Source of the DNA: Oscillospiraceae bacterium
Lineage (GTDB): Bacteria; Bacillota; Clostridia; Oscillospirales; QAMX01
Assembly (NCBI GenBank): GCA_015067825.1
Contig: SVLQ01000008.1
Span: forward strand, 64,777 to 128,776
Direction: 5' to 3'
Length of the DNA stretch: 64,000 bases
A program made the position numbers and the translations under genes. Of the stretch, positions 1 through 64,000 are shown in pieces (positions within the stretch are counted from its first letter, which is position 1; each line of letters opens with the position of its first letter). Under the pieces are notes generated by a model, which saw only the letters and a program-made list of their open reading frames with translations, ran no database searches and had not been told where the DNA came from.

Positions 1-178
1 GCGCAGTGCCGCAGATCGGCGACAGCGCGATCCGGCTTGCCGGTAGCCATAGCTTTGCCGCACCGACAGCGACGGTAATACCGGTCGGTTCGATGGCATC
101 GACCGTTCCCTCCAAAATATCGCCCGGCACACAAGCCGAGAGCAGCCGCCGCATGGCGGACATAGCACGTTCTTCCAT
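1..178 (-). CDS. S1-like RNA-binding domain protein, N-terminal fragment
   Basis: The reading frame starts with ATG at 178, just after an in-frame TAA and about 12 bases after an AAAGG motif, and runs off the left edge, so only about 59 residues are visible. After a short helical N-terminus the segment GDILEGTVDAIEPTGITVAV has the pattern of the first strands of an S1/OB fold (G-D-x-L-x-G-x-V-x-x-I). An RNA-binding protein related to ribosomal protein S1 is the likely reading, but the diagnostic part lies outside the window. The family assignment is inference from a short stretch. Confidence 0.5.
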   Translation of the reverse strand, partial: MEERAMSAMRRLLSACVPGDILEGTVDAIEPTGITVAVGAAKLWLPASRIALSPICGTA

Positions 179-242
179 CTGTTTTTAGTACCTTTTCCCG
201 TAAATTTGCATCTGTAATCAGTATATGCGCGGCCTTACGGCA

Positions 243-578
243 CTATGCCTGCAATGCGGTCAGGCTGTGGCCGCCGCGGTTGATGAGTGCGCGCGCGGCA
301 GAATCGGCATCGCGGCTGTCGACGGTGAGCGTGAGCGCCACGCTGCCGCCGGCATCGAGCGGGTGCGGAGCAAAGCGGCCGTCGGGCGCAAACAGCGTTT
401 TGTAGCTGCCTAGCTGCAGGTCGATCCCCTCGGTCAGGCCAAAGCGTGCGGTGTCGTCGCTGATGAAGATGCGCTCGAGCCGCCGTTCCAAAATGGTAAC
501 CCCGCTCATGCCGACGCGGATGGCCGCCAACTCGGCCGCGTCGGTCCCGTCAAAAATAGCCCGGATCTGTGTGTGCAT
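243..578 (-). CDS. conserved hypothetical protein, 111 aa
   Basis: The ATG at 578 is preceded by AAAAAAGGAGACC with seven bases between GGAG and the start. The 111-residue product has no signal peptide, membrane segment or recognisable catalytic motif; it is a small, mixed alpha/beta soluble protein ending in an Ala-rich tail. It is transcribed divergently from the DUF951 gene, with less than 100 bases between the two starts, and lies 64 bases upstream of the S1-like gene in the same direction, so it may be its operon partner. I do not recognise the family. Confidence 0.6.
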   Translation of the reverse strand: MHTQIRAIFDGTDAAELAAIRVGMSGVTILERRLERIFISDDTARFGLTEGIDLQLGSYKTLFAPDGRFAPHPLDAGGSVALTLTVDSRDADSAARALINRGGHSLTALQA

Positions 579-667
579 CGTTTGGTCTCCTTTTTTCGGT
601 TTGTACCGCTATTATGGCCGCTGCGAACGCGCACGATGCACGCGAGTTTCGCGAAAGGAGTTTTTTT

Positions 668-853
668 ATGGATATCGCCGTCAACGATCTCGTCGAAACC
701 AAAAAACCGCACCCCTGCGGCGGAAAAACCTGGCTCGTTTTGCGCGTGGGGATGGATTTTCGTCTCCGTTGCACGACCTGTGGCCGCGAACTGCTGATCC
801 CGCGCGCCAAGGCCGAAAAGAGCATTCGCCGCGTTCTCGCACGCGAAGCGTAG
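668..853 (+). CDS. DUF951 family protein
   Basis: The ATG at 668 follows a GAAAGGAG ribosome binding site (653-660). The 61-residue product has the DUF951 signature: an N-terminal V-x-D-L-V-E-T-K-K-P-H-P-C-G-G segment, the WLVLRVGMDFRLRC core and a C-x-x-C-G-R-x-L-L-I-P-R motif followed by a basic tail. The Cys pairs suggest a small metal- or nucleic-acid-binding fold. The family is near-universal in Firmicutes and has no firmly established function. An earlier in-frame ATG (569) lacks a ribosome binding site and would add residues not seen in the family. Confidence 0.88.
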   Translation: MDIAVNDLVETKKPHPCGGKTWLVLRVGMDFRLRCTTCGRELLIPRAKAEKSIRRVLAREA

Positions 854-877
854 AGTTTCGTTTGTGTTTTTGCTAAT

Positions 878-919
878 TTTACAATATATTCACGCATCGG
901 ATGCAAAAAAGTGTATAAT
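878..919 (+). promoter_or_regulatory. Promoter of the response regulator gene with a direct repeat at the -35 region
   Basis: A TATAAT -10 element lies at 914-919. The expected -35 position is poor, but TTTACA (878-883) and TTCACG (889-894) form an 11-bp-spaced direct repeat just upstream. The same arrangement occurs before the protease gene at 3169-3211, which suggests binding of the encoded OmpR-family regulator to its own promoter (inference). Confidence 0.5.
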
Positions 920-961
920 GAGAATTGATCGGTACACCCACCGAAGAAAGGAGTCCTCTCC

Positions 962-1684
962 ATGGAACACACCGCCAAAGATACCTCCGGCGAAGTCAGA
1001 CGCAAGATCCTGATCGCCGAAGATGATCCGAATATTCTCGAACTCTTAAAGCTCTATATGTGCCGCGACGGATTTGAGGTCGAAACGGCCGTCAACGGCG
1101 GCGAAGCGCTCGCTAAATTCCGCATCTTTAAGCCTGACCTCGTGCTGCTGGACGTCATGATGCCCGTGCTGGACGGTTGGGAGGTCTGCGGCACGATCCG
1201 CAAGGAGTCCGACGTGCCCGTTATCATGCTCACCGCCCGCAGCGAGACCGTCGACAAGATCACCGGCCTCGAGCTCGGTGCCGACGACTACATCACCAAG
1301 CCGTTTGACATGCGCGAAGTCATCACGCGTGTCCACACAGTTTTGCGCCGTTATCTGCCCACCGAAGGCAAGAAAAACGACAAATTGCTGCAGTTTGACA
1401 ACCTCGTCATCGATATGGAGTCCTACCAGCTCACCGTTGCCGGAAAAGCGATGGACATCCCGCCCAAGGAAATCGAGCTGCTTTTCTTCCTCGCCAAAAA
1501 CGCCAACAAGGTCTTCACGCGCGACCAGCTGCTCGATCAGGTGTGGGGCTTTGAGTACTTCGGCGACACGCGCACGGTCGACGTCCATATCAAGCGCCTG
1601 CGCGAAAAGCTCGAAGGCGTTTCCGACAAATGGACGCTGAAAACCGTCTGGGGCGTGGGCTACAAGTTTGAATTGCTGAAATAA
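962..1684 (+). CDS. OmpR/PhoB-family response regulator
   Basis: The 240-residue protein has an N-terminal receiver domain (about residues 15-130) with acidic pair D21-D22, phospho-acceptor D64 in LVLLDVMMPVLDG, T91 and K113 in ITKPF, followed by a winged-helix DNA-binding domain (about 140-238) with the VFTRDQLLDQVWG and RTVDVHIKRLREKL motifs. GAAAGGAG precedes the ATG. It sits 20 bases upstream of its sensor kinase and in the same direction as an HtrA-like protease, so it probably controls an envelope or protein-quality response. The overall layout resembles CssRS-HtrA of Bacillus, but orthology cannot be shown from this window. Confidence 0.95.
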   Translation: MEHTAKDTSGEVRRKILIAEDDPNILELLKLYMCRDGFEVETAVNGGEALAKFRIFKPDLVLLDVMMPVLDGWEVCGTIRKESDVPVIMLTARSETVDKITGLELGADDYITKPFDMREVITRVHTVLRRYLPTEGKKNDKLLQFDNLVIDMESYQLTVAGKAMDIPPKEIELLFFLAKNANKVFTRDQLLDQVWGFEYFGDTRTVDVHIKRLREKLEGVSDKWTLKTVWGVGYKFELLK

Positions 1685-1704
1685 GGGAAAAGAGGCTGAC
1701 CCTG

Positions 1705-3156
1705 ATGGGGAAGATCGCGATCCGCAACTTTCTGATCACGGCCATGACCATTGTCATCTGCATGGTCGTGTTCAGCTCGCTGCTGCTGGTGCAGCTGTAC
1801 CAGTACTCCGTCAATGAAAAATTCAATAGTCTGGAAACCGACGGCTACAGCATGGTGGAGCTCGCCTACATCTGGAAAACGGCGCCCTACCGCGTGGATA
1901 CGACCTCGCTGGAAAACACATTGGCCGTGCAGGCCGAACGCAGCGATACCCATCTGATGATCACCGATAGCCGCGGCAATGTCGAGATGTACGCCGATGC
2001 CTACGACCACGGTCTCGGCGGCGGCAGGATCGATGCGGCGGTCATGGAGCGCATCCGTGCGACGAGCGTCTACAAAGAAGTCGGCACGCTCTCCGGCTAT
2101 TTCCGCCACCGCCTGCTCACGGTCGCACTGCCGATCATCGATGACGCGGGCATGTTCCGAGGGGCGGTCATCATCAGCACGCCCACAAATGCGATCACCC
2201 AGCTGTTTACGAACTTTCTGCGCGGTGTGTTTTTGATCGCGCTGTTTGTTTTGGTGCTTGCGGCCGCGCTGATCTACTTCGTTTCGCAGAATTTCACGCG
2301 TCCGATCAAAGATATGGCCGCTGCGGCGCGCAGTTTTTCGCGCGGGGATTTTTCGGCGCGCGTGCGCGTTTCCGGCCGCGATGAGGTTGCCGAGCTCGCG
2401 CGCTCCTTCAACTCCATGGCCGATTCGCTCGGCAAGCTGGAACAGCTGCGCTCGGAATTCATCGCCAACGTCTCCCACGAGCTCAAAACTCCGATGACCA
2501 CGATCGGCGGCTTTGTCGACGGCATCATCGACGGTACGATCCCCAAGGACCGCGAAGGTTACTACCTTGGCATCGTCAGTGCCGAGATCCAGCGCCTGTC
2601 GCGCCTTGTGCAAAAGCTCCTGCTGGCCACGCGCCTGCAATCGGGCATGCAGGATCTCAACATCACCAATGTCGATATCTCCTCCATTGTCACCTCTGCC
2701 GCGCTCGGTGCCGAGCAGGCGATCGAAGAAAAACACCTCGACGTCGACATCGACCTGCCCGAATCCCGCCTCTTTGTCCGCGCCGATGCCGATGCGATCA
2801 CGCAGGTCGTCACCAACCTGATCGACAACGCCGTCAAATATTCCGACGAGGGCGGCCGCCTTACCGTCAGCATCGCCGAACGCAGCGGACGCGTGTTCGT
2901 CTCCGTGTTCAACACCGGTCGCGGCATCTCCAAAGAGCAGCTCCCCTATATCTTCGACCGCTTCTATAAAACCGACCGCTCCCGCGGGATGGACAAAGCG
3001 AGCACCGGTCTGGGGCTGTACATCGTCAAGTCGATCTTAAATAATCTCGGCCAGGAGATCGTCGCCGAAAGCGAATACGGCAAGTGGGCGCGCTTCACCT
3101 TCACGCTCGAACCGGCGCGCCATGCCCGCCTGACGCCGGCCGTGCCTGTGGAATAA
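1705..3156 (+). CDS. Sensor histidine kinase with HAMP domain
   Basis: The 483-residue membrane kinase has a first membrane helix at about residues 8-31, an extracytoplasmic sensor region of about 140 residues, a second helix at about 171-193 and a HAMP linker. The HisKA motif carries phospho-acceptor H258 in FIANVSHELKTP. The ATPase domain shows the N box NLIDNAVKYS, the G1 box FNTGRGIS and the G2 box ASTGLGLYIVKSI. It lies directly downstream of the response regulator and will phosphorylate it. No cofactor-binding PAS domain is evident in the sensor region, so the signal is unknown. Confidence 0.95.
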   Translation: MGKIAIRNFLITAMTIVICMVVFSSLLLVQLYQYSVNEKFNSLETDGYSMVELAYIWKTAPYRVDTTSLENTLAVQAERSDTHLMITDSRGNVEMYADAYDHGLGGGRIDAAVMERIRATSVYKEVGTLSGYFRHRLLTVALPIIDDAGMFRGAVIISTPTNAITQLFTNFLRGVFLIALFVLVLAAALIYFVSQNFTRPIKDMAAAARSFSRGDFSARVRVSGRDEVAELARSFNSMADSLGKLEQLRSEFIANVSHELKTPMTTIGGFVDGIIDGTIPKDREGYYLGIVSAEIQRLSRLVQKLLLATRLQSGMQDLNITNVDISSIVTSAALGAEQAIEEKHLDVDIDLPESRLFVRADADAITQVVTNLIDNAVKYSDEGGRLTVSIAERSGRVFVSVFNTGRGISKEQLPYIFDRFYKTDRSRGMDKASTGLGLYIVKSILNNLGQEIVAESEYGKWARFTFTLEPARHARLTPAVPVE

Positions 3157-3168
3157 ATTCGAAAACCG

Positions 3169-3211
3169 TTTACAATCCGCTTACAACCGCGACAGAATTC
3201 TCTGCTATGAT
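3169..3211 (+). promoter_or_regulatory. Protease promoter with TTTACA-N5-CTTACA direct repeat
   Basis: TTTACA (3169-3174) and CTTACA (3180-3185) are spaced 11 bp apart and lie upstream of a TATGAT -10 element (3206-3211) that has no good -35. The repeat-to--10 distance (26 bp) is almost the same as at the regulator's own promoter (25 bp). This is the pattern expected of activation by an OmpR-family dimer (inference). Confidence 0.5.
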
Positions 3212-3250
3212 GATAGTGTAACAATCCGCCGGAAAGGAAGTGAGACGCCG

Positions 3251-4567
3251 ATGGATCAGCGCCCGGGCGAAACCTATCCCAAAGAACCGAATTACGATCT
3301 CTTTTCTGCCAAACCGCCTGCTACGGGTGCCGAGTCGGCCGCCTCGACGGTCAAGGTGCGCGTCAAACCGCCCCGGCGCAACGGCGGCGTGATCGCTCTC
3401 TGCGTGGTGGCAACTTTGCTGCTTCTGATCGTCACGGTTGCCTGTTTTGTGATCATCCGCCGCGTGGTGATTCCTTCCGGTAGCATGGCCACCGTCGGGA
3501 CATCGGGCCCGGTGGCAACCGACAATCCCTTTGCCCGCCCGCCGGCAACGACCGATGCCACAACGACGGAAGCCACCACCGGGATCGAGATCAACGATCC
3601 GCCCGCCGTCATCGGCACAACGCCCGTCGAGAGCGACGGTGTGCTCACGGTCTCGGAAATCTACAAGCGCATCCAGCCGAGCGTGGTCAGCATCCTCGTC
3701 AACAACCGCTATAACTCCGGCCTTGCCTCCGGCATCATTCTGGATGCCTCCGGCGTCATCGTCACCAATTACCACGTTGTCTCCGATATGACGAATATCG
3801 TGGTCGTGCTCCACGACGGCACGCGCCACACGGCTTCTCTCCTCGGTTATGACGCGTCCTGCGATCTAGCAATTCTCTATATCGAAGCATCCGGCCTCAC
3901 GCCTGCGACGTTTGGCAACTCCGATGCCCTCGAGGTCGGTGATCTCGCCGTCGCCGTCGGTACGCCCTACAACCTGAGCCTCAGCGGCACAACGACGCAG
4001 GGCATCATCTCCGCGATCAACCGCGACCTGCTGATCAACAATCGGCAGATGACACTGATCCAAACCGACGCCTCGATCAACCCCGGTAACTCCGGCGGTC
4101 CGCTGATCAACGAGTACGGTCAGGTGATCGGCATCATTTCCATGAAAATCGGCGAAGACTTTGAAGGTCTCGGCTTTGCGATCCCGATGAACACGGCCAA
4201 AACGATCATCGAAAACATTATCAACGGTGTGCATGCCGCCGCAACGCCCGCCCTCGGTGTCGACGGTCGCTTCCTGACGGAAGTCACTGCCGCCGTCAAC
4301 GGCCTGCCGGTCGGATTCTATATTACCGCCGTCCATCCGGCCAGCGATATCTATGCCCAAGGTGTGCGCGCCGGCGACGTGATCGTCGCCATCGACGGTG
4401 TGGAGCTGGCCGATATGGCCGCCTTCACCGCTCTGACGAGGTCGCATGCGGTCGGCGAAGTCGCCACCGTGACGATCTACCGCGATACGAATCCCTACGA
4501 TGCAAAGAGCGGTGTCGTGGCGACCATCGATGTGGTGCTGATGGACGAAGCCGTCTTGAACGGATAA
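3251..4567 (+). CDS. HtrA/DegP-like membrane-anchored serine protease with PDZ domain
   Basis: The 438-residue protein has a short cytoplasmic N-terminus, one membrane helix at about residues 46-69, a Thr/Pro-rich linker, a trypsin-like domain and a C-terminal PDZ domain (about 350-425). The catalytic triad is H175 in VTNYHVV, D205 in CDLAIL and S281 in NPGNSGGPL. GGAAAGGAAG precedes the ATG. HtrA proteases of this topology degrade or hold misfolded proteins on the outer face of the membrane. The gene directly follows a two-component system that probably controls it, and ends at a strong terminator. Confidence 0.95.
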   Translation: MDQRPGETYPKEPNYDLFSAKPPATGAESAASTVKVRVKPPRRNGGVIALCVVATLLLLIVTVACFVIIRRVVIPSGSMATVGTSGPVATDNPFARPPATTDATTTEATTGIEINDPPAVIGTTPVESDGVLTVSEIYKRIQPSVVSILVNNRYNSGLASGIILDASGVIVTNYHVVSDMTNIVVVLHDGTRHTASLLGYDASCDLAILYIEASGLTPATFGNSDALEVGDLAVAVGTPYNLSLSGTTTQGIISAINRDLLINNRQMTLIQTDASINPGNSGGPLINEYGQVIGIISMKIGEDFEGLGFAIPMNTAKTIIENIINGVHAAATPALGVDGRFLTEVTAAVNGLPVGFYITAVHPASDIYAQGVRAGDVIVAIDGVELADMAAFTALTRSHAVGEVATVTIYRDTNPYDAKSGVVATIDVVLMDEAVLNG

Positions 4568-4575
4568 AAGAACAG

Positions 4576-4622
4576 AAAATCCGCCGCAGAGCGCAGGCTT
4601 GCGCTGTGCGGCGGATTTTTTT
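4576..4622 (+). terminator. Rho-independent terminator after the protease gene
   Basis: A long stem pairs 4576-4588 with 4607-4619 and 4590-4595 with 4600-4605, broken by one G-G mismatch, with a GGCT loop, followed by a run of seven T residues. Confidence 0.9.
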
Positions 4623-4733
4623 GAAAAAATGCCGGAATCGTGAGACGAAACGAAAATTTCTACGTAATAGTATAATAGAAGACAAGCTTGTTTTTCCAAA
4701 ATGCATTTCCAAAACCGATCGGGAGGTGAGAAC

Positions 4734-5339
4734 GTGCCGCCTTTGTTCCCGGCAGACGCTGCCGACGCCAATCGGCGCGATCGCGCGCATGCGTGGTATG
4801 CGGCGTATTATGAAGCGATCTACCGCTATACCTATATGAAAATGCAAAACAACGACGAAGCCGGGATCGCCGCTAGCGACGCTTTTGTCCGCATGATGCA
4901 AAACGCGGACAAGCTCGCCGCGCTGAACGACGACGAGGTGCGGCGCCGCTTGTTCGGCTACGCCCGGGCGGCGTGTTTCGACCTCCTGCGCAAAAAACTC
5001 CCGCAAAAAACGCTTGCCGTCGTCTCCGTCAGCGATGCCGAGACCAACGACCAAGGCGAACGTTTTGACGCGGAACTTGCGGATGAAACCGATCTTTTGG
5101 CGCGAATTTTGCAAAAAGAAACGCGTGATGCCATCGCGGCAGCGATTCAAACGCTCGATCCGATTGCCCGGCAGATCGTTGTTTTGAAGTACTACAGCGG
5201 CCTGAAAAACACCGAGATTGCCGCCCAATTGTGCATGAACGCGTCGACCGTGGGGACGATCTTACAGCGCAGTCTGAAAAAACTTCGCAAGGAACTGGAG
5301 GCATATGTGTATGGCGAAAATCACGGACAAACAATTTGA
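4734..5339 (+). CDS. RNA polymerase sigma factor, ECF type
   Basis: I place the start at GTG 4734, which is six bases after GGGAGGTG; an earlier ATG (4701) lacks a binding site. The 201-residue product has a region 2-like N-terminal half (YYEAIYRYTYMKMQNNDEAG and FVRMMQN) and a typical region 4 (LDPIARQIVVLKYYSGLKNT followed by the helix-turn-helix EIAAQLCMNASTVGTILQRSLKKL). A TATAAT lies at 4671-4676 without a clear -35. The gene overlaps by 29 bases the membrane protein gene downstream, the usual sigma/anti-sigma arrangement. Confidence 0.85.
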   Translation: MPPLFPADAADANRRDRAHAWYAAYYEAIYRYTYMKMQNNDEAGIAASDAFVRMMQNADKLAALNDDEVRRRLFGYARAACFDLLRKKLPQKTLAVVSVSDAETNDQGERFDAELADETDLLARILQKETRDAIAAAIQTLDPIARQIVVLKYYSGLKNTEIAAQLCMNASTVGTILQRSLKKLRKELEAYVYGENHGQTI

Positions 5340-6045
5340 AACCATCCTGCAGACGGTGATTGCGGAGCAGATCGAAGCCGAAATTGCCCAATCGCAAGCC
5401 CAAAGCTCGGTCGAGCTGCCCGACGAGGCCGCACGCGAGCGGCAGTGGCAGGCGATCTGCGCGAGTGCGGCGGAAGCCGCCGAAAAAAGATCGCGCCGAA
5501 CGGCACGGCGATGGATATGTGTTCGTTGGGCGGCGCTGGCCGCGGTGGTGGTCGGCCTGTTTGCCGCGCTCGTTTTCAACGGCAAAACCACGACCTACGC
5601 CGCGTTTCGCGGCCCGATACTGCACGATTACGGCGACGGCCAACACCTCGGCGTGGTACTGGAGCTGCCGGAAAAACCGCTGCTGGACGGCTTTGCCGAA
5701 TTTCTGCGCCCGAGCGAAATCCCCGAAGGTTGGGTCGTTGTCGCCGACGAGCTTCGTCCCTGGGACCTGTCGGTGACAATGGTGGGTGAAAGCGGCGACG
5801 AACGCCGGGAAATCGTCTATACGCAGCTTCTTTACCGCGACGGCGAAGTGTTTATCCAACCCGATTTCTGCCAAAAAGAGGTCGTGACCGTCAACGGCGA
5901 CGATGCGTTTTTGTTTCGCTACCGAGACGATGCGCCCTACCAGCTCATTTTGGTTTGGAGCGACCGTTACGCCCATGTGATCGGCGCGTACGGAGCTGAT
6001 TTGGAAACTGTGATAAAAATTGCCGAGAGTCTTTCCGTTTGGTGA
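5311..6045 (+). CDS. Single-pass membrane protein, probable anti-sigma partner
   Basis: The ATG at 5311 is nine bases from TGGAGG; the ATG at 5305 is too close to it. The 244-residue product has an acidic, helical cytoplasmic N-terminus of about 70 residues, an Arg-rich stop-transfer signal, one membrane helix (WAALAAVVVGLFAALVF) and a C-terminal outer domain of about 150 residues. This is the topology of anti-sigma factors, with sigma binding by the N-terminus; the outer domain has the look of DUF4367-type domains (weak). It overlaps the sigma gene and precedes a lipoprotein gene. Confidence 0.7.
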   Translation: MAKITDKQFETILQTVIAEQIEAEIAQSQAQSSVELPDEAARERQWQAICASAAEAAEKRSRRTARRWICVRWAALAAVVVGLFAALVFNGKTTTYAAFRGPILHDYGDGQHLGVVLELPEKPLLDGFAEFLRPSEIPEGWVVVADELRPWDLSVTMVGESGDERREIVYTQLLYRDGEVFIQPDFCQKEVVTVNGDDAFLFRYRDDAPYQLILVWSDRYAHVIGAYGADLETVIKIAESLSVW

Positions 6046-6076
6046 CGTCGGTCTGCCTGAAAGGATGTGTACGCAA

Positions 6077-7369
6077 ATGCTGCACGATAACCGCCTGAAA
6101 AAAATACTGCTGCCGTTTCTGCTCTTGATCGCCTTGCTTGCCGCCTGCGGCGGCGAACCTGCGGCAACGACCGCCGCGACCTCTGCCGCCACCACGCCGA
6201 CAGCTTCCGCCGATACCGAGGCTGCGCTGCCATACACATTGGCGCCAAATCTCGAGCTTACGGTCGATCTCGACGCCGTGGAATACGCGCCGACTGCGTC
6301 GGTCATCAAAGCCGACCGCGTTTTGTACGATTACGAGACGAAAAAAGAGTTCGTGCTGTCACTCGTTGAAGAGCTTCAACAACGGGCAGAACGCTACGAC
6401 GCGATCGGCCGGATCTGTGTCGCCGACTCCGATCAGTTCCAATACGTTTGGAACGTGCATTTCGACTACACCTCGGATGTTTTGTCGGAATCGCGCGGAC
6501 AGATCGGTGTGGCGACATACCGCAAGGCGCGGCAGAATATCCGCTACCATATCCCGGACGACGTCCTCAACTGGCAAATGGAAGACGCATCCATTGCCGA
6601 AGGGTTTTTCGGCAGCGGCGAATTGCCGGATCTGCCGTTTGATACGGCGTTTGCCACGCTGACGGAGCTGATGGTCGATCTGGGGGTTCCCGCCGAGGCG
6701 TTCCCGGAATCGGATCAAACCCGCACCTATGCGTTATCCGTGGAAGATCAGATCGCCTATATCAATACCTCCGGCCATTACGGGCAACAACTGTGCGATC
6801 CGGAAACCGGAGAATGGGTGATGCAGCCGCCCGAACTCTCGGCAGAGGACGTCGCGCTGCTTTCCGACAGCTATGTCATGTACTTCCGTCAAAGCTTCGG
6901 CGGTATCCCCCTGACCGATCTGAATTGGGCACGCCGCAAAGGCGGACACGCGATCACGCAGTCGATCGGTGGATTTGTCAGCGCGGACGGATCGTGTGCG
7001 CTGTATCTGGATGATTTGGTCGTTCCCGGCGAACAGGGCGCGGCGCGGCAGATCGTATCGCCGAAACTAGTTGTGGAGAACCTCAAAAAATTCCTCACAG
7101 AAGACTTCCCGGAGGATCCGTATATGGGCGGCGAGGATTATTACACAGATCACGTGTTTTACCTCTCCAAAATTGAGCTCTGCTACGCAATCTTCGAGCC
7201 TGATGCGCGCGACGAGCTGGTGCTGTATCCGTATTGGGTGATCCCGTTGGAAAAAGAGTATACGGACGCGTACGGCAATGTCCGTCGGAAAGCGGATGCC
7301 CGCGATATCTTTGCCTTCAATGCCTTCACCGGCGAGCTGGTCGATCTCGTTACCCTGCCCAAAGAATAA
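6077..7369 (+). CDS. Lipoprotein of unknown function
   Basis: The start at ATG 6077 gives a classical lipoprotein signal: positively charged N-terminus, hydrophobic core and lipobox LLAAC with C24, followed by a Thr/Ala-rich linker. GAAAGGA lies 12 bases upstream; ATG 6065 is an alternative. The remaining 380 or so residues form a secreted, acidic domain rich in Asp, Tyr and Trp without a recognised catalytic motif. It is the last gene of the ECF sigma operon, so it may sense or execute an envelope response (inference). Confidence 0.75.
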   Translation: MLHDNRLKKILLPFLLLIALLAACGGEPAATTAATSAATTPTASADTEAALPYTLAPNLELTVDLDAVEYAPTASVIKADRVLYDYETKKEFVLSLVEELQQRAERYDAIGRICVADSDQFQYVWNVHFDYTSDVLSESRGQIGVATYRKARQNIRYHIPDDVLNWQMEDASIAEGFFGSGELPDLPFDTAFATLTELMVDLGVPAEAFPESDQTRTYALSVEDQIAYINTSGHYGQQLCDPETGEWVMQPPELSAEDVALLSDSYVMYFRQSFGGIPLTDLNWARRKGGHAITQSIGGFVSADGSCALYLDDLVVPGEQGAARQIVSPKLVVENLKKFLTEDFPEDPYMGGEDYYTDHVFYLSKIELCYAIFEPDARDELVLYPYWVIPLEKEYTDAYGNVRRKADARDIFAFNAFTGELVDLVTLPKE

Positions 7370-7395
7370 ACGGTTGTTTTTATATCGAGTGATGC

Positions 7396-7449
7396 AAAAC
7401 AGCAGCACAGCCACGTTGAAAAAACGTCGGATGTGCTGCTGTTTTTTTG
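7396..7449. terminator. Bidirectional terminator between convergent operons
   Basis: AAAACAGCAGCACA (7396-7409) pairs with TGTGCTGCTGTTTT (7432-7445), followed by seven T residues on the plus strand and preceded by A residues that serve as a T run on the minus strand. It separates the sigma operon from the converging mltG. Confidence 0.8.
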
Positions 7450-7464
7450 TTCTCACAGGTGTTT

Positions 7465-8898
7465 TTAGCCCAAAATATCGTCGTCGTCGCGGCCCGGGGC
7501 ACTCGCGTCCTCTTCGGCGGCGCGGAGGATGTTCGCTTCGTGTTCGGCGTTGGTTTCGGCGAAGAAGTGCCAGCCGTTTTTGCGCGCGACGTAGTAGTAA
7601 TACTCGGTTTCCTCCGGGTAAAGCGCGGCGCGAATGGCGGCGAGACCGGGATTGCAGATCGGCCCGGCGGGCAGACCCTCACAGCGATAGGTGTTGTAGG
7701 GGCTGTCGACCTTCAGATCGCTCGATGTCAGCGCCCGCGACCAGTCACCGATCGCGTAATGCACGGTGGCGTCGATCTGCAGGTGGGGGAAATCGTCATC
7801 CTGCAGGCGGTTGTGAATGACCGAGGCGATCGTGGGGCGTTCGTCGTCGAACTTTGCCTCGCGCTCGATCATCGAGGCGATGATCATGACGTCGCGGATG
7901 CTCATGTTGATGTTTTCCGCGCGAGACTTCAAATCGACGTCCCATTTGCGGTTGAAGTTCGCCAAAAACTTGCGCAAAACGCGCTCGGGTGCTTCGCCGA
8001 CGTAGAAATCGTAGGTGTCGGGGAAGAGGTAGCCCTCCAGCCGCGTTTTGGTGTGGGGCAGATCCTTGAGGAATTTGTAGGAAAATTCGTAGTACTGCGC
8101 GTATGCCTGCAGCAAATACGCCTCGCAAACCTCGTTTTCCTCCAGCAACGCGAAGATGTCCTCCTGCGTCATACCTTCGGGGATGGTCACGGTGACGATC
8201 TTTTTGGTGTCGGGAACATACTTGATCTTGGAGAGGATCGTGCGGTAGTCCATCGACGAATTCAGCGTATAGGTGCCGGGAAGAATGCGGTTGTCCATGT
8301 TGGTCATCTTCGCAAACGCCCAAAAGAGCTTCGAGTAGTTGATGACCTCTTCTTCGGCCATGATGTCGGCGATCTCGCTGAGCGTTGCGTTTTCGGGGAT
8401 CGTGACGGTGATTTCGGTGTCATCCTTGACGAGTGCGAACATATCGTTGGCGCCGAGGATGGCGAATGCCGACAGCAAAACCGAAAGCCCGATGATCAGC
8501 AGACAATAGCTGAAGGTTGTCAGGCAGCCGAGCCCCTGCTTGGGCGGTTCTTCGGGCGCATCCTCCGGCTCGGGGATGGGCAGAACCTCGTCGTCTGCCG
8601 GCGGAGCCTTCTCCGGTTCAACGGGTGGGTCGGCCGGAGCTTCTTCGGTTTTGGCCGGTGTTTCTTCTGCGGCGGCCGGTTCGGGCGCTCCAGTCGGGCT
8701 TTCGCTGTCCGGTTCGGCGGCAGCCGGGGATTCCTCGGTTTTCGGTTCTTCGGCCTTTGCTTCTTCGGCGAGAATCTCCGCGGCGGCTTCTTTTGCCTCT
8801 TCTTCGGCCTCGGAGACGAGCTGTTTCAAAAGTTCGTTGCCGGGCACGAGCGTTTCTTCCTGCGGAGCATCGCTCGGGTCAAACGGTTTTTTGTCCAT
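7465..8898 (-). CDS. mltG: Endolytic murein transglycosylase MltG (YceG family)
   Basis: The start at ATG 8898 follows GGAAAGG; longer frames are unlikely. The 477-residue protein has a very acidic, Glu/Pro/Ala-rich cytoplasmic N-terminus (about 130 residues), one membrane helix, a LysM-like segment and the YceG catalytic domain. Family motifs are visible: IIASMIEREAK with the catalytic Glu, ASVIHNRLQ, DSPYNTYRCEGLPAGPI and YYYYVARKNGWHFFA. MltG cleaves nascent glycan strands in the membrane and sets their length. The long acidic cytoplasmic extension is typical of clostridial members. Confidence 0.93.
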   Translation of the reverse strand: MDKKPFDPSDAPQEETLVPGNELLKQLVSEAEEEAKEAAAEILAEEAKAEEPKTEESPAAAEPDSESPTGAPEPAAAEETPAKTEEAPADPPVEPEKAPPADDEVLPIPEPEDAPEEPPKQGLGCLTTFSYCLLIIGLSVLLSAFAILGANDMFALVKDDTEITVTIPENATLSEIADIMAEEEVINYSKLFWAFAKMTNMDNRILPGTYTLNSSMDYRTILSKIKYVPDTKKIVTVTIPEGMTQEDIFALLEENEVCEAYLLQAYAQYYEFSYKFLKDLPHTKTRLEGYLFPDTYDFYVGEAPERVLRKFLANFNRKWDVDLKSRAENINMSIRDVMIIASMIEREAKFDDERPTIASVIHNRLQDDDFPHLQIDATVHYAIGDWSRALTSSDLKVDSPYNTYRCEGLPAGPICNPGLAAIRAALYPEETEYYYYVARKNGWHFFAETNAEHEANILRAAEEDASAPGRDDDDILG

Positions 8899-9057
8899 GG
8901 TAAATGCCTTTCCGGTCCGGGGGATGTGCGCGGACCTTCCGACGGAACACATTGCGGAGCGAACGCATAGTATGGTCTCGAAAGGGGTGGAACAACGCCA
9001 CACCTAAAAACCAACAGCTTCCTCCATAGCTGATTTTCAGAAAGGCTGGTCAGTACA

Positions 9058-9150
9058 ATGTGTTGCAATTTCTTTGACGATGACAACTGCTGGTGGATCA
9101 TCATCATTATCGCGATCATTCTTCTGTTCCTCTGCTGCTGCTCGAACTAA
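9058..9150 (+). CDS. 30-aa Cys-rich membrane micropeptide
   Basis: ATG 9058 follows CAGAAAGG about 12 bases upstream and opens a 30-codon frame ending TAA. The peptide starts M-C-C-N-F-F-D-D-D-N-C-W-W, continues with an uninterrupted Ile/Leu helix and ends C-C-C-S-N. This layout (Asn/Asp/Cys head, WW, Ile-rich helix, Cys tail) is seen in small peptides of Clostridia; their function is not known to me. A strong terminator follows 11 bases after the stop, which supports a real monocistronic gene. Confidence 0.72.
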   Translation: MCCNFFDDDNCWWIIIIIAIILLFLCCCSN

Positions 9151-9161
9151 GCGAGCGACCG

Positions 9162-9193
9162 ACCGCCTGCACGCGCCGCGTGCGGGCGGTTTT
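9162..9193 (+). terminator. Terminator after the micropeptide gene
   Basis: ACCGCCTGCACGC (9162-9174) pairs with GCGTGCGGGCGGT (9178-9190) with one wobble, followed by four T residues. Confidence 0.75.
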
Positions 9194-9198
9194 GGCAA

Positions 9199-9759
9199 TT
9201 AGAGGGCATCCGGGAACTGCATCGACCGCCGCACGAACGCCGCGGTCACGGGGTCTTTCAAAAGCGAGCCAATCGCAAAGCCGAAGTCGGCGGCCACACC
9301 TGCACCGGCAGCCGTGACGAATTTTCCGTCAACGACCACACCGTCGGCGACTTTTTCCGCGCCGTGCAGGTGTTCTTCAAATCCGGGATAGCAGGTGGCC
9401 TTTTTGCCGTCCAAAAGGCCCAGTCGACCCAAAACCATCGGCGCGGCGCAAATCGCGGCCACAACACCGCCGTCTGCGGCTACTCTGCGCACCAGTTCGC
9501 CCACAGGACGGGTTGCGTCGAGGTTTTTCGTGCCCGGCATACCGCCCGGCAGCATCACGGCGGCGGGGGTCTCGTTTTTCAGTTGGTTCAGCGTGCGGTC
9601 GGCGGTCAGCTCGATCCCGTGCGAGCCGCGAACCTGCTTGGAGGTCACGCCGACGAGCACGACGTTCAGCTCCATGCGGCGCAGGATATCAATGGGGGCA
9701 ATCGCTTCCAGCTCTTCAAAGCCGTCGGCGAGCAGTACGTATACGGAATTATCGGTCAT
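9199..9759 (-). CDS. DJ-1/PfpI family protein
   Basis: The 186-residue protein matches the DJ-1/ThiJ/PfpI fold: VYVLLADGFEELEAIAPID at the N-terminus with the conserved Glu, VMLPGGMPG, and the nucleophile elbow AAICAAPMVLG with the reactive Cys. The C-terminal FVTAAGAGVAADFGFAI motif also fits the DJ-1 subgroup of bacterial YajL-like proteins. Proposed activities in the family include protein/glyoxal deglycase and chaperone; which applies here cannot be told. It is cytoplasmic and lies downstream of thymidylate kinase without an obvious partner. Confidence 0.88.
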   Translation of the reverse strand: MTDNSVYVLLADGFEELEAIAPIDILRRMELNVVLVGVTSKQVRGSHGIELTADRTLNQLKNETPAAVMLPGGMPGTKNLDATRPVGELVRRVAADGGVVAAICAAPMVLGRLGLLDGKKATCYPGFEEHLHGAEKVADGVVVDGKFVTAAGAGVAADFGFAIGSLLKDPVTAAFVRRSMQFPDAL

Positions 9760-9823
9760 CTTTCGGACACACCTTTCATTTGGCTCTTTTAGTATATTCC
9801 GCGAACGGAAAAATAATCAGCCC

Positions 9824-10492
9824 CTACAGCGCAAGAAGCGCGTAGAGCTTGTCGGTGATCTCGTCTATTGGCAGGAGCTTGCCGTTTTGGGTTACGGGGA
9901 TGCGCGTCCAGCCGAAAAATTCGGCCGCCGCGTGCGAGGCCTCCGCGCAGTGGAGGAGGTAGGCGGTGTCGCGCTCGTGAATGTCGGGGGAGGTGCCGAG
10001 ACGAGCCGCGCGGGAGTTGATCATCTCCAGCGCCGTTTCCGTGGGGATATCGAGGAGAAAAACGGCGTCCGGCTTCGGTAGCGCGAGATCACGGTATTCG
10101 TAGTCGGCGAGCCATGCAAAAAATGCCGTCCACTCGTCCTTCGGCAGCTTCGAGGCCTGGTGGATCGCGTTGGAGGTCGTGTAGCGCGCAGAGAGCACAC
10201 TCTCGCCACGGGCGTATGCCGCGCCCCAAGGATCGGTTTTGAACGAGGCGAAGCGGTCGACGGCGAAGATTGATGCCGCCGCGTAGGCGTTGACGTCGCC
10301 CGGGCGCGTACCGAACGCACCGCTTAAGTAGGTGGAAACGAGCTTGCCGGAAACGCTCTCGTAGTTGGGAAAAGTCGTGCCTGTCAGGGCTTTGCCGTCG
10401 GCGGCTGCGCGGGCGAGCAGACGCTCAAATTGCGTGGACTTGCCGGAACCGTCGATGCCTTCGAGCACGAATAATTTGCCTGTATCCTTCAT
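9824..10492 (-). CDS. tmk: Thymidylate kinase
   Basis: The start at ATG 10492 follows GAGG. The 222-residue protein begins with the P-loop VLEGIDGSGKST, then the FPNYES segment, the DRFASF dTMP-binding Arg motif and the LID-like region. It phosphorylates dTMP to dTDP in DNA precursor synthesis. Its length and the RGESVLSARYTTSNAIHQ segment place it in the somewhat divergent clostridial thymidylate/deoxynucleoside kinase branch. It lies 20 bases downstream of the glycosyltransferase gene in the same direction. Confidence 0.85.
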   Translation of the reverse strand: MKDTGKLFVLEGIDGSGKSTQFERLLARAAADGKALTGTTFPNYESVSGKLVSTYLSGAFGTRPGDVNAYAAASIFAVDRFASFKTDPWGAAYARGESVLSARYTTSNAIHQASKLPKDEWTAFFAWLADYEYRDLALPKPDAVFLLDIPTETALEMINSRAARLGTSPDIHERDTAYLLHCAEASHAAAEFFGWTRIPVTQNGKLLPIDEITDKLYALLAL

Positions 10493-10512
10493 AAAATCCT
10501 CTGTTTTGTCCG

Positions 10513-11271
10513 TTATTTCTGCCGTGCGGCCTTTTTTTCGGCCCGGTGCTGGCGACGTACCGCGCACAGAAACGGCGGTGTACTCTTTAAAAAACGGCCG
10601 ATGCGCTTGGGCTGGCAGGCCAGACGGTAGAACCATTCGAGGTTCAGCGTGCGCCAGAATTTCGGTGCGCGCTGGACTGTGCCGGAATAAATATCCACCG
10701 AACCGCCCAACCCGAACATCAAACACTGCGGAAAACGCGCGGTGTGCGCGGCCATCCAGCGCTCCTGTACGGGCGTGCCGAGGCAGACAAACATCAGATC
10801 GGGCTTGGCCGCGTCGATTTTTTCGCAAAGAGCGTCATCATCCTTGCCGTAACCGTCGGAGGTGCCGCAGATGATGAGTCCGGGATATTTTGCAGCCAGT
10901 CGCCGGCCGGCTTCTTCGGCCACACCGGGCTTGGCGCCGTAGATGTACAGCCGGTCACCGCGGGCGGCGGCGGAAGGCAGGATCGCCTCGCCGAGTTCAA
11001 CGCCCGGAACACGCCCTCTGAGCGGGCGCTCAAGGGTTTTGGCGGCCTTGATCACGCCAATGCCGTCGGGGACAACCAAGCGCGCTTTATTGATGAGCTT
11101 AGCGAGTTCGGGATCCTCTTGGCTGTGGAAAATAATTTCGGGGTTAGGCGTGACGACATACCCACCCACATTCTGCTCGCGAAGGGAATCGACGTAGGAG
11201 ATGGCCTCTTCCATCGTGATATTGTCGATGGCAATACCTAAAATATCGATTTTCACCGTTTTTGGGTTCAA
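10513..11271 (-). CDS. WecG/TagA/CpsF family glycosyltransferase
   Basis: I prefer a TTG start at 11271 because GGAGGTGA lies eight bases upstream; an ATG at 11286 sits inside that binding site. The 252-residue protein has the family motifs VVTPNPEIIFHS with the catalytic region, ARLVVPDGIGV, PGVELGE, and FVCLGTPVQERW, plus the basic C-terminal tail (RLACQPKRIGRFLK) that docks on the membrane. Members transfer N-acetylmannosamine (or a related sugar) to undecaprenyl-PP-GlcNAc in wall teichoic acid or exopolysaccharide assembly. No other teichoic acid genes are nearby. Confidence 0.9.
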   Translation of the reverse strand: MNPKTVKIDILGIAIDNITMEEAISYVDSLREQNVGGYVVTPNPEIIFHSQEDPELAKLINKARLVVPDGIGVIKAAKTLERPLRGRVPGVELGEAILPSAAARGDRLYIYGAKPGVAEEAGRRLAAKYPGLIICGTSDGYGKDDDALCEKIDAAKPDLMFVCLGTPVQERWMAAHTARFPQCLMFGLGGSVDIYSGTVQRAPKFWRTLNLEWFYRLACQPKRIGRFLKSTPPFLCAVRRQHRAEKKAARQK

Positions 11272-11394
11272 GCTCGTCACCTCCATACTTCCCTACCTTA
11301 TATTTTACCATAAAACGAAAAATAGTCAATCATTTTCCGCCTGATCCGGCAGTCGGCGACTTCTTTTTACACTTTGTTTTCATAATGCACGGCG

Positions 11395-11433
11395 AAAACC
11401 GGGCGGTCTGGCTTTCGGCAGACCGCCCGGTTT
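11395..11433 (-). terminator. Terminator downstream of the conserved Cys-rich gene
   Basis: AAACCGGGCGGTCTG pairs with CAGACCGCCCGGTTT across an eight-base loop; on the minus strand it lies six bases after the stop codon and is followed by a short T run. Confidence 0.7.
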
Positions 11434-11438
11434 GGTGT

Positions 11439-12242
11439 TTATTTTTTGCAGCCGCAGTCGCCGGAAGACGTATCCGGCGGGAAAAATTCGTTGACCGGGA
11501 AGCGGAAACGCGAGAACATATCGCAGACGTCGCCGTCGACGGAGCTCGGGCATTCCTTTTCCGGCACGCAATAGTCCGCACCCTGCACCAAAAGTTGTGC
11601 ATCGCGCTCCAACCGCATGATCGAAAACTGCCCCAGCGTGACGTAAAGACGCCGAGACGTGTCCATCGAGGCAAACGGCGAACGGAAACAGGAGCAGATC
11701 GCATCCGGCACCTCGCCGCAGCCGCAGCAGTCGGTGCCGCAGAAGTGGTCGCAGGGGTCAACCACCCGTGCTGCGAGGACGATCGGGTCGATCACCTCGA
11801 TCGTGGCGACCGGCAGATTGGTGTACGGCCGCAGCTGCTGGTCTTCGCCGCTCTCGGCGATCATCTGCGAGGAGAAGGTCTTGGATTTCCCTTCGCTGCC
11901 GTAGAGGATGGCGCGTTTGTCGAAGGTGGCGAGCCCTTCGAGCTCCACCGGACGGCCGATGCCGCAGAACGCGTCGGCGGTGATGCGGTAGAAGAGCTTG
12001 GCGTCCACGGTGTAGAAGCCGTCGTTGAAGGGGACGGGCTCGACGTCGACATATGTCCAGAGGATCGAAGCCGTTTTCGGCTTGACGTTGATCGCGCGTT
12101 CCAAGATCGACGCGCTTTCGGCGGTCAGCAAAACGCGGAGATCCTCCAGGCAATCCTGGCTGCGGCAGGCATCGTAGACCTTGCGCGTGCGGATGCAGAC
12201 GGATTCTTTCCCGCAGTTCGTATTCATTCTGTTGTCAGGCAA
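11439..12242 (-). CDS. Conserved clostridial Cys-rich protein of unknown function
   Basis: The likely start is TTG 12242, seven bases after AAGGAGG; ATG 12227 is a second in-frame choice. The 267-residue protein begins LPDNRMNTNCGKESVCI and contains YDACRSQDCLEDLRV, VLWTYVDVEPVPFN-like and FYTVDAKLFYRI segments that are strongly conserved in a protein found across spore-forming Clostridia, plus a Cys cluster near residues 185-205 and a CGCKK end. I recognise the family but not its function. Its ribosome binding site lies in one arm of a perfect 16-bp inverted repeat (12247-12315). Confidence 0.78.
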   Translation of the reverse strand: MPDNRMNTNCGKESVCIRTRKVYDACRSQDCLEDLRVLLTAESASILERAINVKPKTASILWTYVDVEPVPFNDGFYTVDAKLFYRITADAFCGIGRPVELEGLATFDKRAILYGSEGKSKTFSSQMIAESGEDQQLRPYTNLPVATIEVIDPIVLAARVVDPCDHFCGTDCCGCGEVPDAICSCFRSPFASMDTSRRLYVTLGQFSIMRLERDAQLLVQGADYCVPEKECPSSVDGDVCDMFSRFRFPVNEFFPPDTSSGDCGCKK

Positions 12243-12246
12243 AATA

Positions 12247-12315
12247 ATAACCTCCTTGCCATGTGGCGCAGCCGCCGTGCGGCCGCTCACTTCCATAGTA
12301 TGGCAAGGAGGTTAT
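12247..12315 (-). promoter_or_regulatory. 16-bp perfect inverted repeat enclosing the ribosome binding site
   Basis: On the minus-strand transcript ATAACCTCCTTGCCAT (12315-12300) is complementary, base for base, to ATGGCAAGGAGGTTAT (12262-12247). The second arm holds the AAGGAGG binding site of the Cys-rich gene; the first arm includes the stop codon of the radical SAM gene. The loop is 37 bases. No T run follows, so it is not a terminator. Confidence 0.8.
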
Positions 12316-13334
12316 CTTGGTGCATCGATCTGCGCGATTTCTATGGCGTCGGGCGCGGAAAGCACGGGTTCGATGCGGATCATGCGCAGATTCGGGAATT
12401 CGCTTTGCAGGGCGCGGAGGTTTGCCCGTTTGTGCCCGGCGGCAACGGATGCCCGCGAACCGGAAACGCGGACGGAAACGGCGGCGGCATCGGGCATTTT
12501 GGCGAGGATCGCCCGCATCCGGTGCAGGTACCAGCGCGCGTAACAGAGCTCGCCGAGCGCGGGATGGTACGCTCCGGCAACCGCCTTGGAGGCGAGCAGC
12601 TCGCTTTCGTTGAGGCCGACGCGCAAGATCGGGATCTCCCGCGCGGAAAACACGGCGATCAGCCGTGCGCAGATCTCGGCGGCCGCGTCCGGCGTGAGCG
12701 GCTCGTAGCGGCCGCTGCGCCAAAGCGCTTCCAACGCGGTTCCGGCGAGCACGACGGTGGGGTAAATGCGCACGCCGTCGGGGTTAAGATCGGCGAGTGC
12801 TTCCGCGGTGGCAACGGCTCCGTCGGCGCTGTCGCCGGGCAGCCCGACCATCATCTGCAAAACGAGCGAGAATCCGGCCGCGCGGACGAGTTTTGCCGCG
12901 CGGAGCGTGTCGGCGGCGGTGTGGCCGCGGCGCGAAGCGCGCAGGACCGTGTCGTCCATCGACTGTGCGCCCAGCTCGATCGTCCTCACGCCGAACCGCG
13001 CGAGGCGGGCAAGGACCGAGGCGTCTATCGCATCGGGGCGGGTGGAAACGCGGATCGAGGCGAGTGCGCCAGTGCGCAAAAACGGTTCGGCCGCCGCGAG
13101 ATACGCCTCCTGTGCCTCCAGCGCAATCGCCGTGAAGCTGCCGCCGTAAAAGGCGGCTTCCGGGCGCGTTTTGCGGGCGGCGAGCCGCGCAAGCCCCGTC
13201 TCGATCGCCGCTGCGACGTCGGCCGGCGACGGCGCGGCAACCTGTCCGGAAATGCTCCGCTGGTCGCAGAATACGCAGTCGTTCGGGCAGCCGAGATGGG
13301 GAATAAAGATCGGAATGATCGCGTTTCGCGCCAA
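12312..13334 (-). CDS. Radical SAM protein, Elp3/YhcC-like
   Basis: A TTG start at 13334 is supported by AAAGGAGGTGCGCTT. The 340-residue protein carries the radical SAM motif C-P-N-D-C-V-F-C near the N-terminus (IPHLGCPNDCVFCDQ), the SAM-binding GGSFTAI segment and the LGAQSMDD and HTAADTLRA motifs typical of the Elp3-type branch, followed by a C-terminal domain. The substrate is unknown. In Clostridia this gene often follows rnc, as here, which may reflect a role in translation or RNA modification (inference). Confidence 0.88.
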   Translation of the reverse strand: MARNAIIPIFIPHLGCPNDCVFCDQRSISGQVAAPSPADVAAAIETGLARLAARKTRPEAAFYGGSFTAIALEAQEAYLAAAEPFLRTGALASIRVSTRPDAIDASVLARLARFGVRTIELGAQSMDDTVLRASRRGHTAADTLRAAKLVRAAGFSLVLQMMVGLPGDSADGAVATAEALADLNPDGVRIYPTVVLAGTALEALWRSGRYEPLTPDAAAEICARLIAVFSAREIPILRVGLNESELLASKAVAGAYHPALGELCYARWYLHRMRAILAKMPDAAAVSVRVSGSRASVAAGHKRANLRALQSEFPNLRMIRIEPVLSAPDAIEIAQIDAPR

Positions 13335-13365
13335 AAGCGCACCTCCTTTTCGGTATTTTGGAATC

Positions 13366-13402
13366 GATAAAAAGAAAAGGAACACAGGCGTGCCTGTGTT
13401 CC
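13366..13402 (-). terminator. Terminator downstream of rnc
   Basis: On the minus strand GGAACACAGG pairs with CCTGTGTTCC over a four-base loop, followed by TTTTCTTTTT. It lies eight bases after the rnc stop and before the radical SAM gene. Confidence 0.75.
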
Positions 13403-13409
13403 CCAAGCC

Positions 13410-14129
13410 TTATGCGTGTTCGTGGCGGGCAGGGCGCTCGCCCATCAGCTCCAGCGCCGCGTACGCCGCGTTTTGTTCCGCTTCCTTTTTGCTGTGGCCT
13501 TCGCCGACGGCAATGGGGTTGGAGTTTAAGTACAGCGTGACGGTAAAGTGCTTGGCGTGGGCCGGGCCGGTCTCACCGGTGAGGACGTATTTCAGCGTTT
13601 CCTGCTTGTTTTTCTGCACAATCTCCTGCAGAGCGGTCTTATAGTCCTTGAAAAAGAGCTCCTGCATGACCTGGTTGACGCGCTTTTCGATGTAGGGGAG
13701 CAGGAAGCTGCGCGCTTTCTCCAACCCTGCGTCGAGGTAGATCGCCGCGACGACCGCTTCCAGCGCATCCGCCAGCGTCGAGGGGCGCTGCCGTCCGCCG
13801 CTTTGCTCCTCACCCTTGCCGAGGTAGAGGAATTTCCCCAATCCGAGCTCGGATGCCATCGCAAAGCACGAGGCTTCACAGATAATGGAGGCGCGTGCCT
13901 TCGTCAGCTCGCCTTCCGCGCGGTGCGAAAACTTCGTGAAGAGGAATTCCCCGGTCACGAGGTTCAAAACCGAGTCGCCCAAAAACTCCAGCCGCTCGTT
14001 GCAGGGGAGCTCTTTGGCGCGCAGATCGTTGGCGTAGGAACTGTGCGTCAGGGCCGTGGTCAGGAGAGAGAGATCGGCAAACTTATGGCCGATCAGCTTT
14101 TCCAGCTCCGCTTCAGGGAGACGGCTCAT
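13410..14129 (-). CDS. rnc: Ribonuclease III
   Basis: The 239-residue protein has the RNase III signature NERLEFLGDSVLNLV with the metal-binding Glu and Asp, a second acidic site in TLADALEAVVAAIYLDAG, and a C-terminal double-stranded-RNA-binding domain (DYKTALQEIVQ to KKEAEQNAAYAALELM). It matures rRNA precursors and cuts structured mRNAs. Its ATG overlaps the acpP stop codon (ATGA), so the two are translationally coupled. Confidence 0.96.
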   Translation of the reverse strand: MSRLPEAELEKLIGHKFADLSLLTTALTHSSYANDLRAKELPCNERLEFLGDSVLNLVTGEFLFTKFSHRAEGELTKARASIICEASCFAMASELGLGKFLYLGKGEEQSGGRQRPSTLADALEAVVAAIYLDAGLEKARSFLLPYIEKRVNQVMQELFFKDYKTALQEIVQKNKQETLKYVLTGETGPAHAKHFTVTLYLNSNPIAVGEGHSKKEAEQNAAYAALELMGERPARHEHA

Positions 14130-14356
14130 AAAATATTGGAAATGAAGTTGACCGCGTCGCCGACGGTGTCGATGCCGGAGACGGCATCTTCGTCGATCTC
14201 GCCGATGTCGAATTCTTCTTCGATGGCCATGACGATCTCAACCATGTCGAGCGAGTCGGCGTTCAGATCTTCTTTGAACGAGGTGTCCATCGTGACCTGA
14301 TCTTCATCGACTGCAAATTTTTCGCAAATGATTTCCCGAACCTTAGTAAATACCAT
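14126..14356 (-). CDS. acpP: Acyl carrier protein
   Basis: The 76-residue acidic protein has the phosphopantetheine attachment motif DLNADSLDMVE with S35 as the modified Ser, and the usual four-helix length. It carries acyl chains in fatty acid synthesis. The gene sits between plsX upstream and rnc downstream, the classical order, but has its own promoter (14476-14504) and a leader of about 110 bases. Confidence 0.97.
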   Translation of the reverse strand: MVFTKVREIICEKFAVDEDQVTMDTSFKEDLNADSLDMVEIVMAIEEEFDIGEIDEDAVSGIDTVGDAVNFISNIL

Positions 14357-14475
14357 AAAAAACGCTCCTTTTTCTATTTTTCTGTTCCGATCGCTGTGCG
14401 GTCGGTCTATGCATGGCGGGGGAACGGCAGAACCGTCCGGGCCGCGAAACAGATAATGGTTTAATGCCTAATAAG

Positions 14476-14504
14476 ATGATAATTTCTTTTGCGCCGTTTG
14501 TCAA
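14476..14504 (-). promoter_or_regulatory. Sigma-A promoter of acpP-rnc
   Basis: On the minus strand TTGACA (14504-14499), a 17-base spacer and TATCAT (14481-14476) form a near-consensus promoter between plsX and acpP. Confidence 0.75.
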
Positions 14505-14550
14505 GAGGGAAAACAAAATTTTCCGCCTCAGACGCGAAAAAATTGATTTG

Positions 14551-15576
14551 TCAACGACTGACCTTCATCTTGTCGATGTTCTCCGTGATGCGGCGGATGA
14601 TATCGCCTTCCACGTAGCGGATCGACTGCTTGATCGCGTTTTTTAGGGTAAAGGCGTCGGCGCTGCCGTGTGCCTTGAACACCGGCGCGGAGATCCCGAT
14701 CAGCGGCGAACCGCCGATCTCTTTGTAGTCGAGCTGTTTTTTCAGCCCGTTGAGGTCTTTTTTGAGCATCAGACCGCCGATTTTGGTCTTCAGCGAGGCG
14801 TACATGATGCGCTTCAGCTCCTGGCCGAAGAGCTTGCCCATGCCCTCCAGGGTCTTCAGGCAGACGTTGCCCGAGAAACCGTCGGCGACGACGACGTCGG
14901 CCACGCCAAAGGGGATATCGCGGCCCTCGATATTGCCGATGAAGTTGAGCGTGCCGGCTTCGTGGGCTTCGGTGAGCAGCTTGTAGGCTTCCTGCTGCAG
15001 CTCCGTGCCCTTGTGGCTTTCGGTGCCGATGTTCAAAAGGCCGACGCGCGGCAGCTCTTCGCCGCCGTTCTTAACCGCAAAGCGCATATAGTACGAGCCC
15101 ATGTAGGCAAATTGCAGCAGATATTCCGGCGTGCAGGCGACGTTGGCGCCGCAGTCGATCAGCAGAACGCCGCCTCTGCCGCCCAGCGGCATGATCGGCG
15201 CGAGTGCCGCACGGCGGATCCCGCGGATCCGGCTGATGTAGAGCGTGGCCGCGGTGATCGTCGCACCGGTGTTGCCGGCGGTGACAACGGCGTCGCCCTT
15301 GCCGTCAGAGAGGAGCTTCATCGCCGCGACCATCGACGACTTCGATTTTTCGCCGCGGATCACGACGTTGTGGTCATCCTCCATCGTCACGAAGATCGGC
15401 GCATCCACGATCTCAATGCGGCTTTCCAGCCCGGCTTCCGCGACGATCGGGGCGATCTCGGCGGCGTTGCCGACGGCGATCGCGTCGATGCCGAATTCGT
15501 TGACGGCTTCGATAACGCCCTTTGTGATCTCGGCGCAGCCCTTGTCGCTGCCCATGGTATCTACGATGATTCTCAT
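14551..15576 (-). CDS. plsX: Phosphate acyltransferase PlsX
   Basis: The 341-residue protein matches PlsX over its length: MRIIVDTMGSDKGCAEI at the N-terminus, VVTAGNTGATITAA, LLIDCGANVACTPEYLLQFA, VGLLNIGTESHKG and DVVVADGFSGNVCLKT. It converts acyl-ACP to acyl phosphate at the membrane for phospholipid synthesis. The start is preceded by GGAGGG and overlaps the trmFO stop (ATGA). Confidence 0.96.
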   Translation of the reverse strand: MRIIVDTMGSDKGCAEITKGVIEAVNEFGIDAIAVGNAAEIAPIVAEAGLESRIEIVDAPIFVTMEDDHNVVIRGEKSKSSMVAAMKLLSDGKGDAVVTAGNTGATITAATLYISRIRGIRRAALAPIMPLGGRGGVLLIDCGANVACTPEYLLQFAYMGSYYMRFAVKNGGEELPRVGLLNIGTESHKGTELQQEAYKLLTEAHEAGTLNFIGNIEGRDIPFGVADVVVADGFSGNVCLKTLEGMGKLFGQELKRIMYASLKTKIGGLMLKKDLNGLKKQLDYKEIGGSPLIGISAPVFKAHGSADAFTLKNAIKQSIRYVEGDIIRRITENIDKMKVSR

Positions 15577-16909
15577 TCTGCGTCCCTCCGCTGTTCTGAG
15601 GATTTGGTGGAAAATTCGCTTTCGGCGACGATGGCGAGCGCGCGGTCGGCGATCGCCTCGATGCGGGCAGCCTTGCCTTTGGCCTTGACGCCGCTGCCGT
15701 CGATGATGCCGAAGTTGACGTTCATCGGCTGGAAATCGCTGACCGATCCGCCGGAAACGTAGGCCGCGAGCGCACCGGTCGCGGTCGCGCGCGGAAGCGG
15801 CTCGGGCAGGCGGCCCTCCGAGAGCTCGATCGCCGCAGCCGCACCGGCGTACAAGCCGGAGGCCGCCGATTCAACGTAGCCCTCAACGCCGGTAAACTGT
15901 CCGGCAAAGGAAACGCGCGGATCCTTGCGCGCGCGGTAAAAGCCGTCGAGCAGACGCGGAGAGTCGATGTAGGAGTTCCGGTGCATCACGCCGTAGCGCA
16001 AAAATTCGGCGTTCTCCAGCCCCGGGATCATCGAAAACACGCGCTTTTGCTCGCCGAATTTCAGATGCGTCTGGAATCCGACCATGTTGTAGACCGTGCC
16101 TTCGGCGTTATCGCGGCGGAGCTGGATAACGGCGTAGGGCGTTTTGCCGGTGTGCGGGTTCACGAGCCCCACCGGCTTCAGCGGCCCGAAGCGCAGCGTG
16201 TCCTCGCCGCGGCGCGCCATCGTTTCCACGGGCATACAGCCCTCAAATACGCGCTTGTCTTCAAATTCGTGCACGGGTGCGCCTTCGGCGGCGCAAAGCT
16301 CGCGCCAGAAGGCGAGATATTCGTCGCGTTCGAGCGGGCAGTTGATGTAGTCGGCATCGCCCTTGTCGTAACGCGAGGCAAAGTAGGTTTTGGTCTGGTC
16401 GATCGATTCAAAATCGACCAAGGGCGCAGAGGCGTCGAAAAAGCTCAGGTAACCGCTACCGCCGAAGAATTCGCGCACGTTTTCAAAGAGTGCACCGTCG
16501 GTCAGCGGGCCGGTGGCGACGATCACGCGCCCCTCCGCAGGGATCTCCGTGACCTGCGCGCATTCGACCGTGATCAGCGGGTGCGAACGGACGGCGTCGG
16601 TGATATACTGCGAAAAACGCTGGCGATCAACGGCGACGGCACCGCCGGCGGCAACGCGCGTGGCGGTCACCGCCTCCATCACGATGCTGCCCATTTGCGC
16701 CATCTCCATCTTCAAAAGGCCGACGGCGTTGGTTTTGGCACCGCTGCGGAGCGAATTCGAGCAGACGAGCTCCGCAAACGTGTCCGCCCGGTGCGCGGGC
16801 GAACGGTGGATCGGTTTTTGTTCGATCAGCGTGACGGCGATCCCTCTGCGCGCACACTGCAGCGCGGCCTCGCATCCGGCGAGGCCCGCGCCGATCACGG
16901 TGACGCGGC

Positions 16910-16913
<4 letters not shown>
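15573..16913 (-). CDS. trmFO: Folate/FAD-dependent tRNA (uracil-5-)-methyltransferase TrmFO
   Basis: The 446-residue protein has the FAD-binding VIGAGLAGCEAALQCARRG N-terminus and the TrmFO motifs FAELVCSNSLRS, YFASRYDKGDADYINCP, MPVETMARRGEDTLRFGPLK and QFTGVEGYVESAASGL. It makes m5U54 in the T loop of tRNA using methylenetetrahydrofolate. It starts with GTG inside the topA stop (GTGA overlap) and overlaps plsX by four bases at its end, so topA, trmFO and plsX form one coupled operon. Confidence 0.96.
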
Positions 16914-19060
<2,147 letters not shown>

Positions 19061-19129
19061 ATTTGTTCCAACTTTCTTCTATGCAGATTCCGCATCTGCC
19101 CAAAGGGCGCTGCGGCGTGATTTTCAAGG

Positions 19130-20323
19130 TTAAATGAGCACAAAGATCTTGCCCGGCTGCTGTTCCACGCGTCCTTCGAGCTCGAGCATGGTCAGCGCCG
19201 CCGTGACCTCGCCTGCCGGTTCCGGCACGGCTGCGATCAGACTGTCGGCGTGCTGCGGCGATGCGGCCAGCAGCGCGCAGAGACGGGTCTCGAGCGGGAG
19301 GGAATCGTCGGCGGCTTTTTCGGCCGCAGCCGGTGCGATCGGTACGGGATCGTCAACGCGCACGCGCTGCTTTTTGACAGCAGTGGTCGCGTAACGGTCG
19401 TCTTCAACGGCCAGCGTTTCCGCCTGTTCCGGTTCGCGGATACGCGCGGGGTACTGGTCGGCGAGGACGGAGAGGATATCGTCGATACCGGTGACGGGAT
19501 GAGCGCCGTCGCGGATGAGGGCGTTGGTGCCCGCGCTGGAGTCGGTGTCGATGTTGCCGGGCACGGCAAAGACCTCGCGTCCCTGATCGGCCGCACACGC
19601 TGCGGTGATCAGCGAGCCGCTTTTCTTCGGCGCCTCCGGCAGCAGGACCGCGCAGGAAATACCGCTGACGATGCGGTTTCTGGCGGGAAAATTCGATCCG
19701 ATCGGCGGTGTGCCGGGCGGATATTCGCTGATGATAACGCCGGTCTTGGGGATATCCTCGTAGAGCGCGGCGTTTTCGTGCGGGTAACAGATGTCCAGCC
19801 CGCAGCCGAAAACGGCGATCGTCGGCATGCCCGCCTCCAACGCGGCGGCGTGGGCAGCGGCATCGGTGCCGCGCGCCATGCCCGAAACGATCGTCACGCC
19901 GGCACGGGCCATTTGGTAGGCGAGCGTTTTCGTCACGCGGTAGCCGTAGTGCGTCTGCTCCCTGGGGCCGACGACGGCAACGGCCGGCCGCGCAGCCAGC
20001 GTTTGCAGCTTGCCGCGGCAGTAGAGAACGATCGGCGGATCGTCGATTGCGCGCAATAGCTCGGGATAAGCAGCGTCAGCCAGGGTGATCACCTGCTGGC
20101 CGAGCCGGACGGTATCGTGGATGATCTTGTCGGCACGTTGTAAGCTTTTGTCGCCGAGGGCGGCAATATCCGCTTTCGTCAGTTCGGAAACCGCCGAAAG
20201 CCGCGCTTCGGACGCGTTGTAGATCTCCAGAGGATCGCCGATCTCGTCGAGCAGACGGGCAGCCTTGCGCGCCGAGATCCCCGGAAGCGTTGCCAACCAG
20301 ATCCAATGCAGCGTACCTGCCAT
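19130..20323 (-). CDS. dprA: DNA processing protein DprA
   Basis: The 397-residue protein has an N-terminal helical/SAM-like region, the Rossmann-like core with VGPREQTHYGYRVTKTLAY, TIVSGMARGTDAAAHAAAL and IAVFGCGLDICYP motifs, RNRIVSGIS, and a C-terminal winged-helix domain. DprA loads RecA on incoming single-stranded DNA during transformation. The ATG follows AAGGGGGAT. Whether this organism is transformable cannot be judged; no other competence genes are present. Confidence 0.94.
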   Translation of the reverse strand: MAGTLHWIWLATLPGISARKAARLLDEIGDPLEIYNASEARLSAVSELTKADIAALGDKSLQRADKIIHDTVRLGQQVITLADAAYPELLRAIDDPPIVLYCRGKLQTLAARPAVAVVGPREQTHYGYRVTKTLAYQMARAGVTIVSGMARGTDAAAHAAALEAGMPTIAVFGCGLDICYPHENAALYEDIPKTGVIISEYPPGTPPIGSNFPARNRIVSGISCAVLLPEAPKKSGSLITAACAADQGREVFAVPGNIDTDSSAGTNALIRDGAHPVTGIDDILSVLADQYPARIREPEQAETLAVEDDRYATTAVKKQRVRVDDPVPIAPAAAEKAADDSLPLETRLCALLAASPQHADSLIAAVPEPAGEVTAALTMLELEGRVEQQPGKIFVLI

Positions 20324-20373
20324 AACGATCCCCCTTAACTTTTATATTTCGGATGTGCTTTGCGTAATCAAAT

Positions 20374-20536
20374 CCGTTTTTTCGGCGGCTTTGCTGCCGA
20401 AAAAACTCCTTTAAGGCGAACAAAGTTCGCCAACGCGCCGAAAGGAGCAAGCAAAATCGTAGATTTTGCTTGCGGGGATCAGCGCGTGAGAACCCCGCCG
20501 CAGCGGCCCCGATTTGAAAACATCGTTTTCAAATCG
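20374..20536 (-). repeat. Multi-hairpin dispersed element, copy R1
   Basis: One of four related copies. Read on the plus strand it holds hairpin A (TTTTTTCGGCGGC/GCTGCCGAAAAAA), hairpin B (GGCGAAC/GTTCGCC), the constant block ACGCGCCGAAAGGAG, hairpin C (GCAAGCAAAATC/GATTTTGCTTGC), the constant block GGGGATCAGCGCGTGAGA, a GC hairpin and hairpin D (CGATTTGAAAAC/GTTTTCAAATCG). Its right end overlaps the 3' end of the SpoU methyltransferase gene and supplies that gene's stop codon. It lies between that gene and dprA. Confidence 0.9.
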
Positions 20537-21302
20537 ACGGCTTTGCCGATAAATAACAGACGATCCCCGCGGCGATCGCCACGTTCAAAGATTCCGCCTG
20601 CCCGCGCATGGGAATGTGGATGCGGCGGTCGGCTGCGCGCTGCAGCGCCTCCGAAACGCCGTTGGCTTCGTTGCCGAGGATGATGCAACCGCGCGTCAGA
20701 TCGACGTCGGCGGCGTCGACGCTGTCGTGCGAGAGCGTGGTCGCGTAGACCGGCAGCCCGAGAGCGCGCACGGCGCGCAGAGCGCTGTCGCCGTCCATCG
20801 TCCACGTGCGCACGCGGAAGGTCGCGCCCATCGTCGACCGCACGACCTTTGGTGCGTAGCGGTCGGCACAGCTACCCGCAAAAATCACGCCATCGAAGGC
20901 GAAGGCGTCGGCCGTGCGCAAAATCGTGCCGATGTTGCCGGGGTCGGCAACGCCGTCGAGGAGCAGCAACCGTTCACCGGCCAGAGCGGGCTCGGAAGGG
21001 ATCGGCAGGGTGAAGACCACGGTCTGCGCGCTGACGACGGAGGCGCAGTGCGAGACGATCTCGTCGGCGGCAAAAAAGATGCGGCTGCCAGCCTTGCGCG
21101 CTTTCTCCAAAAGCGCGGTGTCGGCGCGGGACGAAGCGAGGATCTCGCACGGGGTCAAGCCCGAGCGCAGCGCTTCGGCCAGCATCGTTTCGCCTTCGCA
21201 GAAAAATTTGCGTTCTTTTTCGCGCGTTTTGCGCTCGGCGGCCAAGGCGCGCAGCGCCTTGACGAGCGGGTTGGCGCGTGAAGTGATGCGGTCAGCAATC
21301 AT
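20529..21302 (-). CDS. SpoU/TrmH family 2'-O-ribose RNA methyltransferase
   Basis: The 257-residue protein has an N-terminal substrate-binding domain (NPLVKALRAL) and the SPOUT knot with motifs 1-3: DPGNIGTILRTADAF, IILGNEANGVS and IPMRGQAESLNVAIAAGI. It most resembles 23S rRNA methyltransferases of the RlmB/TsnR branch. The ATG overlaps the upstream stop (ATGA). The last codons and stop lie within repeat copy R1, so the C-terminal residues after LSAK are repeat-derived. Confidence 0.92.
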   Translation of the reverse strand: MIADRITSRANPLVKALRALAAERKTREKERKFFCEGETMLAEALRSGLTPCEILASSRADTALLEKARKAGSRIFFAADEIVSHCASVVSAQTVVFTLPIPSEPALAGERLLLLDGVADPGNIGTILRTADAFAFDGVIFAGSCADRYAPKVVRSTMGATFRVRTWTMDGDSALRAVRALGLPVYATTLSHDSVDAADVDLTRGCIILGNEANGVSEALQRAADRRIHIPMRGQAESLNVAIAAGIVCYLSAKPSI

Positions 21303-21955
21303 TTTCCGGCCTCGCTTCCCGCGAGCAGTCCGGCGAGGACCTTGCAGGCGTTTTCGTAAAACTCCGCTTCATCCATGCTCGAAATAAAAGGCTGTGTTTT
21401 CAGACAGGCAAACAGCTCGTGCTCGCCCGTGAGGCCCAGCGCCTGAAAAAACGGCAGGTGCTCCAGCTCGATCATGCCGTCGAGCCCGCCGAAGGTATCG
21501 GCCAGCGCCACGTTGAAGCGGCCGCTGCCGCTGGCGTTGTAGATCTCCAGATTCGTGCGGTCGAAGAGATAAAGCACGAAGTCGTCGTTCAAAAACGAGA
21601 GCGTCATCGTTTCCTTGTTCTGCTGGGTCGTCTGGTCGTGGCCGGTGGCCGGGTTGACGTGGTAGTGCAGGATGTTGATGATGACCTCGCCGTCGCCGTT
21701 GGCATCGCCGAGGATATCGCCGATCTCGACCTTCAGCTCGTTGACGACCTTGGAATCCAGCGGCTCGGACACGGCGACGATCACGGAGATGTCGTTGTCC
21801 GGCACACCCGCATTCATGAACAAAAGCAGCAAAACGACGGCGATCACGCCGACCGTGCCGATGATGTGCCATTTGTAGTGGTAAAAGAGAACCTCCGAGC
21901 ACCAACGGCCGAAGCCGAGCTCTTTGATGGTTCTGGGATCAGAATCGCTGCGCAT
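21299..21955 (-). CDS. Membrane-anchored protein of unknown function
   Basis: The 218-residue protein has a cytoplasmic N-terminus of about 28 residues, one membrane helix (IIGTVGVIAVVLLLLFMNAG) and an outer alpha/beta domain containing a DANGDGEV segment that resembles a calcium-binding or dockerin-like loop. No catalytic motif is visible. It lies between greA and the SpoU gene, overlapping the latter by four bases. Similar single-pass proteins of unknown role occur in Clostridia. Confidence 0.75.
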   Translation of the reverse strand: MRSDSDPRTIKELGFGRWCSEVLFYHYKWHIIGTVGVIAVVLLLLFMNAGVPDNDISVIVAVSEPLDSKVVNELKVEIGDILGDANGDGEVIINILHYHVNPATGHDQTTQQNKETMTLSFLNDDFVLYLFDRTNLEIYNASGSGRFNVALADTFGGLDGMIELEHLPFFQALGLTGEHELFACLKTQPFISSMDEAEFYENACKVLAGLLAGSEAGK

Positions 21956-21992
21956 GGGTGATCCTTTCCGGAAAAATCCAAAATGAGCGGGC

Positions 21993-22460
21993 TTAGTTGA
22001 GGGCGATGATCTTGCAGGAGATCGTGCCGGAGGGCGTGTCGTAGGTGACGGTTTCGTTCAGGTGCTTGCCGAGCAGGGCGCGGCCGAGCGGCGATTCGTC
22101 GCTGATGAGCATATTCATCGGGTCGGCTTCCTGCGAACCGACGACCTTCAGCTCTTCGGGGAAACCGTCGCCGTAGTCGAGCGTGACGGCCGAGCCGATG
22201 CGGACTTCGTCGGTGCCGCCGACTTCTTCGCTGACGATCTCGTAATTACCGAGGATCGTTTCCAGCTCGGCGATGCGGGCGTAGGTCTTGCCCTGTTCGT
22301 TGCGGGCTTCGTCATATTCGCTGTTTTCCGAAAGGTCGCCGAAGCTGCGTGCTTCCTTGACAAGCTGGGCGATCTCGTCAACGCGCGTGGTTTTAAGCCA
22401 GGTAAGCTCCTCGCGGAGCTGATCGTATTTCGTTTGGCTGAGTTTGTAGGTCTTGGACAT
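21993..22460 (-). CDS. greA: Transcription elongation factor GreA
   Basis: The ATG at 22460 follows GAGGAG by ten bases. The 155-residue protein has the GreA coiled coil with the tip acidic residues (SFGDLSENSEYDEARNEQG) and the C-terminal FKBP-like domain ending VTYDTPSGTISCKII. It stimulates RNA cleavage in backtracked polymerase. The only clear promoter is about 190 bases upstream (22651-22679), which implies an unusually long leader. Confidence 0.95.
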   Translation of the reverse strand: MSKTYKLSQTKYDQLREELTWLKTTRVDEIAQLVKEARSFGDLSENSEYDEARNEQGKTYARIAELETILGNYEIVSEEVGGTDEVRIGSAVTLDYGDGFPEELKVVGSQEADPMNMLISDESPLGRALLGKHLNETVTYDTPSGTISCKIIALN

Positions 22461-22650
22461 GGTGTTTGTACTCCTCAAAAAATAATGATATCGTCAAAAT
22501 CATCCTATCTCCGTTTTCCGCGGATTATACGCCAAACGTCGGCCGCCGGACAAAAAAACCAACCCGCCCTACATTAAATAGAGCCGGTCTTGTTTCCGTT
22601 GTTTATTTACGGCAGCTGCCGGGCGCGGATCTGATACCGATACATCATGT

Positions 22651-22679
22651 ATTATAATTCCAAGAACCGAAACTGTCAA
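22651..22679 (-). promoter_or_regulatory. Consensus sigma-A promoter of greA
   Basis: On the minus strand TTGACA (22679-22674) and TATAAT (22656-22651) are spaced by exactly 17 bases. Between it and the greA start lies about 185 bases of leader in which I see no gene. Confidence 0.85.
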
Positions 22680-22870
22680 GCGTTTTGCGGAAATAAATAA
22701 AAAATATTCCATTTTATGCGCTGAAATTCCCTACTCGGCCGATATGCCGCAGAAAATCCGTACCGTCCGCGCAAACAATGCGGCAATCGCTCCGGGCAAA
22801 GAAAAGCGCGAAAAAACAAAAAAAGCAGAAATCCCTGTCGGAACAAACGAAATTTCGGTTTGTTTGCATA

Positions 22871-22899
22871 TTGGAATTTTTCGGCAAATGGCGTACAAT
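22871..22899 (+). promoter_or_regulatory. Sigma-A promoter of the amidohydrolase gene
   Basis: TTGGAA (22871-22876), a 17-base spacer and TACAAT (22894-22899). The rest of the greA-amidohydrolase spacer (22461-22959) holds the two divergent promoters and nothing else I can identify. Confidence 0.65.
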
Positions 22900-22959
22900 A
22901 TAAGATGCTACGATACTGACGAAAGGAAATACCGCCTCGTTTGCGGCACAAATACGACT

Positions 22960-23754
22960 ATGAGCCAGCCCCGCAGGATCATCGATTTCCACGTCCATAT
23001 TTTCCCCGAAAAGATCGCCGCCAAAGCGGTCGCCGCCACCGGTGGTTATTACGGGATCACGATGGATCATAACGGCACGATCCCCGATCTGCTCGCCTCC
23101 GGCGCGCGCATCAACTGCTCGCGCTATCTCGTGCACTCTACGGCTACCCGCCCCGATCAGGTCGTCTCCGTCAACGATTTTATCTGCCATGCCGCCGCCG
23201 AACACCCCGAGTTCATTCCCTTCGGCACGCTGCATCCGAAAATGGAAAACCTCGAAGCCGAGGTCGACCGCATCATCGCCAACGGCGTGTACGGCGTGAA
23301 GATGCACCCGGACTTCCAGGATTTCAAGGTCGACGACGAAGACGTGCTTTATATGTACGCCGCACTTGCCGGCCGTCTGCCGGTGCTACTGCATATGGGC
23401 GATATCAACACGGATAAGACCACGCCCGAACGGCTTTATAACGTCATCAACCGTTTCCCCAACCTCACGGTCATCGGCGCCCACTTCAGCGGCTATTCCG
23501 TCTGGGATCGCGCCGAAAACGTACTCAAGGGTACGGGCATCTACGTCGATACGTCCTCGTCGCTGCCTTTTCTGACGCCCGAACGCGCCACCGAGCTGGT
23601 CCACGCCTTCGGCGCCGACCACTGCTTGTTTGGCACGGACTACCCGATGTGGGACCACGAAGAAGAGCTGGCGCGCTTTATGGCGCTCGCGCTGACGGAG
23701 CCCGAACGCGAACTGATCCTTCACGAAAACGCCGAGCGCCTGCTAAACCTGTAA
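22960..23754 (+). CDS. Amidohydrolase family (amidohydrolase_2) metal-dependent hydrolase
   Basis: I place the start at ATG 22960, giving the family-typical M-S-Q-P-R-R-I-I-D-F-H-V-H beginning; the ribosome binding site is not obvious (GAAAGGA lies 33 bases upstream). The 264-residue TIM-barrel protein shows the metal ligands HVH, VKMHPDFQDF, VIGAHFSG and the catalytic Asp in LFGTDYPMW. It belongs with decarboxylases/hydrolases of the PF04909 group; the substrate is unknown. Confidence 0.85.
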   Translation: MSQPRRIIDFHVHIFPEKIAAKAVAATGGYYGITMDHNGTIPDLLASGARINCSRYLVHSTATRPDQVVSVNDFICHAAAEHPEFIPFGTLHPKMENLEAEVDRIIANGVYGVKMHPDFQDFKVDDEDVLYMYAALAGRLPVLLHMGDINTDKTTPERLYNVINRFPNLTVIGAHFSGYSVWDRAENVLKGTGIYVDTSSSLPFLTPERATELVHAFGADHCLFGTDYPMWDHEEELARFMALALTEPERELILHENAERLLNL

Positions 23755-23797
23755 GACAAGGGAAAAACACAAAAAAATAGAAAGACAGGAGAAAATT

Positions 23798-25042
23798 ACG
23801 TTCTGTAAACAATGCGGCACACAACTCGATGACAAAGCACTTTTCTGCATGCAGTGCGGTGCGAAAACCGATAACGCACAGCAGCCGGTGCAGCAGCCGA
23901 CTCAGCCGGTCTATCAGCAGCCTGCCCAGCCAGCCTATGTGCAGCAACCGGTCTACCAGCAGCCCTATGTTCAGCCGGCAGCACCTGCCCCGAAGAAGGG
24001 CAACGGCAAGCTGATTGCCATCATCATCGCAGCGGTTGCGGTGATTGCGGCGATCGCGGTGGCAGTGGTGCTGATCTTTGGCGGCAACGACAGCGGCGGC
24101 AAGAGCGAACCGACCGAAGCCGGCGGATCCAAGAACAATTTCAACCTCGGAAGCGAGGGTGCGGCCAATGCGATGATCGGCAGCCTGCAGAATCTCGCGA
24201 CGGCCAACGGCATGGATTTCGAATTGGTCTTCGAAATGGAGCAGGAAATGCGCTATAGAACGGAGTTTTCCGCAGAAGGCTCGGTGCTTTTCGACCTCGA
24301 AACGAAAGATCTGATGCTTTCGGCCAAGGCGACCATGGACGATGAGACGCGCGGTGTCTACGCCTACGACGGCTATCTGATGGCCGAAGAAGACGGCGAG
24401 GTGCGCGCGGTGGAGCTCGCCGAAGTGATGAAACACGGTTTTAACGACGTGCTGGAGGCCGCCGAAGCGTACGATGTGGCCGGTCTGGAATTTTCCGGCG
24501 AAGCGCTGGTCGGTCTGCTGACGGAATCGCTCAGCAAAGACGAACTGAAAACAATCGAACAGGTGATCACCCTCGATGATCTGGCCGATGCGGTCGACGA
24601 ACTCGTCAACAGCCTCAACGACGACGATTGGCTCTCCGAAAACCTCGACAGCTACAGCCGCACCGATAAAAACGGTGTGACGCAGATCTCGCTGGAGGTC
24701 AACTCCTTTGACTTCCTCGACGGCGTCCTCGATATCTTCCTGCCGGCGCTGGACTTCGAATCGCTCGAAGAGATGAGCGGCGAGAGCGTTGATGAAGAGG
24801 AGCTCCGCGAACAGCTGGAGGATATGATCGACGATCGGCTCGGCGCCAAAATCGACTTTGCGCTCACGCTCGACATCGCAATCGAAGACGATTTTGTGCG
24901 CGATCTGGAATTCAGCTTTGAAACGGATTCCATCAACGTCCGCGCCAAGGCGCATTTTGAAAACGTCGGCAACCCCTCGATCGACGAAGATGCGCTGGTA
25001 GAACTGCTGGAAGATGCGGAAATGGACTCTTTCAATAACTAA
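23798..25042 (+). CDS. Zinc-ribbon, membrane-anchored protein A (apparent ACG start)
   Basis: The frame is homologous from its first codon to the 25.25 kb protein, but the codon that aligns with its ATG is ACG (23798), six bases after AGGAG. The first in-frame ATG (23849) would delete half of the zinc ribbon CKQCGTQ...FCMQCGAK. The 414-residue product has the ribbon, a Gln/Pro/Tyr-rich linker of about 45 residues, one membrane helix (LIAIIIAAVAVIAAIAVAVV), and an acidic outer domain of about 300 residues. It is either translated weakly from ACG, or truncated, or decaying. It follows the amidohydrolase gene. Confidence 0.75.
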   Translation, partial: TFCKQCGTQLDDKALFCMQCGAKTDNAQQPVQQPTQPVYQQPAQPAYVQQPVYQQPYVQPAAPAPKKGNGKLIAIIIAAVAVIAAIAVAVVLIFGGNDSGGKSEPTEAGGSKNNFNLGSEGAANAMIGSLQNLATANGMDFELVFEMEQEMRYRTEFSAEGSVLFDLETKDLMLSAKATMDDETRGVYAYDGYLMAEEDGEVRAVELAEVMKHGFNDVLEAAEAYDVAGLEFSGEALVGLLTESLSKDELKTIEQVITLDDLADAVDELVNSLNDDDWLSENLDSYSRTDKNGVTQISLEVNSFDFLDGVLDIFLPALDFESLEEMSGESVDEEELREQLEDMIDDRLGAKIDFALTLDIAIEDDFVRDLEFSFETDSINVRAKAHFENVGNPSIDEDALVELLEDAEMDSFNN

Positions 25043-25083
25043 TCCCGCTGCAAATGCGCGAATTCATTGGAATGCTTCAACAA

Positions 25084-25129
25084 AACTGCCGCCCTGTCCG
25101 GAAACCGGACAGGGCGGCAGTTCGTTTGT
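25084..25129 (+). terminator. Strong terminator after zinc-ribbon gene A
   Basis: An 18-bp perfect stem (AACTGCCGCCCTGTCCGG with its complement) with an AAA loop, followed by TTCGTTTGTTTTT. Confidence 0.85.
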
Positions 25130-25188
25130 TTTTACGGAGGTCGGCGGTCAAAATGTCTGCCAAAATTGCCAAAAATTGACAAAATCCG

Positions 25189-25217
25189 TTGACATAAAGA
25201 AATTTCTGCTGTATAAT
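25189..25217 (+). promoter_or_regulatory. Full-consensus sigma-A promoter of zinc-ribbon gene B
   Basis: TTGACA (25189-25194), 17-base spacer, TATAAT (25212-25217). A second TTGACA lies just upstream at 25177-25182. Confidence 0.9.
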
Positions 25218-25252
25218 TAATTAGTAAATTTATATTTTAGGGGGAACCTTTT

Positions 25253-26572
25253 ATGTTCTGCAAGCAGTGCGGTACGCAACTTGACGACAAAGCACTTTTC
25301 TGCAAAAACTGCGGCGCAAAAACCGATAACGCCCAGCAGCCCGTTCAGCAGGCTCAGCCGGTTCAGCAGCCGGTTTACCAGCAGCCCGTTCAGCAGGCCC
25401 AGCCGGTTCAGCAGCCGGTCTACCAGCAGCCTGTCCCGCAGCAGGCCTATCCGGCCTACCAGCAGACCCAGCCGGTCTATCAGCAGCCCTATGTCCAGCA
25501 GGCGGCTCCTGCTCCGAAAAAGAGCAACGGCAAACTGATCGCCATCATCATCGCGGCAGTCGCGGTCGTTGCGGCGATCGTCGTGGCACTCATCCTGATC
25601 CTCGGCGGCGACGACGGCGGCAGCGGCTCCGGTACGGGCGGCAGCGGCGGCAAGAGTGAACCGACCGAAGCCGGCGGCACCAAAGACAATCTCGACCTCG
25701 GCAGCGAAGGTTCTGCCAACGCTATGATCGGCGGTCTGCAGAACATCATCACCTCCAACGGTGCCGACTTTGAGGTCTACTTCAACGATGGTTACGACGA
25801 ATTCGAAGTCAAGGGCTCTGTCCTCTTCGATCTCGACAAAAACGAAATCACGCTCGATGCCGAAGCCAACATCGAAGGCGATACATTCGGTGCCTACATC
25901 TATGACGGTTATGTCATCAACGCGGAAGACGGCGAAGTTTACGCCCAGTCTTTCGACATGGACGACATGGATATGAGCCAGCTCACGCAGGCTCTGGAAA
26001 TGGCCAAGGAATATGACATTGCCGGTATGGTCTTCAACGGCGACACCATCGTTTCGCTGCTGGAAGAAGCGATTCCGGAAGAAGAACGCGAAATGGTCGA
26101 AATGTTCATGAGCTTCGACGATCTCGCCGACGGCATCGACACCTTCATGGAATCCATCAACGATGAAGAATGGCTCGAAGACAACCTCGACGAGTTCAGC
26201 CGCACCGATAAAAACGGTGTCACCACCATCTCGCTGGAAATCAGCTCCTTCAAGTTTGTCGGCGGCATCGTCGATATCTTCCTCCCGATCTTCAACTTCG
26301 ACGAACTGGAAGCCATGGCCGGCGAAAGCATCGATGAAGACATGCTCCGCGAACAGATCGACATGATGATCGAAGACGAACTCGGCGACATGGATTTCCT
26401 CGTCTCGCTCGATATCGTCATCGAAGACGACTTCGTGACCGATTTCGAACTCCTGATGGATGTTGACGGCGAAAGACTCGAACTCGAAGCCCACCTTGAC
26501 AACGTCGGCAACCCGACGATCGACGAAGACAAACTCGCCGACCTGCTCGCCGAAGCCGAAATCTACGAATAA
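25253..26572 (+). CDS. Zinc-ribbon, membrane-anchored protein B
   Basis: The 439-residue protein starts MFCKQCGTQLDDKALFCKNC (four-Cys zinc ribbon), continues with a Gln/Pro/Val linker built of repeats of the type QPVQQPVYQQP (about residues 28-85), a membrane helix (LIAIIIAAVAVVAAIVVALI), a Gly/Ser linker and an acidic outer domain of about 310 residues. It is a close paralogue of protein A just upstream. AGGGGGAA precedes the ATG. The role is unknown; the layout suggests a cytoplasmic ribbon coupled to an outer domain. Confidence 0.85.
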   Translation: MFCKQCGTQLDDKALFCKNCGAKTDNAQQPVQQAQPVQQPVYQQPVQQAQPVQQPVYQQPVPQQAYPAYQQTQPVYQQPYVQQAAPAPKKSNGKLIAIIIAAVAVVAAIVVALILILGGDDGGSGSGTGGSGGKSEPTEAGGTKDNLDLGSEGSANAMIGGLQNIITSNGADFEVYFNDGYDEFEVKGSVLFDLDKNEITLDAEANIEGDTFGAYIYDGYVINAEDGEVYAQSFDMDDMDMSQLTQALEMAKEYDIAGMVFNGDTIVSLLEEAIPEEEREMVEMFMSFDDLADGIDTFMESINDEEWLEDNLDEFSRTDKNGVTTISLEISSFKFVGGIVDIFLPIFNFDELEAMAGESIDEDMLREQIDMMIEDELGDMDFLVSLDIVIEDDFVTDFELLMDVDGERLELEAHLDNVGNPTIDEDKLADLLAEAEIYE

Positions 26573-26582
26573 ACACCAACCC

Positions 26583-26618
26583 AAAGAGCCCGTGTGCATC
26601 CGCACACGGGCTCTTTTT
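26583..26618 (+). terminator. Terminator after zinc-ribbon gene B
   Basis: AAAGAGCCCGTGTGC pairs perfectly with GCACACGGGCTCTTT over a four-base loop, followed by TTTTT. Confidence 0.9.
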
Positions 26619-26632
26619 CGCGGCCTCAAATG

Positions 26633-26663
26633 AAAAAAAGGGGCAGCAATCGCTGCCCCTTTT
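26633..26663 (-). terminator. Terminator after tex
   Basis: On the minus strand AAAAGGGGCAGC and GCTGCCCCTTTT form a stem with a four-base loop, followed by seven T residues, just after the tex stop codon. Confidence 0.88.
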
Positions 26664-26667
26664 GGAT

Positions 26668-28824
26668 CTATGCCTTGTTGATTCCCTTCATCGAGAGCGA
26701 AATGCGCGCCTTTTTGACATCGCACGACAAAACGCGCACGTCGACGATATCGCCGACCTTAAGCGCCTCGGAGGGATGCTTGATAAAGCGGTTGCAGATC
26801 TGCGAAATGTGCACGAGTCCGTCCTGATGCACGCCGATGTCGACGAACGCGCCGAAGTCGGTCAGGTTGCGCACAGTCCCCTTGAGCACCATGCCCTCGG
26901 TCAGATCCTTCATATCCAGAACGTCAGTGCGCAGCATGGGGGCCGGCAGCGCATCGCGCACGTCGCGGCCCGGTCGGGTGAGCTCGGCGACGATATCGTT
27001 GAGCGTGGGCACGCCGATGGCAAGCTCTTTGGCCAGCGTCTCCGCGCCGATCGCGCCGACCTTTTCGGCAAGTTCGCTCAAGCGTCCGGCGGCGGCGTCC
27101 TCGGTGGTAAAGCCGCAGCGCGCGAGCAGCGCCTCGGCCGCTTTGTAGGATTCCGGGTGCACGGCCGTGCGGTCGAGCGGGTTTTTCGATTCGGGCACAC
27201 GCAGGAATCCGGCGCACTGCTCGTAGGCCTTCGGGCCCAGGCGCGGCACTTTCTTCAGCTCGGCGCGCGAGGCGAAGGCGCCGTTTGCCTCGCGGTAAGC
27301 GACGATGTTTTTCGCCACGGTCGCGTTCAGACCGGCGATGTGGGCGAGCAGAGCGGGGCTGGCGGTGTTCAGGTCGGCGCCCACGCTGTTGACGCAGCCT
27401 TCAACCACGCCGTCAAGCGTTTCCTCCAGCCGCTTTTGGGGCATATCGTGCTGGTACTGTCCGACGCCGATCGCTTTCGGCTCGATCTTGACCAACTCGG
27501 CGAGCGGGTCCTGCAGTCTGCGCGCGATCGAAACCGCACTTCTGAGCGTGAGGTCGAGGTTGGGGAGCTCGTCGGCGGCGAGCTTGGAGGCCGAATAGAC
27601 CGATGCGCCCGCCTCACTGACGACCATGTAGGCTGCCGGCCGCGAGACCGTGTGCAACACGTCGACGGCGAAAAGCTCGGTCTCCTTCGAGGCCGTGCCG
27701 TTGCCGATCGCCAGAACATCGGCGCGGTAAGTCTCGATCAGCTCGCGGAGCTTCGCCTTCGATTTTGCGATCTGGTCAGCGGAATGGGTGGGGTAGAGCA
27801 CCGTGGTGGCGAGCACCTTGCCGGTGGGATCGACCACGGCGGTCTTGCAGCCTGTGCGGTAACCGGGGTCAAGGCCGATGACGGTCTTGCCGCGCACAGG
27901 CGGCTGCATCAAAAGCTGGCGCAAATTCAGCGCGAATACCGAGATCGCCTGCTCTGCTGCCGCTTTGGTCAGTTCGGAGCGCGTTTCGCGTTCGGCCGAC
28001 GGGTAGATCAAGCGGCCATAGGCGTCGTCGGCGGCTTCGGCGACGAGCTTGGCGCTGGGCGTGTCGTTTTTCAAAAACAGGCGGTGCAGAACCGCGCGCG
28101 GACGCGTTTCGTCGGTGGCAACGCTGACCTTCAGCTTGCCCTCTTTTTCACCGCGGTCGAGCGCCAAGATGCGGTGCGGCGGGATCTTGGCCACGGGCTC
28201 GGCGTAGTCGCCGTAGGAGGCGTAGACCGAATCGGCGCCGTCGCCGTCGGCAACGCTTTTGATCGTGCCGTTGGTCCAGACGAGGTTGCGGATGCGCTTG
28301 CGCACGTCGGCGTCGTCGGAGATCATTTCGGCGATGATGTCGCGGGCGCCGTCCAGGGCGGCCGTCTCGTCGGCGACGTCTTTTTCGGCGTCCACGTATT
28401 CTTTGGCGAGCGCGGCGAGATCGGCGGCGGTTTCCTGCGCCAAAATCAGCTCTGCCAGCGGCGCGAGCCCTTTTTCGCGCGCGACGGAGGCACGCGTTTT
28501 GCGCTTGGGGCGGAAGGGGCGGTAAACGTCGTCGATCTCGGTGACGGTGGCTGCGGCATCGAGCGCGGCGCTAACCTCCTCGGTCAGCTGTCCCTGCGCG
28601 TCGATCAGGGCGCGCACCTCGTCGCGGCGCGTGTCAATTGCGCGGAGCGCGGTCAGCTTGTCGCAGAGGGAACGGATTGTCTGATCGTCCATCGAGCCGT
28701 GCGCTTCCTTGCGGTAACGGGCGATGAAGGGGATGGTGTTTCCCGCGTCAAAGAGGTCGATGATGTTCTGAACGTACTCGGCTTTGGTTGCAAATTCTTT
28801 GGCCAGCCGTGCGGCGTAATCCAT
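26668..28824 (-). CDS. tex: Tex-family RNA-binding transcription accessory protein
   Basis: The ATG at 28824 follows AAAAAGGAG. The 718-residue protein has the Tex architecture: helical N-terminus (IPFIARYRKEAHGSMDDQ), YqgF-like RNase H fold (VIGLDPGYRTGCKTAVVD), two helix-hairpin-helix segments (LNATVAKNIVAYRE, KVPRLGPKAYEQCAGFLR) and a C-terminal S1 domain (GMVLKGTVRNLTDFGAFVDI). Tex binds nucleic acids and affects transcription and stress tolerance. It is monocistronic, with its own terminator. Confidence 0.95.
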   Translation of the reverse strand: MDYAARLAKEFATKAEYVQNIIDLFDAGNTIPFIARYRKEAHGSMDDQTIRSLCDKLTALRAIDTRRDEVRALIDAQGQLTEEVSAALDAAATVTEIDDVYRPFRPKRKTRASVAREKGLAPLAELILAQETAADLAALAKEYVDAEKDVADETAALDGARDIIAEMISDDADVRKRIRNLVWTNGTIKSVADGDGADSVYASYGDYAEPVAKIPPHRILALDRGEKEGKLKVSVATDETRPRAVLHRLFLKNDTPSAKLVAEAADDAYGRLIYPSAERETRSELTKAAAEQAISVFALNLRQLLMQPPVRGKTVIGLDPGYRTGCKTAVVDPTGKVLATTVLYPTHSADQIAKSKAKLRELIETYRADVLAIGNGTASKETELFAVDVLHTVSRPAAYMVVSEAGASVYSASKLAADELPNLDLTLRSAVSIARRLQDPLAELVKIEPKAIGVGQYQHDMPQKRLEETLDGVVEGCVNSVGADLNTASPALLAHIAGLNATVAKNIVAYREANGAFASRAELKKVPRLGPKAYEQCAGFLRVPESKNPLDRTAVHPESYKAAEALLARCGFTTEDAAAGRLSELAEKVGAIGAETLAKELAIGVPTLNDIVAELTRPGRDVRDALPAPMLRTDVLDMKDLTEGMVLKGTVRNLTDFGAFVDIGVHQDGLVHISQICNRFIKHPSEALKVGDIVDVRVLSCDVKKARISLSMKGINKA

Positions 28825-29022
28825 AAAATTCTCCTTTTTCTGTCGGGTTTTGAATATAAAAATGCTCCCGCAGTACCCGCGGGAACCGGTAAAATCCGTC
28901 AAACAGTATAGCACAGAGAGCGGCGGTTTGTCAAGAAAACCGCAGGAGACGGCTGTGTGGGGAAAAAACAGAAAATAAAAACAAAAAAACTTTGAAAAGC
29001 AGATGATTTTTTTGGAAAGATA

Positions 29023-29031
29023 TGTTATAAT
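29023..29031 (+). promoter_or_regulatory. Extended -10 promoter of zinc-ribbon gene C
   Basis: TG-T-TATAAT at 29023-29031, with no clear -35 element, 44 bases upstream of the start codon. Confidence 0.6.
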
Positions 29032-29074
29032 GTAGAAAGAATATTATGCAAGACGAAAGGATGCTTCGAACGAT

Positions 29075-29842
29075 ATGGAAAAACGCTTTTGTCCGGATTG
29101 CGGCACCGAAATCATTGGCGAAGGTGCGTTTTGTCCCAAATGCGGCCGCACGCTGAATCAGCCGCAGATGCAGCAAATGCCCGTTCAGCAGATTCCGATG
29201 CAGCAGATCCCCACGCAGCCAATGCCGACCCCGGCGATGGGCATGATGTATATCCCGCCCCGTAACACCAAAAAGATCTGGGGGATCGTCGGCGGGTGCT
29301 TTGCCGCTGCCGCCGTCATCACCGGCATTATCCTGCTCATCATCTTCTCCGGCAACCCCGCCGGTGAAATCATCAAAGACTACCGCTACAAGGATATCGT
29401 CGGCAGCTACAGCGGTGTGGCCACGATCGATTCGATCGGTGTCGGCGGCGATTATGAAGAAATTGCCGATCATCAGGGTCTTGATTCCGAAAAAATCCTC
29501 AAGCGCAGCGAAGACGACGAGATCGACTGCTCGCTTTCTCTCACCGACAGCACTCTGACGATCTCGCTGGACGATCCGCTGTTCCTGGGCTCGCGGGAAT
29601 TTACGATCGATGATGTCGACTTCAACAACGGCCGCGCCAAGGATTCGACCGACGATGAAATCAAGGACGGCAATCTGGAAGACAGCGAAATCACCATCGA
29701 CTATAACCTCACGCTCCACGAAGGTGTTTCGCGCAACACCGAGTACCGTATCTACGGCACCGTCGAAATCCAGTACGACCTCGTGCTCTTCGGCATCGAA
29801 GGCACCTACGAGATCGAACTCACCATCGACTGCGACAAATAA
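29075..29842 (+). CDS. Zinc-ribbon, membrane-anchored protein C
   Basis: The 255-residue protein begins with a four-Cys ribbon (FCPDCGTE and FCPKCGRT), then a Gln/Met/Pro linker (about residues 28-62), a membrane helix (IVGGCFAAAAVITGIILLII) and an acidic outer domain of about 150 residues rich in beta-strand pattern. It has the same plan as proteins A and B but no clear similarity in the outer domain. CGAAAGGATG precedes the ATG. Function unknown. Confidence 0.82.
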   Translation: MEKRFCPDCGTEIIGEGAFCPKCGRTLNQPQMQQMPVQQIPMQQIPTQPMPTPAMGMMYIPPRNTKKIWGIVGGCFAAAAVITGIILLIIFSGNPAGEIIKDYRYKDIVGSYSGVATIDSIGVGGDYEEIADHQGLDSEKILKRSEDDEIDCSLSLTDSTLTISLDDPLFLGSREFTIDDVDFNNGRAKDSTDDEIKDGNLEDSEITIDYNLTLHEGVSRNTEYRIYGTVEIQYDLVLFGIEGTYEIELTIDCDK

Positions 29843-29855
29843 GCTGAAAACTCAA

Positions 29856-29897
29856 AGCAAAGCCGGCCGCGCCTTTATCGCGCGGCCGTTGCTTTCT
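29856..29897 (+). terminator. Probable terminator after zinc-ribbon gene C
   Basis: CGGCCGCGC pairs with GCGCGGCCG over a seven-base loop, extended by AAAGC/GCTTT, followed by a broken T run (CTTTC). Confidence 0.55.
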
Positions 29898-29916
29898 TTC
29901 CGAAAGGAGTTTACCT

Positions 29917-31191
29917 ATGCAGAATACAACCGAATTTAGGGTGCGCGGCATCATCGAAGGCTTCTACGGCAAGCCCTGGAGCATGGAAGCCCGCCGCCGC
30001 GTGCTCCGTGCGCTCTCGCGCCGCGGCATGAACGAATATTTCTACGGCCCCAAGGACGATCCCTACCACCGCGACCGTTGGCGCGAACTCTACGGCGAAG
30101 GCGACGACGCTGTTTTAAAAGAACTGATCGGCATCGCGACCGAAAACGGCATGAACTTCCGCTATATGCTCGCGCCCGGTCTCGATATCCGCTATACCTT
30201 TGAAGGCGACCTCGTCGCGCTCAAAGAAAAATACCGTCAGGTGTGGTCGTTTGGCGTCAAGCGCTTCGGCCTGTTGCTCGACGATTTGGAATCGGCGACG
30301 ATGTACGCCGAGGATGCGGCGGTCTATCCGCGCCAGGTCGACGCCCATATCGCGCTGGTCAACCGCGTCTGGAGCGATCTGCAGGCGATCGACCCGGAGA
30401 TCACGCTGATCGTCTGCCCCACGCAGTACTGGGGCGATGTCTACGGCCCGTACGTCCATGCGCTCGGCCGCGGTATCCCCGCGGAGGTCGAGCTCTTCTT
30501 CACCGGCAGCCGCATCTGCTCCGACCGCATCACGGTCGCCGAGGCCGAGGCCTTCTTCGATTCGACCGGCCACCGCCCGATCTACTGGGATAACTACCCG
30601 GTCAACGACATGGAAATGACCGACGAACTGCACCTCATGCCCTACACGGGGCGCGATGCTGACTTGGGTTCCGTCTGCGGCGGTATCGTTCTCAACCCGA
30701 TGGAATACGCAACGGCGTCGCTGATCCCGCTTTTGACGGCGGCCGATTTCTTCGCCGATGCAGAGCACTACGATCCGGACGAAAGCTTCGAGTCGGCCGC
30801 GGCCGAGGTTTTGGGCAGCGCGTTTGCCGCGCCGGCGCGCCGCCTTGCCGAACTTGCGTGGCGCTCGTGCCTGACGCGCAGCGGCCACCACTTCCGCTAC
30901 GACCAAGAAGACGGCTGCAATGCGCCGTTTGAAGCGGCGTTTGCCGCGGGGAAAGACGCGCTCTTTGCCTACGCCAACGAGAGCTCCGCACTCCTTGCGC
31001 TGCTCGAAAGCGCCGATGCGGACTTCGTCGGCGAGTGCCGCCGCTGGATCGATACGGCCAAGGCCTTCTGCGCCGCGCTGGCCGAGTCCTGCAGATCCGG
31101 CGATCCGCAGCCGCTGAAAGCGTACCTCAAGCGAAGCGAGGACATCATGAAGCCCGAAGCCTACCGCGTGATCGGTCTGCTCGGAAAGTAA
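29917..31191 (+). CDS. GH84 beta-N-acetylglucosaminidase
   Basis: GAAAGGAG lies seven bases before the ATG. The 424-residue protein starts RVRGIIEGFYGKPWSMEAR, the hallmark of the NAGidase (GH84) catalytic barrel, and has the paired catalytic aspartates in FGLLLDDLES, plus NPMEYATASLIPL near the end of the barrel. GH84 enzymes use substrate-assisted catalysis to remove beta-linked GlcNAc. There is no signal peptide or binding module, unlike secreted GH84 enzymes, so it probably acts in the cytoplasm on imported host-glycan fragments (inference). Confidence 0.9.
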   Translation: MQNTTEFRVRGIIEGFYGKPWSMEARRRVLRALSRRGMNEYFYGPKDDPYHRDRWRELYGEGDDAVLKELIGIATENGMNFRYMLAPGLDIRYTFEGDLVALKEKYRQVWSFGVKRFGLLLDDLESATMYAEDAAVYPRQVDAHIALVNRVWSDLQAIDPEITLIVCPTQYWGDVYGPYVHALGRGIPAEVELFFTGSRICSDRITVAEAEAFFDSTGHRPIYWDNYPVNDMEMTDELHLMPYTGRDADLGSVCGGIVLNPMEYATASLIPLLTAADFFADAEHYDPDESFESAAAEVLGSAFAAPARRLAELAWRSCLTRSGHHFRYDQEDGCNAPFEAAFAAGKDALFAYANESSALLALLESADADFVGECRRWIDTAKAFCAALAESCRSGDPQPLKAYLKRSEDIMKPEAYRVIGLLGK

Positions 31192-31205
31192 AAAAGGTTC
31201 AGCCG

Positions 31206-31236
31206 CCGTAGGGGAGGGCCTCTGTGCCCTCCCGTC
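31206..31236. repeat. Short GC-rich palindromic repeat (CGTAGGG family), copy 1
   Basis: CGTAGGGGAGGGCCTCTG followed by TGCCCTCCCGTC forms a GGGAGGG/CCCTCCC hairpin. It relates to the larger copies at 43.5 and 57.3 kb by the CGTAGGGG...CCCTCCC layout and lies between converging genes. Confidence 0.5.
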
Positions 31237-31245
31237 CTGTTTTCC

Positions 31246-31289
31246 ACAAAAAACCTCCGCCACCTGCCCAAAACGGCAGACGGCGGAGG
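31246..31289 (-). terminator. Terminator after the DUF6062 gene
   Basis: On the minus strand CCTCCGCC and GGCGGAGG, with an inner CTGCC/GGCAG pair, form a stem followed by six T residues, ten bases beyond the stop codon. Confidence 0.8.
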
Positions 31290-31298
31290 CTTGCGTTT

Positions 31299-32000
31299 TT
31301 ATTTCTTGTCCGACGAAAGGTATGCCGCGGTGCGTTCGACCGAGGCCTTCACGCGGTCGGTCAGCGGTGTATCGGCGTTGCGGTAGTCAAAGCTTTTCGT
31401 AAACGTCGAAAGATCCTCGCGCACGCCGTTGTGCATGGCTTCGGCGCGTTCGCCGGTGACCTGCGCGAATTCGGCAAATTCCTTCTTCGACATCTTCTTA
31501 GCTGCCAGCTCCAAAAGATCGGCCATGTGCGGCAGGCAGAAGCCCTCTTGCTCGCGGTAAAGATCGCGGAATTCGTACTCGCTCTTCCACATGAAGACGA
31601 TGTTGCGGATGTAGTGCCCCATCTCTTCGGCGATCGAATTGCAGACAAAACAGCTGTCGTGGGCCTTGCGCGCGGCGGCAGCGAGCTTGTTGCCGTCGAA
31701 GCTCTTGCCGAAAACGATGCCCTTGGCGTTGCGGAACACCTGCTTGTAAACCTCGTCAAGGTGGCTTTCGAGCATCAGCCCCAGGCTCAGCTTCGTTTTC
31801 ATCGCCAGCATGTCGGCGAGGTGCTCGCGGCAGAAGCCCTGTTCGTTGCTCTGGATGCGGATCGCCGGCTCCATCATCGCCGAACCGGTGATGTATTCCA
31901 GCGCCTTTTCACGCGCTTTCGCGTGCAGACGGCAGACCGGGCAGCCGCAGCGTTCTTCAAAGCTTTCGTTGATGGGGATCGTGTAAATTTTTTCAATCAT
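31299..32000 (-). CDS. DUF6062 family protein
   Basis: The start at ATG 32000 follows GAGGGAAG. The 233-residue protein begins MIEKIYTIPINESFEERCGC and carries three Cys motifs: C-G-C-P-V-C, GFCREH and SCFVCNSI, plus GFCLPH. This is the pattern of DUF6062 proteins of Clostridia, whose function is not known; the Cys/His pairs suggest a metal site. It is divergent from the CPCC protein gene, with overlapping promoters. Confidence 0.8.
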   Translation of the reverse strand: MIEKIYTIPINESFEERCGCPVCRLHAKAREKALEYITGSAMMEPAIRIQSNEQGFCREHLADMLAMKTKLSLGLMLESHLDEVYKQVFRNAKGIVFGKSFDGNKLAAAARKAHDSCFVCNSIAEEMGHYIRNIVFMWKSEYEFRDLYREQEGFCLPHMADLLELAAKKMSKKEFAEFAQVTGERAEAMHNGVREDLSTFTKSFDYRNADTPLTDRVKASVERTAAYLSSDKK

Positions 32001-32024
32001 TTTAGCTTCCCTCGTTCTGTCGTC

Positions 32025-32084
32025 TTGACGGTTTGGTCGGTTTTGTGTTATGATAATGATACCATATTTGCGCCCGTTTTGCAA
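32025..32084. promoter_or_regulatory. Divergent overlapping promoters of the DUF6062 and CPCC genes
   Basis: Plus strand: TTGACG (32025-32030), 18-base spacer, TATGAT (32049-32054). Minus strand: TTGCAA (32084-32079), 17-base spacer, TATCAT (32061-32056). The two -10 elements are adjacent, so the two genes may compete for polymerase. Confidence 0.65.
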
Positions 32085-32112
32085 ACCCTTTGCCCGAAAA
32101 AAGGAGGATCCG

Positions 32113-32445
32113 ATGGAAAATCAGCGTATCGGCGGCGCGTTTCTGCCCGATCGGAATGCCGCTCCGGCTCCGACTCCGGCTGAGCCGATCGGCCGCTATC
32201 CCTGCCCCTGCTGCGGCTGCCGCACCTATCCCGTCCCGCCCGAGGACGATCTTTCCTATATCTGCCCGGTCTGCTACTGGGAAAACGACCGCTTTATCGC
32301 CTCCGATGACGAACCGAGCGACCAAAACCACGGGTTGACCCTTTCGGAAGCGAAACAAAGCTACGCTGCGATCGGCGCGGTGCGTGCCGATTTTTTGAAA
32401 TATGTGCGAAAACCGACGGCGGGTGAGCTGCCGGAGGAAAAATAA
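32113..32445 (+). CDS. CPCC family cysteine-rich protein
   Basis: AAGGAGGATCCG precedes ATG 32113. The 110-residue protein contains YPCPCCGCRTYP and YICPVCYWENDR, the signature of the Cys_rich_CPCC family, and a GLTLSEAKQSYAAIGA segment that is conserved there. The family is small, soluble and probably zinc-binding; no function is established to my knowledge. Confidence 0.85.
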   Translation: MENQRIGGAFLPDRNAAPAPTPAEPIGRYPCPCCGCRTYPVPPEDDLSYICPVCYWENDRFIASDDEPSDQNHGLTLSEAKQSYAAIGAVRADFLKYVRKPTAGELPEEK

Positions 32446-32502
32446 CGAGTTTTGGGCTCGGCGCACCTTGCCAAGCCCACAAAAGAGAAAGGCGGAACTT
32501 CT

Positions 32503-34293
32503 ATGAATATTCCCAGACCCGAATACCCGCGTCCGCAGCTGACGCGCGATGCGTGGATCAATCTGAACGGCGAATGGTCGTTTGAGATCGACTATGCCAA
32601 AAGCGGCCGCGGCAACGGTTTGCCCACGGCTGAAACGCTTGCCTCGAAGATCCTGGTGCCCTTCTGCCCCGAAAGCCGCCTGAGCGGTGTTGCCCATACC
32701 GATTTCATGCCCGCCGTCTGGTACACGCGCACGGTCGATTTTCCGGCCGAATGGACCGAACGCGGCCGCGTGATCCTGCACTTCGGCGCGGTCGACTACG
32801 CCGCCGAGGTTTGGGTCAACGGTAATTCCGTCGGCACCTATAGAAAGCCCTACGAGGTCGGCGATGCCTACCGCAATCCGGGCACGAAAACCGTCCCCAC
32901 CCACGAAGGCGGCTACAGCCCCTTCGAGCTCGATATCACGAAGTTCTTGATTCCCGGCGAAAACCGCATCACCGTCTGTGCCGAGGACGACGTGCGCAGC
33001 GCGGCCCAGCCCGCCGGCAAGCAATCGCGTGATCCCCATTCCTTCGGCTGCAGCTATACCCGCACGACCGGCATCTGGCAGACCGTCTGGGCCGAGCACG
33101 TGCCCGATACCTATATCCGCGCTCTGCGCATCCTGCCCGACGTCGCCAACGAGCGCGTTTCCGTCGAGGTGCTTTTAGGCGGTGCGTCCGCCGAAGGCAT
33201 TTCGGTTTCGGCAGAAGCGAGCTACGAGGGTACTGCCGTTTCGTCGGCGTCGGCGAAGACCCATTGGCGCAGCGCGTCGCTCGTGCTGCCGATCGCCGAC
33301 CCCAAGCTCTGGGAGCCGGGCTGCGGCCGTCTGTACGATCTGAAGCTGGAGCTCTCCCAAAACGGCGTTGTGACCGACGCGGTCGGGAGCTATTTTGGCA
33401 TGCGCGACGTCGATCTCGACGGCAAAGCCATCCGCATCAACGGCAAAGCCGTGTTCCAGCGCTTGGTGCTCGATCAGGGCTTCAACCCCGAAGGCATCTA
33501 CACCGCACCCACCGACGACGAGCTCAAAGCCGATATCGAGCGCTCGATGGCCATGGGCTTCAACGGTGCGCGTCTGCACCAAAAGGTCTTTGAACCGCGC
33601 TTCCTCTATTGGGCCGACCGTCTCGGCTACCTCTGCTGGGACGAACACGCCAACTGGGAGCTCGATATCTCCGGCGACGCCGCGCTCTACCGCTTCCTGC
33701 CCGAATGGGAAGAGATCGTCGAGCGCGACTATTCCCACCCGTCGATCATCGGCTGGTGTCCCTTCAACGAAACGCAGATGAACCAGCACGACGGTGTGCT
33801 CCGCGCCGTCTACGCGGCGACCAAACGCCTCGATCCTTCCCGCCCGATCATCGATTCCAGCGGCTGGCACCACGTGATCACCGACGTGTTCGATACGCAC
33901 GACTACGAGCAGAACGTCGAGCTGTTCGGTGCCAACCACGAGCGCATCAACAACGGCGAATGCCCCAACGGCGTGCACGTTTCCGAACGCGCGTGGACGG
34001 GTGAGATCCCGTATTTCGTCAGCGAATTCGGCGGTGCGCGCTGGGCCGACGAGAGCGACCGCGCCGGTTGGGGCTACGGCAACGACCCGCAGACGGTCGA
34101 GGAATTCATCGCCCGCTACGACGGTCTTGTCACCGCGCTGCTCGAAAATCCGCGCGTCTGCGCCTTCTGCTACACGCAGCTGACCGACGTCGAGCAGGAG
34201 CGCAACGGCCTCTATACCTACGATCGCCGTCCGAAGTTCGATCCCGCTGCCATCCGCGCCTGCAACCAAAAAATCGCGGCGATCGAACGCTAA
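32503..34293 (+). CDS. Glycoside hydrolase family 2 enzyme
   Basis: AAAGGCGG precedes ATG 32503. The 596-residue protein starts RPEYPRPQLTRDAWINLNGEW, typical of GH2 jelly-roll domains, followed by an immunoglobulin-like domain and a TIM barrel with the acid/base Glu in WCPFNETQ and the nucleophile Glu in FVSEFGG. GH2 includes beta-galactosidases, beta-glucuronidases and beta-mannosidases; the exact sugar cannot be assigned. It has no signal peptide, so it is cytoplasmic. Together with the GH84 enzyme it points to use of host or dietary glycans. Confidence 0.92.
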   Translation: MNIPRPEYPRPQLTRDAWINLNGEWSFEIDYAKSGRGNGLPTAETLASKILVPFCPESRLSGVAHTDFMPAVWYTRTVDFPAEWTERGRVILHFGAVDYAAEVWVNGNSVGTYRKPYEVGDAYRNPGTKTVPTHEGGYSPFELDITKFLIPGENRITVCAEDDVRSAAQPAGKQSRDPHSFGCSYTRTTGIWQTVWAEHVPDTYIRALRILPDVANERVSVEVLLGGASAEGISVSAEASYEGTAVSSASAKTHWRSASLVLPIADPKLWEPGCGRLYDLKLELSQNGVVTDAVGSYFGMRDVDLDGKAIRINGKAVFQRLVLDQGFNPEGIYTAPTDDELKADIERSMAMGFNGARLHQKVFEPRFLYWADRLGYLCWDEHANWELDISGDAALYRFLPEWEEIVERDYSHPSIIGWCPFNETQMNQHDGVLRAVYAATKRLDPSRPIIDSSGWHHVITDVFDTHDYEQNVELFGANHERINNGECPNGVHVSERAWTGEIPYFVSEFGGARWADESDRAGWGYGNDPQTVEEFIARYDGLVTALLENPRVCAFCYTQLTDVEQERNGLYTYDRRPKFDPAAIRACNQKIAAIER

Positions 34294-34297
34294 ACAT

Positions 34298-35047
34298 ATG
34301 AACACCGAACGGTTTACCGGCAAAAGCGGCGACTACGCCGCTGCCCGGCCGGCGTACCCTGCCGCGTTAGCGGCGTGGCTCGCCCGAAAAGGGATCGGTG
34401 AAGGCGTGCGTGTGGCCGATATCGGCGCCGGCACGGGCAAATTCACCGCCCAACTGCTCGGCTTGGGGGCGACGGTTACTGCAGTCGAGCCCAATGCCGA
34501 TATGCGCGCGTGCCTGGCCACTGACCTCGGTGCGCATCCGCGCTGTCAAATCGTCAACGCAACCGCCGAAGCGACCGGGCTTGCGCCCGCTTCGGTTGAT
34601 CTGGTCACGGCCGCACAGGCCTTCCATTGGTTCGATGCCGCGGCGTTTGCCCGCGAATGCGCGCGCATCCTCGTCCCCGAAGGAACGGTTTGCCTCGTGT
34701 GGAATAACCGCGTGCCGGCTGCGGCGGTCAATGCGGCGACCGCGGAAGTCAGCCGCGCGTTTTGCCCGGCGTTTGGCGGATTTTCCAACGGAAAAGGTGC
34801 CGAAGATGCCGAAACCGCCGCCTTTTTTGCACCGGGGTACGAAAAGATCGTGTTTGCGAATGACCTTCGCTACTTACGCGAGAGCTTTGTGCGGTGCCAA
34901 CTCTCGGCGTCCTACGCCCCGACCGATTCCTTTGCCCGCGACGCCTATGCCCATGCCCTCGGCGCGCTCTTTGACCGATTTGCCCGAAACGGCGTGCTCA
35001 CCGTCCCCAACGAAACCGTCGTTTGGTGGGGCGGCGTGTGCCGCTGA
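34298..35047 (+). CDS. Class I SAM-dependent methyltransferase
   Basis: The gene starts five bases after the GH2 stop codon and is likely co-transcribed with it. The 249-residue protein has motif I VADIGAGTGKFTAQLL, the acidic end of strand 2 VTAVEPNADM and the motif AQAFHWFD, typical of the UbiE/COQ5-like methyltransferase group that includes yeast trans-aconitate/Crg1-type enzymes. The substrate is unknown. A strong terminator follows. Confidence 0.87.
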   Translation: MNTERFTGKSGDYAAARPAYPAALAAWLARKGIGEGVRVADIGAGTGKFTAQLLGLGATVTAVEPNADMRACLATDLGAHPRCQIVNATAEATGLAPASVDLVTAAQAFHWFDAAAFARECARILVPEGTVCLVWNNRVPAAAVNAATAEVSRAFCPAFGGFSNGKGAEDAETAAFFAPGYEKIVFANDLRYLRESFVRCQLSASYAPTDSFARDAYAHALGALFDRFARNGVLTVPNETVVWWGGVCR

Positions 35048-35060
35048 ACCAATCCATTGG

Positions 35061-35107
35061 AAACGCCTCGTTTCCCGGCACGTTGCCGGGAAGCGAGGCG
35101 TTTTGTT
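35061..35107 (+). terminator. Terminator after the methyltransferase gene
   Basis: AAACGCCTCG and CGAGGCGTTT enclose a second stem TTCCCGGCA/TGCCGGGAA, followed by TTTTGTTTT. Confidence 0.85.
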
Positions 35108-35138
35108 TTGCGTGTACATGCATTCCACACGATTTTTC

Positions 35139-35167
35139 TTGCCAATTGTGCGAAAAAATGATATAAT
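35139..35167 (+). promoter_or_regulatory. Sigma-A promoter of the acetyltransferase operon
   Basis: TTGCCA (35139-35144), 17-base spacer, TATAAT (35162-35167), 41 bases before the GTG start. Confidence 0.75.
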
Positions 35168-35207
35168 ATCCCCGCTTGAGCAAATTTTTCCGAAAGGAGC
35201 TGCCGCC

Positions 35208-35747
35208 GTGCTTTCGATCCACCTTGCCTCTGCCGAAGACTATCCCGCCGTCTGTGCGTTTTACCGCGATCTGATCGACGCCTGCGCGGCCGATCCTTGC
35301 TTCCCGCCGTGGAAAATGGGCATCCACCCGACCGAACCGATGCTCAAAGATGCGATTTCGGCCCAAACGCTGTACGTTGGCCGCGCAAACGGCGCGATCT
35401 GCGCGGCGATGATCGTAAACGGCGACGTGCCCGATGGCTACACCGACGGCGTGTGGATCTCCGATCTCGATGAGAATGAATACCTCGTGCTTCACCTGCT
35501 TGCCGTTGCGCGCGATTGCCGCCGTAAGGGACTGGCCGGTTTGATGGTACGTGCGGCGCTCGAAGCTGCCCGACAGGCCGGAAAACGATCGCTCCGGCTG
35601 GATGCGTGGGACGGCAACGCTCCGGCACACGCGCTCTACCGCTCGCTCGGCTTCTCCGACGCGGGCATGATGCACGAGACCTACGATGACGGCAGTTCGC
35701 TCGGTTTTTACCTGTTTGAATATCCGCTTGGGGAGGAAAACGTATGA
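35208..35747 (+). CDS. GNAT family N-acetyltransferase
   Basis: The start is GTG 35208, ten bases after GAAAGGAG. The 179-residue protein has the GNAT acetyl-CoA site in HLLAVARDCRRKGLAGLMV (motif A) and LDAWDGNAPAHALYRSLGF (motif B). The substrate is unknown. It overlaps the next membrane protein gene by four bases. Confidence 0.88.
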   Translation: MLSIHLASAEDYPAVCAFYRDLIDACAADPCFPPWKMGIHPTEPMLKDAISAQTLYVGRANGAICAAMIVNGDVPDGYTDGVWISDLDENEYLVLHLLAVARDCRRKGLAGLMVRAALEAARQAGKRSLRLDAWDGNAPAHALYRSLGFSDAGMMHETYDDGSSLGFYLFEYPLGEENV

Positions 35748-36424
35748 AAAAGACGTTTTACTGCGAGGCCGCCTACGCGATCGGGCTGGCCTGCCTTGCC
35801 TTGAGCACGGCGCTGATGGCAACCGCCGATTTCGGCGTGAGCATGGTCGTCGCGCCGGCCTATATCCTCCACCTGAAGGTGTCGGAATTTTTGCCGTTTT
35901 TCTCGTTCGGCATGGCCGAATATCTGCTGCAGCTGGTGCTGATCGTCTTTTTGGCGGTCGTTTTGCGGCGCGTCAAGCTCTCGTATCCCGCTTCGTTTGC
36001 CACGGCCGTGCTCTACGGCTTTCTGCTCGATGGGTTCCTCGCGCTGGTCGCACTTCTGCCGGTGACGGTTCTGGCCGTGCGGATCGCGATGTTTGTCGCC
36101 GGATTTTTCCTGTGCGCGGGCTCGATCTCGCTTCTGTTCCACACCTACGTCCCGCCCGAGGCCTACGAACTGGTCGTCAAGGAATTTTCCGTGCATTTCG
36201 GCTGGAAGATCCACCGCGTCAAAACGGTCTACGACTGCGTGAGCTGCACGGTCGCGATCGCGCTGTCGTTGGTGTTTTTTGGGTTCTCGCGGCTCGAGGG
36301 TGTCGGCGTGGGCACGCTCATCTGCACGGTCTGCAACGGCACGACGATCGCCATGTTCTCGCGCTTTTTTGAAAAACGCTGGGACTTCCGCGACCGTTTT
36401 CCGCTGCGCCGCTATTTTTCGTAA
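35744..36424 (+). CDS. YczE/YitT-like multi-pass membrane protein
   Basis: The 226-residue protein has five or six membrane helices and the pattern of the YczE/YyaS/YitT group: an N-terminal helix, ATADFGVSMVVAPAYIL, a Gly-rich helix and the C-terminal VKTVYDCVSCTVAI and GVGTLICTVCNGTTI segments. Function is unknown. The ATG overlaps the acetyltransferase stop, so the two are translationally coupled. Confidence 0.8.
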   Translation: MKKTFYCEAAYAIGLACLALSTALMATADFGVSMVVAPAYILHLKVSEFLPFFSFGMAEYLLQLVLIVFLAVVLRRVKLSYPASFATAVLYGFLLDGFLALVALLPVTVLAVRIAMFVAGFFLCAGSISLLFHTYVPPEAYELVVKEFSVHFGWKIHRVKTVYDCVSCTVAIALSLVFFGFSRLEGVGVGTLICTVCNGTTIAMFSRFFEKRWDFRDRFPLRRYFS

Positions 36425-36441
36425 TGCGTGAGGTGATTCCT

Positions 36442-37017
36442 ATGGTTTCCATTCGTCCGGCCTCGCCCGCCGATTCCGCCGCGATCCTTGCGATCTACGC
36501 CCCCTACGTCAACGAGACCGCCATATCGTTTGAAGAGCCTGCCCCGACCTTGGCGGAGTTCACCGCGCGCGTGGAGAGCATCTGTGCGGAGTACCCGTAT
36601 CTCGTCGCCGAAGAAAACGGCCGGATCGTCGGCTACGCCTACGCCCACCGCCACAAGGAACGCGCCGCCTACGGCTGGAACGCCGAGCTTTCGGTCTATC
36701 TCGCGCCCGCCGCCCAAGGAAAGGGGCTCGGTAAAGCGCTGTACGGTGCGCTGATGGCGATTTTGGCGCGGCAGAACGTGCGCAACGTCTACGGCTGTGT
36801 GACGATGCCCAACGAAAAAAGCACCGCCCTGCACCATTCACTCGGCTTTACCGATGCGGGTGTGTGGCACGCCTCCGGCTTCAAGCACGGAAAATGGCGC
36901 GACGTCGCGTGGTTCGAAAAAACCATCGCTCCGCTCTCGGTGCCGCCGGAGCCGTTCGTGCCCGTGACCGCGCTCGATCCCGCCGTAGTCGAAGCGATCT
37001 GCGCCGCTGCATTATAA
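36442..37017 (+). CDS. GNAT acetyltransferase, phosphinothricin/methionine sulfoximine type
   Basis: The ATG at 36442 lies seven bases after GAGGTGA; an earlier ATG (36424) overlaps the previous stop. The 191-residue protein begins VSIRPASPADSAAILAIYAP and contains ETAISFEEPAPT, AELSVYLAPAAQGKGLGKALY and the GFKHGKWRDVAWF motif typical of the Pat/MddA (YwnH) subgroup. These acetylate methionine sulfoximine, phosphinothricin or related amino acids. Confidence 0.9.
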   Translation: MVSIRPASPADSAAILAIYAPYVNETAISFEEPAPTLAEFTARVESICAEYPYLVAEENGRIVGYAYAHRHKERAAYGWNAELSVYLAPAAQGKGLGKALYGALMAILARQNVRNVYGCVTMPNEKSTALHHSLGFTDAGVWHASGFKHGKWRDVAWFEKTIAPLSVPPEPFVPVTALDPAVVEAICAAAL

Positions 37018-37031
37018 TCCGTAAAACGAGA

Positions 37032-37065
37032 ACCGCCGCACCCTTGCTTACGAGGGTGCGGCGGT
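37032..37065. terminator. Bidirectional terminator between the acetyltransferase and serine dehydratase genes
   Basis: ACCGCCGCACCCT and AGGGTGCGGCGGT form a perfect 13-bp stem with an eight-base loop. The T runs on either side are short. Confidence 0.7.
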
Positions 37066-37069
37066 ATTC

Positions 37070-38299
37070 TTAGCGCTGTTGCTCGGCTTTTTTCAAAAGC
37101 TCGGCTTCGTAGAACTTCGCAAGACCGCCATCGGAGGTCTCGCGGTAAGCATGGAGCAGATCGAGCCCCGTTTTGTACATCGTGCGCACGACGAGGTCGA
37201 AGCTGATCATGCGCGAATCGGCGAGGAAGTTGGAGAGCGAGAGCGCGTTGATGGCGCGCATCGCCGCGACTGCGTTGCGCTCGATGCACGGGATCTGCAC
37301 GAGGCCCGCGATCGGGTCGCAGGTGAGGCCGAGGTGGTGCTCCATCGCCACTTCGGCGGCGTACTCGATCTGATCGAGCCCCATCTCGAAAAGCTCGGCA
37401 AGGGCAGCGGCGGCCATCGAGCAAGCCGAGCCGATCTCGGCCTGACAACCACATTCCGCACCGCTGATGGAGGCGTTGGTTTTGATCAGATTGCCGATGA
37501 CACCGCCCGTGGCAAGCGCCTTGACCACCTGATAGTCGGAGAAGCCGCGCGTTTCCTGCATGTACTTCAGCACCGACGGCACAACGCCGGATGCGCCGCA
37601 CGTCGGCGCGGTAACGATCGTCCCGCCGGCGGCGTTCTGCTCGCTGACGGCGAACGCGTACGAGCAGACCAGACGATTCTCACGCGTTTGCGCCGATTCG
37701 TCGATATGGCGCTGGTTGTGGAGGATCTGGGCGCGGCGGCGCGTGCCGAGGCTGCCCGGCAGCACACCGGTGGTCACAAGCCCTTCGTGGATCGCGCGTT
37801 TCATCTGCTCCCAGACGTCTCCGAGGTAGGAAAAGATCTCGTCGCCCTCGCACTCGCGGACGTACTCCCAGATGCGGATATCCTTGCTTTTACAGTAAGC
37901 GGCGATCGAGGCGAAATCGCTGTGCGGGTAGACGTGCGGGATCTCGTGGGGCATATCGCCGGCAAATTCAATCGCGCCGCCGCCGACGCTGTAAACGCGC
38001 TCCGTGCCGATGACATTGCCGCCGGCCATTGCGGTAACGTCCATCATGTTCGGATGGCGGTCGTAGGGCGTTTCGCGGTCGAAAACGATCTCGCACGGAG
38101 CCGGCGCGAAGGTCTCGCGGATGACGCGGTCGGTGCCGTGGCCCTCGCCGGTCATCGCCAGCGAGCCGTAGAGCGTGACGCGCCAGGAATCCGCCTGCGG
38201 AAAGTGTTGGCGCAGCGCCTTGACCGCGCGCTCCGGGCCCATCGTATGCGAGCTGGAGGGGCCGCGGCCGATCTTATAGAGTTCACGCAGGGAGTGCAT
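37070..38299 (-). CDS. sdaA: L-serine dehydratase (iron-sulfur type), single chain
   Basis: The 409-residue protein fuses the beta domain (GPSSSHTMGPERA near the N-terminus) and the alpha domain (TAPTCGASGVVPSVL, SGAECGCQAEIGSACSMAA and LTCDPIAGLVQIPCIERN) in one chain, as in SdaA of Proteobacteria; many Firmicutes split them. Conserved Cys residues in these motifs bind the 4Fe-4S cluster. It deaminates serine to pyruvate and ammonia. A GGAGG site precedes the start. Confidence 0.95.
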   Translation of the reverse strand: MHSLRELYKIGRGPSSSHTMGPERAVKALRQHFPQADSWRVTLYGSLAMTGEGHGTDRVIRETFAPAPCEIVFDRETPYDRHPNMMDVTAMAGGNVIGTERVYSVGGGAIEFAGDMPHEIPHVYPHSDFASIAAYCKSKDIRIWEYVRECEGDEIFSYLGDVWEQMKRAIHEGLVTTGVLPGSLGTRRRAQILHNQRHIDESAQTRENRLVCSYAFAVSEQNAAGGTIVTAPTCGASGVVPSVLKYMQETRGFSDYQVVKALATGGVIGNLIKTNASISGAECGCQAEIGSACSMAAAALAELFEMGLDQIEYAAEVAMEHHLGLTCDPIAGLVQIPCIERNAVAAMRAINALSLSNFLADSRMISFDLVVRTMYKTGLDLLHAYRETSDGGLAKFYEAELLKKAEQQR

Positions 38300-38344
38300 G
38301 CCATCGCCTCCGTTTTTAGATAGTATCGCCCGAATCGTTGCGCC

Positions 38345-39721
38345 TTATGCTGCGTCGGGATCCGGCAGCGGCTGGTCTTCTCTCGGCAGCCGGTGCTTGA
38401 CCACCAAGAAGCAGACAAGGTGCGCCAGCGCAGTCAGGATCCACGAGATCGGATAGGAGATATAGAGCGTGGTAAGCGTACGGTTGGCGGCAAAGATCGT
38501 GTAGATCCACAGCACGCGGAATCCGCACGCACCGGCGAGCGAAACGATCATCGGTGTGATCGCATAGCCCATGCCGCGCATCATGCCGCCGCAGACCTCC
38601 ATGATGCCGCAGAGGAAATACGTCGTCATGAACACGCGCAGGCGGAGCATGCCGTAGTCGATGACGACGGCCTCGTCGGAATAGATGCTCAGAAGCTGAC
38701 GGCCAAACAGCAGCACGATCATGCCGAGTGCGACACCGGCGATCGTGACGAAGATCAGCGAGATCCAAAGGACGCGATTGATGCGGCGGTACTGCTTGGC
38801 GCCGTTGTTCTGGCCGGTGAAGCTGAGGGCGGCTTGGTAGAATGAGTTCATCGCCGTGTAGATAAAGCCTTCGAGGTTGCCGCCGGCGGTATTGCCCGCC
38901 ATCGCCTGCTTGCCGAAGGAGTTGATCGACGACTGGATCAGGACGTTGGAGATCGAGAACATGATCGACTGGATGCCCGCGGGCAGACCGATGCGGACGA
39001 TCTGCAGCGCCTCGGTCTTATAGAGCCGCAGCGACCGCAGAGAAACGCGGCAGGGGCCGTCCATGCGCATCAGACAAGTGAGGATCAGCGCGGCGGAAAC
39101 ACACTGCGAGAGGATCGTCGCCAGCGCAACGCCGTCGACGTCCATGTTGAGCACGATGACGAAAAAGAGATTCAGAACGACGTTTAAGACACCGGCGAAC
39201 AGGAGGAAGTAGAGCGGGCGCTTGGTATCGCCGATCGAGCGCAGGATCGCCGCGCCGAAGTTATAGAGCAGCAGCGCCGGCATCCCGCAGAAAATAATGC
39301 GCATATAGACGACGGAACGGTCGATGACGTCGGCCGGTGTGTCCATCATCTCCAACAGCGGCCGCGAGAGGAAGTAGCCGATGAAGACGAGCGCCACACC
39401 GCCGATCAGGGCCAGCGTGATGGCCGTGTGGACGGCTTTGCTGATCGATTTGTAGTCGCCCGAGCCATAAAGCCGCGCAACGATGACGTTGGCGCCGACG
39501 GAAAGACCGATGAAGAGGTTGACGAGCAGGTTGGTGAGCGCGCTCGTTGAGCCGACGGCGGCCAGCGCGGTATCGCCCGAATACTGCCCGACGACCGCGA
39601 GGTCGGCGGCGTTGAAGAGAAGCTGCAGGATGCCCGAAAGCATCAGCGGCAGCGAGAACCGCAGGATCTTGCCCACCAACGGGCCGCGGCACATATCCAT
39701 TTCGTATCGTCTTTTCGCCAT
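38345..39721 (-). CDS. MATE family efflux transporter 1
   Basis: The 458-residue protein has twelve predicted membrane helices in two MATE halves. It starts MAKRRYEMDMCRGPLVGKIL and contains SLPLMLSGILQLLFNAADLA and the matching second-half segment. GGAGAG precedes the ATG. A promoter, TTGTTT-N17-TATAAT, lies upstream on the minus strand near 39780. MATE proteins export drugs or metabolites using Na+ or H+ gradients. It is one of three tandem paralogues of nearly equal length. Confidence 0.93.
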   Translation of the reverse strand: MAKRRYEMDMCRGPLVGKILRFSLPLMLSGILQLLFNAADLAVVGQYSGDTALAAVGSTSALTNLLVNLFIGLSVGANVIVARLYGSGDYKSISKAVHTAITLALIGGVALVFIGYFLSRPLLEMMDTPADVIDRSVVYMRIIFCGMPALLLYNFGAAILRSIGDTKRPLYFLLFAGVLNVVLNLFFVIVLNMDVDGVALATILSQCVSAALILTCLMRMDGPCRVSLRSLRLYKTEALQIVRIGLPAGIQSIMFSISNVLIQSSINSFGKQAMAGNTAGGNLEGFIYTAMNSFYQAALSFTGQNNGAKQYRRINRVLWISLIFVTIAGVALGMIVLLFGRQLLSIYSDEAVVIDYGMLRLRVFMTTYFLCGIMEVCGGMMRGMGYAITPMIVSLAGACGFRVLWIYTIFAANRTLTTLYISYPISWILTALAHLVCFLVVKHRLPREDQPLPDPDAA

Positions 39722-39835
39722 CTTTGGTCTCTCCGTAAATTCTTGCGGATTTTATCCGTTTTTTTCTCCGATAAGAATATTATAGCATAGTTCTGACCCC
39801 AAAACAAGCGCACACTTGCCAAAAGGCGCACTCTC

Positions 39836-41218
39836 TTACGGGTTCTCCGCGACCAAATTCGGCAGAGGCGCATCTTCTTTGGGCAGCTTGCGCCAAACGA
39901 CCGCGAGCGTAACAAAATGCGCGAGCGAGGTCACGATCCACCCCGCCGGGAACGAGAGGTACAGCACGGTCAGATTGGGGAATCGGGCAAACACCGTGTA
40001 GATCCACAGAACGCGCAGCCCGCAGACACCGACCAGCGACGAAACCATCGGCGTGACCGCATAGCCAAGCCCTCGCACCGTTTCGCCCAGCGATTGCATG
40101 ATGCCGCAGAGAAAAAACGGAGCCATACTCACGAGCAGCAACTCTTTGCAGGAAACGAGCGCAACCGGATCGTTCGTATAGATCCGTAGCAAGATATCGC
40201 CCAATAGCAGGGTGAGCATACTCAAAACGAACCCAGCCGTCAGCGAAAGCAGCAGAGAGGCCCGTTGTACGCGCCGGATCCGCCGGTATTGCTTGGCACC
40301 GAAGTTTTGGCTGACAAAACAGAGCGTCGCCTGCGCCAACGCGTTCAGCGCCGTGCAGACCAAATTTTCGAGGTTGGAAACGGCCGTATAGGCGACCATT
40401 GCGTTTTTTCCAAGGGAGTTGATCGACGTTTGGATCAGGACGCCGGCGATGGAAAATACCGCACTTTGTAGTCCCGCAGGCAGCCCGACACGCGCAATTT
40501 GAGCCGTCACGTCCTTATAAAGCCGCAATCCGCGCAGCGAAATACGGCAAGGGCCATCGGTATACAACAGGCAGCGGAACACCAAAATTGCCGAAACGTA
40601 CTGCGAAATGACCGTGCCCAGCGCGACACCCTCCACGGCCATGCCGAGCCAAAGTACGAAAACAAGGTTCAGCCCGACGTTCAGCGCTCCGGCACAGGTG
40701 ATATAATAAAACGGGCGCTTGGTGTCGCCGTGAGAGCGGAGGATCGCCGCGCCGAAATTATAGACCATCGAAGCGGGAATGCCCAAAAAGACGATGCGCA
40801 TATACTTCAGAGCTGCATCGTAGACCTCGGTCGGCGTATCCATCCAACGGAGGATCGATCCCGAGAGCAAAAGTCCGGCAACCGCAAAGCAACCGCCGCC
40901 GATCAGCGCCAGCGCGATCGCCGTATGCACAGCTTTTTGGATCCCGCGGTGGTCGCCCGCGCCGTAAAGCCGCGCGACCACGAGGTTGACACCGGCCGAA
41001 AGCCCGGAAAACAGCACCACGACCAAGCTGGTGACCGAGTTGGTCGCGCCGACCGCCGCCAACGCCGTATCGCTGACGCATCGGCCCACGACGGCGAGAT
41101 CGGCCGCGCTGAATAAAAGCTGCAGGATGCCCGAAAGAACAAGCGGCAGCGCAAAGCGCAGGATATTTTTCACCAGCGGCCCGCGGCACATATCAATTTC
41201 ATATCGTCTTTTTGCCAT
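39836..41218 (-). CDS. MATE family efflux transporter 2
   Basis: The 460-residue protein shares the N-terminus RRYEIDMCRGPLVKNILRFA with its two neighbours and the same helix pattern. GGAG precedes the start. The intergenic spacer (39722-39835) is only about 110 bases, so the copies arose by tandem duplication and keep separate promoters rather than forming one compact operon. Substrate unknown. Confidence 0.93.
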   Translation of the reverse strand: MAKRRYEIDMCRGPLVKNILRFALPLVLSGILQLLFSAADLAVVGRCVSDTALAAVGATNSVTSLVVVLFSGLSAGVNLVVARLYGAGDHRGIQKAVHTAIALALIGGGCFAVAGLLLSGSILRWMDTPTEVYDAALKYMRIVFLGIPASMVYNFGAAILRSHGDTKRPFYYITCAGALNVGLNLVFVLWLGMAVEGVALGTVISQYVSAILVFRCLLYTDGPCRISLRGLRLYKDVTAQIARVGLPAGLQSAVFSIAGVLIQTSINSLGKNAMVAYTAVSNLENLVCTALNALAQATLCFVSQNFGAKQYRRIRRVQRASLLLSLTAGFVLSMLTLLLGDILLRIYTNDPVALVSCKELLLVSMAPFFLCGIMQSLGETVRGLGYAVTPMVSSLVGVCGLRVLWIYTVFARFPNLTVLYLSFPAGWIVTSLAHFVTLAVVWRKLPKEDAPLPNLVAENP

Positions 41219-41324
41219 ATCCGGTTTCTCCGTGATTCCTTGCGGATTTTTTGTCCGTTTTTTCAGATATTATTGCACAGGTTGTGCTCCAAAGCGAGCT
41301 AAAAATTTCCGAAATCGTGCGTTT

Positions 41325-42707
41325 TTACAAGTTCTGTCCGCCCAATTCCGGCAAAGGGGCATTTTCTTTCGGTAATTTACGCCAGATCACTACAAGTGCA
41401 ATCGCATCGATCAACGCGGTTGTGGCCCAACCGACAGGGTAAGAAAGATACAGCGTCGTCAGAGATGGGGTAGCGGCAAACACCGTATAGATCCATAGCA
41501 GGCGGAAGCCACAGATCCCCGCCATCGATGCCGCCATCGACGTTACCGCATAACCCAAGCCTCGCACCATAGTGTCCAGCGCCTCCAGAATCCCGTTTAT
41601 CGGGAAGGTCAGCATGCTGACGAGCAGTGCCTCCTTGCATTTGACCAATACGGTCGGTTCATCGGTATAGATCTGCAGCAGCACGTCGCCGGACATCAGC
41701 ACACCTCCGGCCAGCAACGGCGTTATCACGCCAAAGATCCCCAACGCCATCCATTGCAAACGGCGGATTCGACGGAACTGACCGGCACCGCGGTTTTGGC
41801 TGACGAAGCAAACGACGGCTTGTCCCAGCGAAGAGATCGCAAGGCAAATGATGCGTTCCAGGTTTCCGACCGTTGTACAGGCAATCATTGCCTCTTTGCC
41901 CAACGAGTTAATGGAAGCCTGGATCAAAACACCTGCAATCGAAAACATCGAGCTTTGCAGGCCCGACGGCAACCCAATATGCGCAATTTTCAGCACCTTA
42001 TCGCGGTAACAGCGAATCCCGCGTACAAAAAGACGCGCAGGACCTTCCATCCGGGTCAGGCAGAAAAACAACAACGTGGCAGAAAACAGTTGAGACAGCA
42101 AGGTCGCAATCGCAACACCCGCCACGTCCATATGAAACACCAGGACAAACAGCAGGTTCAGCGCCACGTTCAGCGCGCCGGAACAGGTTGCAAAGTAAAA
42201 CGGGCGTTTTGTATCGCCGTAAGCGTATAAAACTGCCGAACCAAACCCATAGAACATGGAAATCGGCATCCCCAAAAAGGAGATACATATATAGGTCAGA
42301 GCCATCTGAAAAACATCGTCCGGCGTGGATACCATACGGAGCAGCGGTGCAGAAATCGCAAACCCGACGACCGCAAATACCACACCGCCGATCAGCGCAA
42401 GTGCAATGGCCGTGTGTACCGCTTCGTGGATCCCCTTGTTGTCTTCTGCACCGCGTAGGCGGGAAACGACCAAATTAACGCCTACCGAAAGGCCGCTGAA
42501 CAGCACCACCACCAGACTCGTCACAGACCCGGTGGAGCCCACCGCCGCCAAAGCGGTATCGCTGACAAATTGCCCGACAACAACCAGATCGGCGGTGGAA
42601 TACAGCAACTGCATCACGCCCGAAAGCACGAGCGGAATCGCAAAACGGACAATATTCTTCAGCATCGGCCCGCGGCACATATCGATCTCATAGCGTTTTC
42701 TTGTCAT
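41325..42707 (-). CDS. MATE family efflux transporter 3
   Basis: The 460-residue protein begins RKRYEIDMCRGPMLKNIVRF. Its DNA is visibly less GC-rich than that of copies 1 and 2, which suggests older divergence or different codon pressure. Its own promoter (42744-42772) is well matched. It is the first gene of the tandem set in the direction of transcription. Confidence 0.93.
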   Translation of the reverse strand: MTRKRYEIDMCRGPMLKNIVRFAIPLVLSGVMQLLYSTADLVVVGQFVSDTALAAVGSTGSVTSLVVVLFSGLSVGVNLVVSRLRGAEDNKGIHEAVHTAIALALIGGVVFAVVGFAISAPLLRMVSTPDDVFQMALTYICISFLGMPISMFYGFGSAVLYAYGDTKRPFYFATCSGALNVALNLLFVLVFHMDVAGVAIATLLSQLFSATLLFFCLTRMEGPARLFVRGIRCYRDKVLKIAHIGLPSGLQSSMFSIAGVLIQASINSLGKEAMIACTTVGNLERIICLAISSLGQAVVCFVSQNRGAGQFRRIRRLQWMALGIFGVITPLLAGGVLMSGDVLLQIYTDEPTVLVKCKEALLVSMLTFPINGILEALDTMVRGLGYAVTSMAASMAGICGFRLLWIYTVFAATPSLTTLYLSYPVGWATTALIDAIALVVIWRKLPKENAPLPELGGQNL

Positions 42708-42743
42708 ACTTTTCTCCGCTTATTTGTTTTAATCTGCAAACAA

Positions 42744-42772
42744 ATTATAGCACACAAAAAAACATGCAACAA
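42744..42772 (-). promoter_or_regulatory. Sigma-A promoter of MATE gene 3
   Basis: On the minus strand TTGTTG (42772-42767), a 17-base spacer and TATAAT (42749-42744). Confidence 0.75.
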
Positions 42773-42823
42773 GAGTCGTTTCACCAAAAAATACCGTAGA
42801 AAAAACGAAGCCGTGTTATATTC

Positions 42824-42852
42824 TTGACAAAAGAAAATTTTAGCGGTATAAT
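42824..42852 (+). promoter_or_regulatory. Full-consensus sigma-A promoter of the peptidase E gene
   Basis: TTGACA (42824-42829), 17-base spacer, TATAAT (42847-42852). Its position rules out ATG codons at 42824 and 42851 as starts of the following gene. Confidence 0.88.
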
Positions 42853-42892
42853 GCTGAAAAACGGTTCATCATACAGAAACGAGCGTTATGAT

Positions 42893-43471
42893 ATGCGTCT
42901 GATCTTATCCTCCGCCGACTTCGGCGATTCCGCCGCCAAAGAAGTGATCCTTCGCCACCTGCCCAAGCCGCAGGCGGAATGCCGCCTGCTCTTTTTCCCC
43001 AACGAAAAGGTGACGGAAGAGCTGCTGCGGAAGAAAAAATACCATAAATGGATGGCACAGCGCGGCTTTTCGCGCGAGAACGTGACGGTTTTCGATTATT
43101 TCCACCCGCAGGCCGAGATCGGAGAGGTCGACGTGATGTACGTCAGCGGCGGCAACACCTTCGCCACGCTCGCGCTGATGCGCGCAAGCGGGGCCGACAA
43201 GCTGATTGCTGAGCGCATCCGTGCCGGAGTCACCTACGTCGGCGGCAGTGCCGGCGCACACATCGTCTCCCAAAGCGTCGCGCACGTGCAGGCGTTCGAT
43301 CCGCTGCCCGAAGGGTTTTCCGATTTTTCCGGCCTTGGCTTCTTCGACGGCATCTTCATCTGCCATTACAGCGACGCGCGCCGCCCCCACTACGAACAAG
43401 CCCTCGCCGAGGGGAAATACCGCGTCGTCACCCTCGCCAACGACGAGGTGATCGTCATCGACGAAAAGTGA
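42893..43471 (+). CDS. Peptidase E-like (family S51) protein
   Basis: The start at ATG 42893 is about 35 bases after the expected transcription start; its ribosome binding site is weak. The 192-residue protein has the S51 core: LFFPNEKVTEELL, VSGGNTFATLALM, and the nucleophile Ser in VGGSAGAHIVS, with FDGIFICHYSDARR near the end carrying a His. S51 enzymes are aspartyl dipeptidases or cyanophycinase relatives; a dipeptidase is most likely. No neighbouring partner is clear. Confidence 0.82.
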   Translation: MRLILSSADFGDSAAKEVILRHLPKPQAECRLLFFPNEKVTEELLRKKKYHKWMAQRGFSRENVTVFDYFHPQAEIGEVDVMYVSGGNTFATLALMRASGADKLIAERIRAGVTYVGGSAGAHIVSQSVAHVQAFDPLPEGFSDFSGLGFFDGIFICHYSDARRPHYEQALAEGKYRVVTLANDEVIVIDEK

Positions 43472-43487
43472 CAATGTTCGGCAAATG

Positions 43488-43585
43488 CCGTAGCGCGCGG
43501 CGATTGAAATGTGCGGGAGGCTGATAGCCTCCCCTACGGTGTTGGTACCAATGCACCGTAGGGCGGGGGCTTGCTCCCGCCGTTT
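43488..43585. repeat. GC-rich palindromic repeat (CGTAGGG family), copy 2
   Basis: Two hairpins: GGGAGGCTGATAGCCTCCCC followed by TACGG, then CACCGTAGGGCGGGGGC with CTCCCGCCG. The first hairpin is identical to one at 57344-57368. With the repeat the 43472-43671 spacer holds only this element and a terminator. Confidence 0.75.
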
Positions 43586-43621
43586 TTGCCCCGATCTTTT
43601 TTACAAGAGAATCTTTTTAAC

Positions 43622-43664
43622 CGAAAAACATTGCCGCAGGCCGGTTTTTTTCAGCCTGCGGCAA
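43622..43664 (-). terminator. Terminator after the RNA ligase-like gene
   Basis: On the minus strand TTGCCGCAGGC and GCCTGCGGCAA form an 11-bp stem, followed by TGTTTTTCGG. Confidence 0.8.
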
Positions 43665-43671
43665 CAATTTT

Positions 43672-44175
43672 TTAAGCGTCTGTCAACCGTCTCTCGTACA
43701 CCGGGGTGTACACCAACCGGCCGTTTTGCCGATCCGACCGCATCAGCAGCACTCTGTCAGCTGCCATCGTCACTTCGGGGACGTGCGGCAGCAAACTGCC
43801 GGGCGCTTCGCGCGCGATCGTGATGTGCGGGCGGAAGGGGCGGTTTTCGATGCGGAAGCCCGCGCGCTGCAAGCTGACGCGCAGACGGCGCTCAAGCGCG
43901 GCGAGCGGCGGCGAAACGCGCACGCCGGCCCAAACCAGATCGCCGAATCGCCCGGAACCGCCGACCGTGACGGTAAACGGTGCGCGGCAGACCTCGTCGA
44001 TGCACGCTTTCAGCGCGTCAACGCGGTTGCTTTCGCCGATGAAGGCGAGCGTGATGTGTAAATTTTCCGCGCGCGAATAGTTTGCCGCGGGGATCTTCGC
44101 GCGCAGTTCGTCTGCCCCGGCGAGGATCGCGCCACGCGCCTCTTCGCTCATCGGCAGTGCGATAAACAGCCGCAT
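43672..44175 (-). CDS. thpR: 2'-5' RNA ligase family / RNA 2',3'-cyclic phosphodiesterase
   Basis: AAAGGAG precedes the ATG at 44175. The 167-residue protein shows the 2H phosphoesterase pattern, with the two H-x-T motifs HITL (ENLHITLAFIG) and HITI (RPHITIAREA) spaced in the usual way, and MRLFIALPM at the start. Members hydrolyse RNA 2',3'-cyclic phosphates and can join tRNA halves. It lies downstream of two tandem copies of the multi-hairpin element. Confidence 0.9.
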   Translation of the reverse strand: MRLFIALPMSEEARGAILAGADELRAKIPAANYSRAENLHITLAFIGESNRVDALKACIDEVCRAPFTVTVGGSGRFGDLVWAGVRVSPPLAALERRLRVSLQRAGFRIENRPFRPHITIAREAPGSLLPHVPEVTMAADRVLLMRSDRQNGRLVYTPVYERRLTDA

Positions 44176-44209
44176 CTGCGGTCATCTCCTTTGCTGATAG
44201 AAAAACCAT

Positions 44210-44374
44210 CCGTTTTTTCGGCGGCTTTGCTGCCGAAAAAACTCCTTCAAGACGGTCGTAAGACCGTCCACGCGCCGAAAGGAGCCGACGAAATCGCAGA
44301 TTTTGTCGGCGGGGATCAGCGCGTGAGAAACCCCGCCGCAGCGGGCCCGATTTGGAAACGCAGTTTCCAAATCG
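44210..44374 (-). repeat. Multi-hairpin dispersed element, copy R2
   Basis: Same order of hairpins as R1, but hairpin B is GACGGTC/GACCGTC, hairpin C is CCGACGAAATC/GATTTTGTCGG and hairpin D is CGATTTGGAAAC/GTTTCCAAATCG, so the stems differ in sequence while pairing is kept. The constant blocks ACGCGCCGAAAGGAG and GGGGATCAGCGCGTGAGA are identical to R1. It abuts R3 head to tail. Confidence 0.92.
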
Positions 44375-44546
44375 ATAAGGCTTTGCTGCCGAAAAAACTC
44401 CTTCGAAACGGTCGCCAGACCGTCCACGCGCCGAAAGGAGCCGACGAAATCGTAGATTTTGTCGGCGGGGATCAGCGCGTGAGAGATCGCTCGAAAACGG
44501 AGTTTTCGAGCGGTTAGCCCGATTTGGAAACGCAGTTTCCAAATCG
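44375..44546 (-). repeat. Multi-hairpin dispersed element, copy R3
   Basis: This copy begins within hairpin A (only GGCTTTGCTGCC with AAAAAA), and has hairpin B as ACGGTC/GACCGT, hairpin C as in R2, an extra hairpin CGCTCGAAAAC/GTTTTCGAGCG and hairpin D as in R2. It begins four bases after the stop codon of the sugar isomerase gene (minus strand). Confidence 0.92.
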
Positions 44547-44550
44547 ATAC

Positions 44551-45330
44551 TTATATCTTGTATTTTTCCGCCAAATCGCGCAAAAGCGTGAGGGAAGCGG
44601 GCAGCTCTGCGCGCATATCGCCGATCTTTCCCTCCAGACTCATACGGCCGCGGTAGCCGCAGTCGGCGAGGCCGGCAAAAAACGCGTCGTAGTCAATGCC
44701 GTCGCCCTCCTTGGGCATCACGCGCCCGACGGGATTGGCGATGTGCGTGTGCTTGAGGTGTGCGCCGCAGGCGGCGACCTCGGCGCGGCCTTCGCCTGCG
44801 AGGGCGAGATGGTAAAAGTCCGAGAGGATTGCAAACGACGGACGGTCGATGTCTTCCATCAGCTTGATGCCGTCGACCTGCGTGTTGACGACGTTGGTTT
44901 CCATGGTGTTCAGCGGTTCCATCACCATCGTCAGACCGTACTTGGCGGCCAGTCGCGCCGTCAGACGGCCGAAGGTGACGAGCTGGTGCCACGCTTCCGC
45001 GCGGTCAAAGCCTTCGGGGATCTTTCTGGCACCGCCGCTGCCGAAAACAACGGGTCCGACGTTCAACTTCTGCAGGCGGGCAAAGACTTTTTCAAGGTAG
45101 GCTTCCTGCACGGCGGGATCGTAGTCGGGGCCGGTGACCTTGATCGAACCCGGCAGCAAAACGCAGCACGCCTCGACCTTGATCGGCGCGGTGGCAACCT
45201 TTGCCTCCAGCTCGGCGAATTCCTCGTCGGTGAGATTGGCGATGGCCGTCACGTGGCCTTCGATGTAGTCGAATCCGAGTTCTGCGATGAGATCGATGTT
45301 GGAAAGATCGCTGACAACGCCGAATTTCAT
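44551..45330 (-). CDS. Sugar phosphate isomerase/epimerase (AP endonuclease 2-like TIM barrel)
   Basis: The ATG at 45330 follows GGAGGA. The 259-residue protein starts MKFGVVSDLSNIDLIAELGF, and has the metal-binding Glu/His/Asp residues of xylose isomerase-like barrels in VVFGSGGARKIPEGF, MVMEPLNTMETNVVN, AILSDFYHLA, HLKHTHIAN and RGRMSLEG. It probably isomerises or epimerises a sugar or inositol derivative; the substrate is unknown. A promoter-like TATACT lies upstream (about 45376). Confidence 0.88.
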   Translation of the reverse strand: MKFGVVSDLSNIDLIAELGFDYIEGHVTAIANLTDEEFAELEAKVATAPIKVEACCVLLPGSIKVTGPDYDPAVQEAYLEKVFARLQKLNVGPVVFGSGGARKIPEGFDRAEAWHQLVTFGRLTARLAAKYGLTMVMEPLNTMETNVVNTQVDGIKLMEDIDRPSFAILSDFYHLALAGEGRAEVAACGAHLKHTHIANPVGRVMPKEGDGIDYDAFFAGLADCGYRGRMSLEGKIGDMRAELPASLTLLRDLAEKYKI

Positions 45331-45419
45331 AAAGAGTCCTCCATATATCAAATGAGTGTGAGTCTGCACACAGTAAGTATAGTATACGGTTTTTGACCGC
45401 GGTTGTCAATTGTTTTGCC

Positions 45420-46217
45420 TTAGCGGTAGCGGAAGAGCGTGAGCGCAAGGCGGCCTTTGCGCGTCTCGCCGCGCACCTCCGCCAGCTTCATCCGTCCCTT
45501 GCCGCGCACCGAAACGAGCATCCCAGCCTCGACCGCGCTGTCGGCTTTGGTGACGGGCAGATGGTCGACCGTGCAGAGCCCCTGCTCGATCACCTCCCGC
45601 GCATCCTCGCGCGAAAGGCGGTAGCCCGCTGCCACCAGTGCATCCAGCCGCAGCGACGCCACCGTCACCTGCAGCTCTTCGCCGTCGGGGGCCTCCCTCG
45701 GCGGAACTTCCTCCCGCGCAATCTCCGTGAGGCTGAGCGGCGCGCGGCCGGCCTGCGTGAGATTCTGCACGAGGTACGGTACGAGCTCGGCAAGACAAAA
45801 GAGGTAGGCCTCATGCGCGTGGACTTCGATGTCGCCGACAGCCTCGCGGCGGATCCCCGCAGCCATCAGCGCGCCGAGATAGTCGCGGTGCGTCAGCGCA
45901 GTGTCGCCCCGGACGGAAGCGCGCAAGATTGCCACCGGGCTTTCTTCCAATAGATATGGATCCTCGATCCCCTCGCAATAGGCGGGCGGGAAGAGTGCCA
46001 CGCACCGCTCGGCATCGCTGCTGCCGCCGTCAAAGATCACGCGGATGTTGGCGTGGGCGCAGAAGCGGCGCACGAGTGCAACCTCGGCAGGGGTGAGAAA
46101 TTTGGTTGCGGCAAAGCGCGATGCTTTTTCGGCAAGTGCGGCCTTGTCGAGCACCTGCCGGATCAAAATCCGCTCGTCGCCGTCGAGAGCGGCTAAAAAT
46201 GCGTCATAGTTTGCCAT
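45420..46217 (-). CDS. YlmH-family S4-domain RNA-binding protein
   Basis: The 265-residue protein has an N-terminal helical region, the YlmH-type middle domain (RVIFDGGSSDAERCVALFPP, LTHRDYLGALMAAGIRREAVGD) and a C-terminal S4 domain (LRLDALVAAGYRLSREDARE to GKGRMKLAEVRGETRKGR). YlmH binds ribosomal RNA; Bacillus YlmH acts in ribosome rescue and is often encoded by the cell division cluster. Here it is elsewhere, overlapping the SGNH hydrolase gene by 14 bases. Confidence 0.9.
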   Translation of the reverse strand: MANYDAFLAALDGDERILIRQVLDKAALAEKASRFAATKFLTPAEVALVRRFCAHANIRVIFDGGSSDAERCVALFPPAYCEGIEDPYLLEESPVAILRASVRGDTALTHRDYLGALMAAGIRREAVGDIEVHAHEAYLFCLAELVPYLVQNLTQAGRAPLSLTEIAREEVPPREAPDGEELQVTVASLRLDALVAAGYRLSREDAREVIEQGLCTVDHLPVTKADSAVEAGMLVSVRGKGRMKLAEVRGETRKGRLALTLFRYR

Positions 46218-46821
46218 GGTTCAGCTCCAGAATCGCCGCGCGAATGCGCTCGGCGAGAAGTTCGTAGCCTTCGGTTGAAAGGTGGATGCTGTCGGCGCAG
46301 AAAAATTCTTTCCGCGGCTTTCCGTCGGGGAGGTTGAGTACGGCGGGCAGATCGGCGTAGGCGGCGAAGCTGCGCGATGCGGCGTATTCTTTCAGGCGGT
46401 GGTTGTAGGCGCGGCGCTCGCGGTTGGCCTCGGTCTCGCCCGGCGTGTCCTTGACGCCGACGAGCACGAGCCGCAGCCCCGGAAAATCGGCGCGGGCGCG
46501 CTCCCAAACGCGGCGGCTCAGCCGAAACGCATCGGAGGCGGTGTAGCCGAAGTGAGGATCGTTGTCGCCCTCGTACCAAACGAGGATCTTGGGGGCTTGG
46601 GGCGCGACCAAGCGCGGGTAGTAGTAAAGCGCTTCTTCGGCTGTGCTGCCGCCGAACCCGCAGAGGGTGACCGGCAGGGGTGAAAAAGCGCGCACGGCAA
46701 GCTCAGCCGGAAACCGGGCGAAGGTCGAACTGCCCAACAGGAGCACACCGCCGCGCACATTGCGTGCGGATTCCAACGCACAAACGGCAGATTCAAACCG
46801 CGAGATATCTTTGACCGGCAT
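46204..46821 (-). CDS. SGNH/GDSL-type hydrolase
   Basis: GAAAGGAG precedes ATG 46821. The 205-residue cytoplasmic protein has block I as VLLLGSSTFARFP (GSS in place of GDS), a block II Gly in FGGSTAEEA, block III as WYEGDND with the oxyanion Asn, and block V as CADSIHLSTEGY with Asp and His. It is an esterase or acylhydrolase of unknown substrate. It shares an overlapping operon with the YlmH-like gene and is divergent from spo0A. Confidence 0.85.
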   Translation of the reverse strand: MPVKDISRFESAVCALESARNVRGGVLLLGSSTFARFPAELAVRAFSPLPVTLCGFGGSTAEEALYYYPRLVAPQAPKILVWYEGDNDPHFGYTASDAFRLSRRVWERARADFPGLRLVLVGVKDTPGETEANRERRAYNHRLKEYAASRSFAAYADLPAVLNLPDGKPRKEFFCADSIHLSTEGYELLAERIRAAILELNHGKL

Positions 46822-46934
46822 CGTCCTGCTCCTTTCCTGTGGCTTTCGGGTCACTTGCTCCATTATACCATATTTTGCGGCAAAGCACCAGCAAAAACAC
46901 GATATCTTGTTTCGCAGCCGCTCAAATTTCCGGC

Positions 46935-47099
46935 TTGCGACAAAAGCGGGCAAAAAACCGTTCGACATTTCGTCAAAAATTTTTATCCGATGCTGGTGAA
47001 GCAGAGGGAAACGCGCGCAAACCTGTCGAAGCGTGTCGAACTCTTGGGGACAAAACAGGTTTCAAGAACTTGAAAAAATCGCGGAAACTATGCTACAAT
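46935..47099 (+). promoter_or_regulatory. spo0A promoter region with 0A boxes
   Basis: Three perfect Spo0A boxes (TGTCGAA) occur at 46961-46967 (minus orientation), 47024-47030 and 47034-47040, the last two exactly 10 bp apart; a near match lies at 46935-46942. Downstream are TTGAAA (47070-47075), an 18-base spacer and an extended -10 TG-C-TACAAT (47091-47099). The 46822-47184 spacer holds nothing else I can identify. Confidence 0.75.
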
Positions 47100-47184
47100 A
47101 TAGTCGTTCCAAAGAAACGAAATAAAAAAGGTTACAGATGAAAAGTAATCAAAACGGTAAGAAAACAGATAGGGAGGCTATATC

Positions 47185-47973
47185 ATGGAAAAAATCCAGA
47201 CCAAAAAACAACGGCTGTTTCTGGTGGACGGAGACAGCGAATTCCGCGCATTGCTTGGTTCCATCCTCGACGCCGAAGAAGACTTTGAGGTCATCGGTTC
47301 GGCCGAAAACGGCCTGGAGGCGATCGAAAAGATCCTGACGCTCAAGCCCGACGTCGTGCTCACAGAACTGATCCTGCCGGAAATGGACGGTCTGGCATTG
47401 ATCCGCACCATCAATGAACGCCTTGCGGCCAATCGCCCGGCGATCATGATCTTAACGGCCTATTCGAGTCCGGCCGTTATCCGCGAAGCCTCCGCACTGT
47501 CGACCGATTATTTCGCGCTCAAGCCCTTTCCCAAGGCCGCTCTCTTCGAGCGCATCCGCAGCTTCCGCACCGCCCGTCGCAGCGACAGCGAACCGCTGCA
47601 GGTGCGCGACTTCGACATCGTGATGGAAATCACGGAGATGCTGCACGATGTCGGCGTTCCTGCCCACATCAAGGGCTATCAGTACCTGCGCGAAGCGATT
47701 GCGATGGCCATCCGCCAACCCGAGAATATCAACGCCATTACCAAAATGCTCTATCCCTCCGTCGCCAAACGCTTCAAAACGACACCCAGCCGCGTCGAAC
47801 GCGCGATTCGCCACGCAATCGAGGTTGCATGGGATCGCGGCGACGTCGAAGAAATTCAGAGCATTTTCGGCTACACGGTCTCCAGCGTCAAGGGAAAACC
47901 GACGAATTCCGAGTTTATCGCCATGATCGCCGATTGCCTCGCGCTGCGCAACAAAGCGCAAACCGCGGTGTAG
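47185..47973 (+). CDS. spo0A: Spo0A sporulation response regulator with altered receiver
   Basis: GGGAGG precedes the ATG. The 262-residue protein has a highly conserved Spo0A effector domain (about residues 140-262): [40 protein letters not shown] and [20 protein letters not shown]. Its receiver keeps the switch Thr (MILTAYS) and Lys (ALKPF), but the phospho-acceptor position is E61 ([11 protein letters not shown]) rather than Asp, and the acidic pair reads D15-G16. The usual upstream partner spoIVB is absent. It may act without phosphorylation, or the receiver may be degenerating. Confidence 0.94.
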
Positions 47974-48028
47974 CAAGCGCCTGTCTCAGAATTTTTTGCG
48001 CATTTCGCCAAAATTTTCGCCGCCCTCG

Positions 48029-48058
48029 TTGACATTTCCCCCCTTTTTCCGCTATAAT
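48029..48058 (+). promoter_or_regulatory. Sigma-A promoter of zinc-ribbon gene D
   Basis: TTGACA (48029-48034), 18-base spacer, TATAAT (48053-48058). Confidence 0.8.
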
Positions 48059-48121
48059 ATTAGCAGAACGCAACGGCAGGAAATTGCTGCCGGAATGAGA
48101 TAATAAAAAGGGGAAATCGCA

Positions 48122-49057
48122 ATGATCTGTCCGAGATGTCAAACTGAAGTTGAAGAAGGCGGAAAATTCTGCCCGATCTGCGGTATGAATATGGCGGAAG
48201 CCGCTAAGGCTGCCGCTCCGGTCGCAGCACCGGTTGCCGCGCCCGCGCCTGTTCCCGCACCCGCTCCCGAAGCCGTGCCCGCTCCGGCACCCATTCCTGT
48301 TCCTGCACCCGCTCCGGCGAAGAAAGAAAAAGCACCCAAAGCGCCCAAAGAGCCGAAAGCTCCCAAGGCCCCGAAGGAAAAATCCGGCAAAGGCAAGGGC
48401 GCGCTGATCACGATCATCATCCTCATCGTTCTGATCCTCGGTCTGGCTGCGCTGAACGTGCTGCAGTACCTGAAAACCGAAGATCTGAACACCGAACTGG
48501 CCGACACCCAGAAACAGCTGGAAACCGCGAACGAAACCCTCGAAAACACCGAAAGCATCCTCTCCAGCACCGAAAAACAGCTGGAACAGGTCAAGACCGA
48601 TGCCGACAACGACCTCAACGAACTGAACGCCACCATCGATCAGCTGCATGACGACATCATGGCCAAGGACGGAGAGATCGAAGATCTGCAGAACGAAATC
48701 TACAGCCTGCAGGATGAGCTCGCTAACGGCAGCAACATCACCGCCGACCTCGAAAATCGCATTGCCGAACTCGAAGGCAACCTCGATGAGCTGGTGGCTG
48801 AGCTCAACGGTACTTATGAGCACGTCACCGAACTGGAAGCAACGGTGGAAGAGCTCGGTGAAAAGGCCAACTTCCTTGATGGCTTCATCGTGGTCGTTCT
48901 GGACGACGGCACCAACCAGTACCACACCTTCGACTGCGCCTATGAATCGCTGATCAACGGCGTTTCGTTCTGGGCCTACAACACCGAACTGGCCGAGTAC
49001 GAAGGCTACACCGCCTGCCCGGTCTGCCACGTCGTGGACGAACAGCCGGCCGAATAA
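48122..49057 (+). CDS. Zinc-ribbon, membrane-anchored coiled-coil protein D
   Basis: AAGGGGAAATC precedes the ATG. The 311-residue protein has an N-terminal ribbon (ICPRCQTE and FCPICGMN), an Ala/Pro-rich then Lys/Pro-rich linker (about residues 28-92), a membrane helix (LITIIILIVLILGLAALNVL), an outer coiled coil of about 130 residues with acidic heptads, and a C-terminal domain with a second Cys pair (CPVCHVVDE). It shares the plan, though not the outer domain, of proteins A to C. Function unknown. Confidence 0.82.
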   Translation: MICPRCQTEVEEGGKFCPICGMNMAEAAKAAAPVAAPVAAPAPVPAPAPEAVPAPAPIPVPAPAPAKKEKAPKAPKEPKAPKAPKEKSGKGKGALITIIILIVLILGLAALNVLQYLKTEDLNTELADTQKQLETANETLENTESILSSTEKQLEQVKTDADNDLNELNATIDQLHDDIMAKDGEIEDLQNEIYSLQDELANGSNITADLENRIAELEGNLDELVAELNGTYEHVTELEATVEELGEKANFLDGFIVVVLDDGTNQYHTFDCAYESLINGVSFWAYNTELAEYEGYTACPVCHVVDEQPAE

Positions 49058-49077
49058 ACAATTGTCAACGAAAAGAT

Positions 49078-49117
49078 CGGAGATCTCTCACCAACCGGAG
49101 GGATCTCCGCTTTTTTT
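49078..49117 (+). terminator. Terminator after zinc-ribbon gene D
   Basis: CGGAGATC pairs with GATCTCCG over a 16-base loop, followed by C and seven T residues. Confidence 0.75.
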
Positions 49118-49328
49118 GTACGGCAGAGGCCTGAACCGCAAAAATACCCGCTTGACGGATGGATTTTGGCATTTTTTTCGTTGCTGCTGAAGAGAAGGGG
49201 CGGTTAATTTATGCCGAGAAATCAATTTTGGTGCACGGCTTTGTGCCCCTTGCCTTGCCGAGACGGTGGACAAAACGCACGGTTTGTGGTATCATATAGG
49301 AAAGAATTTTCAAAAAGGAGTCCGAACC

Positions 49329-50030
49329 ATGAGCGTTTGCTTTATTGCCCACCGCGGCTACAGCGGCAGATATCAGATGAACACCGAGGAAGCCTTCCTG
49401 AAGGCCGTGGAACACGGTTCGGGCGGCATCGAGACCGACGTGCGTGTCACCGCCGACGGCGTTCTTGTTGTCAACCATGATGATGACGCCAAGTTTGCCG
49501 ACGGCACTTCGCTGGATATCGCCACCTCGACCTATGCCGAACTGGCTGCCAAGCCTCTGCTCAACAAATTTACCGATACCGAGCTCCATATTTGTACGTT
49601 CCGCCGCTATCTTGAGATCTGCCGCGACGGCAACATGGTCTGCTTCATCGAATTCAAGGGCCTTTTCACCAACGACCAGATCGACGAAGCGTTCCACATG
49701 GCCGAAGAGGTCTACGACCTCAAAATGTGCTCGATGCAGTCGTTTGAGTTCGATAACCTGATCCGCACCCATAAGAATTTTCCGGACCTCGAGATCATGC
49801 TTACTGCCGGCGATAACAATATCTGCGATGCCGAACGCTGCCTGGAGGAAGGCTTTTCGATCGACGCTTACTACGGCGTGATCACGCCCGAGCTGATCGA
49901 CCGCTTCCACGAAAAGGGCCTGAAGGTCGCGCTGTGGACGGCCAACACGCCCGAAGCGCTGGAAAAATGCCTCGCCCTAAACGTCGATTATATCGAATCC
50001 GACTTCTTCAGCGGCCCGCAAGGTGAATAA
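49329..50030 (+). CDS. Glycerophosphodiester phosphodiesterase
   Basis: AAAAAGGAG precedes ATG 49329. The 233-residue cytoplasmic protein starts VCFIAHRGYSG and has NTEEAFLKAVEHG, the metal-binding E-T-D-V-R-V-T-A-D-G-V-L-V-V-N-H-D motif, CFIEFKGL and the C-terminal VALWTANTPE and DYIESDF segments of the GDPD family. It splits glycerophosphodiesters to glycerol 3-phosphate and an alcohol. Confidence 0.93.
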   Translation: MSVCFIAHRGYSGRYQMNTEEAFLKAVEHGSGGIETDVRVTADGVLVVNHDDDAKFADGTSLDIATSTYAELAAKPLLNKFTDTELHICTFRRYLEICRDGNMVCFIEFKGLFTNDQIDEAFHMAEEVYDLKMCSMQSFEFDNLIRTHKNFPDLEIMLTAGDNNICDAERCLEEGFSIDAYYGVITPELIDRFHEKGLKVALWTANTPEALEKCLALNVDYIESDFFSGPQGE

Positions 50031-50044
50031 ACATATCCAACCGG

Positions 50045-50078
50045 ATCCACCCGACGAAAAGCGTCGGGTGGATTTTTT
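50045..50078 (+). terminator. Terminator after the phosphodiesterase gene
   Basis: ATCCACCCGACG and CGTCGGGTGGAT form a 12-bp perfect stem with a five-base loop, followed by TTTTT. Confidence 0.9.
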
Positions 50079-50170
50079 GCGCGTTTTTTGGCGGCGGTTT
50101 GACATTTTCACCGCCGCATCGTATAATATGAGCAGAATCTTTGAATCCCTTTCAGAAAGGAGCGTGCGGG

Positions 50171-53100
50171 ATGGTTCGACTGATTTTGGGTCGCGCCGGC
50201 AGCGGCAAAACGACAAAACTCCTGCAAACGGTGCGCGAGCGGGCGCAAAAGGGCGTGCACGGGCAGATTTTTTTGGTGCCCGAGCAGTTTTCGCTCAACG
50301 CCGAACGCGCGCTCTGCCGCGTTTGCGGCAACCAAATTTCGCTTTCGGCCGAGGTCTTCACCTTCCGCAGCCTCGCGACGCGCGTGTTTGATGAGTTGGG
50401 CGGTGGAGCGGCCACGATGCTCGATGAAGGCGGCCGTCTGCTGACCATGCACCTCGCGGTTTCCAATATCCGCAGCCAACTGCGCGTGTACCGCAATGCC
50501 GCACTGCGCCCCGAATTTCTGAAAAAACTCGTCGCCCTCACCGAAGAACTGAAAACCTACCGCGTCGACCCCGCCGATCTGCTTGTTTTGGAGGGATCGG
50601 GCGGAACGCTGCCGGACAAGCTGCACGATGTCGCCCTCATCAGCGGCGCCTACGATGCGCTAATGACCGCCGAGGTTCGCGACCCCGCCGACCGCATGCA
50701 AACGCTGGCGCGCGTGCTGGAAAACAGCGGATATTTCCGCGGCCGATGCGTTTGTATCGATGGGTTCAACGGCTTCACCGCCGTCGAGCTTGCGGTTTTG
50801 GAAACGGTGTTTGCCGAGGCCGACGAGGTCGATATCGCCCTCTGTGCCGACGGTGTCCGCGATGAAGATCTCGGCGTCGGCCTTTTCTCCCACGTCAAGC
50901 AGACGATCCGCGCCATTCTCGCCTTCTGCGAAAAACAGGGGATTCCCTGCGTCGTGGACAAAAATGACCTTGTTTCGCGCCGATTTGCCGCCGAAAACGG
51001 CGAATTGGCCGTTTTGGAACGCTCACTTTACGACTACGGTGCGGCGGAAACCGCCGTTGCCGACGGTTCGGTCGCGATCTTTGAGGCCGAGACGGCTTAC
51101 GCCGAGTGCGAGGCCGCTGCGGCCGAGATTCGCCGCCTGCTCGAACGCGGCCTGCGCCAACGCGACATCGCCGTCGTCACGCGGGATTTGCCCGGCTACC
51201 GCCAAACGGTGGAGACCGTGTTTGAAAAATACGGCCTGAAGGTGTTTGCCGACCGCCGCAGCGATGTTGCCCAAAAGCTGCCGGTGCGGCTCTTGTGCAC
51301 GGCGCTGGAGATCGCCGCCAAGGGTTGTTCGCTCGCGCGGATGCTGCGCCTCGCCAAAACCGGACTGGCCGGCATTTCACTTGCTGAGGCCGACGAGCTC
51401 GAACGCTACGCCACGCTGTGGAATATCAGCGGTGCGGTCTGGCTCTCTGCCGAGGGATTCACCGCCCATCCGGCCGGCTACGGCGTCCCGTTTGACGACG
51501 ATGCCCGTGCCACCCTTGCGCATCTCAACGCGCTTCGCCGCCGCATGACCGAACCGCTTGCGCGCCTGATCGAGTCTTCGCGCCAAGCTTCCGCCAGAGC
51601 GCGCACAGAAGCGCTCTATGCCTACGCCGAGGAACTCGCGCTGGCCGAAGCGCTCGAAGAGCGCGCCGCCAACGCGCCCGATGCGCGCACAGCGGCCGAA
51701 TATGAACAGCTATGGGCGCTGATTTGCGCCTGTTTTGACCAGTGTGCGCTGATTTTGCGCGATGTGCCGCTTTCGGCGGCTGAATTTTGCGAGTTGTTTG
51801 CGCTGCTCGTCACGCAATACCATGTCGGCACGATCCCCACTGGTGCGGACTGCATAGCCGTTGGCGATGCCTCGCGGATGCGCGCCGACGATCCGCGCGC
51901 TGTGTTTGTACTCGGCGTCTGCGATGGGATCTTCCCGCCCAAAGCGCCCGATGGCGGCATTCTGACCCAAGCCGACCGCAAAAAACTCGCCGATGACGCC
52001 GGCATCACCCTTTCGCCGGCCAACGAAGACCGCATTGCTTGGGAGCAGCTGATCGCCTACCAAACCTTTGCCGCGCCGCGCGAGTTCCTTTGGCTCTCGT
52101 ATCCGCGCACGGCTCAGCCCTCGTACCTGATCGACCGGGTAAAGGCGATCCTTCCGCATCTGAAACTGCGGAGCGACCGGCTTTCCGGGCGCGAAAACAA
52201 AACCTACGCGGCTATTCCGTGCAGTGAGCTGGCGGCATCGTCGTTTGCCTCTGCTAACCGCGATCCGCTCGCCTATGCCGCCCGCGCCGTGCTCACAGCC
52301 GCCCAAAATACCACTTTGCAAAAAGCCTCTGCCGCCGCCGAAATCGACCGCGGCGGATTAAAAAACGAAACGGTTTCTAAGCTCTATGGCGCTGAACCGA
52401 TCCTGACGGCTTCTCGTCTGGAAAAATTCCGTTCCTGCCGCTTTGCCCATTTCGCGCGTTACGGCCTGAAGGCCGAACCGCGCAAAAAAGCGGTGTTTGC
52501 CGCCGCCGAATCCGGCACCTTCCTCCACTATGTGCTCGAGCACACCGCCGCCGATATCATGCAGAACGGCGGCTGGGCGGTCGACCGCGACACGTTGACG
52601 CAAGCGATCCTCGCGTCGTCCGAACGCCATACGGCCGACTATGTGGAGGAATTCTTAGGCGGGCTCGACGACAAGCCCAAGCGCCTGCGCTACACGATCG
52701 AACGCCTAACGCAAAACGTGCGCGAAATTTTGCTGGCGATGATCGATGAATTTGCCGCCAGCCAATTTGTGCCGGTCGGGTTCGAGGTTTCTCTCGGCGT
52801 CGACGGCAAACCGCTCGCCTTCGATGCCGACGGCCAAACCGTACTGCTTTCGGGCAAGGTCGACCGCATCGATCTCTGGGAGATCGGCGGCGTCCGCTAC
52901 GTGCGCGTGGTCGACTACAAATCCGGCCGCAAAGACTTCAGCTTCAGCGACGTCGAAAACGGCTTTGGTATCCAGCTACTGCTGTATCTTTTTGCCCTCC
53001 TCGCCGAAGACCCGTCTATGCGCCCGGCAGGCGTGATCTACAAGCCCGTGGGCAAACAGCGCGTTTCGCTCAAACCGGGCATGAGCAGCGAGGCGATGGA

Positions 53101-53500
53101 GGCCGAACTCCGCAAAGCCGAACGCAGCAAAGGTATCGTCTTAGACGACGACGGCGTGATTTTGGCGATGGAAGCGGTCGAACCCGGCGAACCGACGCGC
53201 TTTGTGCCCGTGACCGTCGATGCCAAGGGCAAGCGCAGTACCTCCGCCCTTGTGAGCCTGGAGCAGTTCTCGATTTTGAAAAAACACATTGCGCGGCTCC
53301 TGCGCGAAATGCGCGAGGAGCTCCTTTCCGGCAGCATCAACTGCGATCCGTTCTCCGACACCTGCGATTTCTGCGATTACCACCGCATCTGCCGCTTCGA
53401 TCCTTCCAACGGCAAAGACCGTTTCGGCGAAAAGGCAAAACTGAAGAAACATGAATTTTTCGAACGCCACGCGGCCGAAACAGAGGAGGTGTCGCTGTGA
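50171..53500 (+). CDS. addB: ATP-dependent helicase/deoxyribonuclease subunit B
   Basis: ATG 50171 is nine bases after AGAAAGGAG. The 1109-residue protein starts with a Walker A motif (LILGRAGSGKTT, residues 5-15), has inactivated helicase domains as usual for AddB, and a C-terminal RecB-type nuclease (VVDYKSGRKDF) ringed by the four-Cys iron-sulfur site: C in FRSCRFAHFA and the cluster CDPFSDTCDFCDYHRIC. It pairs with AddA in double-strand break repair. The addA start overlaps its stop by four bases. Confidence 0.95.
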   Translation: MVRLILGRAGSGKTTKLLQTVRERAQKGVHGQIFLVPEQFSLNAERALCRVCGNQISLSAEVFTFRSLATRVFDELGGGAATMLDEGGRLLTMHLAVSNIRSQLRVYRNAALRPEFLKKLVALTEELKTYRVDPADLLVLEGSGGTLPDKLHDVALISGAYDALMTAEVRDPADRMQTLARVLENSGYFRGRCVCIDGFNGFTAVELAVLETVFAEADEVDIALCADGVRDEDLGVGLFSHVKQTIRAILAFCEKQGIPCVVDKNDLVSRRFAAENGELAVLERSLYDYGAAETAVADGSVAIFEAETAYAECEAAAAEIRRLLERGLRQRDIAVVTRDLPGYRQTVETVFEKYGLKVFADRRSDVAQKLPVRLLCTALEIAAKGCSLARMLRLAKTGLAGISLAEADELERYATLWNISGAVWLSAEGFTAHPAGYGVPFDDDARATLAHLNALRRRMTEPLARLIESSRQASARARTEALYAYAEELALAEALEERAANAPDARTAAEYEQLWALICACFDQCALILRDVPLSAAEFCELFALLVTQYHVGTIPTGADCIAVGDASRMRADDPRAVFVLGVCDGIFPPKAPDGGILTQADRKKLADDAGITLSPANEDRIAWEQLIAYQTFAAPREFLWLSYPRTAQPSYLIDRVKAILPHLKLRSDRLSGRENKTYAAIPCSELAASSFASANRDPLAYAARAVLTAAQNTTLQKASAAAEIDRGGLKNETVSKLYGAEPILTASRLEKFRSCRFAHFARYGLKAEPRKKAVFAAAESGTFLHYVLEHTAADIMQNGGWAVDRDTLTQAILASSERHTADYVEEFLGGLDDKPKRLRYTIERLTQNVREILLAMIDEFAASQFVPVGFEVSLGVDGKPLAFDADGQTVLLSGKVDRIDLWEIGGVRYVRVVDYKSGRKDFSFSDVENGFGIQLLLYLFALLAEDPSMRPAGVIYKPVGKQRVSLKPGMSSEAMEAELRKAERSKGIVLDDDGVILAMEAVEPGEPTRFVPVTVDAKGKRSTSALVSLEQFSILKKHIARLLREMREELLSGSINCDPFSDTCDFCDYHRICRFDPSNGKDRFGEKAKLKKHEFFERHAAETEEVSL

Positions 53501-56500
53501 ATCTGACCCAAATGCAGCAGTGTGCGGTATTTGGCCGCGCCAAAAAGCTGCTGGTTTCGGCGGCAGCCGGTTCGGGCAAAACGATGGTTTTGGTCGAGCG
53601 CGTGTTTTCGCGGCTAGTTGATCCGACTGACCCGGCCGACATCACCGAATTTCTGATCGTCACGTTTACCAATGCGGCGGCGTCGGAGATGCGCGTGCGC
53701 CTGCTCAAACGCATCGGCGAAGCGCTCAAGCTCGATCCGCAAAACCGCCATCTGCGGCGGCAGCTCACCCTTGTGCACGAGGCACAAATCGCCACGGTGC
53801 ATGCCTTTTGCCTGTCGCTGATCCGCGACCAGTTCCACGCACTTGATCTGCGCCCGGATTTCCGGCTGCCCGGCGAAAACGAGACCGAACTCTTGCTCGA
53901 CGAAGCGGCCGAACAGTTGCTGACCGAGGAGCACGAAATGCGTTCGCCCGCATTCGACAGCCTGCTCGCCGCTCTTTCCAACGAAAAAAACGATCTGCGC
54001 CTCAAGGACCTGCTCAAACGCGCTCACATCTGGTTTGAGAGCGAGGCCGATGGCGAGGGCTACATGGAAGCCTGCCGCCGCACGAGCGCTGAGGCCATCG
54101 ATGCCGATCCCGGAAAAACGCCGTGGGGGCGCCAGCATCTCAAAACACTTGCGGAAAAAGCCGCGTATTTCGCCTGTGCCTACGACCGCATGATCGGGCT
54201 TGCCCGCCGTGCCGACGGAAAAATCGACAAGGTGCTCGAAGTGCTCGGCGAAGAGCAGAGCCTGATCGCCGAAATCGCCGCTGCTGCCGCGGCAAACGAC
54301 TGGAACCGTACGGCTGCGGCCGTCGCAGCCTGCTGCGGCCACGCGCGAACGCTGCGGTTTCCGACCAAAGGCTTTCCCGCCGACCTCGCGGAAGCGATCA
54401 AGGCCGCGCGCGAAGACTGCAAAAAAAACTGGAAGAAAAAGCTCGAAAACGATGTGATCTGCGAACCGGTTGCCGATATTCAGGCTGCGTTCGCCGAGGC
54501 CGACGCGCTGCAGCAGGAATTCTTCCGATTGGTTGTGCGCCTTGGCGAGATTTTTGCCGCGCTCAAGCGCGAAGCCAACCTGCTGGATTTCTCCGACCTT
54601 GAGCATCTCGCCATCCGTCTGCTCGCGCAGAAAGACAGCGAAGGCGTTTTCCGACCGACCGCGCTCGCCGAAGAAAAGAGCCGCGGCTTCCGCGAGATCA
54701 TGGTCGATGAGTATCAGGACACCAACGGCCTGCAGGATCTGATTTTTCGCATGCTTGCAACCCATTCTTCGCTCTTTACTGTCGGCGACGTCAAGCAGTC
54801 GATCTACCGCTTCCGCCGCGCCGATCCCAATATTTTCCTCCGCCGCAAAAACCGCTATGCGCCCGCGCAGACGGGCGGTGCCGATGCGCCGTTTGCGTTT
54901 GCCTCGGCCGAAACGTCGATCTCGCTTTCGGATAACTTCCGTTCGCGCCGCGAGGTTTTGGAGAGTGTCAACCTTGTGTTCCGCGCGCTCTGCTGCGAGG
55001 AGCTCGGCGAATTTGAATATACCGAGGACGAGGCGCTGCACTGCGCCCGCTCCGATTCGCTTGTCCCGCCCGATCCGCTCGTCCCGGCGTTTGCGTCGGA
55101 CGACCGTTTTTCCGCGGTCGATCCCGCCGCCTTTACACGCGCCGACTTTGAAAAGCTGCTCGGCGAAGGTGGAACGGGTGCGGCCGAATTTTTGGCCTCG
55201 CGCGCCTTTTCCGCGCTGCCGCCGGCGACCGCGCGTGCGATCCTCGCGCGCTACTATGTCACCGAGCTCGATGTGCTCGATCTGCCGGGCAAATCGGAAG
55301 ACGAGGACGGCGAGGCCGACGAGGTGCTTTCCGGCGCCGAACACGAAGCTGCCCATATCGCCCGCCGCATCCGCACCCTGCACGACGAGGGATTCCTCGT
55401 CGCCGATAAAAACGGTCAGCTGCGCCCGTGCGGCTACGGCGATTTCGCAATCCTCCTCCGCAGCCCGAAAAAACGCGCCGCCGGTCTCGCGCGCGCCCTG
55501 CGCGATCAGGGAATTCCCGTTGCCGCCGCCAAAAACGACAGCTTTTTTGAAACCGACGAGATCACCGCGCTGATCGCGCTGTTGCACGTGGTCGATAACC
55601 CCGGCAGCGACCTCGATCTGATCGGCTGCATGGCCTCGCCCCTGATCGGCTTTACCTACGACGAACTGGCGCTGATCCGCGCGGCCAACCGGCGGAAAGG
55701 ATTGTTCTACGATTCGCTGATCGCCGCTGCCGCTGACGATACCCTACTTGGCCAAAAGGCGGCCGGATTCCTCGCGTGGCTGGCGCAAACGCGTGCGCAG
55801 ATCGCCGATCTTTCGGCCTCGGCGGCCGTCGCGCATCTGCTCGAAACCACAGCGGCCACCGTGATCTATGCCGCGCTCGAAGGCGGCGAGAACCGCCGTG
55901 AAAATATTCTGAGCCTGCTTGCGCTCGCGCAGGGGTATGATAAGGTCGGCGGCTTTGCCGAATTTGTGCGCTATCTCGACCGGCTGGAAGAATCCGGCAA
56001 TCTCTCGCGCGAGGCCGCTTCCGAACAGGTCGACTGCGTGAAGATCATGAGCATCCACGCCTCCAAGGGATTGGAATTTCCAATCGTTTTCCTCGGCGGA
56101 CTTTCTGATCCGTTCAACACCCGCGGCAACTACAGCGCCGTGCTCCAGCACCCAACGCTGGGGCTGGGATTTTCCAACCGCAGCCGTTTTGCCGGCGGCG
56201 AAATGACCACGCTGCGCAAAGAGGCGATCGCCGAGATGCTGCTCTCTGAACAGCTGTCGGAGGAACTGCGCATTCTCTACGTGGCGATGACGCGTGCACG
56301 CGAAAAGCTGATCTGCGTCGCTTCCCACAAAGTTGCCGACAAAGCGCTGCGCCCGCTCGAAGACGGCGTTCCGGCCATGCTGCCGGTCTATTGCCGGATG
56401 CACCTGTCGTTTGCCGCGTGGCTCGAGGCCGTCGCTGTGCCCGAGGGTCAAACGGCGATTCGCGTCAACCGCGTTTCTGTCGCCTACGACACCGCGCATC

Positions 56501-57246
56501 TGCCGCCGGCCGAAGCACCGATCGCGGTCGATCCCGCACTCTGCGCGCAAATCGCCGAACGCCTCGCCTATGTCTATCCGCACGCTGCCGCTGCCGAGCT
56601 GCCGGCCAAGCTGACCGCCACGCTCTACAAACGGTTGCTCGCCGAAGATACCGCGCTCCGGGCTGTCGCCGAGGTTCCGCGCGCCAAAAATCGCGTCCGG
56701 CCCCGGTTCACCGAGATGCGCCGCACCCTCAGTCCCACCGAACGCGGCACCGCGACGCATCTTGCGATGCAGCTGCTGCCGATGCGCGCCTACGAATCGA
56801 CCGAAGAGATCTCCGCTGCGCTCGAAACGCTGCGACGCCGCGGGCAGATCTCTGCCGAACAGGCCGGTGCGATCGAGCCGGGTGCATTGCTCGCGTTTTT
56901 TCAAACGCCGACCGGCCGCACGGTGTCTGCGCTGCCGCCGGAGCGCGTGCGGCGCGAGTTCAAATTCTCGCTTTTGGTGCCTGCCGCCAAGTATTTCCCG
57001 GAAAGCGGCGAGGAGACGATCATGCTCCAGGGTGTCGCCGACCTTTTCTACGAGACCGACGACGGCAAACTGGTGATCGTCGATTTCAAAACCGATAATG
57101 TCACACCTGCGACGTCTGCTCTGCGCGCCCAAGGCTATGCACCGCAGCTTGCGATCTACGCCGATGCGCTCGGCGAGATCACCGGCAAACCCGTGGCGAA
57201 AAAGCTGCTCTATTTCTTCGCCACCGGCGAATTGCTCGAGGTCTGA
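53497..57246 (+). CDS. addA: ATP-dependent helicase/nuclease subunit A
   Basis: Starts with GTG at 53497, overlapping the addB stop, with an AGGAGG site upstream. The 1249-residue UvrD-like protein has Walker A (SAAAGSGKTMVL, residues 21-32), Walker B IMVDEYQDTN, motif III/IV LSDNFRSRREVLESVN, motif V IMSIHASKGLEFPIVFLGG, motif VI YVAMTRAREKL, and a C-terminal nuclease (LVIVDFKTDNV). With AddB it resects broken DNA ends for RecA loading. No Chi site can be inferred from the window. Confidence 0.97.
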   Translation: MNLTQMQQCAVFGRAKKLLVSAAAGSGKTMVLVERVFSRLVDPTDPADITEFLIVTFTNAAASEMRVRLLKRIGEALKLDPQNRHLRRQLTLVHEAQIATVHAFCLSLIRDQFHALDLRPDFRLPGENETELLLDEAAEQLLTEEHEMRSPAFDSLLAALSNEKNDLRLKDLLKRAHIWFESEADGEGYMEACRRTSAEAIDADPGKTPWGRQHLKTLAEKAAYFACAYDRMIGLARRADGKIDKVLEVLGEEQSLIAEIAAAAAANDWNRTAAAVAACCGHARTLRFPTKGFPADLAEAIKAAREDCKKNWKKKLENDVICEPVADIQAAFAEADALQQEFFRLVVRLGEIFAALKREANLLDFSDLEHLAIRLLAQKDSEGVFRPTALAEEKSRGFREIMVDEYQDTNGLQDLIFRMLATHSSLFTVGDVKQSIYRFRRADPNIFLRRKNRYAPAQTGGADAPFAFASAETSISLSDNFRSRREVLESVNLVFRALCCEELGEFEYTEDEALHCARSDSLVPPDPLVPAFASDDRFSAVDPAAFTRADFEKLLGEGGTGAAEFLASRAFSALPPATARAILARYYVTELDVLDLPGKSEDEDGEADEVLSGAEHEAAHIARRIRTLHDEGFLVADKNGQLRPCGYGDFAILLRSPKKRAAGLARALRDQGIPVAAAKNDSFFETDEITALIALLHVVDNPGSDLDLIGCMASPLIGFTYDELALIRAANRRKGLFYDSLIAAAADDTLLGQKAAGFLAWLAQTRAQIADLSASAAVAHLLETTAATVIYAALEGGENRRENILSLLALAQGYDKVGGFAEFVRYLDRLEESGNLSREAASEQVDCVKIMSIHASKGLEFPIVFLGGLSDPFNTRGNYSAVLQHPTLGLGFSNRSRFAGGEMTTLRKEAIAEMLLSEQLSEELRILYVAMTRAREKLICVASHKVADKALRPLEDGVPAMLPVYCRMHLSFAAWLEAVAVPEGQTAIRVNRVSVAYDTAHLPPAEAPIAVDPALCAQIAERLAYVYPHAAAAELPAKLTATLYKRLLAEDTALRAVAEVPRAKNRVRPRFTEMRRTLSPTERGTATHLAMQLLPMRAYESTEEISAALETLRRRGQISAEQAGAIEPGALLAFFQTPTGRTVSALPPERVRREFKFSLLVPAAKYFPESGEETIMLQGVADLFYETDDGKLVIVDFKTDNVTPATSALRAQGYAPQLAIYADALGEITGKPVAKKLLYFFATGELLEV

Positions 57247-57274
57247 GAGCGAAAATACGTGCCTTGCGCCGACC

Positions 57275-57417
57275 GATACGTTCGGGAGGGCAGGGAAGCC
57301 GCCATCGATATCGTAGGGGCGGATATGATCCTCCAGCGCGTTCGGGAGGCTGATAGCCTCCCCTACGGAAATGCGGATACCAGTGCAGCGTAGTGCGGGG
57401 GCTCGCTCCCGCCGTCG
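57275..57417. repeat. GC-rich palindromic repeat (CGTAGGG family), copy 3
   Basis: The spacer after addA holds ATCGTAGGGGCGGATATGAT, then the hairpin GGGAGGCTGATAGCCTCCCC with TACGG, then CAGCGTAGTGCGGGGGC with CTCCCGCCG. The hairpin and its flanks match copy 2 closely. With the terminator it fills the 57247-57543 spacer. Confidence 0.75.
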
Positions 57418-57482
57418 GTTCCGGGTGGAGAGACACATATTCTGTACCGCTTCTATAAAATATAATCGATTTTTTGGCAAAA

Positions 57483-57518
57483 CCGAAGCCGCCGCACCAA
57501 AACGGTGCGGCGGCTTCG
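57483..57518 (-). terminator. Terminator after the DUF4349 gene
   Basis: CGAAGCCGCCGCACC and GGTGCGGCGGCTTCG form a 15-bp perfect stem with a five-base loop; on the minus strand GGTTTTGCC follows. Confidence 0.8.
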
Positions 57519-57543
57519 TTATGTTTGGGGAAATTGGGTTGGC

Positions 57544-58518
57544 TTATTCGAGCGGGGGATTCTGCGGCGGTAGCGCACGGTGCTTTTTGACCGCTTTTTT
57601 GACCAGCAGCACGCAGACGAGCACGCCGCCACCGATTAAAACGACCCAAATGGCGATCTCCACGATGTTGCCGAGGAACCAGATCGCCGCGGCCTGCAGA
57701 CCGTCCCAAATGCGCGAGGTGCTCGCACGGAAGGTCTCAGCCAGCTTATCGCCAAAGCTCTGCGGCTCGGGCTTGGGTTCGGTGACAGAATAGACCTCGC
57801 TGAGCGTGAGCTCCACGGTGCTGTAGGAGATCAGCGAATCGAGGCGGTTAAGCTGCGAGGTGTACGATTCGATCTGGTAGCGGATGTCGCTCAGCTCGCG
57901 CTCGATCTCCAAAACGTACTGCAGATCAGTCGCGCCGGCCAGAAGCTCGATGATGCGCGTTTCCTGCGCACGCAGAGCGGTCAGCCGCGATTCGGTGTCG
58001 ATGTATTCTAAGGTCACGTCTCTGCCGGAGAGCGATTCAGAAATGACCGTACCGACCGTGCCGACGCGATCCAAAAACGCCTGCAGATTGGCCGCTGGGA
58101 TGCGCAGTGTGTAGGTCGCGTGGCGGGTCTCGTAGTAGTTGCCGGAGGCCGCACCCGAAAGGCGCGAATTCTCAACGTAGCCGCCGAGCTCTGCCGTCAG
58201 CGCGTTTAAGGCGTCGACGGAATCGTCGAAGGCGAGGGTCTGGATCGAATACGATGCGGTGTAGATCATCTTACGGGCGGGATCGAGCGCGCCGAGGTTG
58301 ATCGTGCTGCCGCTCGTGCCGATCGCCGTGGTCGTCGATTCGATGGAAACGTCCAGGGATTCCCCTTTGCCGTCATAGGAGTATTTCGGTGATTCGGCGG
58401 CGGGATTTCGGTAAGCGTCGTCGCTCTCGGCCATGGCTTTCGCGCCGCAGCCGAACAGCGCACCGACAGCGAGCAGGATCGCCATCAGAAAAAGAGCATA
58501 ACGGAGCGTTTTCTTCAT
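57544..58518 (-). CDS. DUF4349 family lipoprotein
   Basis: The 324-residue protein has a lipoprotein signal with lipobox ending LFGC (C24), a Ser/Thr region, the DUF4349 domain with RKMIYTASYSIQT, RIPAANLQAFLDRVG, VTLEYIDTESRLTALRAQE and a coiled coil (VLEIERELSDIRYQIESY), and a C-terminal membrane helix (VEIAIWVVLIGGGVLVCVLL). It is anchored at both ends of the outer domain. Function unknown. It follows another lipoprotein gene by 18 bases. Confidence 0.88.
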   Translation of the reverse strand: MKKTLRYALFLMAILLAVGALFGCGAKAMAESDDAYRNPAAESPKYSYDGKGESLDVSIESTTTAIGTSGSTINLGALDPARKMIYTASYSIQTLAFDDSVDALNALTAELGGYVENSRLSGAASGNYYETRHATYTLRIPAANLQAFLDRVGTVGTVISESLSGRDVTLEYIDTESRLTALRAQETRIIELLAGATDLQYVLEIERELSDIRYQIESYTSQLNRLDSLISYSTVELTLSEVYSVTEPKPEPQSFGDKLAETFRASTSRIWDGLQAAAIWFLGNIVEIAIWVVLIGGGVLVCVLLVKKAVKKHRALPPQNPPLE

Positions 58519-58536
58519 CGTAAAATCATCCTTTCA

Positions 58537-59505
58537 TCAGCCCTCGCAGCCGGTGTGGCCGGGGTACTCGGTTTGCACCATTTCGGTTTCGTCAAATGCG
58601 ATCTGTGCGTATGCGATGGCCTGCGGATCAAGATCGTCGCGGGCGACCTCAGCAAACATCGTCCAATCGGCCATGTCGCAGGTACCGACTTCCGGGACAA
58701 GCCGCCGTACCCAAAGGGTGGCGGTATTGTCGTCGAGCAAAAGCTCCATCGGCTCGTGGCGGATACTGCCGCTGGGCTCGCGGAGCTGCGCGATCAGCAG
58801 AAAATGCGTCTCGAAAAAGGCGTTGTGTTCTCCTTGATAGTGTGCGAGCGCGGCTTGCAGATCCGCAGCAGCAGAACTGTCGAGGTCAACGATCGTACCG
58901 AGCGCGGAAACGTAATCGGCGAGCGCTTCGGCGGAATCAACCACCACGATAGGCGCCACACCCACTCCCGAAGGATGGAATTCCGGGAAAAACCGCACGC
59001 AAAGGGCGTTGTAACCAACGGCCCAAATGCCGGGATCCGCTTGCGGATCGATCGGACAAGCCGACGATCCTACGTTGGAAACGATAGTAAACCGGGCGTA
59101 GCCCTCTTCGTAGGCGAGGTAGATCCGGTCGATGTGCGCCGAAGAGGCGAAGATCTCCTGCCCGACCGTAACGCGGCTGCCCGTGAACTCACCGCTGAAG
59201 GTGAGCGGGTCATTATCGAGCGCTTCAACTGCGCCGACTTTGGCAAAGCCTGTAGGCAGCGGCAGATCGCGGCCTTCGCCGCTATAGACGTAGATGTTCC
59301 CGCGGAACATCACCTGCGGCCGCTGGATCTCACCGCTAGGATAACCGGTCTGAACGGTAACGTGGGTCGCCTCCGCACTGACACCGACTCCGTCGATCTC
59401 TCCGATCTGCTGAAGTCCCGGCTCGGGATTAGCCGCAAACAACGAACAAGATGAGAAAAGCAAAATAAACAGGAAAAGAAGCGGAAGCATTCGAACCTTG
59501 CGCAC
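58537..59505 (-). CDS. Lipoprotein of unknown function
   Basis: GTG 59505 lies five bases after AAAAAGGAGG, so it is preferred over ATG 59526 (inside the site) and ATG 59490. The 322-residue product has a lipobox LLFSSC and a secreted beta-rich domain, with a C-terminal part (FETHFLLIAQLREPSGSIRH) that resembles small beta-domain proteins of unknown role. It lies downstream of repeat R4 and upstream of the DUF4349 lipoprotein, with which it is probably co-transcribed. Confidence 0.75.
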   Translation of the reverse strand: MRKVRMLPLLFLFILLFSSCSLFAANPEPGLQQIGEIDGVGVSAEATHVTVQTGYPSGEIQRPQVMFRGNIYVYSGEGRDLPLPTGFAKVGAVEALDNDPLTFSGEFTGSRVTVGQEIFASSAHIDRIYLAYEEGYARFTIVSNVGSSACPIDPQADPGIWAVGYNALCVRFFPEFHPSGVGVAPIVVVDSAEALADYVSALGTIVDLDSSAAADLQAALAHYQGEHNAFFETHFLLIAQLREPSGSIRHEPMELLLDDNTATLWVRRLVPEVGTCDMADWTMFAEVARDDLDPQAIAYAQIAFDETEMVQTEYPGHTGCEG

Positions 59506-59534
59506 ACGCAAACCTCCTTTTTGCAAAATTCAAT

Positions 59535-59717
59535 CCGTTTTTTCGGTGGCTTTGCCGCCGAAAAAACTCCACCAAGGCGAACAAAGTTCGCCCACGCGCC
59601 GAGAGGAGCCGACGAAATCGAAGATTTTGGCGGCGGGGATCAGCGCGTGAGAGAGATCGATCGAAAACAGAGTTTTCGATCGGTTTTCCCCGATTAGGAA
59701 ACGCAGTTTCCTAATCG
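59535..59717 (-). repeat. Multi-hairpin dispersed element, copy R4
   Basis: Hairpin A is TTTTTTCGGTGGC/GCCGCCGAAAAAA, hairpin B as in R1 (GGCGAAC/GTTCGCC), the block ACGCGCCGAGAGGAG, a variant hairpin C, GGGGATCAGCGCGTGAGA, an extra hairpin CGATCGAAAAC/GTTTTCGATCG and hairpin D as CGATTAGGAAAC/GTTTCCTAATCG. It starts one base after the stop codon of the vWA gene (minus strand). Confidence 0.92.
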
Positions 59718-59718
59718 A

Positions 59719-61143
59719 TTATTTACAATAGCGGTTCGTGATCTCCACGAGCAGATCGTTCAGCGGACGCACGGCGTACTGCCCGATCATCGGCTCGGCG
59801 TGGTCGCCGCCGATACCGCTGTGGTTGGTGAGGAAGGTATAGGTGCCGCCGGTGAGGGTGGCGCAGGTGCGCAGGAAGTATTCGCAGTCAGGTCCGACAC
59901 CGCTGGAGGCGACCGGAATGATGCGGATGCCTTCGGCCGCAAACTGCGGCAGGCTCTGGCGCAGCGATGCGAGCACGGCGGGATCTTCGGTATGCGCCGG
60001 GGCATCGAGCACGAAGAAGAGCAACTTCACCGAATGTTCGCTCCATTCGTGGTCGTAAAGCGCGTTTTCCAGCGCGGTGTGCACGGCTTCGGGGTTGTCG
60101 CCGCCGGCGTCGGCCCACTGCTCGGCGAGGAATTCGAGCGCTTTGCCGATATCCTCGGTGAAGGCCGAGGGCAAAACGACGTAGGCGTCGCCTTCATCGC
60201 GGTAGAAATTGAAGCTCAGGCGGATCGTCATGTCCGGGTTCTCGGCCTCTACGCGCGCAACCACGTCGGCGAGCTCGACCTGCAGGTACGCAAGCTCATC
60301 CCACATCGATCCGGTCGTGTCGATGACGAACATGAGATCCAAAACCGTCGGCTTTTCCGCCGAGAGGACGAGTGCCGCGCCCAAGCCCTGTTCGGTCTCG
60401 GTGATCGGCGCGCCCATGCCGTCGTAGCTCTCGGTGGTCACGAACGCGGCGCGCTCGGCGATGGTTTTGTTCATCGCAAAGAGGTATGCCGTGCCGGTGT
60501 GGTCGGTGACGGCGGAGGCGAGGGCGTTGCCGTCGGCATCGGTCAGCGTGACGGTAACGCTGCGGGCGGGCTCACCGTTGGCGTCGGCGACGGTGACGAC
60601 GTAGCGCTCAACCGGCGCGAGGCCGTAGAGCTCGACGTAAGGCGCCCAGCGCTCGTCGGTGAAAAGATTGGTGAAGAATTCGTAGTCCTTGTTGTCGCAC
60701 CATTCGCCGGCGGTCAGAAGCCCGGCGACGGGGTCGACGGTCGGGGAAGAGGGCTCGATCACACCATCCGACTCGCCGGTGGTGGGTTCGAACGTATCGC
60801 CCGGTTCGCGGCCGACCACAGCGTGCGTCCCTTCGGGGAAAACCAGCTCGGCATCCGCCCATGTGCCTGCGATTGTGGTGGTCATCGCCGCCGTGGTCAT
60901 CGCCAGCGTCGGTGTGAGGGTAGTGGCTTCCTCAGTCGTAACGGATGCGGCCGTCGCGCAAGTCGCGGCGGGGTCGGTGGGTTTGCCGCTGGTCAAGTCT
61001 TCTTCGGCGGAGTAGTGGAGATCCTTCGAGGTGTTGATGGCTCTCTCCTTCGTGCCGAAGAGGTAGTCGCGGCCGAACCATGCACCTGCGCCGAGGAGCA
61101 CGACAGCCAGCATGCAGCAGGTGGAAACGAGCTTCCAGTTCAC
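59719..61143 (-). CDS. Membrane-anchored vWA domain protein, main part of a frameshifted gene
   Basis: The frame opens with GTG 61143 and encodes 474 residues: a membrane helix near the start (VSTCCMLAVVLLGAGAWFG), a Thr-rich linker, a beta domain (VERYVVTVADANGEPARSVT) and a vWA domain with the metal-site motif DLMFVIDTTGSMWDELA. The frame upstream of the GTG continues without stop back to a 14-bp tandem duplication (61183-61210); removing one unit would join it to the 53-residue reading frame upstream. As it stands the cytoplasmic N-terminus is separate. The gene follows an ECF sigma factor gene. Confidence 0.85.
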   Translation of the reverse strand: MNWKLVSTCCMLAVVLLGAGAWFGRDYLFGTKERAINTSKDLHYSAEEDLTSGKPTDPAATCATAASVTTEEATTLTPTLAMTTAAMTTTIAGTWADAELVFPEGTHAVVGREPGDTFEPTTGESDGVIEPSSPTVDPVAGLLTAGEWCDNKDYEFFTNLFTDERWAPYVELYGLAPVERYVVTVADANGEPARSVTVTLTDADGNALASAVTDHTGTAYLFAMNKTIAERAAFVTTESYDGMGAPITETEQGLGAALVLSAEKPTVLDLMFVIDTTGSMWDELAYLQVELADVVARVEAENPDMTIRLSFNFYRDEGDAYVVLPSAFTEDIGKALEFLAEQWADAGGDNPEAVHTALENALYDHEWSEHSVKLLFFVLDAPAHTEDPAVLASLRQSLPQFAAEGIRIIPVASSGVGPDCEYFLRTCATLTGGTYTFLTNHSGIGGDHAEPMIGQYAVRPLNDLLVEITNRYCK

Positions 61144-61301
61144 GCGCTTTTTGGCGGGCGCTGCGGGCAGCTCCTGCGGGATGGACGTGAGGTTTGGGAC
61201 GTGAGGTTTGCGAGAATCGCCTGCTTCTGGTCGGCGGGCGGTGTCGGTTTGTTTTCTCTGAGGCGGGCTTCGATATCAAAAACAGAAGGCTGCTTCTTCA
61301 T
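61140..61301 (-). pseudogene. N-terminal, frameshifted part of the vWA protein gene
   Basis: ATG 61301 follows AAGGAGGATC and encodes 53 residues (MKKQPSVFDIEARLRENKPT onward) that turn into a Ser/Arg/Pro tail after the 14-bp duplication and stop at TGA overlapping the next GTG (GTGA). In the undisrupted frame these residues would be the cytoplasmic head of the vWA protein, placed like an anti-sigma domain. It may still be translated, with re-initiation at the GTG. Confidence 0.75.
61183..61210 (-). repeat. 14-bp tandem duplication causing a frameshift
   Basis: GGACGTGAGGTTTG occurs twice in a row (61183-61196 and 61197-61210). Fourteen is not a multiple of three, so one copy shifts the frame of the vWA gene. 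Confidence 0.9.
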
Positions 61302-61333
61302 AAGATCCTCCTTGTAGCGTTCGTAGGTTTGAT

Positions 61334-61870
61334 TTAGTGGGAATCCTGCAAAAAGCGCTTGCGCAGCTTCTTGAGGGCGTAGGTATATTTCCAACGGACC
61401 ATCGGTGTCGAGAGCCCGAGGGTCTGGGCGATCTCGGCGTGAGTCAGGTCGCCGTCAATGCGCAGCAAAACGATGTCGCGCTCCTCACTTGTCAGAAGCG
61501 TATCGATCAGTCCGCGCAGGTATTCGCGTTCGATCACGGTACTGTCGTCCGAAACGGCCGTTTCCGGACGCACCGCACCGTCGGTGAGCTCGACGGAGGC
61601 CGGCCGCCGCAACTCATCCAAACAGAGATTTCGTACGATGCGCATGATCCACGCCATCGGCTTGCCCTGCGGCGTGTAAGCAGGGGCAGCACGCCAGATC
61701 TTCAGGAACGCGTCTTGCGATACGTCGTCTGCCGCGTCCGGCAGGCGCAGGATCGAAAGGGCATACGCGTACACGGCACGGCTGCAGTGATCGTAAAGCG
61801 CGCCAAACGCCTGCGTGTCGCCTTGTCCTGTCTGCGCGATCCATTCTTCCAGTTTTCGGTCATGCGTCAT
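61334..61870 (-). CDS. RNA polymerase sigma factor, ECF type
   Basis: The 178-residue protein has region 2 (FGALYDHCSRAVYAYALSIL, DAADDVSQDAFLKIWRAAP, PMAWIMRIVRNLCLDELRR) and region 4 (EERDIVLLRIDGDLTHAEIA, QTLGLSTPMVRWKYTYALKK). AGGGAATTCT precedes the ATG. It lies 32 bases upstream of the N-terminal part of the vWA gene, which has the topology of an anti-sigma factor. Confidence 0.95.
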   Translation of the reverse strand: MTHDRKLEEWIAQTGQGDTQAFGALYDHCSRAVYAYALSILRLPDAADDVSQDAFLKIWRAAPAYTPQGKPMAWIMRIVRNLCLDELRRPASVELTDGAVRPETAVSDDSTVIEREYLRGLIDTLLTSEERDIVLLRIDGDLTHAEIAQTLGLSTPMVRWKYTYALKKLRKRFLQDSH

Positions 61871-61921
61871 AGAATTCCCTCCGTTCTGACTATATAACGC
61901 GTGGGGAGTGCGTTATGGAGA

Positions 61922-61962
61922 AAAACTCCCCACAAATTTCGGAAAAATCTGTGAGGAGTTTT
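61922..61962 (-). terminator. Terminator after the membrane protein gene
   Basis: On the minus strand AAAACTCC and GGAGTTTT plus CACA/TGTG form a stem with one mismatch, followed by TTTTTCTCC; it lies 11 bases after the stop codon at 61974. Confidence 0.7.
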
Positions 61963-61973
61963 GAGGTTCGGTT

Positions 61974-62843
61974 TTAAGTCTCGCTGTCGACCGGCTCGAC
62001 CAAAAAGCTCAGCATCCTGCGGCGGATGCGCCAGTGCTCGGTGACGATGTTGCGCCCCGAACGGTAGGTGTCCTCGTCGCCGAGCTCTTCGTCGAGCTGG
62101 CGGGCGTTTTCCTCGACCGTACCGTGGCAGACAAACAGCCGTTGGTAGGCGGGGTCGCGCTCAATCGAAAGGCTGCGACGGATGATCGAGATGAACCACA
62201 GCGCCCAGAAGAGGAGCAGGATCGCGGAAAATGCGATCATCGTGCCAAGCGAGCCGAAGGCCTCTTCGGTCGCGTCGAAAATCAGCGGGCAGAGAAGCTC
62301 GGCGTCAACGCCGGAGCGCTCGAGGATAATCGTGCGCAGGTCGCCCGGCAGGTAACCGACCGTGCCGGTCAGGGTGTCGAGCTTGACCACGGCGCTGCGC
62401 TTGACGAGAACGTATTGCCCGTTATCAAGGTGCGCGAGCGCATATTCAATGTAGGAGTCGTCGCCGGAGTTGATCGTAATCGGCGTGAAGTCGTCGGGCG
62501 TGAAGACCATGCGGCAAGAACCGTTTTTGGCGAGCATCAGCCGCTTCAGCCGCACGTTTTCGTCGAATTCGGCCGATTCCTCGTGGTTGGCGGAGAAGCC
62601 GAACAGCGTCAGCTGGGTGATCGGGTCGGTGATCTCGGCCAGCTCGGCGTGGGTCACGACCTGCGGCTCGGCCTTCGACATCCGCACGCGGTAAATCGTG
62701 CCGATGGTGTCGAGGTAAACGATCAGCGCGCAGACGACGATCGCCAGCAGAATGCGGTTGCGGTTGACGCGCCGGATCTCGCGGCAGAACGTGCTCTGTT
62801 CAAAAGTCCAGTTTTCCATATCGATCGAAGCGTTTGCTCTCAT
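61974..62843 (-). CDS. Two-pass membrane protein of unknown function
   Basis: The promoter (62896-62924) places the start at ATG 62843 or ATG 62819; ribosome binding sites are weak for both. The 289-residue protein has a cytoplasmic head, membrane helix 1 (ILLAIVVCALIVYLDTIGTI), an outer domain of about 130 residues, helix 2 (MIAFSAILLLFWALWFISII) and a basic-acidic cytoplasmic tail. No family recognised. Confidence 0.75.
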   Translation of the reverse strand: MRANASIDMENWTFEQSTFCREIRRVNRNRILLAIVVCALIVYLDTIGTIYRVRMSKAEPQVVTHAELAEITDPITQLTLFGFSANHEESAEFDENVRLKRLMLAKNGSCRMVFTPDDFTPITINSGDDSYIEYALAHLDNGQYVLVKRSAVVKLDTLTGTVGYLPGDLRTIILERSGVDAELLCPLIFDATEEAFGSLGTMIAFSAILLLFWALWFISIIRRSLSIERDPAYQRLFVCHGTVEENARQLDEELGDEDTYRSGRNIVTEHWRIRRRMLSFLVEPVDSET

Positions 62844-62895
62844 GTTTTGTCGCTGCTTTCTCGTAGTTTTGGCCGGAATCGATCCGGACAGGATA

Positions 62896-62924
62896 ATTGT
62901 ATCACAGCCGGAGCGGGAATGCAA
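62896..62924 (-). promoter_or_regulatory. Sigma-A promoter of the two-pass membrane protein gene
   Basis: On the minus strand TTGCAT (62924-62919), a 17-base spacer and TACAAT (62901-62896). Confidence 0.7.
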
Positions 62925-62981
62925 GAACGGACTGTAAACTCTGAAAATATATATGGAAGAAAGGCGGACGAAGTTTCTGAA

Positions 62982-63888
62982 GCAAGGGAGGCTTGGCGGT
63001 TGCTCTTTGCGGGAGGAGAAACGTTGTCATGCTTCTGCCGTGGCGGCGGCCGCCAAAGACCCCCTTGTAAAGGGGGTAAATTCCCGCTGGGCGGGAATTT
63101 GGGGGATTCTTTGTGCGGGAGGAACGGCGTTATCTTGCGGCGACCGCATCGGCAATCCCTCCGTCACGGCTTCGCCGTGCCACCTCCCTTTGGAAGGGAG
63201 GCTTGCTGGTTGCTCTTTGTGAGAGGAGAAACGTTGCTACGCTTCTGCCGTGGCGGTGGTCGCCAAAGACCCCCTTGTAAAGGGGGTAAATTCCCGCTGT
63301 GCGGGAATTTGGGGGATTCTTTGTGCGGGAGGAACGGCGTTATCTTGCGGCGACCGCGTCGGCAATCCCTCCGTCACGGCTTCGCCGTGCCACCTCCCTT
63401 TGCAAGGGAGGCTTGGCGGTTGCTCTTTGTGGGAGGAGAAACGTTGCTACGCTTCTGCCGTGGCAACGACCGCCAAAGACCCCCTTGTAAAGGGGGTAAA
63501 TTCCCGCTGGGCGGGAATTTGGGGGATTCTTTGTGCGGGAGGAACGGTGTTACCTTGCGGCGACCGCATCGGCAATCCCTCCGTCACGGCTTCGCCGTGC
63601 CACCTCCCTTTGCAAGGGAGGCTTGCTGGTTGCTCTTTGTGAGAGGAGAAACGTTGCTACGCTTCTGCCGTGGCGGTGGTCGCCAAAGACCCCCTTGTAA
63701 AGGGGGTAAATTCCCGCTGTGCGGGAATTTGGGGGATTCTTTGTGCGGGAGGAACGGTGTTACCTTGCGGCGACCGCACCGGCAATCCCTCCGTCACAGC
63801 TTCGCCGTGCCACCTCCCTTTGCAAGGGAGGCTTGCTGGTTGCTCTTTGTGAGAGGAGAAGCGTTGCTGCGCTTCTGCCGTAGCGGCG
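62982..63888. repeat. 210-bp tandem repeat array, four full units and a partial fifth
   Basis: The block GCTT(GG/GC)(C/T)GGTTGCTCTTT recurs at 62991, 63201, 63411, 63621 and 63831, exactly 210 bp apart. Each unit holds the palindromes CCCCCTTGTAAAGGGGG, TTCCCGC-NN-GCGGGAA, CACGGCTTCGCCGTG and CCTCCCTTTGCAAGGGAGG. Units 1 and 3 share variants against units 2 and 4. Because 210 is a multiple of three, long open frames cross the array but they are not genes. No gene lies between 62925 and 64000. Confidence 0.95.
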
Positions 63889-63937
63889 GGTATATAAAAA
63901 CCTTGTATAAAATTGGTCAGATTTGGTCATTTTATAC

Positions 63938-63966
63938 TTGACAAACGAAAGGAATCGTGGTACATT
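63938..63966 (+). promoter_or_regulatory. Sigma-A promoter of the heat-shock operon
   Basis: TTGACA (63938-63943), 17-base spacer, TACATT (63961-63966), followed directly by CIRCE. Confidence 0.85.
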
Positions 63967-63970
63967 ATTG

Positions 63971-63997
63971 TTAGCACTCGGGGAGCTTGAGTGCTAA
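63971..63997 (+). promoter_or_regulatory. CIRCE operator (HrcA binding site)
   Basis: TTAGCACTC-N9-GAGTGCTAA matches the CIRCE consensus at every position and lies just downstream of the -10 element, where HrcA represses transcription at normal temperature. A groES-groEL or hrcA-grpE-dnaK operon is expected to start beyond the window end (inference). Confidence 0.97.
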
Positions 63998-64000
63998 CCG

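Follow-up and report, generated by a model that had tools for sequence, protein, structure and literature searches.

The stretch of DNA that we analyzed (64,000 nucleotides, hereafter the window) carries on its minus strand two neighboring genes, the second of which is interrupted by a frameshift. The first (61334-61870) encodes a stress-type, ECF sigma factor of 178 amino acids with intact regions 2 and 4 (Pfam Sigma70_r2, 4.5e-17; Sigma70_r4, 1.6e-10; NCBIfam sigma70-ECF, 1.6e-23); the presence of these two regions, the lack of regions 1 and 3, and a length of about 180 residues place it among the ECF sigma factors. Directly downstream, after a gap of 32 nt, an ATG at 61301, preceded at a distance of 5 nt by a strong Shine-Dalgarno sequence (AAGGAGG, 61307-61313), opens a reading frame of 53 codons that ends at a stop at 61140. 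By sequence and codon signal, the first 35 residues (MKKQPSVFDIEARLRENKPTPPADQKQAILANLTS) are those of the original head of the protein, and the last 18 belong to a shifted frame. The remainder, which we call the body, is a 474-amino-acid open reading frame (59719-61143) whose GTG start at 61143 overlaps the stop of the head as GTGA. This layout is the one given in the original prediction, which also proposed re-initiation at the GTG: the overlap is present and would make re-initiation possible, but no ribosome-binding site lies ahead of that codon.

The body comprises a predicted membrane helix (body residues 3-28, 61060-61137; AlphaFold2 model and hydrophobic sequence), a long, disordered Thr-rich linker, a putative Ig-like or macroglobulin-like beta domain (residues about 144-259, 60367-60714; weak Pfam matches to bMG3 and Big_1, with strands in the model), and a vWA domain (residues about 267-473, 59725-60345) that includes a MIDAS-type motif, DTTGS, at 60307-60321. 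The vWA assignment draws on a VWA_4 match (1.4e-8, 34.9 bits against a Pfam cut-off of 27), on conserved columns, and on Foldseek matches of the model to vWA/I domains (E 1e-6 to 1e-5); the vWA profile had no match among PDB sequences. Mean pLDDT of the body model was 64, the outer domains lying mostly between 70 and 90. Directly after the vWA gene, a 12-pair hairpin (59691-59717), with a T-run on the plus strand only, is a possible transcript end. Farther downstream on the minus strand, 57544-59526 encodes a 329-aa protein with a lipoprotein-like start and no Pfam family, together with a DUF4349 protein.

The duplication and the reading frames

Between the head and the membrane helix, two head-to-tail copies of GGACGTGAGGTTTG occupy 61183-61210 (TRF: one array, period 14, 2.0 copies, 100% match; repeat scans agree), just as had been predicted. 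Since 14 is not a multiple of three, the head and the body fall in different frames; with a single copy the gene would, by arithmetic, read as 522 residues in one frame, close to the roughly 520 proposed earlier. The window holds no further perfect tandem repeat whose unit is 12 bases or longer, and a dinucleotide-model sequence is expected to hold about 0.05 exact tandem repeats with units of 12-60 bp per 64 kb. Tandem repeats in coding DNA are expected in multiples of three. In a census of 80 stretches of the same genome (1.58 Mb in total), all remaining exact tandem repeats with units of 12-60 bp had units of 12, 15, 18, 21, or 57 bp, every one a multiple of three, so that the 14-bp repeat is the sole exception and no class of frame-breaking repeats was found in that size range. 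Given the low chance expectation and this singularity, we regard the repeat as a real duplication event, whether it arose in the cell or during assembly. A search of viral contigs for the repeat junction returned nothing.

Other repeats of the genome fall outside that census. Two exact tandem repeats with units of 11 bp (L138:18249-18270) and 10 bp (L149:6621-6640), likewise not multiples of three, lie within open reading frames elsewhere. Within the window, 62982-63889 holds an imperfect tandem array of a 210-bp unit (4.3 copies, 94% identity), of which only a piece of 39-43 bp was found elsewhere in the 1.58 Mb.

Codon log-odds, built on the codon frequencies of the window's 27 long open reading frames, place the change of frame at the repeat. 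Upstream of it the head frame scores best (6.3 versus -5.5 and -13.0), between the repeat and the GTG the body frame does (3.5 versus 0.6 and -3.7), and past the GTG the body frame scores best again (9.2 versus -7.8 and -27.2). Since the coding signal of the body frame is already present before the GTG, this codon is not an old start but once lay within an unbroken gene.

A ribosome could in principle bridge the break by programmed -1 frameshifting at a run of five A residues (61148-61152), the only obvious candidate for -1 slippage, and so still produce a head-membrane-vWA protein. The run lies just ahead of the stop of the head, and slipping back by one base at this place leads into the body frame, but the slippery heptamer is only partial (A AAA AGC), the downstream structure is not unusually stable (z = +1.0), and the relatives described below have no need for such a device. 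An AGGAG-like site does lie upstream of the run, but at 18 nt it is farther away than in known stimulators. With a partial heptamer and no stimulating structure found, we set programmed frameshifting aside as extremely unlikely.

Relatives of the vWA protein

We collected relatives by an alignment-based scan that covered 394 genomes from the order and the genome contig collection, which yielded 100 distinct vWA-family places; a scan of the contig collection with the single protein had recovered none, whereas the alignment-based scan did. Because places were recruited by their vWA region, selection did not depend on an intact head. In 18 of the 100 places an ECF sigma gene lies directly upstream on the same strand, and in every one of these 18 a single uninterrupted frame runs from the head through one membrane helix to the vWA part, an arrangement that the frameshift breaks in the window. 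The hydrophobic stretch of these proteins starts at residue 29 to 67. Because all 18 ECF-linked relatives are unbroken, we take the single-frame form to be ancestral, which bears out the earlier view of a continuous protein running from a head across a membrane helix to an outer vWA domain. Pairs of an ECF sigma gene and a short-headed vWA membrane protein are found at loci L003, L013, L015, L017, L018, L029, and L034-L036, and further ones at L060, L080, L096, L102, and L106-L110.

The other 82 relatives have no adjacent ECF gene, and 70 of them have a lipobox-like start in place of the head and helix. These VWA_4 lipoproteins, known from Clostridia and Paenibacillus, share the beta-plus-vWA outer region with the window protein at roughly 39-50% identity. 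A quick tree of 93 rows, in which 14 of the 18 ECF-linked rows were placed, requires four to five changes between the linked and unlinked states, and 11 ECF-linked rows form one clade. The window vWA sits on a long branch close to lipoprotein forms; with lipoprotein forms as its nearest rows, membership of the window protein in the main ECF-linked clade is unsupported, and its pairing with a sigma gene may have arisen separately from that clade. Judged by these sequences, a vWA module otherwise found on stand-alone lipoproteins has probably been joined several times, independently, to sigma-linked heads.

The body itself shows no decay, with no stop in 474 codons and no excess loss of conserved residues. 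It deviates from the family in 2 of 67 conserved columns, the members ranging from 0 to 10; a test for relaxed selection on the vWA part gave no sign of it, the value lying within that range. The DTTGS motif is invariant in the 93 rows, which had been picked by a near-identical motif. The further stops and lost conserved residues of a decayed pseudogene are thus absent, and a body without visible decay implies that the break happened recently, is an artefact, or can be reversed and is not always present.

An error of assembly or sequencing is one way to account for such a break: the gene would be intact in the organism, with a single copy of the 14 bp, and the other copy would stem from assembly or polishing. 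The 18 intact ECF-linked relatives, the undecayed body, and the isolation of the repeat as an oddity in its genome are all consistent with this, but the repeat lies well inside a contig of 139.8 kb, and a perfect 14-bp tandem duplication, being shorter than a read, is not a usual error of short-read assembly. We consider an artefact unlikely, though it is the main alternative to the reading we prefer, a recent one-off mutation, which is the simplest and most likely one.

The head and the sigma factor

The original prediction connected the protein with the neighboring ECF sigma gene and ascribed to it an anti-sigma topology. Both points gain from the 18 relatives and from the partners of the nearest sigma factors. 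Within the family, the closest relatives of the window sigma factor are those of genomes G002, G005, and G014 (41-42% identity), and a paralogue in its own genome (G000:C4) is 40% identical. Downstream of each of these four genes, at a spacing of -4 to +11 nt, lies a gene for a short-headed membrane protein with one helix, whose outer domain is RsgI_M (PF23750; E 1e-12 to 1e-14) in the three that were tested (G000:C4, G002, and G014); the fourth, from G005, carries the same sequence motif. ECF sigma genes with short-headed RsgI_M proteins downstream are located at G000:C4:100749-101264 (L214) and at L198-L200. An RsgI_M outer domain normally goes with SigI. The window protein differs from the RsgI family of Clostridia, to which the outer domains of these partners belong, in having a vWA in place of RsgI_M and an ECF sigma factor in place of SigI.

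The heads of these partners look similar to that of the window protein (for example, MKNREIEAKLSSAFEKATPDVLDRILGDL versus DIEARLRENKPTPPADQKQAILANL), and against a profile of ten partner heads the window head scores above 99% of shuffles, a weak similarity given that 20 of 2,000 shuffles did equally well. Searches of Pfam and NCBIfam for a recognizable anti-sigma domain gave no match for the head. As sequence comparison goes, the resemblance is suggestive of a sigma-binding domain, and an anti-sigma-like role for the window protein is supported, because the genes downstream of the nearest sigma factors encode similar short-headed RsgI_M membrane proteins. The arrangement is that of the RsiV, RsiW, RseA, and RskA type, in which the gene directly after the sigma gene encodes a membrane protein with one helix, a cytoplasmic N-terminal head, and an outer domain. 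Unlike those, the window type has a head of about 30-67 residues without a Pfam anti-sigma domain and an outer part made of a beta domain and a vWA domain, and the window gene is frameshifted. The class II anti-sigma domain of the CnrY type is like the window head in its shortness only; CnrY wraps two helices around its ECF sigma factor (PMC7406223), and by analogy a head of such length would fit a CnrY-like, two-helix mode of binding.

It is conceivable that the split arrangement works as two genes, the head acting alone as a soluble anti-sigma factor and the body being made by coupled re-initiation at the overlapping GTG (GTGA). The GTG-TGA overlap would permit this, the 53-aa head keeps all of the part that can be aligned to other heads, and the body is open from ahead of its membrane helix. 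Yet the GTG has no ribosome-binding site, the segment ahead of it carries the coding signal of the body frame, and the split version occurs in none of the 18 relatives; we think a functional two-gene form improbable.

Proposed consequences of the split

We propose that a recent, one-off 14-bp duplication in a sigma/anti-sigma-like operon has cut the control of the sigma factor off from an outside signal, an explanation that we consider probable. In this view the operon pairs the ECF sigma factor with a one-helix membrane protein. The sigma factor is probably bound by the short head at the cytoplasmic N terminus of that protein, and the beta and vWA domains on the outside probably sense some signal. 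Replication slippage or template switching would have duplicated the 14 bp between head and membrane helix and so broken the frame. The two-copy state would yield a free 53-aa head peptide without a membrane anchor, and the membrane/vWA part would be made little, not at all, or only through coupled re-initiation at GTG 61143, so that the outside signal would no longer reach the sigma factor. The sigma factor would then be permanently free if the head is unstable, or permanently held if the head is stable and binds. In Clostridium thermocellum the freed N-terminal fragment of RsgI is degraded by ClpXP via motifs in the membrane helix (PMC12203970). By analogy, the split head might persist and hold the sigma factor, because the helix with such motifs is missing from it, or it might be unstable for other reasons. 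Against this explanation, the quick tree does not put the window vWA within the main ECF-linked clade and gives it a long branch, and the similarity of the head is weak. Besides an assembly error, an old allele that has become fixed may also account for the break.

Any repeat of this kind would be expected to revert through slippage between its copies, and such reversion does not have to be adaptive. The original prediction went further and raised phase variation, with a recent knockout or an assembly error as other outcomes. As an evolved system, slippage would let a population alternate between the split, free-head form and an anti-sigma protein under the control of its sensor. Two perfect copies of a unit that is not a multiple of three do lie at the head-membrane junction, the conserved residues are retained, and such repeats can in principle lose one copy. 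The likeness to slipped-strand contingency genes is that the copy number of a tandem repeat sets the reading frame; the difference is that the window has just two copies of a 14-bp unit and that switching is putative. Known slippage-driven switches use short repeats in many copies, or homopolymers, and the multi-copy, slippage-prone tract of a contingency gene is absent here. A review of phasomes gives cut-offs for repeat number (PMC11868660). Each of the 18 ECF-linked relatives has the gene intact, and the 1.58 Mb of the genome (units of 12-60 bp) holds no class of similar repeats to which this isolated one could belong. We judge evolved phase variation to be quite unlikely, and a recent knockout or an assembly error remains the more likely outcome. 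Very unlikely, in our estimation, is a heritable two-state switch in which gain and loss of the 14-bp copy alternate a tethered anti-sigma protein with a free, signal-blind head. If such a switch were true, a fraction of the cells would run the sigma regulon independently of the signal, and a DNA repeat would be tied to the responsiveness of a sigma factor to its signal.

The pairing of an ECF sigma factor with a short-headed vWA membrane protein did not come up in our search of the literature. The break in itself is nothing out of the ordinary. A useful result of analyzing it is a recurring combination of an ECF sigma gene with a gene for a short-headed membrane protein bearing an outer vWA domain, present at at least 18 distinct loci, mostly in Clostridia.
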